DNA of 28,635 nucleotides, from positions 1 through 28,635 of the IMG/VR virus record IMGVR_UViG_3300030329_002952, one strand, 5' to 3'. The notes beneath the pieces are model-generated. The model ran no database searches, had not been told where the DNA came from, and saw only the letters and a list, made by a program, of their open reading frames with translations. Shown here one piece after another: positions 1 to 28,635 of this stretch; positions within the stretch are counted from its first letter, which is position 1; each line of letters opens with the position of its first letter. Source of the stretch: a virus. A program made the translations under genes and the position numbers.

Positions 1-62
1 GAATCAGTGGGCAAGGTCCTGAAGAGAGGAGGCTAAGAACAGCTTTAGGAGTAGCTGTCTAG
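1..62 (+). other. Possible C-terminal tail of a plus-strand gene cut by the window edge
   Basis: Two plus-strand frames are open from the left edge. One stops at 34-36 and the other at 60-62 (ending RTALGVAV). Either could be the last codons of a gene converging on the minus-strand PP-loop gene. A 6-bp stem with 8-nt loop (ACAGCT/AGCTGT, 39-58) lies in the same stretch and could be a weak terminator. The fragment is too short to assign, and it may not be coding at all. Confidence 0.2.
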
Positions 63-93
63 AGACTCAAACTTCACCTTATCACAATTTTAA

Positions 94-870
94 TCAGTTC
101 TCTACGAAACATCCGCACCCCCCCCAATCATCCATATCGAACATACCAGATTCTTTAGTTTCAATTCGTTCTCGAAACTCTTTTAATGAAAGTGGATCAG
201 ATGTTTTATTAGTTCGATCTTTAAGGATAGTGTGATTTTTGCCTAAAGATTTTTGTAAAGCTTGTTCTTGTTCTTCGTGGTATTTATAACGTTCTGGAAT
301 TGATTTTAAAAGTAAATTAAAAGTAGCATGTCCCGCTTTAATGCAAAATCCTCCGCAATTATTATGCGGGAATCCCATTTCATATAGTCTGGGTGGTTTC
401 ATCCCTGCACTTATTACATTGCGAATCATCTGTTCTTTCATCATGTAGGGTTTTTCCATCATTGGGGCTTTTACGATGTATGGCTCCCAGTGTTTTTGAG
501 TACGTTCTAATCGATGGCCTTCTGTCCAGTCCATACCCATATAAATTACGCACTCATCATATGAATAGTTATCTTCAATCCAATCACGAATCAAGTCTCG
601 TTTTAGAATTCGCGAACATGGATCTATTCGACTGTTCCCTAAAAACTTTACATCTTTGAAAACTTCCCAAGGGGTTCTACCATCTGCAATGATTTGTAAC
701 TCTGCTTTGAGAACGTCAGCACCTTCGTGAAGAAATCTATATAAATCTTCATCTTCGATTTTAGTATCAGCAAATAACAACAGGGTTTTACTACTACCAT
801 ATTCTTCAACAACACGTTTCGCTGCTGACCAAGAACAAACCCCACCAGAATACATAACAATATGTTTCAT
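94..870 (-). CDS. PP-loop ATPase, PAPS-reductase-like (adenine nucleotide alpha hydrolase fold)
   Basis: The protein is about 258 aa. An SGGVCSWSAAKR loop lies about 8 residues from the start and matches the pyrophosphate-binding PP-loop (SGGxxS) of PAPS reductases, DndC and related adenylating enzymes. The order continues with an ADTKIEDEDLY strand, a DPCSRILKR motif, GMDWTEGHR, a Cys-rich NNCGGFCIKAGH motif and a C-terminal GGCGCF. The Cys clusters suggest a metal or Fe-S site. Family members in phages are usually labelled phosphoadenosine phosphosulfate reductase, but the true substrate is unknown. I chose the ATG at 870 because MKHIVMYSGG starts right at the beta strand before the loop. 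An upstream in-frame ATG at 888 adds six residues and overlaps the resolvase gene. It is the last gene of the methyltransferase/resolvase cassette, so a nucleic-acid modification role is plausible but unproven. Confidence 0.8.
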   Translation of the reverse strand: MKHIVMYSGGVCSWSAAKRVVEEYGSSKTLLLFADTKIEDEDLYRFLHEGADVLKAELQIIADGRTPWEVFKDVKFLGNSRIDPCSRILKRDLIRDWIEDNYSYDECVIYMGMDWTEGHRLERTQKHWEPYIVKAPMMEKPYMMKEQMIRNVISAGMKPPRLYEMGFPHNNCGGFCIKAGHATFNLLLKSIPERYKYHEEQEQALQKSLGKNHTILKDRTNKTSDPLSLKEFRERIETKESGMFDMDDWGGCGCFVEN

Positions 871-871
871 T

Positions 872-1435
872 TTACATCGGTGTCTCATCTGGATTATCCA
901 GGCTATCGTAATACGTTAGTCCTACCCCTAAAGCAGCCCATACGTGTCCCGAAATACCGTGTAAAGGACCAGCAGGAATCTCGTAGCCTGTCTGGTTGCA
1001 CTCAAGGCATGGTGGGCGTCCTCTGCCTACCCATCCTTTACCTTTACAAGCGACACATTTCTTTCCACCAATAGCTATTTGATTTCCACCGTACTTGTCA
1101 ATGATTGCTTGGCGCACAGTTGAATCATTTGCTCTAGGGCTAAAACACAGATGGAGTTTTACGTCAGCTCGTTTTATATAAAAAAGTTTCAATCTGCAAA
1201 TTTCAGTGGCTAAATAATCAAATCGTCCTGTCCAGCGGACAGTGTCAAAGACATCCTTCCCCACTGGCATACCGTAGTGGCCTACATCCTCTATGACAAC
1301 GACAGAGTGGTACATCTTTATTAGTTCGTACATCTTCTCGTTTTCAACCCAGCCGTAATCGATGGGGATTTTATTTTTCATAAATACCCAACCCGACTTC
1401 GTTGTACCTGGATCTATCGCAAGTATGTCAGTCAT
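872..1435 (-). CDS. RuvC-like Holliday junction resolvase with inserted DnaJ-type zinc motif
   Basis: The protein is 187 aa with a retroviral-integrase/RNase H fold. The first strand is ILAIDPGTTKSG (catalytic Asp8), the second acidic position is VVVIEDVG (Glu49/Asp50), and the C-terminal helix is SGHVWAALGVGL (about 162-173), where RuvC-like proteins carry the last metal ligands. Residues 127-150 hold CVACKGKGW and then CLECNQTGY (Cys127, 130, 143, 146). This is the CxxCxGxG pairing of DnaJ zinc centres, placed between the core and the last helix. The start ATG overlaps the stop of the upstream gene by 4 bp (ATGA). The likely role is branched-DNA resolution during replication or packaging. 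The last acidic ligand pair is not obvious and His164 may substitute. Confidence 0.8.
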   Translation of the reverse strand: MTDILAIDPGTTKSGWVFMKNKIPIDYGWVENEKMYELIKMYHSVVVIEDVGHYGMPVGKDVFDTVRWTGRFDYLATEICRLKLFYIKRADVKLHLCFSPRANDSTVRQAIIDKYGGNQIAIGGKKCVACKGKGWVGRGRPPCLECNQTGYEIPAGPLHGISGHVWAALGVGLTYYDSLDNPDETPM

Positions 1436-1797
1436 CGTGTCTCCAATGCTGTTTCAATTTCAGTAACGTCCCGCGGAGACAAAATCGTATTCCCCGAATC
1501 TTCTTTGCTGCGATTTAACAATGTTTCTAAGACGTTGCGGTAACGCATGGCAAGGTCGGCATTATCACCCGCAACACGTCGTGAATTTTCAAGCATCGCT
1601 TCAAGTTCAGAATGTGACGCTTGTGTCTTTTCGGTTGGAAGGTTTGGATTGAGTTTAATTATTGGTGATGGAGTTGTTTCAATACTGCCTTTACAACTTA
1701 AACAAATCGGGTGGAGTCTCTTGTCGTTACTGACCCGAATTTCGTAATACATTGTGACAGGGTATCTACAAACATCACATGGCTGTCGCATTGTCAT
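1432..1797 (-). CDS. Small zinc-ribbon-like hypothetical protein
   Basis: The protein is 121 aa. The N-terminal third carries CDVC (Cys7, Cys10) and CLSC (Cys32, Cys35), a spacing consistent with one treble-clef or zinc-ribbon metal site. The remainder looks helical and charged (EAMLENSRRVAGDNADLAMR) and may form a short coiled coil. It overlaps both neighbours by 4 bp (ATGA at each junction), which points to translational coupling within the cassette. I do not recognise a family. Reading starts at the outer ATG; a second ATG lies two codons in. Confidence 0.7.
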   Translation of the reverse strand: MTMRQPCDVCRYPVTMYYEIRVSNDKRLHPICLSCKGSIETTPSPIIKLNPNLPTEKTQASHSELEAMLENSRRVAGDNADLAMRYRNVLETLLNRSKEDSGNTILSPRDVTEIETALETR

Positions 1798-2006
1798 CCT
1801 GTCTCCTTTTCTTTTGTCCAGATTAACTTTGGTTTGATAAACGCACCTGTTTCCATTGCGTACTCATACATCTTCTCGCCACGACACAGCTTCCAAGCAG
1901 TCCCCCTGTCGAACACATTGAGGTATTCGATTATGTGTGTCGTGCCATCACTTCCATTTGAAGCAATAACTTCATCAACGTCAGTCTTGTCCCAAAGAGT
2001 TGTCAT
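1794..2006 (-). CDS. Small hypothetical protein
   Basis: The protein is 70 aa, with an acidic N-terminal half (DKTDVDEVIASNGSDG) and a basic C-terminus (KPKLIWTKEKETG). It has no recognised motif, signal peptide or membrane segment. It is supported as a gene mainly by context: 4-bp ATGA overlaps with both the downstream zinc-ribbon gene and the upstream methyltransferase gene, in an otherwise gap-free cassette. The size and aromatic/charged pattern resemble small phage accessory proteins often found beside replication genes, but no function can be given. Confidence 0.6.
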   Translation of the reverse strand: MTTLWDKTDVDEVIASNGSDGTTHIIEYLNVFDRGTAWKLCRGEKMYEYAMETGAFIKPKLIWTKEKETG

Positions 2007-2788
2007 AGTTGCATCACCAGCTGACTCATACGCTTGGCTGCTATCTCGCAGTAACGTTCCTCTATCTCTATTCCGATTGCTTTACGGTTGAGGTTTTTGG
2101 CTGCTCGCAAAGTCGTACCACTCCCCATGAACGGATCGAGAACTGTTTCACCTGAGTTAGACCACGAAACAATGTGATCGGCTGCCATGCTGTAAGGCAT
2201 CGGCGCAGGATGACCACCGTTATCGGTTGTCGGTGAGTTATCTATACACCACCAGTTATAGCGCATCCCGTAATCCTTCACCGCTTTGCCTTCACCGTGT
2301 ATCTGACGAGTAGATCCATCCTTTAGTCGGTCAGTACCGTGCATCTTCATACCGCCATAGATGTTCTTGCGATCCTGAATGGGGTTGAACGTCTTAGGCT
2401 TTCCCCAGCTAAATACGAACATGTATTCATGTGCAGAGAAATAACGGTTCGACTCAGGGAAGTTCACGCCTTCCTTGATGTAGTGCATCGTGTCGTGCAG
2501 GTTCATGCCTTGTTCCAGCATCAATAATGCTTGTCTGAAGCTGTCACCTGATTCGCTACCGTTTACTGTTTCATCAGATGTATTCCAAACGATCACCCCA
2601 CCCTCTTGAACAGATTTCGATATTGCTACCATTGACGATTGCCAATCAAAACCATGCCCGCCGTAGTCCCTTAACGAGCCATAGGGCGGGGACGTAACCA
2701 CCAAGTCAACTTTGTCGAGAGTTGGCAAAACATCACGACAGTCGGCGTTGTAGATGGTGATGAATTCATCTTGGTAATAGGGTTTCAT
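2003..2788 (-). CDS. Beta-class DNA methyltransferase (N6-adenine or N4-cytosine)
   Basis: The protein is 261 aa. The catalytic motif IV TSPPY is at residues 32-36, and the SAM-binding motif I DPFMGSGTT is near the C-terminus (about 218-226). That order (IV, target region, I) defines the beta group of amino-methyltransferases. The motif sits next to a GSLRDYGG segment typical of M.MboII-like enzymes. TSPPY is compatible with N4-cytosine or N6-adenine methylation, and the sequence alone does not settle which. No cognate restriction endonuclease is visible nearby, so it is most likely an orphan enzyme protecting phage DNA. It overlaps both flanking genes by 4 bp. Confidence 0.92.
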   Translation of the reverse strand: MKPYYQDEFITIYNADCRDVLPTLDKVDLVVTSPPYGSLRDYGGHGFDWQSSMVAISKSVQEGGVIVWNTSDETVNGSESGDSFRQALLMLEQGMNLHDTMHYIKEGVNFPESNRYFSAHEYMFVFSWGKPKTFNPIQDRKNIYGGMKMHGTDRLKDGSTRQIHGEGKAVKDYGMRYNWWCIDNSPTTDNGGHPAPMPYSMAADHIVSWSNSGETVLDPFMGSGTTLRAAKNLNRKAIGIEIEERYCEIAAKRMSQLVMQL

Positions 2789-3114
2789 AGTTCTATTTCA
2801 ACCTGTGCGCTTGGTCGCCATCCGCAATAGATACAGGACAGCGCGTCTTCAATTTCATTACCTATTCCGAAATGTAATCGACCAAGACATTTAGGGCATT
2901 TCTGGAGTCCTGTTATGTCTTCAGGAATGACAGTGCTTTTAGCAACTTCGCGCAAATCTTTTCGTGTGATGCGAAATACGTCGCGTTTTTTACCTTCAAT
3001 CCGTTTGCATATTCTGCATACAGCGTAAGTATTGCCATGCTTGCGTTGCCAGTAAGTGTTTTCAGTATTCATCTTGTGTCCGACAGGACATTTTTCTTTT
3101 GGCTTCGGCATCAT
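2785..3114 (-). CDS. Small protein with two predicted zinc sites
   Basis: The protein is 109 aa. The first site is CPVGHKMNTENTYW followed by CRIC (Cys9, His13, Cys33, Cys36). This pattern resembles the CxxGHxxTxENTY module that I associate with phage HNH endonucleases and their zinc arms. The second is CPKC followed by CIYCGW (Cys73, Cys76, Cys94, Cys97), a standard zinc ribbon. No HNH catalytic triad is visible, so this may be a DNA-binding accessory protein or a relic of a nuclease. Two adjacent ATGs (ATGATG) are possible starts; the outer one overlaps the upstream stop. Confidence 0.7.
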   Translation of the reverse strand: MMPKPKEKCPVGHKMNTENTYWQRKHGNTYAVCRICKRIEGKKRDVFRITRKDLREVAKSTVIPEDITGLQKCPKCLGRLHFGIGNEIEDALSCIYCGWRPSAQVEIEL

Positions 3115-3425
3115 TTTGACCGCCTCAATTCTCTTATCTCAAAGAACCCGTCAAGATCCTTTTCCTGTTGCATAATCAGTCGTGCATACTCGCTCCTGAA
3201 ATCGTTAGACAACTTGAACCCTTCCGAACCCTTCGTGTCTATGAAGTGCAGCCAGCGCAGTCGCTCAAAAATCAGGGCAATGCCCATCTTGTGTATTCCC
3301 CTGCCCTGCATCACGCGAGCGATATCCACGATAGCGTGGTAGACAGCCGGGTTATCGTAGTGGAAATCTATGAACCTTTCGCGAATCGATTTGCGCCCCT
3401 TGTTAGTTAGTTGTAGTTGAACCAT
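3111..3425 (-). CDS. Conserved small phage protein of unknown function
   Basis: The protein is 104 aa. Segments such as HKMGIALIFERLRW and FKLSNDFRSEYARLIM match, from memory, a widespread small phage protein family found beside replication and methyltransferase genes. It contains no recognised catalytic motif. A GAGAGAA Shine-Dalgarno-like stretch precedes the ATG. The N-terminus overlaps the 3' end of the cytosine methyltransferase gene by 23 bp, a longer overlap than elsewhere in the cassette. Function is unknown. Confidence 0.75.
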   Translation of the reverse strand: MVQLQLTNKGRKSIRERFIDFHYDNPAVYHAIVDIARVMQGRGIHKMGIALIFERLRWLHFIDTKGSEGFKLSNDFRSEYARLIMQQEKDLDGFFEIRELRRSK

Positions 3426-4614
3426 TTATTCTCTCTTTCAATATCTGAAAAGCCAGTGCAGCCTGTTGCGGGACTACTCCGTTTCCCAACAGGCGAAGCT
3501 GTGCAGTTCTATCCAGTCCTCTGGCCATCCCATTAGCCATTCCACGAACTTCGAGTTCAACCGTCGCCGGGGCGAGATCGGGTCGTTCTCTGAGGACTTC
3601 TTCCCAGGCTTCGCTGTCGTGGGGTGCTGGTGGAAACTTTCGGATTGAGCATCCAGATAATGACGATCTAACCGATGTTTGTGAGAGGCTGACCCCGGTG
3701 GTCCGGTTCCCTTCCACTCGCTGCTTCTGGGCGTTGCCCATGTGCTTGCCCGATCTTCGAGGTTCAGGCTGTGGTCTGTCTTCCCTTCCTTCGGTTCTCT
3801 TCGACCCTTCTCGTTGATCACCATTCCCGGATGCGGATATTCCTGAGTCGATGGGGTGGGCCACTCGCTCGCTACCATTGACAGAGGGTGACCTCCCTGC
3901 GCGTACCTCTTCGATCTGTCTGTCGCCGAGTCTGTTGTCGCTGTGGGCCGCTCTGCTTGCCCCTCGCGAACGTTCACCTGATCTCTCAGGTTGTTCGGAG
4001 CTGTCCTGCCCTTCCTGACCGTCGAAGACTCCCTGTCCAGTGCCTCTTGGCTCTTCGGAGGCAGAGAGTCCATCGTGTTCGGCGTTCCCCAGTTGTTTGT
4101 GAGCAAGGATGAAGACTCGCTCCCTTCTATGGGGCGCACCGACTGCCGATGCTCGTACAGAAACCCACTCCGCATCGTACCCGATTTCGGAAAGTTCTCC
4201 GAGTACAGTTCCAATTCCTGATCGAACAAGGAGACCTGGGGTGTTCTCCAAGAAGAGGTATCGGGGTCGTATCTCAGAAGCCAGTCGCCTAATGTGTTCC
4301 CAGAGCCATCGCTCGTCATCGGCTCCTCTCCTGTTTCCTGCATAGGAGAATGGCTGACATGGGAACCCCCCAATGATCCAATCCACTTTTCCAACAAACG
4401 GTCGGCAGTCGAGGGTTCCGGTATCAGACCAAACAGGTGCTTCATCCAATAGACCCGCTTTAATGTGGTCAACCATGAGCGCGGCTGCCGATAACTCTCG
4501 TTCCACGTATAAGAGCGGGACAGCATCTGGATTCGCGAGTCGGAATCCGAGATCGAGTCCACCCCCACCTGAGTAAAGGGAGATGTAGGTTTGCTGTCCG
4601 GTATGTAAAGCCAC
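3403..4614 (-). CDS. dcm: C5-cytosine DNA methyltransferase
   Basis: The protein is 403 aa, starting at GTG. Motif I is SLYSGGGGLDLGF (about 12-24), motif IV is GGFPCQPFSYAG with catalytic Cys86, motif VI is FLENTPGL (Glu123), motif VIII is GAPHRRERVFIL (about 159-170), and the C-terminal motif X is LLGNGVVPQQAALAF. Residues about 174-330 form a hydrophilic target-recognition region with repeated GNAE/AHSD/AHPI/MGNAQ phrases. No in-frame start lies between the GTG and motif I, so the GTG is required. The Shine-Dalgarno GAGAGG lies 8 nt upstream. GC content is visibly higher than in the neighbours. The enzyme probably protects phage DNA. Almost the entire gene is also open in a second same-strand frame (3474-4616), described separately. 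Confidence 0.93.
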   Translation of the reverse strand: MALHTGQQTYISLYSGGGGLDLGFRLANPDAVPLLYVERELSAAALMVDHIKAGLLDEAPVWSDTGTLDCRPFVGKVDWIIGGFPCQPFSYAGNRRGADDERWLWEHIRRLASEIRPRYLFLENTPGLLVRSGIGTVLGELSEIGYDAEWVSVRASAVGAPHRRERVFILAHKQLGNAEHDGLSASEEPRGTGQGVFDGQEGQDSSEQPERSGERSRGASRAAHSDNRLGDRQIEEVRAGRSPSVNGSERVAHPIDSGISASGNGDQREGSKRTEGREDRPQPEPRRSGKHMGNAQKQRVEGNRTTGVSLSQTSVRSSLSGCSIRKFPPAPHDSEAWEEVLRERPDLAPATVELEVRGMANGMARGLDRTAQLRLLGNGVVPQQAALAFQILKERINGSTTTN

Positions 4615-4616
4615 AT
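3474..4616 (-). CDS. Overlapping-frame candidate gene inside dcm (phage methyltransferase-associated family)
   Basis: This is a 380-aa same-strand frame wholly open inside the cytosine methyltransferase gene. It starts at an ATG two bases upstream of the dcm GTG behind the same GAGAGG site. From residue about 107 it shows phrases I recognise from a separate phage protein family: DWLLRYDPDTSSWRTPQVSL (111-130), NFPKSGTMRSGFLYE (141-155), WGTP, EWPTPSTQEY and TWATPRSSEW repeats (175, 251 and 292 onward), and RRLNSKFVEWLMGWPEDW near the end (351-368). The first 100 residues look less protein-like. Either the DNA is genuinely dual-coding, or the familiar family is itself made of dcm alternate frames. 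Expression is unproven. Confidence 0.45.
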   Translation of the reverse strand: MWLYIPDSKPTSPFTQVGVDSISDSDSRIQMLSRSYTWNESYRQPRSWLTTLKRVYWMKHLFGLIPEPSTADRLLEKWIGSLGGSHVSHSPMQETGEEPMTSDGSGNTLGDWLLRYDPDTSSWRTPQVSLFDQELELYSENFPKSGTMRSGFLYEHRQSVRPIEGSESSSLLTNNWGTPNTMDSLPPKSQEALDRESSTVRKGRTAPNNLRDQVNVREGQAERPTATTDSATDRSKRYAQGGHPLSMVASEWPTPSTQEYPHPGMVINEKGRREPKEGKTDHSLNLEDRASTWATPRSSEWKGTGPPGSASHKHRLDRHYLDAQSESFHQHPTTAKPGKKSSENDPISPRRRLNSKFVEWLMGWPEDWIELHSFACWETE

Positions 4617-4677
4617 TCCAATCCTCTCTTCTAATTAGAATTCATTCCAAATTTTAGAGACAGTTTTATAAACTGCT
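4617..4677 (-). promoter_or_regulatory. Inverted repeats upstream of dcm (candidate operator)
   Basis: This 61-bp gap precedes the two overlapping starts. TTCTAATTAGAA (4629-4640) is a perfect 12-bp palindrome that abuts the Shine-Dalgarno site. CAGTTT-TAT-AAACTG (4661-4675) is an inverted repeat with a TATAAA-like box at its centre on the minus strand. A decamer AAACTGCTTT is tandemly repeated at 4670-4679 and 4680-4689. The layout suggests local control of the methyltransferase. No good -35 box was found, so a promoter is not established. Confidence 0.35.
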
Positions 4678-5634
4678 TTAAACTGCTTTTTGGAATGCCT
4701 GTAAGCTTTTAAACTGCTCACAAAACTCGCTGACTACGCAATAGTTCTCGCACCGGACGTTAGCACCGGGGCGATGTTCTACTACAAAACCACTTTTTAC
4801 TTTGTTGTTAGGGTCTAATGCCCACGCCACCGCTCGTGCTTTTGATCCGTAGAAAACCTTTCTGGCTCTCTTGCTGTCACGGGTTGTCTTCAAAGCCCAC
4901 GAATCTTTTTTAGCCCAGCGTTCATCATCGGTACATTCGGGCAGTTCTTCCTCGCTAAAACCACCAAGCATGTCTCCCGCCATAGCGTCCTGGTGTAACT
5001 GGACACGCTCTTCAATGAAAGCAATGGCTCTTTCCTCAGTCCACAGCGGGACATCGTGTGTCTCTGCGCCTAGTTGAGGGTAGTTCTTGTCACGCTTGGC
5101 TTCCAACTTAGACCAGTCACGATAGATGGCAACAATCTTTAGGCTATCTACCTTGAATCCATTCTCTCGTAACAGGTAGGCGTACATGTTCAACTGTTGT
5201 TCGTATTCTTCTGGAATAACGAGTTCGCCAGAATATTCACGCTTGAACTTGTAACTAGTCACGAATTTGTAGTCGGATATAATCCATGTTCTTTGATCTT
5301 CGGTAAGTGTCAAAGTGTCGGTCTGCCCGGAAATCTTCCAACCATTTACTTCAGCGTATAACCGTTCTTCGTTTATCGCATTCCGACTTTGCTCACCAGC
5401 TCGTTCAAGGAGCAGGTGTACGAGTTGACCGTAGAGTGCGTATGTCCTGTCGGATACATCCTCTGTAATCTGGTCACCGTAAATTTCTTTGAGTGCTGCT
5501 TGGCGAGGTGGCGAAAGCAGACCAGTAACACTGCGGTCTACTCCCTCACCTCTTGAGTAGTTGTCGTTAGAAACAGCCTTTACTAATGCTTCTGGATAAC
5601 CAGCGTTGTTTGTTATTACCATTATGAGTTCCAT
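4678..5634 (-). CDS. PD-(D/E)XK exonuclease, Cas4/RecB-like
   Basis: The protein is 318 aa. The order of conserved elements is GQLVHLLLE (His73), SGQTDTLT (Asp106), ISDYKFV (Asp121, Lys123, the D-xK core), then QQLNMYAYLL (Gln147/Tyr151). This is the RecB/lambda-exonuclease-like arrangement with motif QxxxY. The C-terminus has CENYCVVSEFC, three of the four cysteines expected for a Cas4/AddB-type Fe-S cluster. No clear N-terminal partner Cys is seen. It probably resects DNA ends during recombination or replication. The outer ATG (5634) abuts the upstream stop. A second ATG at 5622 has a better-placed GGAA and is an equally likely start. Confidence 0.88.
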   Translation of the reverse strand: MELIMVITNNAGYPEALVKAVSNDNYSRGEGVDRSVTGLLSPPRQAALKEIYGDQITEDVSDRTYALYGQLVHLLLERAGEQSRNAINEERLYAEVNGWKISGQTDTLTLTEDQRTWIISDYKFVTSYKFKREYSGELVIPEEYEQQLNMYAYLLRENGFKVDSLKIVAIYRDWSKLEAKRDKNYPQLGAETHDVPLWTEERAIAFIEERVQLHQDAMAGDMLGGFSEEELPECTDDERWAKKDSWALKTTRDSKRARKVFYGSKARAVAWALDPNNKVKSGFVVEHRPGANVRCENYCVVSEFCEQFKSLQAFQKAV

Positions 5635-6375
5635 TCACCATTCAAGTTGTTCTACAGTTTCACCGTTCTCTTCTTTAACGGGTGTTTCCTCTTCTTCAGT
5701 TGCTTCTTCTTCCATGTCACTTACTGCAACAGGTAACTCGACTGGCTTACCGCGCCGTAACAAACTGTACGCGTAGCCATGAGCCTCGTTAGCTTCATCA
5801 AAGTCTTTGAAGCCCATCGCTTGTAAGACCTTCAACATTCTTTCTTCACTAGGAATCCTTAGAACTGAATTGAGTATGTTCTCAGCCTGTGCCTTACGGA
5901 TATGAATGTCCTTCAAGTCCCACTTATCAACGTATTCTGTTGTAGCGTTAGCAACTGCTTGCTCTTCTTGAGCATCTGTTGCTTGTTCTTTTGTCTGTGG
6001 TGCAGGACTATTTTGCGAAAGTGATATCTTCCAAGGAATAATTGTTCTCCAAAGCGAACCATCCTGTCCCCAAGAAATTTTCAAAACAACGTCAACTACT
6101 TGACTAGATTGATACTTGAACCCTTCGTAGGGCTTGTATCTATTGCCATCCCATTCCCCGCTAATATTCCATATACCTTCCATAGGATCTTCTTGGAATT
6201 TCAACCCATACTTATCACCTGGAAAAGTTCGCGCAATAGTAAGTGTTTGTTGCATAAAAGTAGCTTGCGCTTTGTTCTTACCGGGCGGGTCTTTCACAAA
6301 GTTTTCGATCTGATCGTTTTCTAATCCACCACTAGGCCAAAGTTTTACTGCATCTTGATATGTGATTTCTGCCAT
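5635..6375 (-). CDS. Hypothetical protein with acidic C-terminal tail, partner of the nuclease
   Basis: The protein is 246 aa. The N-terminal half is rich in beta-type segments and aromatic residues (GIWNISGEWDGNRY, VVLKISWGQDGSLW). The last 30 residues are very acidic (MEEEATEEEETPVKEE) and end in EQLEW. A folded front, an acidic tail and a hydrophobic end, right beside an exonuclease gene, recall phage single-strand-binding or annealing proteins. No family match is recognised, so this is only an inference from shape and position. AGGAG lies 7 nt before the ATG. Its stop abuts the start of the nuclease gene. Confidence 0.75.
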   Translation of the reverse strand: MAEITYQDAVKLWPSGGLENDQIENFVKDPPGKNKAQATFMQQTLTIARTFPGDKYGLKFQEDPMEGIWNISGEWDGNRYKPYEGFKYQSSQVVDVVLKISWGQDGSLWRTIIPWKISLSQNSPAPQTKEQATDAQEEQAVANATTEYVDKWDLKDIHIRKAQAENILNSVLRIPSEERMLKVLQAMGFKDFDEANEAHGYAYSLLRRGKPVELPVAVSDMEEEATEEEETPVKEENGETVEQLEW

Positions 6376-6384
6376 TATGATCTC

Positions 6385-6591
6385 CTATTTAAACACTTCT
6401 TCGGCTGTAAATTTTTTTTCACCGCTAAGTTCACTTATTTTTTGCATCATTTCAGGTCGAGGATTACTTTCACCTCTAAGCCATCTACGCACAGTCTCTT
6501 GTGCTTTCAGCCCTAACGCTTTTTGGATTTCCCCGGTGGACATTCCTTTCTCACGTAGAGCTTGCAGTTGTCGTATAGCTTTATCCGTCAT
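6385..6591 (-). CDS. Cro/CI-type helix-turn-helix regulator
   Basis: The protein is 68 aa. MSTGEIQKALGLKAQETVRRWLRGESNPR forms a helix-turn-helix with the pattern of XRE/Cro proteins: the recognition helix is followed by WLRGESNPRPE, the typical loop into helix 4. There is no room for a dimerisation or effector domain, so it is a minimal DNA-binding protein. AGAGGT precedes the ATG. It overlaps the end of the upstream gene by 11 bp. It is a candidate ligand for the short palindromes near dcm or in the divergent region, with no direct evidence. Confidence 0.8.
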   Translation of the reverse strand: MTDKAIRQLQALREKGMSTGEIQKALGLKAQETVRRWLRGESNPRPEMMQKISELSGEKKFTAEEVFK

Positions 6592-6853
6592 GCTTACCTC
6601 TCATTCCACCATCGATAATGTGTTGGTCAACTATTTCTCTAGACCCGGTTGTTCCACCAGGCATCTCAAAGTGCATCCAATCAAGCCAATACTCAAGCAA
6701 CGGCTTGTTGATCGGATCTGCGTATTTCAATGCAGACAGGTGGTATGAAAACAACGCAGTAAAAAAAGCACCAGGTCTTATTCCGTCTTCAATATACCTT
6801 TTGACTGTCTCCACACTGGACGGGTTGGGAATCGAACTGTAATCAATAGTCAT
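6581..6853 (-). CDS. Conserved small phage protein of unknown function
   Basis: The protein is 90 aa. I chose the ATG at 6853 because a strong AAGAGGAG site lies just upstream. The frame stays open further upstream, to a start at 6916, but that extension encodes implausible Cys/Arg-rich residues across a hairpin. The sequence (IPNPSSVETVKRYIEDGIRPGAF, then a C-terminal half ending SREIVDQHI) matches, from memory, a common small phage family with the theme RYIEHGIPPGGFL near replication genes. The biochemical role is unknown. Confidence 0.8.
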   Translation of the reverse strand: MTIDYSSIPNPSSVETVKRYIEDGIRPGAFFTALFSYHLSALKYADPINKPLLEYWLDWMHFEMPGGTTGSREIVDQHIIDGGMRGKHDG

Positions 6854-6874
6854 ATCTCTCCTCTTCTTTTTGGT

Positions 6875-6904
6875 GGGGCAGCAGCATGTCCGTGCCACTG
6901 CCCC
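6875..6904 (-). promoter_or_regulatory. Hairpin in the leader of the 6853 gene
   Basis: A perfect GGGGCAG/CTGCCCC stem (6875-6881 with 6898-6904) encloses a 16-nt loop that can pair further (GGCA/TGC). It ends about 10 bases before the Shine-Dalgarno site of the gene starting at 6853. It lacks a T-run on either strand, so it is not a clear terminator. A leader structure that tunes translation or RNA stability is one reading. Confidence 0.3.
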
Positions 6905-6954
6905 TACTAACAACACTGGAAGCGTCTAAGTTGCTGTTGCTAGTTACATATATC

Positions 6955-6968
6955 TTACCACAACAACA
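6955..6968 (-). repeat. Copy 1 of a 14-bp element upstream of a minus-strand operon
   Basis: TTACCACAACAACA on the plus strand (TGTTGTTGTGGTAA on the coding strand) is identical to a copy at 11500-11513. Both lie in the leader region of a minus-strand transcription unit. The remainder of the gap 6905-7031 holds a short inverted repeat ACACCC-TTAAG-GGGTGT-like hairpin (6997-7013) after the helicase gene, without a T-run. Confidence 0.45.
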
Positions 6969-7031
6969 ATAGAGACTGGCGTGAATCTGTATGTGTACAC
7001 CCTTAAGGGGTGTCACTCAGTCACAGCCAAA

Positions 7032-9179
7032 TTAAATCGCTTTATAATCACCAGTTGGTGTTTGAACAACTAAGCCGTTATCTCTGGCGCGTGTAAGTGC
7101 TTTTCTAACAGCAGGTGCTTTAAGATTTAATTCATTGGCTATCTCATTTGGTTTCATTGGAGTTTGTTTGATAACCGACAATATCTGATCGGTAGTCGAG
7201 AGCTTGGTATACATGGTCTGAGTCTGACCGAGATCAGCTTCTTCATACCAGATCTTTACAGCTTGTCCTTCACTATTAGTTTCATACTGGACTTTATAAC
7301 CGAGAGGTTTAGACAAACTAGTACGATTAGACTTTGTTTGTTCTAGCGAAATAATGCTTTCATTTGGTGAGTCTTCATCTTCTTCACGTTCTAGTACCCA
7401 GTTATTTCGCGATAATGCTTCCCAGTAAACGCTGCCATATGGCTTTGACTTACTGTTACTGTTCTTAATTGCCTCAGATTTAGATAAATGAGTTACTCCG
7501 ATTGTAGATATGTGTTCCCCTAATGATCGGATAATCGATTCATAAATACGCGGAGCCTCTGCGTCGTTAGCATCCATACCTGATGAAGCAATTAATGAAT
7601 CAATGCATAATAATTTGATGTCAAATTTAGAACATTCTTCCTGTAATAAATCGACATGATCTTGTAGTGGTCCCGAATAGTGGTGATAACGCACATTGTG
7701 TTCAATATCTTTATATTCAAGTCCGACTCCTCTTAACAACGCCGTACCTGTCTGAAACCATTTCTCAGCAGTGTCTTCCCAATCCAACATCATTATTGAA
7801 CCACTAGAAGCAATCTTTATGCCGGGAATAAGTGGATAGTTAAGGGCGTACGATAACAGTAAAGCCTGTACAAACGTACTTTTACCTTGTCCGGGTTGTC
7901 CGTAGACAAGATTACCGACACCGTAGGCTGTAAATGGATTGATGGAGAATGCGCTTTGTGTGGGGTCTGGCTTGTATGTTTTTATATCTATCGAACTTTG
8001 TGCAGTGTCCATCGAAGTGGTTACAAGTAAAGCAATTTGATCTAAAACCAGTGTCCAGTTCTTCTCCATGGCAGTGTCTTTGGTTAAATTACGAAGTTGC
8101 CTAGTAAGACTGTCACGCCCCGATGTCGATAATAAGTTTGTACGAATCGGTCCGTACAGATGTGATCGCACACCTGGCGCATTAACCATAGGGCTTAACT
8201 TCAACCAACAATCGATACCTGCTTTCGATTGATTGATACGTGTCAATTCACATATTAAATTTTGTGTCGGCCACTGAATCGTTCTGGAGTTAGCCACCGA
8301 TGAATTTATAATCGGCGGGTCACCGTCAGCCACCTCGATATTCGCGACAACATAACGTCCGTAAATTGAACGTACTGTATGATCTGTTTCGGCTGCTGAA
8401 AACTCTGGACTAGTGTTTAATCTGTATGTTTCTAGCATTTGCCGACATAACGATTCACTGAGTTTTTTATTTAAAAAGTAGCCAGCGATAGAAGCACAAA
8501 TTTGCGCTCGTTTGCCTTCAGTGATTGGAACTTCAACCAAATTATCATGGGCATCTTTTTCGTATGTGATTCCCGCCATGGCTTTTGACACCCAGTCTGG
8601 TGAATCTTTCAGGTCTGGAGCAGTTGGTCGTGTGCCATTCAAATTAGATAAAACAGGTGTATATTTTTTACTGTATTCAGTAAGTTCAGGCCAAGGTACA
8701 GGGTCATCATCTGACACTAATTGGTAAGATTTATTGTCAGGCATTCGCGTTGGAGCAGTGAGGCAATATCCACCGTCCGACCGTATATCCAGATGTTTTA
8801 TAAAAGTGGAAGCTGTTTGCCTCAAATCTGGGTCATAGGGCATATAAATATGCCACCCTCTGGGGCTTTTCACCTTATACCCACCCTTTGGAATCACTAA
8901 TTTCGCTTCGGCTAAAGACTTTTCAACTTCGCGTGAATCTATATCCACAATTGTTAAATTACTGACCTCTCCAGCGACCACTGCTACCCCGGCGCGTGGG
9001 TAACGGCTCCATATTTCGGTGACTAAGTCTGGGTCTTTTGTAAAAGACTTCGATCCATTAGGCATAAGATCTTTGTCGGAAATTGGAATTTTTGCACCAG
9101 GCGATGTCGCAATCACACCCCAATCTCGTGCTATACAGGTCAGAGCTGAGTCAATTAAAAGCTGTGTGTAATTATCCAT
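7032..9179 (-). CDS. Primase-polymerase fused to RepA-type helicase
   Basis: The protein is 715 aa. The N-terminal primase-polymerase domain (about 10-200) shows LTIVDID (Asp79, Asp81), SPRGWHIYM (His110) and DIRSDGGY (Asp131/Asp135), the three archaeo-eukaryotic primase motifs. A linker leads to a RecA-fold ATPase. Its Walker A is GQPGQGKST (about 425-433), followed by IMMLDWEDT, Walker B LLCIDSLIASSG (about 520-531) and GVTHLSKSE with KPYGSVYWEALSRN (sensor and DNA-loop region). The last 55 residues form a winged-helix-like domain (KPNEIANELNLKAPAVRKALTR, about 675-697). One polypeptide could therefore prime and unwind phage DNA. No separate DNA polymerase gene is present in the window. The start overlaps the upstream stop (TAATG) and is preceded by GAGAGGA. 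Confidence 0.92.
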   Translation of the reverse strand: MDNYTQLLIDSALTCIARDWGVIATSPGAKIPISDKDLMPNGSKSFTKDPDLVTEIWSRYPRAGVAVVAGEVSNLTIVDIDSREVEKSLAEAKLVIPKGGYKVKSPRGWHIYMPYDPDLRQTASTFIKHLDIRSDGGYCLTAPTRMPDNKSYQLVSDDDPVPWPELTEYSKKYTPVLSNLNGTRPTAPDLKDSPDWVSKAMAGITYEKDAHDNLVEVPITEGKRAQICASIAGYFLNKKLSESLCRQMLETYRLNTSPEFSAAETDHTVRSIYGRYVVANIEVADGDPPIINSSVANSRTIQWPTQNLICELTRINQSKAGIDCWLKLSPMVNAPGVRSHLYGPIRTNLLSTSGRDSLTRQLRNLTKDTAMEKNWTLVLDQIALLVTTSMDTAQSSIDIKTYKPDPTQSAFSINPFTAYGVGNLVYGQPGQGKSTFVQALLLSYALNYPLIPGIKIASSGSIMMLDWEDTAEKWFQTGTALLRGVGLEYKDIEHNVRYHHYSGPLQDHVDLLQEECSKFDIKLLCIDSLIASSGMDANDAEAPRIYESIIRSLGEHISTIGVTHLSKSEAIKNSNSKSKPYGSVYWEALSRNNWVLEREEDEDSPNESIISLEQTKSNRTSLSKPLGYKVQYETNSEGQAVKIWYEEADLGQTQTMYTKLSTTDQILSVIKQTPMKPNEIANELNLKAPAVRKALTRARDNGLVVQTPTGDYKAI

Positions 9180-9445
9180 TAGTCATCCTCTCTTCCTGGG
9201 TGAAGCTTTGTCGCCCCGGTATCCTTTGTCGCCTTAACGCCCGTTGTCGCCCCGGTATGCTTTAGCACTGTTTCGCTAATTTTTTTTAAAGCTGCAACAG
9301 CATATTCAACTTCGCTAGTAAATTTTTCAAGATCATTTTTTTCAATAGCCAGACGCATCCACTGGCTGGACTCGTGGAGTTCCCCGCACAGTAATATTAA
9401 TCTGCCGTTATCATCCTCATTTAGTTGCCGTAAATCGATTGTCAT
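9179..9445 (-). CDS. Small hypothetical protein upstream of the primase-helicase
   Basis: The protein is 88 aa and mostly helical (LCGELHESSQWMRLAIEKNDLEK and AALKKISETVLKH). The C-terminal 20 residues are low-complexity and repetitive (HTGATTG, KDTGATK), caused by an in-frame 15-bp direct repeat. AGAGGTAGGT precedes the ATG. It shares one base with the primase-helicase start, so it is probably translated as its leader gene. No family is recognised. Its position suggests a helicase-loading or regulatory partner, which is unproven. Confidence 0.65.
   Translation of the reverse strand: MTIDLRQLNEDDNGRLILLCGELHESSQWMRLAIEKNDLEKFTSEVEYAVAALKKISETVLKHTGATTGVKATKDTGATKLHPGREDD
9208..9258. repeat. 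15-bp direct repeat within a coding 3' end
   Basis: TTGTCGCCCCGGTAT occurs at 9208-9222 and exactly again at 9244-9258. A related TTGTCGCCTTAAC at 9226-9238 lies between them and recurs at about 11544-11556 in non-coding DNA. The 36-bp spacing keeps the reading frame, giving the TGATTG/TGATK repeats of the protein. Confidence 0.7.
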
Positions 9446-9475
9446 TACCTACCTCTTCTAAGTTCAAAACCAGTA

Positions 9476-9503
9476 ATAGTAAAGTACCCTCGACCCCGCT
9501 CAA
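9476..9503 (-). promoter_or_regulatory. Candidate sigma-70 promoter for the primase-helicase unit
   Basis: On the minus strand TTGAGC (9503-9498) and TACTAT (9481-9476) are spaced 16 bp apart. The pair sits between the strong terminator at 9550-9581 and the start at 9445, exactly where a new promoter is needed. The other contents of the 159-bp gap 9446-9604 are the terminator and the ACATACAGCCCAC element. Confidence 0.5.
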
Positions 9504-9549
9504 CGGGCTGTGCGTCGATCTGGTGAGGTCGTAAAAGGCATTCAGTGCC

Positions 9550-9581
9550 AAAAAAGCCCCTGCTATCGGAATAGCAGAGGC
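9550..9581 (-). terminator. Intrinsic terminator of the small-gene cassette
   Basis: On the minus strand CTCTGCTAT and ATAGCAG form a GC-containing stem extended by GCC/GGC pairing with one mismatch. The loop is TCCG, followed at once by TTTTTT (9555-9550). It lies 24 bases past the stop of the gene ending at 9605. This is the textbook form of a Rho-independent terminator. Confidence 0.85.
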
Positions 9582-9604
9582 GAGTGGGCTGTATGTGTGA
9601 AGGT

Positions 9605-9898
9605 TTATGCAGTTGCCCACGCGTAAACAATTTCTGGGTCGCCTACGGTAAAACCGTTGTGCCATATCATTGCATTTAGGTGAGGAGTACGCCCCCGTTG
9701 CCCTGCTTTATTAGTAGGCTTCCAAAGGTATCCAGATTTCCGACTGCACTTATACCCGTTGTTTTTCAGGTGCGTAACGGCTTCGGATAACGTATCTGCG
9801 AGGAATGACTCCTCATCAATATCGTTCAGTCCCTCATCTGTTACATCGACCTCATAACGGTCATTCGTATCTTCTAGAGTAAAATCTTTTCTGATCAT
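9605..9898 (-). CDS. Small hypothetical protein
   Basis: The protein is 97 aa. The N-terminal half is acidic (DVTDEGLNDIDEESF). The C-terminal half is basic and aromatic (YKCSRKSGYLWKPTNKAGQRGR) and ends VYAWATA. A LADTLSEAVTHLKNNGYKCS segment resembles the helix-strand units of small nucleic-acid-binding or anti-host proteins, with no confident family. It is the last gene of a five-gene cassette closed by an intrinsic terminator. It shares one base with the upstream stop (TAATG). Confidence 0.65.
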   Translation of the reverse strand: MIRKDFTLEDTNDRYEVDVTDEGLNDIDEESFLADTLSEAVTHLKNNGYKCSRKSGYLWKPTNKAGQRGRTPHLNAMIWHNGFTVGDPEIVYAWATA

Positions 9899-10254
9899 TA
9901 TTGAATCTCCAATTCGTTGATAATGTCGAGGTTGCGTCGGCGGTTCTCTGCGCGCCTCTCGTCGACGTTGTGAGGCTTTTCGCCCTTGTTTGGGCTAATC
10001 CACGTTACGCCGTTTTCGTGCTTCCATCCATCGTTTGGCGTGATAGCGTCGGGAGCCATGTGTCCGTCAAATCTAACGTCGAGAAAATTCGATTCTCTCG
10101 CCTCGGTGAATGATGGAACCACGACCTCTGATTCAGGATCGTTTGCAGACTCGAACCCCTCTAGAATTACCCACCCGTGCGCCTCGGTGTGAATGGCAAC
10201 CTCGGTGTGTGGGTCTTCGTTTATTAGTGCTGTGATTATCTCGTGTACTAGCAT
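9898..10254 (-). CDS. Small hypothetical protein
   Basis: The protein is 118 aa. It begins MLVHEIITALINEDPHTEVAI, a pattern I associate with small phage proteins that start with a short helix and a beta strand reading EVxIxxxxGWVIL. The C-terminus is strongly charged (DERRAENRRRNLDIINELE) and probably helical. No catalytic or metal motif is seen. AGGAG lies 7 nt before the ATG. Its stop overlaps the start of the next gene by one base. Confidence 0.7.
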   Translation of the reverse strand: MLVHEIITALINEDPHTEVAIHTEAHGWVILEGFESANDPESEVVVPSFTEARESNFLDVRFDGHMAPDAITPNDGWKHENGVTWISPNKGEKPHNVDERRAENRRRNLDIINELEIQ

Positions 10255-10257
10255 TGT

Positions 10258-10521
10258 TTACTCCTTGTGAAGTTCTTTCACCCAATGGCATTTGGTGCAG
10301 TAGTCGCCCATTGCCGTTCGTTCAAACTGTGGAAATTCGCAAGACAATTCGGTTGTATTGGCATTGGCGGGATATCGCCGTTCACCATCTACATTTGTCC
10401 AAAGCAGGTACTTGTCGCGAAAGTTCTCCATCACTTCCTCTACTTCTTCTGGCGTGTGGATATCGAACACTTCAAATCCGTACTCTTGCCCGTTCCTGTC
10501 ACATTCGGTAACTCGTAACAT
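10258..10521 (-). CDS. Small hypothetical protein with C-terminal CxxC
   Basis: The protein is 87 aa. I chose the ATG at 10521 because AGGAGA is 10 nt upstream. The longer frame to 10590 would translate the hairpin-bearing gap and has no ribosome site. A central acidic helix (TPEEVEEVMENFRDKYLLW) is followed by GDYCTKCHWVKELHKE, where CxxCH could bind a metal or be a redox pair. An earlier Cys (LSCEFP) could complete a site. Function is unknown. It ends 3 bp before the next start. Confidence 0.65.
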   Translation of the reverse strand: MLRVTECDRNGQEYGFEVFDIHTPEEVEEVMENFRDKYLLWTNVDGERRYPANANTTELSCEFPQFERTAMGDYCTKCHWVKELHKE

Positions 10522-10562
10522 CTTTATTGATTCTCCTGTTCTACGAGGACACCCTCGCTTAA

Positions 10563-10602
10563 CCACAAGACCCCACATGGGGCTAACCAAGTGGGGTTGT
10601 GG
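10563..10602 (-). terminator. Bulged hairpin between small genes (weak terminator or attenuator)
   Basis: CCACAA-GA-CCCCAC pairs with GTGGGGTTGTGG: 12 base pairs with a two-base bulge and a 14-nt loop. The downstream minus-strand sequence is TTAAGCG, not a T-run, so termination would be incomplete. It fills most of the 100-bp gap between the stops and starts at 10622 and 10521. Confidence 0.35.
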
Positions 10603-10621
10603 GCTGTATGTCGTCTGAGGG

Positions 10622-11170
10622 CTATACGCGAGGCTTGCTTACAAATCTGACTACCTCGTCGAAGTCTAAAGTGCTTAATACATTGGGGTCGCTACCATCT
10701 TCGGGATAGATGATTTCATTGTCCTCTTCGTTATAGAGATTTACTACAAATCTCCAATCCTCGTAATCGTCGGGATTCCAACCGTTAACTATGTAGTTTT
10801 CTCTACGTTCTTCTGCTCTTGGAGAATTTATCCAAATGTGGTATCCATTCACAATAAATGACGGCAGTTCGTTATTGTGCCATGTGACATCTTCCCAATC
10901 TTCAGGGATGTCAATATCGTCTGTGTACCCTAGCCAATGATCGCGCCATTCACGACGAGATGTACTAGTGGTTAAAGACTCGTATTCATCAGCGAGGTTG
11001 GCGAAGTTATATGCCCATTCATCCAACGATTCGGTGATGAACTTACCATGTTCAAATTTGTCTAAGTCTTTATTCCCATCGGCTTCCCATGATTCGCTTA
11101 ACTTGATCGCGTCGCTGAACATTCGACGTAGCACTGTCGGTACATCTTCTGGGGTGTATTGATTAGTCAC
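10622..11170 (-). CDS. Acidic hypothetical protein
   Basis: The protein is 182 aa with very high Asp/Glu/Trp/Tyr content (DDIDIPEDWEDVTWHNNE, NPDDYEDWRF). It starts with GTG: the codon overlaps the upstream stop as GTGA, and AAGGAGAATCAA precedes it. No signal, membrane segment or known motif is present. Strongly acidic phage early proteins of this size sometimes act as DNA mimics against host defences. That is only an analogy from composition. Confidence 0.7.
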   Translation of the reverse strand: MTNQYTPEDVPTVLRRMFSDAIKLSESWEADGNKDLDKFEHGKFITESLDEWAYNFANLADEYESLTTSTSRREWRDHWLGYTDDIDIPEDWEDVTWHNNELPSFIVNGYHIWINSPRAEERRENYIVNGWNPDDYEDWRFVVNLYNEEDNEIIYPEDGSDPNVLSTLDFDEVVRFVSKPRV

Positions 11171-11454
11171 TTGATTCTCCTTGTTAGTGTGAAGTTAGAT
11201 TCCTTCGCCATCCACCAAGCCTCGTTGATCAATTTAATTTGCTTGTCACTGTCGAGGTCAACTTCGATGTTGAGGCTCTCCATAGCATCTAGCATGGATT
11301 GATTTGGATCGATGAAATCGTGCGTAGCGCAGGACAATTTTTCGTACCCGTTTGCAGCGTTGCGTTCATTCACAAGCACCAACTCGTCATCGGTCAATTC
11401 ATTACGGATAATATCCGCGAATTCTTCTGCAAGACGTTGTTTCTGTTTAGACAT
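11167..11454 (-). CDS. Small hypothetical protein, first gene of its cassette
   Basis: The protein is 95 aa and helix-rich (QRLAEEFADIIRNELTDDELVLVNERNAA), with two isolated residues of note (Cys and His in SCATHDF). AAAGGAG lies 7 nt before the ATG. It overlaps the next gene by 4 bp. The 14-bp element at 11500-11513 lies 46 bases upstream, in the likely promoter region. No family is recognised. Confidence 0.65.
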   Translation of the reverse strand: MSKQKQRLAEEFADIIRNELTDDELVLVNERNAANGYEKLSCATHDFIDPNQSMLDAMESLNIEVDLDSDKQIKLINEAWWMAKESNFTLTRRIK

Positions 11455-11499
11455 TTTGATTCTCCTTTAATGTCTCTTCTTAATAAGTACCTTATCAAA

Positions 11500-11513
11500 T
11501 TACCACAACAACA
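11500..11513 (-). repeat. Copy 2 of the 14-bp upstream element
   Basis: TTACCACAACAACA is identical to the copy at 6955-6968, again upstream of a minus-strand unit. A third, partial match (AACAACAACATT, 13131 onward) lies upstream of the unit starting at 13092. On the coding strand each contains TTGTTG, which could serve as a -35 box. Confidence 0.45.
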
Positions 11514-12052
11514 TTCAAGCGTTGTTACCTCGACACCCCAACGTTGTCGCCTTAACATTTTTATTACCTGATTATTTTTTTACTAAACTGGCCATTTCAT
11601 TTTTTTATGCGCTGTAATTTACGCACCCTAAAACGTCCAGTTGTAAAAAAAAACGGTTAAAAATTTCTACCAATCAGGATCGCAAAAAATTTAAAACATC
11701 CACAAAAACGGATTTAAAAAAATCTGATTAAGTGATTAATTTTTAACACTGATTAAGTCCAAAGTTAAAACGGTTATGGCATTGCAAAAAATGCTCCAGG
11801 AACGCTACAGCTCTTAATTAATAAAAGCTGATACACGCGGCAACGCATAACGATTAAAGGTAATAACCAGCATCCGCGGCGTTATGTGGTGTGTGTGTGG
11901 ATATCTAAAGCATTTAAACGGCATTAATCACAATCGGTTATATGCGGTTAAATGTGTCTGGTTTAGCCATAGGCGCACAACAAACAATATGCCGGGAATA
12001 TGTGCGTTAATGTGCTTATGGTGTGTGTGTGTGGATTGTAAAAACCTTAAAC
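11514..12052. other. AT-rich non-coding stretch with short repeats (candidate origin or control region)
   Basis: No convincing gene is present. Visible structure: CGGTTA at 11654, 11771, 11935, 11945 and 12087; CTGATTAAGT at 11724-11733 and 11749-11758 with a further GATTAA between them; long A and T runs; and GGTGTGTGTGTGGA at 11888-11901 with a near copy at 12020-12035. It lies between the terminator of the GP88-like gene and the leader of the five-gene cassette. An origin of replication is one reading; spent or mobile DNA is another. Confidence 0.4.
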
Positions 12053-12080
12053 AAAAATACCCGGCAATAAATGCCGGGTA
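12053..12080 (-). terminator. Intrinsic terminator after the GP88-like gene
   Basis: TACCCGGCA (12058-12066) and TGCCGGGTA (12072-12080) form a perfect 9-bp stem around a 5-nt loop. On the minus strand TTTTT (12057-12053) follows directly. It begins 22 bases past the stop at 12103. Confidence 0.88.
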
Positions 12081-12102
12081 CATTGTCGGTTAAGTTAAGT
12101 TA

Positions 12103-12885
12103 TTAACTCGAGTAACTAAAACGAATATTTTCACGTTTTAAACGTTGTATTGCTTTGCTAGCGTCACTTTGTGCCGGTTGCATACCATGCAATAAAAGAT
12201 TGAATGAATGATCACCAAACACCGCGTTAATATCGTTATGGTCAATTGGCATACCGTTAGCCATATTTGGGTGGAATATAACGTTCGCGTGCTTCAATTG
12301 ATAACGTTCAATGAAGTGGTCATATAAACCACCACGCGACATGGTCATATTGAAATTGTTCGGTTTTTCGTCACGCACTTCCAAAAAGGTTTTAACGTTC
12401 TTTGTATACCCGTAGCAATGAACGCCAGTTTCACGCGCAACATAAAACCATGCTCGCATATATTCCCGTCCAAAATCTGTACCGGGAAATTCACCACCAA
12501 CGTGAACGCGGCATAAGTCGGTATTAGTTGGCATTGCTTCTATAAGCATATTTCCGATATCCACATAATCCGTACCGGCATAACTCCAAAGTTTTTGGAG
12601 TAAATCCCAATTGTGCCAACGTGCGCGGCGTGCTTGACCCGAATACGCTTCTGATACGGCAGAAAAACAGTTGTATATTGATTCACCACCGTGCGACAGT
12701 TTCCCGGTTACAGGATGCGCATAGGTTAGGCATTCCTTTGCGACTTTGCCACATGAATAACCACTCGGCAAACTAAACGCAACACCGCGCGGATTTTCAA
12801 TGCCAGTTAAACGCGCAAACTCTAACAATGTTTCGCGCAGTTTCGCGTTATCTCGCATTGATTGATATTTCAATAGTTCAGTCAT
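12103..12885 (-). CDS. GP88-like phage protein
   Basis: The protein is 260 aa from the ATG at 12885, with GGAG upstream. A TTG five codons earlier is less likely because it would overlap that site. SLPSGYSCGKVAKECLTYA (Cys45, Cys52), IYNCFSAVSEA (Cys73) and ARRARWHNWDLL follow the pattern of the phage gene-product-88 family. RVHVGGEFPGTDF and HCYGYTKNVKTF (about 126-166) match its second half. Family members occur in many phages, but the function is not established as far as I know. The conserved Cys/His positions suggest metal or cluster binding. It forms a two-gene unit with the small Cys-rich gene and has its own terminator. Confidence 0.75.
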   Translation of the reverse strand: MTELLKYQSMRDNAKLRETLLEFARLTGIENPRGVAFSLPSGYSCGKVAKECLTYAHPVTGKLSHGGESIYNCFSAVSEAYSGQARRARWHNWDLLQKLWSYAGTDYVDIGNMLIEAMPTNTDLCRVHVGGEFPGTDFGREYMRAWFYVARETGVHCYGYTKNVKTFLEVRDEKPNNFNMTMSRGGLYDHFIERYQLKHANVIFHPNMANGMPIDHNDINAVFGDHSFNLLLHGMQPAQSDASKAIQRLKRENIRFSYSS

Positions 12886-12906
12886 TTTTTGATTCTCCAA
12901 TTGTTA

Positions 12907-13092
12907 TTAGTAGTCGAGCATATCGTTTGGAATTATTCCTTGATCAATCATCAATTGATCGTAGTCGATTGTTTCCCGTACTTGTGGACAATCCAAACCA
13001 TGTCCCATATCACCATCAAAACACGCGTAGCAACTAGCGCAATGATCTTGAACAGGTTCATCGCAATTCTTACAGTCAAAGTGAATAATCAT
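12907..13092 (-). CDS. Small Cys-rich (zinc) protein
   Basis: The protein is 61 aa with six cysteines in the first 35 residues (Cys7, 10, 18, 21, 24, 35) plus His17 and His31. This is enough for one or two zinc sites in a rubredoxin-like or treble-clef shape. The C-terminus is acidic (DYDQLMIDQGIIPNDMLDY). A purine-rich AGAAGAG lies just before the ATG. It is the first gene of the minus-strand arm beside the divergent control region, so it is probably expressed early. It could regulate transcription; no family is recognised. Confidence 0.65.
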   Translation of the reverse strand: MIIHFDCKNCDEPVQDHCASCYACFDGDMGHGLDCPQVRETIDYDQLMIDQGIIPNDMLDY

Positions 13093-13454
13093 CTCTTCTC
13101 TTCTCTTCGTTTTATTGCTACCAACTAGGCAACAACAACATTATTCGCATTAACTCAGCATCAATTGCAATAGGTAAGTGATACGAATATTTCAATAAAT
13201 GAATACGCCTACACACGCGCGCGCGAGTCCAGTGCATAGAAAACACGTTCAACAGTGGCGAAGATATTCGGGGACAGTGGCAGTGCAAAAGCACCACTAT
13301 TTTTATACCTGGTGCGCACTTTACCGCACTATTCCATGGCCTAATTAACACACTAAATTTAGCGTTATGGTTAGCAGAGTTAAGGAATGCGCCGATACAC
13401 GTTGACGCATTGATATATGTAGATGTACCCCATTTGCGTGCTGAATTTTACATG

Positions 13455-13598
13455 TGTGACAATGTCACAGTGTGTTGTCACAGTGTCACAGTTGGGTCAT
13501 ATATATTCTGGTCTGTGTGACAAAATTTATACGAGAGTGACATGTTTTTGAGTTCAATGTCACTCGATGTCACAGCATGTCACAGTAAATGTCACAGT
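13455..13598. repeat. TGTCACAGT repeat array (operator or iteron candidate)
   Basis: Exact TGTCACAGT lies at 13463, 13476, 13484, 13578 and 13590, with variants TGTCACAGC at 13568 and TGTCACTCG at 13558. Inverted arms TGTGAC occur at 13455 and 13516. The first pair makes TGTGAC-AAT-GTCACA. The right-hand copies start 10, 10 and 12 bp apart, close to one helical turn, as expected for a protein binding along one DNA face. Confidence 0.75.
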
Positions 13599-13646
13599 AA
13601 TATTCTTTCGCGTACGCGTGTGTATATAGCTATATATTGCTATATA

Positions 13647-13674
13647 GCATTATTGCTTAACATTGCAATAATGC
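13647..13674. promoter_or_regulatory. Perfect 10-bp-stem hairpin upstream of the late genes
   Basis: GCATTATTGC (13647-13656) pairs with GCAATAATGC (13665-13674) around an 8-nt loop, directly after the palindrome TGCTATATAGCA (13638-13649). No T-run follows, so an operator or replication structure is more likely than a terminator. Confidence 0.45.
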
Positions 13675-13710
13675 ATTTAACCCTTTTCTTAAAAATGTTT
13701 TTCCCTTTTT

Positions 13711-13719
13711 TGGTATATT
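13711..13719 (+). promoter_or_regulatory. Extended -10 promoter for the late arm
   Basis: TGGTATATT is a TGn extended -10 box whose hexamer differs from TATAAT at one base. Its last base is 8 nt before the ATG at 13728, so transcription would begin at about the start codon. No recognisable -35 is needed for this promoter class, and none is seen. Confidence 0.4.
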
Positions 13720-13727
13720 GTTTTTTT

Positions 13728-14285
13728 ATGTCAAAGAAAAATAGTTTAAAAGCAAAAAGTCCTGCTGAGAAATTTAGGGAATTAGTTTTACAGGGTTATC
13801 CTGAATGGCCTACATGGTCGAGGAAGTTGCGTAGGATTTTTGTTTCGTTGCCATCCTACGGTGTTGGAAAAGATTCTTTAGAGTCAATGTGTGAAGATTT
13901 TGACTGGGATTTAGATGCAACGTCCAGACTTATTGCTCGTACTAAGACTTTTCAAAATGCGATAGCGGAATTTGTAAATAACGATTACCAGTACCGAACA
14001 GTTTCTAAAAAAACAACAGGTGGTAATTTAAAATTAAAATTTGAGATCCGATGGTCTTTACTTCAGCAGGTATATATGCTGGAATCTGGTATAACATCGT
14101 TCATCAAAGCAGAAACAGGTAAAGTTTCCGCAGCAGAAACAAAACTTATAGAAAAAGCAGGTCTTCTTGAAATAGAACCAGTAGTCAATATTCCTGCAAA
14201 CATTTCTAACACATCTGCTAATACTGTCGATATTTCAGGCGAACACAGTTTGTATAACTTAGAAGCATCCCTCAACGGAGCGTAA
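13728..14285 (+). CDS. Probable terminase small subunit
   Basis: The protein is 185 aa from the ATG at 13728. The frame extends back to 13542, but that stretch is a translation of the repeat array and hairpins into hydrophobic, Cys-rich nonsense. The sequence opens with a basic segment (SKKNSLKAKSPAEK). A helical region follows (SLESMCEDFDWDLDATSRLIARTKTF) that may be the DNA-binding helix-turn-helix, ending in a polar tail. Assignment rests on position: it ends in a one-base overlap with the terminase large subunit. There is no Shine-Dalgarno site before this ATG, and an extended -10 box suggests a leaderless message. Confidence 0.65.
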   Translation: MSKKNSLKAKSPAEKFRELVLQGYPEWPTWSRKLRRIFVSLPSYGVGKDSLESMCEDFDWDLDATSRLIARTKTFQNAIAEFVNNDYQYRTVSKKTTGGNLKLKFEIRWSLLQQVYMLESGITSFIKAETGKVSAAETKLIEKAGLLEIEPVVNIPANISNTSANTVDISGEHSLYNLEASLNGA

Positions 14286-15799
14286 TGCCCTACCAGTACA
14301 CCCCTTCACCCTGGCAACGTAAATTCCACGAATCAAATGCTCGTATCAAAGTAATATGGGCTGGACGGCGTGCAGGAAAAGGTCGAGCTGTACTCACAGA
14401 ACTTATGAGGGCTATTACAGCAGCATCTAAGTCTCCGTTCCTTGCATCAAAAGAAATGGCAAAAGCTTCAGGGTTAAAAGTCGGAGAAGATCTTACTCAC
14501 ACTCTCGAACCAGCGATCCATATCTGGGTTGTTGCCCCTAACTTTGCACAGTCTCGTCAAGCCTGGAACGAATTAAAACAATTTATTCCACAAGAAATGG
14601 TTGTTAGGCGAAAAAAATCTCAAGGCGGTGGCCGAGGAGATGGATGGAAAGAGGACGAAAGATCTGTATGGCTAAATTTGAAATCACCAGGTTTAGCGCG
14701 AAGAGAATGCTATATCGAAATAAAATCTGCTGACGATGCCGAATCACTTCAGACCGCAGGACCAGACTTTATCTGGATAACCGAGTCCCAGGACATCAAG
14801 GAAGCAGCATGGAATAAACTCCGACCAATGCTGAACTCGTCAGGAAGACTCGGAAGAGGATGTATCGAAGGTATTCCACCCTTTTCGCGAAACCACTGGT
14901 TCTCAAAACTGTTTAACTGGGCGCAAAAAACTCCTACAGAAGATTATCAGGCGTTTCAGGCAACTACTTTTGATAATGTTTTTTTGACAGAAAAACAAAA
15001 ACAGGCAATCAATGATGAAAAATCTACAATGCCAGAAGCAGTTTGGGAAAGAATGTACCTTGCCAAACAACCAGATGGTGGTACAGGATTTTTCAGACCA
15101 AGCAAAATTCAAGCAGCAGCAAATTGCAAGGAAAGCCTATTTCCAGATGAAACCCAGCGGTACGTTGCTGGTCTTGACCTTGGTAAAAAACAAGACTATA
15201 CGGTTCTCGTAATAAAAAACGCTAGATTGCGCGAATCCGTATACGCACTCGAAATGCAAGGAAATGATTGGGTTAGCCAGATAGAAACAATCTCCAGAGA
15301 AATAGATCGATGGAAAATAGGAGATCTTAGAATCGACTCAACAGGACTTGGTGATGTTGTTTTCGACCACCTGCTAAATAGCGGTATGCCTGTTACACCA
15401 TTCAAATTTAGCGCACAAAGCAAGTATCAGCTTTTTCAAAACTATTACATTGCCCTTGAAAACGAAAATGTTTGTTTCCCAGAATCTTGGTCAACTCTTG
15501 TAAAGCAATTAGAAGACATAAGTATTCGTACAAGCGGGAATGGTGGGTATGTTTTTTATAATGAAACAAACGAACATGATGACTGGGTGGATGCAGAACT
15601 GTTAGCATTGATGGCATGTGACCCTCCGGGTTATGATAATGACGAGTATGATTATTTACGTCCTATAAGGCGAATAAACCCCTTGCGTCCAAAGCCCGCT
15701 GCAAGACCAAGTAGATTTTTAACAGCACATAGGGCAAGAAAATCTAAAGAACGACTAAAACTACTGGAGCTAGAACCAGATTTTGTAGAGATGAAGTAA
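14285..15799 (+). CDS. terL: Terminase large subunit
   Basis: The protein is 504 aa. The packaging ATPase shows Walker A WAGRRAGKG (25-33) and Walker B DFIWITES (161-168, Glu167 catalytic). The C-terminal RNase H-like nuclease shows AGLDLGKKQDYTVLVI (Asp at about 298), RIDSTGLGD (about 348-356) and DDWVDAELLA (about 432-441). The length is normal for phage terminases. The basic C-terminus (HRARKSKERLKLL) may contact the portal. CGGAG precedes the ATG and the start overlaps the upstream stop (TAATG). Confidence 0.95.
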   Translation: MPYQYTPSPWQRKFHESNARIKVIWAGRRAGKGRAVLTELMRAITAASKSPFLASKEMAKASGLKVGEDLTHTLEPAIHIWVVAPNFAQSRQAWNELKQFIPQEMVVRRKKSQGGGRGDGWKEDERSVWLNLKSPGLARRECYIEIKSADDAESLQTAGPDFIWITESQDIKEAAWNKLRPMLNSSGRLGRGCIEGIPPFSRNHWFSKLFNWAQKTPTEDYQAFQATTFDNVFLTEKQKQAINDEKSTMPEAVWERMYLAKQPDGGTGFFRPSKIQAAANCKESLFPDETQRYVAGLDLGKKQDYTVLVIKNARLRESVYALEMQGNDWVSQIETISREIDRWKIGDLRIDSTGLGDVVFDHLLNSGMPVTPFKFSAQSKYQLFQNYYIALENENVCFPESWSTLVKQLEDISIRTSGNGGYVFYNETNEHDDWVDAELLALMACDPPGYDNDEYDYLRPIRRINPLRPKPAARPSRFLTAHRARKSKERLKLLELEPDFVEMK

Positions 15800-15803
15800 A
15801 ACA

Positions 15804-17729
15804 ATGGTTCTCGATTTTACTATTGACCCTCAAGAAGCTATAAAAGTTGAAGCAGCTAGCCCTGTTGACGAACCCGAACTGACTCTTCACTGGATCAGGG
15901 AAAAGGCAGATGCGGGAAGAGATATTTTTCAAAAATTCAAAAGTCAATGTGAAGTCCTTGATGACTTTTTCCTAAATGACTTTGACTTTGGAGTTCCTGA
16001 AAATGGAACAATGGTTCGTTTAGGTACTGCACAGTCAGTTATCAATACCCTCGTATCGCACGTAAGTCCGCAATTCCTCGATATATCCGTCCCACCACCG
16101 GGACCAAGAGGTCAAGCTCGCGCCGAAGTAATGGAAAAATTCCTGACAGGCGCACACCACATGATCGAACATCGTTCTCCTGTATACAGAGAACTTACTA
16201 AACATGCGGGACTTTACGGAATTGCATGGGAGAAAGTGGAGTTTATTGCAAACGAGTGGAGTGATTTTCCTGAACCGCCCCCCCATGACGAAATTTTATC
16301 AAATGCTTATCGCGAACAAATTCAAAATGTTTTAGAAAAACGCTCAATTTCATGGCCTATAAAATCAGTTGCCGTAAATCCACAAAACTTAATATGGGAT
16401 ATGAACAACGGAACTCAACCACGTTGGGTTATATACGAATATCAAGTTGATGCAGAGTGGGTTCAGGCTCACTTCCCCGAATGGGGCAACCAGAAAAAAG
16501 GCTACGTGACGTTCCAGGAAGTATGGACGCACTCCCAGGTCGCATATGTCGCTGATAAACAATGGGTACTTGAGCCACGGCGACACGGTTATGGACGATT
16601 ACCGTGGATTATGTACTGGCCTCAAATGGGATTGGATACTGGTAACTCCGAACCCGAAAAGTTGTATATGGGATTGCTCAACGGATCTATGGAAATGATT
16701 CGAGCGCAAAGCCAACTTGCATCTCATTACATCGACATTGTAGGTAAATCAGCGTGGCCTACCCTTGAGTTCACCGGACCACCCGGTATTACCGAAGAAG
16801 TCCAAGCAATGTGGGATGACACTCCGGGTGCAAAGAACGTAAAGCCACCACAGGTACAAGTTGGTGTAGGAGAAACTCCACGACCACCATCTGAAATTGG
16901 AGTTGCAAAGCAATTCTTAGACGAGGCAATTGAGGCTAATACAGTCCCTGCTGTTGCCAGAGGACAACGACCTACAGGTGCAGCATCTGGTTATCACACA
17001 GCAGTTCTTGCAGGAATCGCTTCACTTAACTTTGGAGCGGTAAAAGACGCAATGGAACGTGGCTTACAAGATAAAGGTGAAGTTATTCTTCGCATTGTAG
17101 AACTTGTAATTGATGACAAAGTATCTGTATTCGGTAAAACAGAAGCAGGTGTTCTGGACGCAATTGTAAAACCATCAGATATCAAAGGTCATTACGTCAA
17201 TATTGTTCGGATAAATTCAGTTAGTCCAGAAGAACAAGAACGAAGACTTAACCTTTGGGCAAACCTTTGGCGTTCAGGATACGTTGATCTCGATACAGCT
17301 CTACGCAAAGGTGGAGTAAGTAACCCGTTAGAAGTTCGAGCAAAAATTTTGGAAGAACAATTCTTGAACTCACCGGGTATTCAAGAACAGTTACAACTAG
17401 CAGCAGCTTCTCGTATTCCAACAATTCAAAATATTATCGAGGCAGCAGGACAACCTACTACGCCTGGAATGACTACCCCAGAAGAAACAGCGCGTAATAT
17501 TATGAATACTCAAGGGGCTATGCAATTACCTAATGCTGGAAACTTCCAGCAAGGCAATCAAATGGGAACCCGTCCACAAGCTCCAGGCACAGGCGTTCCA
17601 ACTACTACAAGACCTGTAATGCCGGGGTCAGTAGATGAAATGAGGCAAACTGCTGCTGCAATATCAGGTCCACGATCAGGAAATGTTCGAGTTCCTGGAG
17701 CAGATATATCTCCTGGGGCAAGAGGTTAG
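15804..17729 (+). CDS. Portal protein
   Basis: The protein is 641 aa and directly follows the terminase. The N-terminal 60 residues are acidic and helical. The middle carries portal-like segments (GTAQSVINTLVSHVSP, ELTKHAGLYGIAWEKVEF, VNPQNLIWDMNN, GRLPWIMYWPQMGLDTGNSE). TGAASGYHTAVLAGIASLNF, then a helix with MERGLQDKGEVILRIVELVI, matches the stem and wing region of large portals. The C-terminal 110 residues are Gly/Pro/Thr/Gln-rich and probably disordered. The protein is larger than typical siphovirus portals and nearer to podovirus ones. Assignment comes from position and general pattern rather than a single motif. Confidence 0.85.
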   Translation: MVLDFTIDPQEAIKVEAASPVDEPELTLHWIREKADAGRDIFQKFKSQCEVLDDFFLNDFDFGVPENGTMVRLGTAQSVINTLVSHVSPQFLDISVPPPGPRGQARAEVMEKFLTGAHHMIEHRSPVYRELTKHAGLYGIAWEKVEFIANEWSDFPEPPPHDEILSNAYREQIQNVLEKRSISWPIKSVAVNPQNLIWDMNNGTQPRWVIYEYQVDAEWVQAHFPEWGNQKKGYVTFQEVWTHSQVAYVADKQWVLEPRRHGYGRLPWIMYWPQMGLDTGNSEPEKLYMGLLNGSMEMIRAQSQLASHYIDIVGKSAWPTLEFTGPPGITEEVQAMWDDTPGAKNVKPPQVQVGVGETPRPPSEIGVAKQFLDEAIEANTVPAVARGQRPTGAASGYHTAVLAGIASLNFGAVKDAMERGLQDKGEVILRIVELVIDDKVSVFGKTEAGVLDAIVKPSDIKGHYVNIVRINSVSPEEQERRLNLWANLWRSGYVDLDTALRKGGVSNPLEVRAKILEEQFLNSPGIQEQLQLAAASRIPTIQNIIEAAGQPTTPGMTTPEETARNIMNTQGAMQLPNAGNFQQGNQMGTRPQAPGTGVPTTTRPVMPGSVDEMRQTAAAISGPRSGNVRVPGADISPGARG

Positions 17730-17731
17730 AA

Positions 17732-17911
17732 ATGGCTAAAAATACGCACCCATTAGAATCAGCGTTTTTACGTTTAGACGATTCGTTTAAGCGTTTCTTC
17801 AATCAAATTGATAACAGCTTCAAAGGAATAGAAAAAATTCCAGAAGTTTCACAACCAAAAAAACGTGTTAAAAAAACGTTTTATTCTAATAATCCGTTTG
17901 GAAAAATCTAA
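17732..17911 (+). CDS. Small basic hypothetical protein (59 aa)
   Basis: A short frame fills the gap between portal and the 723-aa gene. AGAGGTTAGAA precedes the ATG, and the stop overlaps the next start by one base (TAATG). The protein starts MAKNTHPLESAFLRLDDSF and ends in a basic stretch (PKKRVKKTFYSNNPFGKI). The fit between a ribosome site and both neighbours makes it a real gene despite its length. Function is unknown; a small virion or scaffold-associated protein is possible. Confidence 0.75.
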   Translation: MAKNTHPLESAFLRLDDSFKRFFNQIDNSFKGIEKIPEVSQPKKRVKKTFYSNNPFGKI

Positions 17912-20082
17912 TGGCAATATCAATAGAAGATCAAATTAAACAGGCACTTTTAGCTTCATCTCCTTTTGCTGGCGGTGAATTTGGTATGCCAGATGCTGCA
18001 AGAGATTTGCAGCCAATACCCTATCGAGGGCAAGGTCGTCCGATGACTCCAGCAGAAATAGATTCATTGGAAGCTGACAGATTTGCTAGGGAAGAACGAG
18101 AGCGACGTGCGCAAGAACGTGCGCAAGAAACTGCTCTTCTAACTGGTCCAGTACGTTCATGGGATGCCAAGCTTGCGGATATAAGGGTAGACGGTCAAGG
18201 GCGTGTAATTCTGCCTGTTGATATGTGGAGAAATGCCTATAAATGGAAAGACGACAATGAAGTTATAGGCAAAGAGCAAATAAAAGATGCAATACGGAAA
18301 ATTGCAGAACTAGGCGGTAGAGATACCCTGAACCGTTCTGTTGAGAATATGTTGCAGCAAGCACGTAACTATTACGCCAACACTCCACGAGGTGATAGCA
18401 CTTGGGATAGAAACATTGATGGTGGGCTGATTGATGGAAGTATCATAACTGATCGTGCTTTCAAAGCTACATGGGGCGATATTGCAGATGAAGTGCTTGA
18501 CGCAAGAAAAGCAGAAATAGAAGATCAGCTTCCTCCAGGATTTGACGAGATAGTAACTGATCCATCTACAGATGCCGATGAAGCTGACACAGAAGTTCAA
18601 AGTGCTGCAACAATGACAGACTCTGAGTTGATGGATTTAGATGAAGAACAAAGTAAACAATTTGCGAAAGACTACTTAGAAAAATTACAACGAGAACGTG
18701 ATGGCGAAGAAGTCGTAGAAGTAGAAGACACTGGTATTCCTGAAAATCTTCCTCAATTTTGGAAAGACAGATATGGTGAATATCAGGCACTTTCTCCAGA
18801 GTTACAGCAGATTATTCTACTTAATGGGATTCAAAACTATATTGAATTAGAGCCTTACCAACTTGCTGAAGCAGGAATAGCTAATGCTGGTATTGACCCA
18901 ACCCAAGTTGACCCAACCCAAGTTGACCCGACTCAAATAACAGGTTTTGAAGGCGATCAACCTGATTATGTTAATCCTATGACAGGAGTTGGACCTGTTA
19001 CTCCGTTCCGTGCCGGGATGCCTGATTTTGGTTCAGCAGTGCCTGAACCACTAACTCTTGAAGGAGTTCCTGTAAATAGTCTTGGAGATATGCTAAATCT
19101 TTTTTACGCTAATCCAGATCAGTACATCGTAGAACAGCCTGTTTTAGAAACTTATACAGACGAAAATGGTGTAGTTCAAACTCGTCAAGTCGGCACTCAG
19201 CAGTCTTTATCTCCTCTTGCTCAAGCTGCCCTTCAAGCGTTTAGTACTCAGCGAGGAGCGGAATCAGCAGATATTGCATCTAGGTTCGGAACTACATCTC
19301 CATTTGGAGCTATTGCTGGGCTGGGCGGTGAAACAGCAGCGCAGGACGCACTAACTCTTGCAGAGTTACAAGCAAAGGCGGGTGTTAACAATCCGTTTGC
19401 AGCATTACAAACAGATGCAAAGATTAACGACATCAGCACGATTCTTCGTGGTGGGCTTACTTCAGAACAGCAACTTGCACTTGCACAGGCTCCGGGTAAT
19501 CCGTTTGGACTTACTGCACAACAACAAATTGATTTACAGAATCAGTTAGCAAGAGGTGGAATATCTCCAGAACAACGCCTTGCAGAACAACGCATGGCAC
19601 TTCTTCCGCAATTATTTCAAACAAGTCCACAGGCTTTAGGTGGATTGCAACGAATTTTAGGGGAAGCGCAATTACAAGAGGCTCTTACACCGTTCTTTAG
19701 TGCAGGAAATTTTCAACCAGTACCACCGCCTGAGCCTTCTAGTTTTCCTGTGCCGTTTTATCAAACACAACCGGGTTTTGATATAAACCCTGACATTGCG
19801 TTAGGAGCAGGGAGTCCTGCTTCAACAATGATGCCTTCTAATCAACCTATTACTCAAAATATTAGTAGCACAACTCAACCTGTATCAGCAGTAAGTCCCG
19901 GCTTTAGACCAACAGTAGGGCAGTATCAAACAGCAGACCTTTTTGATCGTGGTGGTTTTGAAGCAGATGCAGCAATGTCTGGAAAACAACTTACGCCCTT
20001 TTTACAAGAAGTAACTCCACTTGCTGCTCCAACACGACCTGGGGGATTAGGAGCGCGAACAACAACGCGCTTTACCTACTAA
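17911..20082 (+). CDS. Large hypothetical virion protein, candidate ejection-associated
   Basis: The protein is 723 aa. The N-terminus has a charged helix (RFAREERERRAQERAQET, about 57-74). The middle is acidic (about 200-270) and includes a DPTQV tandem repeat at about 329-343. The C-terminal 300 residues are rich in Ala, Gln, Pro and Leu (QRGAESADIASRFGTTSPFG, LAEQRMALLPQLFQTS) and look partly disordered. No enzyme motif, signal peptide or membrane segment is seen. It lies between portal and the 1681-aa protein, two bases before the latter's start, so an internal virion or ejection role with that protein is inferred. Confidence 0.65.
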   Translation: MAISIEDQIKQALLASSPFAGGEFGMPDAARDLQPIPYRGQGRPMTPAEIDSLEADRFAREERERRAQERAQETALLTGPVRSWDAKLADIRVDGQGRVILPVDMWRNAYKWKDDNEVIGKEQIKDAIRKIAELGGRDTLNRSVENMLQQARNYYANTPRGDSTWDRNIDGGLIDGSIITDRAFKATWGDIADEVLDARKAEIEDQLPPGFDEIVTDPSTDADEADTEVQSAATMTDSELMDLDEEQSKQFAKDYLEKLQRERDGEEVVEVEDTGIPENLPQFWKDRYGEYQALSPELQQIILLNGIQNYIELEPYQLAEAGIANAGIDPTQVDPTQVDPTQITGFEGDQPDYVNPMTGVGPVTPFRAGMPDFGSAVPEPLTLEGVPVNSLGDMLNLFYANPDQYIVEQPVLETYTDENGVVQTRQVGTQQSLSPLAQAALQAFSTQRGAESADIASRFGTTSPFGAIAGLGGETAAQDALTLAELQAKAGVNNPFAALQTDAKINDISTILRGGLTSEQQLALAQAPGNPFGLTAQQQIDLQNQLARGGISPEQRLAEQRMALLPQLFQTSPQALGGLQRILGEAQLQEALTPFFSAGNFQPVPPPEPSSFPVPFYQTQPGFDINPDIALGAGSPASTMMPSNQPITQNISSTTQPVSAVSPGFRPTVGQYQTADLFDRGGFEADAAMSGKQLTPFLQEVTPLAAPTRPGGLGARTTTRFTY
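18895..18939 (+). repeat. 15-bp tandem repeat encoding DPTQV x3
   Basis: GACCCAACCCAAGTT occurs exactly twice (18895-18909 and 18910-18924), with a degenerate third unit (18925-18939). The unit encodes DPTQV, DPTQV and DPTQI. The two identical units suggest recent slippage; the copy number may vary between relatives. Confidence 0.85.
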
Positions 20083-20083
20083 T

Positions 20084-23000
20084 ATGGTTAGTCCTTTTCA
20101 AGCAAATCCTTTTGAACGTGAAACACAAGCATTTCTTAATCAGATTCGCGCTGAAGAAGAACGTCAACGAAGGTTTATACTTGCTCAAGCAGCAGAACGT
20201 AGGCGCGCTGAAGAAATAGCAAGAAAAATACAAGAAGACCAGTTAGCCCTTCAAAGATCTAAGCATTTTGAAGAACTAAATAAAATTCCTGAACTACCAC
20301 CTGGTCAAGAATATGTACCACCTGTTAACCAACCAGCCGACCCTGCATTTGTAAAAGGTGTTGATGTTCGTCCTGAAGATGAGCGCGAAGAGCCGTTCAG
20401 GTTTACTGGTGGTTTTGCGCCCGGTATCCGATCTAATATTGCTAATGCTGGAATAACAGCGTTAGGTGCAATAGAGCCAGCATACAACACGGCTGTAGGA
20501 CTTGTTTCAAGGGGGTTAAAAGGAGAACAGGAATTTGATAAGCAATTTAGACAGGTTATGGAAGAACGTGCTGAACAGGGTAAGGGTGCAGGAATAAGGC
20601 AGTTTTTTGCAGCAGGGACAGAAGCAGCACGACGCGCTCAACCAGCACAGCAAGGTGCAGAGATTTTCGCTTCGTGGTTACTGCCTTGGCTGGATGCTTT
20701 AGGCAATGCTGGGATTCCACAGGAAACTCTTGATCAATTCCAAGAACTAAGAGAGCAGTATTTCGAGGAAGAAACAGGAGAAAAATGGGATGATACTGGA
20801 TTCTTCCGAAATGCTAGTGCTGACATTCGTGCTTCTCGCCGTGCTTACAAAGACATTAATCTACCGAAATATTACAAGGGTACGGTAGAGATCGCTCTAG
20901 ATCCGCTCAACCTTCTTCCAGGCGCAGGTTGGGTAAACGACGCTAAGTTTGTTACAACAGCAGCAAAAGCAACAGCAAAAGGTGCAGTAGTTAATCTCCC
21001 TCGCGCCCTTATAGATTCTCCAAAAACAGCAGTTAGCGCAAAAGCAAGGATTCTTGAAACTTGGCGAGCTGCTAATGAAGTCCCTGCTGAAGAACTGACT
21101 TTAGATGCAATAAAAGCAAAAGCGGATGCAGGTAAAGAGATAATAGACAACACTGACATCGGTGTTTTGCAAAGACAGTTTCAGCAAGAATCACTCGCAG
21201 GTTCTGCAAGGGCAGCAGCCAGGAAAAAAGAAATTGCAGCGTTAAGAAAAAATCAATCCTTACTAGATAAAAAATCAAAAGAATGGCAAGAGATTGAATC
21301 TGCAATAAAAGTTCTTGAAGAAGAGGCAGAGGCTGCTTCTAAGATAAAAATACGAACTGGTGCAGAAATAAAAGAACTTGCAGAAGCACAGATGGGAGAA
21401 CGCACTGCTCCGCAGATAGCCGGTGCTTTTGATTACATAGAGCCGGTAATAATCGGTAACAGAGCCGATGATCGAATAGGACAGGGCGCAAGGTTCTTTG
21501 ACGAGACAGATGATGCAACTAATGCTCAACGCCGAATAGATACTTCAGATGAACTTAACGAACTTGCTGAAGCTAATATACGAAGTGGGCAAGCAAGTAA
21601 AGTCCAGGATGCCCTTCGCGCGATGTACAACATTTTGCCCGAAGCAATCCAGATGCCGTTTACAGGTGTTATTAACGCCATAACCCCTCGATTGATTGCA
21701 AAGCTCGATGTACCAGATCTAAGTACTGAACGCATAAAGAGCGCGCTAATCAATGCCAACTTGCAGAACCGTGCAGCAGTCGTTGTAAATAATATCCAGG
21801 CAGTCACAGGATCTGCAAAACAGGTGTTCGGTGAAACGATAGAAAATGCAATTATCGATTTAAATAAACTTGACCCAACAGGTCGTACTGGTGCTGCTGT
21901 CAAAACTGCTCTAAAAAATCGGTACGGAACTATTGTTGAAGGATTTGAAAACTTAAGGTTCCACGAATCAGATGTCATAAATGCAGTAGTAAATGTTTCG
22001 GAAGTACGACTTTCAAATGGTGCTGTAACTATTGTTTATGACATAGCAGATAATTTTAAGAAGGCTGGCAGCCCGTTTTTCCAGAACGGTCAAATAACGC
22101 GTCAGGGCAACTATTTGATTCAGCGAGCCAAAGCTTACGGTGAGTTTGCAAAACTACTGGACGAGTCCGGTATTCCAATTGGGGTGGCAGCCGATGGTGC
22201 TGAGATAATGTTAAGTGGAGCAGCTCGGATAAAACGATTAATGGATGACGGTGCATTCGCTTCAAGGTTTGTTTGGAGTAAGACAAACGGGGGTTTGCGT
22301 GGGAATGCTGACGCTACGTTTGAAAAATATTACAACAAGGCGCGAACTTTACTTGACCCGGATGAACTGCTCGCAGCGGTTGACAGCGGACGAATTGCCT
22401 ATGCCACTCCTGAAGATACTCTTTCTGTTTACGCCAGTGGGGTCTACAAGCAAATTGCAGATGCTGCCTTAGAAGAACGCTTGATCAAGTTGTTCCAAAA
22501 CCCTTCTAACGGTCTTGCGGAAAAATACGGTGTCAAAGTTGTAAAAGATCTGAAAAATGTTCTTAAGTCAGGAGAAGAAAAAGAATTTAAAAAAATAGGT
22601 GCTGCGGGTGAATACGGGGGGCGAAAGACAAAAGATGTTGTTTACAAACTCGAAGATACGGGAGAATTAAAACGACTTACAGATCAAACAACCCCTACTG
22701 AACGCCAGCGTTTGTTTGATAGCTTACTTTTTACAGACGATAAAGCTGCTGCCAGATTTGCAAAAGACTTCGATGTACTTCTTGAAAATAAAGAAGGACT
22801 TTTCGGTCTTCTGAAGCACCGAATGATTACAAGTACAGTAGGCCGAACAGCAGCGGATATCAGCAGAATATTTCGACTTGCAGGAACAGGTGTAGACGTA
22901 GGTCTTCTTGCTATTTACGGTCCTGTTATTTTAGGTAAAGCTTCATCAGATATTCTTAGAGGGTTAGCAAAAGGCGATGCAAAGCTTGTTCAACAAGGTA

Positions 23001-25129
23001 AAAAATTACACAAAGCATTAGCTGATGCAACTATAGACAGTTTTATCTCGCTTGCCCGACCAGATCAAATTCAAGCTCGTATGTACAACCCAGAACGTAG
23101 AGATCTTTTACGAAGAATGAATCTTGCTGGAGTAACTTTAAGTAGACCGACAGTAGAGGCTTACGAAGCAATAAATAACAGTGGTCCAATAAGTAAATGG
23201 CTTACAAAACCTGGTGAAACTTTAAGTTGGCCTCAAGCAAGACGAAAAAATCTTCAATCAGTGTTGAAAAGGTTTGAAGGAGCCTGGTCTACGTTTATAG
23301 ATGAAGTCAAGATCTCGTCATTCGAGGCTATGACAGATCATATAAACAAAGCAGATAATTTATCAGATGCTGCAAAAGCAGAGATGTATCGAGAAATTGG
23401 AGATTTCCTAAACAAAGCAACTGGTACTCTGAGTTCTGAAGCAGCAGGTCTTACTAAGTTTCAACGTCAGATCGAAACAACGTTTTTGTTCTTTTCACCT
23501 CGCATGACCCGTTCAATGATCGCTTTACTTAGCGATGGTATGACTCGTGGGGGTGCAAGTGGTGCTGCTGCTAGAGAAGGAGTAATAGGTGGATGGTTTG
23601 CGCTTCAAGCGTATACATGGGCAGTCGGACAGGCGTTAGGGCAAGATGTAAACCTTGATCCGACTCAACCACATTATCTGCAAGTTCAAATAGGGAATGA
23701 TTGGGTTGGTCCAAGCAGTCAAGTAGTTTCTTTGCCACGAGCAGCATATCGTGCGATAGCTGGTCCAGATGACGTTGATGCTATTTACAAAGATTTCAAT
23801 GAGGATGGTGGGTATAAAGATAATGAGTGGTTCCGTCTTTTGAGAAGCCGGGCTTTTACGGCTCCAGGCGGTTCAATGATTATTGATGCCATTACAGAAG
23901 AAGACTATTTTGGACAACCATATGAAGGTCCAAAAAGTTTTGCTACTGCCCAGTCTAGAAAAGCTCTACCGTTCTGGATGCAGGATCTGGTGGTTGCTGA
24001 CCCTTATCGAATTGGGTACTCCACGGCTGTCGCTGAATTTGCAGGTTTACGGACTCGGCCTTTATCTGCGTATGAACGTCGAAGGCAAATACGTGATCAA
24101 GCAGCAAATGATAAATACGGTGCGGAAGGCTTTAATGGGTATAACAGTTTAGATCCAACAAGGAAAAAACAACTTAATAAAGAACTAAAAGAAGGCGTAA
24201 GTTCAGATGTTTCAGCTAGTGTGCTGAATGCTTTTACGACGGTAAATGAACTAATTGATCGAAGGCGTGAACTAAACCAAATTGAAACAACAACAGTGGA
24301 TGAGTTTTATGACGAGATTGATGAAGTAACTGAAAGAAAAACAAAAAAACAAAATGACGTTTTTTCAAGATTTGAACGTATCCCGGAATATGGTGTAGCA
24401 GACTTAAGAAAAGAATTACAAAAAATAAACAAGGAGTTTTCTCCTCAATTTGAAGCGTTGTATGACAAAAGTGAAACTGGCAAATACGTTGAAGTACATA
24501 ACTTCTTAAAAAAATTAAATAACGTGCAAGGGACAGAACGTACAGAAGAAATATGGATAACTAGTTTTATTGAACAGGTAGCGTTCAACCCTGAGTTTGA
24601 AAAACAAACTGAACACGGTATTGATTATTACGATTATGACGCAGAAGCAGAAGCTTTACTTGCCTGGGTTGATGAAAATGGTACAGAAGCGTATGACTAT
24701 GTTACGAAAAATCTAAAAGAGGGTAATTATTTACATCCAATTCAACAGGAACAATTTTTCCAACGAGAAAAATATTCGTTGCGCTACTACGATTCACCTA
24801 AAAAAGCTGCTTATGAAAACGCAGCTATTGAATATGGAAGGTCGTTAGCTGAAATTGAAAAATTCTATTCTGATTATCGAAATGGAACTAGAGAACAACA
24901 ATTACTTTTGAGTCAAAGTCCTATTATTAAGTCAATTAATTCATATGTTAGAAGAACTAGGGAGCTTTTAAGAAAAGAAGATCAAGGCTTGGATGGATAC
25001 TTATTCCGATTTGGATATACAGATACTTTTATGCATCCCAATAATAAAGATTTAGGCGCAAGAGGTTTCTGGTCAAGTAAACAAGTAATTGATGAAGACA
25101 CTTACAATAGTTTTACTGAAGTACAGTAA
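20084..25129 (+). CDS. Very large internal virion (ejection) protein
   Basis: The protein is 1681 aa. A charged N-terminal helix (AEERRRAEE-type, about 20-60) is followed by a coiled-coil region at about 380-440. A long Ala/Lys-rich central part ends in a hydrophobic helix (DVGLLAIYGPVILGK, about 936-950). Residues 1137-1190 hold FFSPRMTRSMIALL and GGWFALQAYTWAVGQALG, then LQVQIGNDWVGPSSQVVSL. From memory this matches large phage injection or polyvalent proteins with an FFSPR...QIG..W theme. No lytic transglycosylase motif is visible. Helical, coiled and membrane-prone segments fit a protein that leaves the capsid with the DNA. It starts one base after the previous stop. Confidence 0.7.
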   Translation: MVSPFQANPFERETQAFLNQIRAEEERQRRFILAQAAERRRAEEIARKIQEDQLALQRSKHFEELNKIPELPPGQEYVPPVNQPADPAFVKGVDVRPEDEREEPFRFTGGFAPGIRSNIANAGITALGAIEPAYNTAVGLVSRGLKGEQEFDKQFRQVMEERAEQGKGAGIRQFFAAGTEAARRAQPAQQGAEIFASWLLPWLDALGNAGIPQETLDQFQELREQYFEEETGEKWDDTGFFRNASADIRASRRAYKDINLPKYYKGTVEIALDPLNLLPGAGWVNDAKFVTTAAKATAKGAVVNLPRALIDSPKTAVSAKARILETWRAANEVPAEELTLDAIKAKADAGKEIIDNTDIGVLQRQFQQESLAGSARAAARKKEIAALRKNQSLLDKKSKEWQEIESAIKVLEEEAEAASKIKIRTGAEIKELAEAQMGERTAPQIAGAFDYIEPVIIGNRADDRIGQGARFFDETDDATNAQRRIDTSDELNELAEANIRSGQASKVQDALRAMYNILPEAIQMPFTGVINAITPRLIAKLDVPDLSTERIKSALINANLQNRAAVVVNNIQAVTGSAKQVFGETIENAIIDLNKLDPTGRTGAAVKTALKNRYGTIVEGFENLRFHESDVINAVVNVSEVRLSNGAVTIVYDIADNFKKAGSPFFQNGQITRQGNYLIQRAKAYGEFAKLLDESGIPIGVAADGAEIMLSGAARIKRLMDDGAFASRFVWSKTNGGLRGNADATFEKYYNKARTLLDPDELLAAVDSGRIAYATPEDTLSVYASGVYKQIADAALEERLIKLFQNPSNGLAEKYGVKVVKDLKNVLKSGEEKEFKKIGAAGEYGGRKTKDVVYKLEDTGELKRLTDQTTPTERQRLFDSLLFTDDKAAARFAKDFDVLLENKEGLFGLLKHRMITSTVGRTAADISRIFRLAGTGVDVGLLAIYGPVILGKASSDILRGLAKGDAKLVQQGKKLHKALADATIDSFISLARPDQIQARMYNPERRDLLRRMNLAGVTLSRPTVEAYEAINNSGPISKWLTKPGETLSWPQARRKNLQSVLKRFEGAWSTFIDEVKISSFEAMTDHINKADNLSDAAKAEMYREIGDFLNKATGTLSSEAAGLTKFQRQIETTFLFFSPRMTRSMIALLSDGMTRGGASGAAAREGVIGGWFALQAYTWAVGQALGQDVNLDPTQPHYLQVQIGNDWVGPSSQVVSLPRAAYRAIAGPDDVDAIYKDFNEDGGYKDNEWFRLLRSRAFTAPGGSMIIDAITEEDYFGQPYEGPKSFATAQSRKALPFWMQDLVVADPYRIGYSTAVAEFAGLRTRPLSAYERRRQIRDQAANDKYGAEGFNGYNSLDPTRKKQLNKELKEGVSSDVSASVLNAFTTVNELIDRRRELNQIETTTVDEFYDEIDEVTERKTKKQNDVFSRFERIPEYGVADLRKELQKINKEFSPQFEALYDKSETGKYVEVHNFLKKLNNVQGTERTEEIWITSFIEQVAFNPEFEKQTEHGIDYYDYDAEAEALLAWVDENGTEAYDYVTKNLKEGNYLHPIQQEQFFQREKYSLRYYDSPKKAAYENAAIEYGRSLAEIEKFYSDYRNGTREQQLLLSQSPIIKSINSYVRRTRELLRKEDQGLDGYLFRFGYTDTFMHPNNKDLGARGFWSSKQVIDEDTYNSFTEVQ

Positions 25130-25174
25130 ACTAAGTATAGTAATAACTATCTAAGGATAGAAGGGTCTACGGAC

Positions 25175-25957
25175 ATGGTAGAAGAAGTACAACAGCAAAA
25201 GACTCCAGAAGAAACTGCACAGGAAATTCTTGCAACTAACCCCTCTACGGAGACTGCGGAACAACCAGCAGAACCACAGGTAGATGCTCCTGTTCCAGTC
25301 GCAGAGAGTCCAGACCCGCTTTCAGTGGTAAAGGACTTTCTTGGCAAAGAGCAAGGACGTTTAGCACAGGTATCTGGGCAGAGGATAGCTGCTGTTGAAA
25401 AATCGTTGAAAACAGAATTAGATGATTTTAAGCAATCAATACAACCATTGCTTGAGCAAGCTGAATCTGCAAAACGAGAACAACTTCTTAGTATGGGGCA
25501 AGATGAACTTGCTGAGATGGTGATAGAGCAACAGCGGAACGCAGCTACGGCACAAGCACCGCAACAAGATCCATATTTAACTGCGCTTGCCACGGCTTCG
25601 CAGGAGTTGATAACTGAAAACAACCTGAATATCTCACATGAAGATCCAAATATTTGGACAGGATGGCAGAAAAATATGTCTGTTACCCAGTCAATTGAGT
25701 TAGCTAGGCAAAATATAGAGCGCATGTCAGGTAAAACTGTTGCTGCTCCAGTTCAAGAAACTCCTGTTACGCAGCAAACACCTGCTCAACAAGCACCACC
25801 AGCAACACCTTCAACGCAAGGTGCGCCTCAAAAAAGTATAAAAACAATTAGTACCTTGTCCGAAGCAGCACAATTATTTGCTGACGGCAACATTGACCCT
25901 GCTCAATACAGGGCAGCCAAGAAGCAAATAAGTCAGGGCGGTTCGGCAACGTTATAG
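25175..25957 (+). CDS. Scaffold-like protein
   Basis: The protein is 260 aa and has the usual scaffold build: an acidic Pro/Glu/Gln-rich N-terminus (about 1-50), a helical coiled-coil middle (about 55-115, RIAAVEKSLKTELDDFKQSI), a second helix, a Pro/Gln/Thr-rich linker (about 190-220), and a short C-terminal segment with a basic patch (DPAQYRAAKKQIS) that could bind the capsid protein. It lies directly upstream of the capsid gene. The leader contains GATAGAAGGG as ribosome site, a small CTATC/GATAG hairpin (25147-25160) and a TATAGT box (25136-25141) that might be a weak promoter. Confidence 0.75.
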   Translation: MVEEVQQQKTPEETAQEILATNPSTETAEQPAEPQVDAPVPVAESPDPLSVVKDFLGKEQGRLAQVSGQRIAAVEKSLKTELDDFKQSIQPLLEQAESAKREQLLSMGQDELAEMVIEQQRNAATAQAPQQDPYLTALATASQELITENNLNISHEDPNIWTGWQKNMSVTQSIELARQNIERMSGKTVAAPVQETPVTQQTPAQQAPPATPSTQGAPQKSIKTISTLSEAAQLFADGNIDPAQYRAAKKQISQGGSATL

Positions 25958-25969
25958 AAAGAAAAGACG

Positions 25970-26866
25970 ATGGCAACAGGCCTTTCCCTTTCAGATTCTT
26001 CGAGTCTGGAAGATATGTCGAAAATCATTGTCGCTGAAGCAATAGACAACGTAGAGCCTTCTGCTCCTATGGCAGATCTCGTTTCTCGCTATCCTATCGA
26101 GAGTGGCGCGAAGCAGGTCAATGTGCCGATCTGGGGCAGGCAGTCTGCGGTTGCTTTGACAGAAGGTGTCGATATTTCTGCGCCTCAACAGGTAACGGCG
26201 ACAGTCGTAAACCTGACGGCTTCTGAACACGGCATCCTTTCGTTTGTCAGCGACAGGCTAAAGCATGAGAACAACGAGAACGTACTTGCAGCGGTAGGAA
26301 CTATGCACGGTCGTGCAGTGGGACGATTGCTGGACAGTGACCTTCTTACTCTTCTCGACGGTTTTAGCACTTCAAAGCCAGGTGCTGGTAGCAATGCAAC
26401 ATTTGTTACTATCGCTGGCGCAATCTCGTACTTGCGTACAGACAACGATTCAACTTATGGCCCTGCTCCTAGTAAGCCAAATGCGGTCTTACATCCAGAG
26501 CAGATTCGTAGGCTGACTCAGGAAGTCGCAGGTATCCAGGCGGGTGGTTCCGGTATGCCAGCACAGACTGTGCCGGAAGGACCGTCAGCAGATATCATCA
26601 GTTCATACTGGCGAGGTAACGACCCGGTATTTGGTGTACCTATCTATGAAGATGGCAACATCTCCCGTGATGGGTCTGGTGACTCAAAGGGTGGAGTCTT
26701 TGCTAAAGAAGCTCTTGCCCTTGCTATGGAAATAGAGATCCATGCAGAACAGGAACGGGACGCATCTCTCCGTGGTACTGAAATAGTTACCGTCGGAACA
26801 TGGGGTGAGTCAGAGATCGTAGATACTTGGGGAGTTGAAATATACTCTGCAACAGACGCGATTTAG
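25970..26866 (+). CDS. Major capsid protein (HK97-fold)
   Basis: The protein is 298 aa. The pattern QVNVPIWGRQSAVALTEGVD, then QVTATVVNLTASEHGILSFV and SDRLKH, then AVGRLLDSDLLTLL matches the E-loop to spine-helix region of HK97-type capsid proteins. A P-domain region follows with YLRTDND, then PNAVLHPEQIRRLTQEV, DPVFGVPIYEDGNI and KGGVFAKEALALAMEIEI. There is no N-terminal delta domain; a separate scaffold gene precedes it, which is consistent. GAAAGAAAAGACG lies before the ATG. The precise capsid subfamily is not assigned. Confidence 0.85.
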   Translation: MATGLSLSDSSSLEDMSKIIVAEAIDNVEPSAPMADLVSRYPIESGAKQVNVPIWGRQSAVALTEGVDISAPQQVTATVVNLTASEHGILSFVSDRLKHENNENVLAAVGTMHGRAVGRLLDSDLLTLLDGFSTSKPGAGSNATFVTIAGAISYLRTDNDSTYGPAPSKPNAVLHPEQIRRLTQEVAGIQAGGSGMPAQTVPEGPSADIISSYWRGNDPVFGVPIYEDGNISRDGSGDSKGGVFAKEALALAMEIEIHAEQERDASLRGTEIVTVGTWGESEIVDTWGVEIYSATDAI

Positions 26867-26879
26867 TTAGGAATTATCT

Positions 26880-27248
26880 GTGGTTACTCAGGACACCTCG
26901 CAATGGTTGGCTAAAAAACAGGGAACGGTAAAGCGTTTCTTGGGTGATTCCATTGCAGAGCTAAACCTTGATGTTCCGCCTGGTGCGGAAAAGGTGACAC
27001 TCTACGACCAGACAGATGGGTCAGAGTTAGTCGTTCCGAGACACACCGCAGATCGTTTGGTAAACGAACCGTTAAAAATAACGGTAGTAAGAAAAGACGG
27101 ATCTTTTGCAAGTCGCACAGATTTAACAAAAAGGCATTTTGCTTGGACTCCACCTCCTGAGATCGAGGACAGCGTAGGCAGCGCAGCCGAAACTGTTTCT
27201 AAAATCAGTGGGAAAAAACGCAAACGGGGAAAGAGAGGGCGAAAGTAA
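26880..27248 (+). CDS. Small protein with basic C-terminal tail
   Basis: The protein is 122 aa and starts at GTG, with TAGGAA 7 nt upstream. The N-terminus reads TQDTSQWLAKKQGTVKRF. The middle is beta-rich (VTLYDQTDGSELVVPRHTAD, LKITVVRKDGSFAS), and the last 14 residues are highly basic (KKRKRGKRGRK). It directly follows the capsid gene and precedes the zinc-finger gene, sharing one base with it. The basic tail could contact packaged DNA or a capsid surface. No family is recognised. Confidence 0.7.
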   Translation: MVTQDTSQWLAKKQGTVKRFLGDSIAELNLDVPPGAEKVTLYDQTDGSELVVPRHTADRLVNEPLKITVVRKDGSFASRTDLTKRHFAWTPPPEIEDSVGSAAETVSKISGKKRKRGKRGRK

Positions 27249-27727
27249 TGGAACAACCAGTTGTTTCTCCTCCTGAACAAATGCAGAACTACTGGCGGGA
27301 AGAGGTTATAACCCAATATCCCGACATGGTTGAGGCATATTTGGCGAGGCATAATTTGAAAGAACTGCCATTGCCGGAGTACGTTACTCCAGATACGGCG
27401 ATTTATTATCGTCAGATTGATGAAGTATGGGAAACTCTCAGATATCCGGGCATTACACACGGACTCGTCACCGCAGTAGAAAAAGACTGGCTCATGGCTC
27501 CTCCAGATTCTGGGGTTGAGACATTAGAAGACGGTTCTACAGTTGCAACCGGGGAGAGCGACCGGGAGGTGGGGTTACAAGCTTTAGCCAATACGTTGGA
27601 AATGCGTGATGCAAGAGAAAAACGAAAAGCCAAGCCTTTCGGATGCACTGTAAAAGGATGCAGAAGAAGGTTTGATACCGAGCGTGGCATGAAACGACAT
27701 TTCACTGTCAAGCATCGGGAGGATTAA
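27248..27727 (+). CDS. Virion-region protein with a C-terminal C2H2 zinc finger
   Basis: The protein is 159 aa. The first 120 residues resemble head-completion or tail-chaperone-like proteins without a definite match. Residues 131-156 form FGCTVKGCRRRF...RGMKRHFTVKH: Cys133-x4-Cys138-x12-His151-x4-His156, with the conserved aromatic after the second Cys and a hydrophobic residue (Met) before the first His. This is a classical TFIIIA-type C2H2 finger, which is rare in bacterial viruses. The start shares one base with the upstream stop. Confidence 0.75.
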   Translation: MEQPVVSPPEQMQNYWREEVITQYPDMVEAYLARHNLKELPLPEYVTPDTAIYYRQIDEVWETLRYPGITHGLVTAVEKDWLMAPPDSGVETLEDGSTVATGESDREVGLQALANTLEMRDAREKRKAKPFGCTVKGCRRRFDTERGMKRHFTVKHRED

Positions 27728-27728
27728 A

Positions 27729-28070
27729 ATGACAGCAGGTACTCAGCAGTACATTAGTAGGAACGGAACAACCACGACTATGTCTGGAAATGCCGATCTT
27801 ACTATTACGAAAAGCTCCGATAAAGTACAGATTGTCGATCCAGGTGGGTCAGCGCGAAACCTCGACCTCGTAGCTATTGATTCTTCTTCAACGGGTGTAA
27901 CAACGTCTGTTCTGGAAGTTTATGTGCAGAACGAGGCTGATGGGGATGAAACCTTAACCATTCGGGATGGCAATAACTCAGACAACGTAATTGGAACTAT
28001 TGACCAGAACTATGGTGCATGGTTCAAGTTTGATGGTACTGGGTGGACTTCATCAACGGGTGCTACATAA
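27729..28070 (+). CDS. Small structural-type protein
   Basis: The protein is 113 aa and rich in Thr, Ser, Gly and Asp with a beta-strand pattern (TTTTMSGNADLTITKSSDKV, VLEVYVQNEADGDETLTI). Such composition is usual for decoration, spike or head-fibre proteins. GGGAGGA lies 5-7 nt before the ATG. It lies between the zinc-finger gene and an intrinsic terminator. No motif fixes its identity. Confidence 0.65.
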   Translation: MTAGTQQYISRNGTTTTMSGNADLTITKSSDKVQIVDPGGSARNLDLVAIDSSSTGVTTSVLEVYVQNEADGDETLTIRDGNNSDNVIGTIDQNYGAWFKFDGTGWTSSTGAT

Positions 28071-28080
28071 GATAGTGATT

Positions 28081-28106
28081 AGGGGGAGGGGTTTCTCTCC
28101 CCCTTT
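28081..28106 (+). terminator. Intrinsic terminator within the late arm
   Basis: AGGGGGAG (28081-28088) and CTCCCCCT (28097-28104) form a perfect 8-bp GC-rich stem with an 8-nt loop, followed by a short T-run (TTTCG). The short T-run suggests partial termination, which would lower the expression of genes downstream of the capsid group. Confidence 0.65.
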
Positions 28107-28123
28107 CGCTAGAAAGAACTGAT

Positions 28124-28429
28124 ATGGCTAGATTAGGATATGAAAAGCTCGCTGTAGCTGCTTCAGCAGTTTCACTTGCAAGTGTTCCTTCAGAAGCGAC
28201 AGAGGCTCACATTCAGTGTGACACGGCTGCTGTACGTTTCCGGTTTGATGGAACTGCTCCAACTACGGCTGAAGGTACTTTAATAGCAGCAGATGGCAGT
28301 ATTACCCTCAAGGGTTCAGATGTTCTGAATGCTGTTAAATTTATAAGAACTACTTCTACAAGTGCGTCTTTGAAAGTTGCATACGGTACAGCATCATCAG
28401 GGATTGTATCTTCAATGGATGCTATCTAA
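28124..28429 (+). CDS. Small structural-type protein
   Basis: The protein is 101 aa. The theme AHIQCDTAAVRFRFDGTAPT, then TLIAADGSITLKGSDVL and SLKVAYGT resembles small beta-sandwich phage proteins that I have seen near head and tail genes. No transmembrane or catalytic feature is seen. AGAAAGAACTGAT precedes the ATG. Its stop shares one base with the next start. Confidence 0.7.
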   Translation: MARLGYEKLAVAASAVSLASVPSEATEAHIQCDTAAVRFRFDGTAPTTAEGTLIAADGSITLKGSDVLNAVKFIRTTSTSASLKVAYGTASSGIVSSMDAI

Positions 28430-28635
28430 TGGCTGACAGCAAAAATCATTTTGTAAGGAAGCAGGATGAGACTGTTGTAGAGGTAGATGTACCGGATAAG
28501 GACTTGAAGATTCTTATCCCGGACAATCGCTATGCCTATGGTGACAATGAATCTGTTGCCCAGATGGCGCAGGACGTTGTCGGTAAACACGCGAACAATA
28601 GCGATCAAGCTGCAAGAGGTGCATACGAACAGGCG
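28429..28635 (+). CDS. Hypothetical protein, truncated by the right edge
   Basis: At least 69 codons are open from the ATG to the window edge, with no stop. The visible part has an acidic strand (ETVVEVDVPDKDLKILIPDN) and then polar helix (NESVAQMAQDVVGKHANNSD). Its start overlaps the upstream stop (TAATG), as in most genes of this arm. The fragment is too short for assignment. Confidence 0.7.
   Translation, partial: MADSKNHFVRKQDETVVEVDVPDKDLKILIPDNRYAYGDNESVAQMAQDVVGKHANNSDQAARGAYEQA

Follow-up and report, generated by a model that had tools for sequence, protein, structure and literature searches.

Two reading frames at one locus

The window analysed is the whole stretch of 28,635 nucleotides of the virus record IMGVR_UViG_3300030329_002952. 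Two open reading frames, here called alpha and beta, overlap on its minus strand over 1.14 kb (378 codons), and they are listed with their features in Table 1. The twin starts are separated by 2 nt and lie within agagaggaTTGGAATGTGGC, where a single Shine-Dalgarno-like stretch, 5 nt upstream of the ATG of beta and 7 nt upstream of the GTG of alpha, is followed by the two start codons in that order.

Table 1. Features of the alpha/beta locus, in window coordinates
Feature	Position	Strand	Basis
Alpha, predicted C5-methyltransferase large subunit, 403 aa, GTG start; motifs I-VIII and X, without IX	3403-4614	-	ORF
Beta, +1-frame ORF relative to alpha, 380 aa and stop, ATG start	3474-4616	-	ORF
Twin start ATGTG (beta ATG 4616-4614, alpha GTG 4614-4612)	4612-4616	-	sequence
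Shine-Dalgarno-like AGAGAGGA, common to both starts	4622-4629	-	sequence
Alpha motif IV, FPCQPFS, with catalytic cysteine	4345-4365	-	sequence; alignment to HhaI and HaeIII
Alpha motif VIII, GAPHRRER	4117-4140	-	sequence; Pfam match ends here
Motif VIII-IX interval, dual-read: W.TP repeats in beta, GNA/AD-type repeats in alpha	3561-4116	-	codon-position rates favour beta
Putative beta motif IX, LNSKFVEWLMGWPEDW; alpha frame there VRGMANGMARG	3513-3560	-	relatives, codon-position rates, model
Alpha motif X, GNGVVPQQ	3463-3486	-	phrog_1008 C-terminus match

An earlier note had placed two same-strand frames here and both were recovered, on the minus strand at 3403-4614 and 3474-4616, along with every phrase that it quoted from them. 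The length it gave for the second frame agrees with the 380 aa plus stop found, but the ATG lies at 4616, two bases past its quoted end. Its statement that the dcm frame has all the major motifs had to be corrected: alpha carries I, IV, VI, VIII and X, with IX in the beta frame, and the Pfam C-5 methylase profile (PF00145, E=1.3e-30) covers residues 10-182 only. Within alpha the order of motifs I, IV (PCQ), VI (ENx) and VIII is that expected for PF00145 enzymes, HaeIII and HhaI are among its matches, and it also matches phrog_363 (E=4.5e-56).

Beta matches phrog_1008, ‘DNA methyltransferase’ (E=4.7e-23). It has no match in Pfam or NCBIfam, nor has any of the 74 beta family members (0/74), and neither its sequence nor its predicted model matched any solved fold in the PDB. 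The C-terminal end of the phrog_1008 profile matches alpha residues 365-394; since the alpha C-terminus and beta both match this one profile, there was a first hint that the beta segment and motif X lie in one frame in some phages. In the window itself they are not on one chain, as X is in alpha and the IX-like segment is in the +1 frame only.

The gene lies in a replication/modification region: the eight neighbours scanned include an N6/N4 methylase, a primase-polymerase and a nuclease of the PDDEXK_1 type, and none of the eight could be recognised as a partner restriction enzyme. Three genes downstream of alpha/beta, at 2003-2788 on the minus strand, the N6_N4_Mtase match (PF01555, E=1.4e-38) represents a second DNA methyltransferase.

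Stop codons, selection and start signals

Relatives were drawn from phage records, viral contigs and one genome per bacterial species. They were sampled by similarity to the window gene and the counts cover the matches listed, so no frequency in nature is claimed. When alpha was recoded at random from its own codon usage with its amino acids fixed, 8.8 stops were expected in the beta frame of the window and none is observed (378 codons, P=5e-5); 16.3 are expected if the codon usage is that of the other window genes. In the reverse test, with beta fixed, the alpha frame has 0 stops against 14.8 expected. The nested arrangement, as judged from the predicted frames, was found again in no fewer than 200 genes of phages and bacteria, where the annotation usually shows one protein only. 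In 200 distinct nested relatives the beta frames contain 2 stops against 417 expected with alpha recoded, and in the reverse test the alpha frames contain 0 against 951. The +2 frame of the same relatives holds 1381 stops against 1539 expected, and the excess openness is therefore specific to the +1 frame. The nested loci share kinship and their stops are not independent events; with one locus per 60%-identity cluster (62 clusters), 1 beta-frame stop is seen against 130 expected, the lowest of 1000 simulations being 100, so that the deficit is still extreme.

A natural control was provided by a scan with alpha N-terminal peptides only, in which the matches listed fall into two gene types (four loci in the count were taken from the survey of one genome per bacterial species). 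The 48 listed one-chain relatives, with motif IX in the alpha frame, have 110 +1-frame stops in 6163 codons and none is stop-free, whereas all 17 listed nested relatives, with IX in the +1 frame, are stop-free (0 stops in 2074 codons). Whether the +1 frame is open thus depends on the position of motif IX and not on dcm ancestry.

Substitution patterns point the same way. At fourfold sites where the alpha residue is conserved, third-base identity between pairs of relatives rises from 0.34-0.48 in the 5' part, where alpha is not overlapped, to 0.56-0.81 within the overlap, despite alpha protein identity being lower inside the overlap than outside it; the synonymous sites of alpha are constrained inside the overlap only. 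The difference rates at alpha codon positions 1/2/3 are.137/.066/.464 upstream of the opening of beta,.190/.099/.299 across motifs VI-VIII,.518/.390/.422 in the target-recognition (TRD) interval between VIII and IX,.194/.091/.100 in motif IX and.115/.039/.444 past the end of beta. Position 1 of alpha is position 3 of beta, which is the fastest position both in the TRD interval and in IX; beta is thus the dominant frame from the VIII-IX interval onwards, until alpha takes over again at X.

Beta profiles trained on other clusters were also used to score natural genes against alpha-preserving recodings. Natural and recoded sequences score 75 and 50 bits in the N-terminal part, 69 and 34 in the middle part, and 83 and 6 in the part comprising TRD and IX, where the natural score beats all 15 recodings in 92 of 92 cases. 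The middle motif TWPKSGTMRNG is partly forced by the conserved GDLAEMGYDAEW of alpha; the C-terminal part is not. That partial forcing, by DLAEMGYDAEW, and the 34 of 69 bits that recodings retain, are what could be said for the artefact view that the earlier note had allowed, in which the second frame is a shadow cast by the coding bias of dcm and has given rise to a spurious database family. Against the stop counts, the synonymous constraint, the held-out profile scores and the one-chain control, five tests in all, this explanation keeps a negligible probability and is ruled out at the level of sequence. The other course offered by that note, real dual coding with purifying selection on both frames, is strongly supported by these sequence comparisons: neither scattered stops (2 against 417 expected at the 200 loci) nor synonymous-like drift is found in the second frame of relatives, and members of the second family that are read in frame, in one-chain genes, do exist.

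Residues 1-120 of beta (4257-4616, minus strand) show the pattern R.W....KR..W...L.G...EPST, conserved beyond the shadow of alpha in full-overlap betas. This N-terminal segment, which overlaps motifs I-IV, is without a counterpart in known enzymes.

The start signals of beta are also retained. The two starts are spaced by -2, -5 or +4 nt in 93 of the 112 full-overlap relatives examined (23, 19 and 51, respectively), whose beta N-termini are conserved as MWLYxP or MSWLFSQ. In another class beta opens within alpha, around 75-120 codons upstream of the end of motif VIII; here a Shine-Dalgarno-like site accompanies 60 of 76 first starts, as against 9.5% of random positions in the same genes. The comparison of relatives thus shows both frames to be kept as predicted proteins, with IX in beta, X in alpha, and conserved start signals for beta.

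The probable contribution of beta to the methyltransferase

The one invariant pattern across the 74 betas is LN..........LMG.P, and VEW is almost invariant. One-chain relatives from actinophages and Streptomyces have LNxxFVEWMMGLP in frame between VIII and X, 23-24 codons upstream of X, which is the place of motif IX in C5-methyltransferases. The predicted model of one such relative, L284 (pLDDT 79, pTM 0.78), matches M.HhaI over residues 2-293 (Z 24.7, 3.3 Å over 225 residues). A weak second HMMER domain sets lmGlpkgwvt...LGnGvv against VMGYPDSY...FGNSVV of HhaI, but with a score of -0.8 it is not significant alone, and when motif IX was compared directly with solved enzymes by profile the match was too weak by itself; the identity of motif IX in beta is drawn from its position, its in-frame relatives and the fold, and not from a sequence-level match to HhaI. 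The model predicted for beta alone is poor (pLDDT 57) and confident at residues 345-375 only, the putative motif IX helix, as would be expected if beta folds on alpha. The segment is best read as the C5-methyltransferase motif IX that alpha lacks, and beta probably supplies most of the target-recognition small domain. The separate phage family that had been supposed to overlap dcm is better described as the motif-IX and target-recognition part of the same enzyme; outside two matches on contig fragments, no beta was found away from a C5-methyltransferase.

It is very probable that a single gene specifies a two-chain cytosine-5 DNA methyltransferase, with one subunit in each frame. Alternatively, beta may be a real but separate protein overprinted on dcm, for example a regulator, a chaperone or an anti-restriction factor. 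Such a role would accommodate the conservation of the N-terminal half of beta (over alpha I-VIII) beyond the shadow of alpha, which motif IX does not explain, and the lack of a solved relative. It is nevertheless unlikely, because it leaves alpha without a motif IX, and because one-chain relatives read the C-terminus of beta in the same frame as I-VIII and X, codon-position dominance moves to beta exactly across the TRD and IX, AquI-like relatives hold IX and X together in the +1 ORF, and, contig fragments excepted, no beta was found that lacks an adjoining methyltransferase.

It could also be supposed that ribosomes reach the +1 segment by programmed frameshifting, giving an alpha-beta fusion chain instead of two proteins. 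This would join I-VIII to IX, and it would suit Mycobacterium phage GigiOuiOui and the AquI-like loci, where IX and X follow VIII in one frame. Two shifts would be needed at nested loci, however, since motif X is again read in the alpha frame there; moreover the +1 frame is open and conserved far 5' of VIII, and the start codons and Shine-Dalgarno sites of beta are conserved. Frameshifting is for these reasons very improbable.

Under the preferred two-subunit reading, one ribosome-binding site would feed two starts 2 nt apart, the ATG giving beta and the GTG alpha. Alpha would contribute the domain for cofactor binding and catalysis (I-VIII) as well as the motif X helix at its C-terminus, and beta would contribute motif IX, probably together with most of the small domain for target recognition. 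We infer that both proteins are made and bind each other, assembling as in M.EcoHK31I, and that the complex would methylate DNA; its role may be to methylate the phage's own genome and so shield it from host restriction.

The principle of split motifs is already known from M.EcoHK31I. Lee, Kam and Shaw reportedly found in 1995 that its small subunit, of about 176 aa, occupies a different reading frame within the ORF of the large one. Nesting of the second ORF in another frame of the large one, as reported for M.EcoHK31I, is found here. The large subunit of that enzyme (YGGCCR) has motifs I-VIII and X, and only IX is in the small one (PMC3404938); compared by description, the predicted division of motifs between alpha and beta is the same. 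The window beta differs in spanning alpha from its start codon, as a twin start, over 380 aa. Furthermore, the TRD of EcoHK31I was predicted in the large subunit (PMC3404938), whereas the codon-position data place it here mainly in beta. M.AquI (CYCGRG) likewise has two chains, of which beta carries IX and X (PMC3404938), and it shares with the window gene a division after motif VIII; the window gene has X in alpha, however, and an AquI-type small subunit with IX and X is not what it encodes. Such an arrangement is present in the AquI-like relatives L038, L074, L167, L179 and L241, where the +1 ORF holds IX and X, 49 codons apart, and alpha stops just past motif VIII (later in L167). The one-chain C5-methyltransferases of actinophages and Streptomyces (phrog_1008 type) share the catalytic domain, the W/L.TP region, LxPxFVEWxMGLP and GNGVVPQQ, but have everything in one frame and a stop-rich +1 frame. 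The ShiLan insertion in mycobacteriophage methylases also gives a phage methylase gene a second protein in a different frame, but there it is an inserted HNH homing endonuclease (PMC11855218) and no part of the enzyme.

Distribution and proposed conversions of the nested gene

Nested genes occur in records named Chloroflexi, Proteobacteria, Bacteroidetes, Spirochaetia, Planctomycetota, Firmicutes, Myxococcus, Rubrobacter and others; many of these records are MAGs and many are perhaps prophages, so the host names are leads only. In a quick IQ-TREE tree of the alpha domain (84 rows; the midpoint was used and the root not inferred), nested rows lie on either side of the midpoint, the one-chain form is a single clade (support 99) among nested rows, and the AquI-like form marks five independent changes, at least three of these being forced by the starred branches. 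The simplest reading is that the overlap would be old and has been resolved several times. On balance, it seems somewhat more probable than otherwise that full-length same-strand dual coding from twin out-of-frame starts is ancient and has been stably kept across phages and many bacterial phyla, and that AquI-like splits and one-chain genes have repeatedly formed from it by frameshift.

In L039, L221 and L222 the alpha frame closes soon past VIII, yet X lies in the alpha frame downstream of IX, possibly indicating a third piece or a broken alpha. The one-chain methylase of Mycobacterium phage Fancypants (L007:1657-2232) keeps SWKMW...ETWPKTGYMSDG...LPTP in its other frame, which may be left over from the N-terminus of a lost beta.

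Another subfamily of cytosine methyltransferases from prophages is seen at L335:132-1118 (E. coli PT62, NZ_CP090448.1) and L337:292-1368 (E. coli 126), with an open +1 frame of around 300 codons ending LNPAHSRWLMGLPRAWD and LNPALSRWLMGLPREWD, respectively; it was matched in 15 of 5426 complete genomes and RefSeq annotates its alpha ORF only. PT62 has a second nested gene (L254:2500-3237; alpha of 245 aa, beta ORF 2504-3256, MSWLFSQ...LNPQWVEWFMGWP), again with only alpha annotated. Damaged copies occur in E. coli PCP07014 (L253:2500-3261), with internal stops close together in both frames, and in ECCTRSRTH03 (L336), annotated as two incomplete pieces. The nested L254 copy in PT62 and the damaged L253 copy in PCP07014 were found with Acinetobacter phage DNA.

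The literature searched yielded no published description of phage-wide nesting, nor of the full-length twin-start overlap, its breadth, the selection on two frames or a beta-dominated TRD and IX. What is new here is the full-length twin-start form and its spread through phages and many bacterial phyla, together with the evidence for two-frame selection and the repeated conversions to AquI-like or one-chain forms. Long same-strand overlaps conserved across such distances are rare and are discarded by annotation pipelines, the E. coli PT62 records with only alpha annotated being an example. Since codon optimisation would destroy beta, an annotated ‘DNA cytosine methyltransferase’ of the nested type may be inactive if it is cloned in codon-optimised form. 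The nested family offers hundreds of natural replicates in which two-frame purifying selection can be measured, with the one-chain relatives as a built-in control, and it makes testable both the stability of a fully overlapped enzyme and the switching between one-chain and two-chain forms. If the reading of an old, stable dual-coding state is true, this family would rank with the largest that are known for long same-strand gene overlaps of bacteria and phages.
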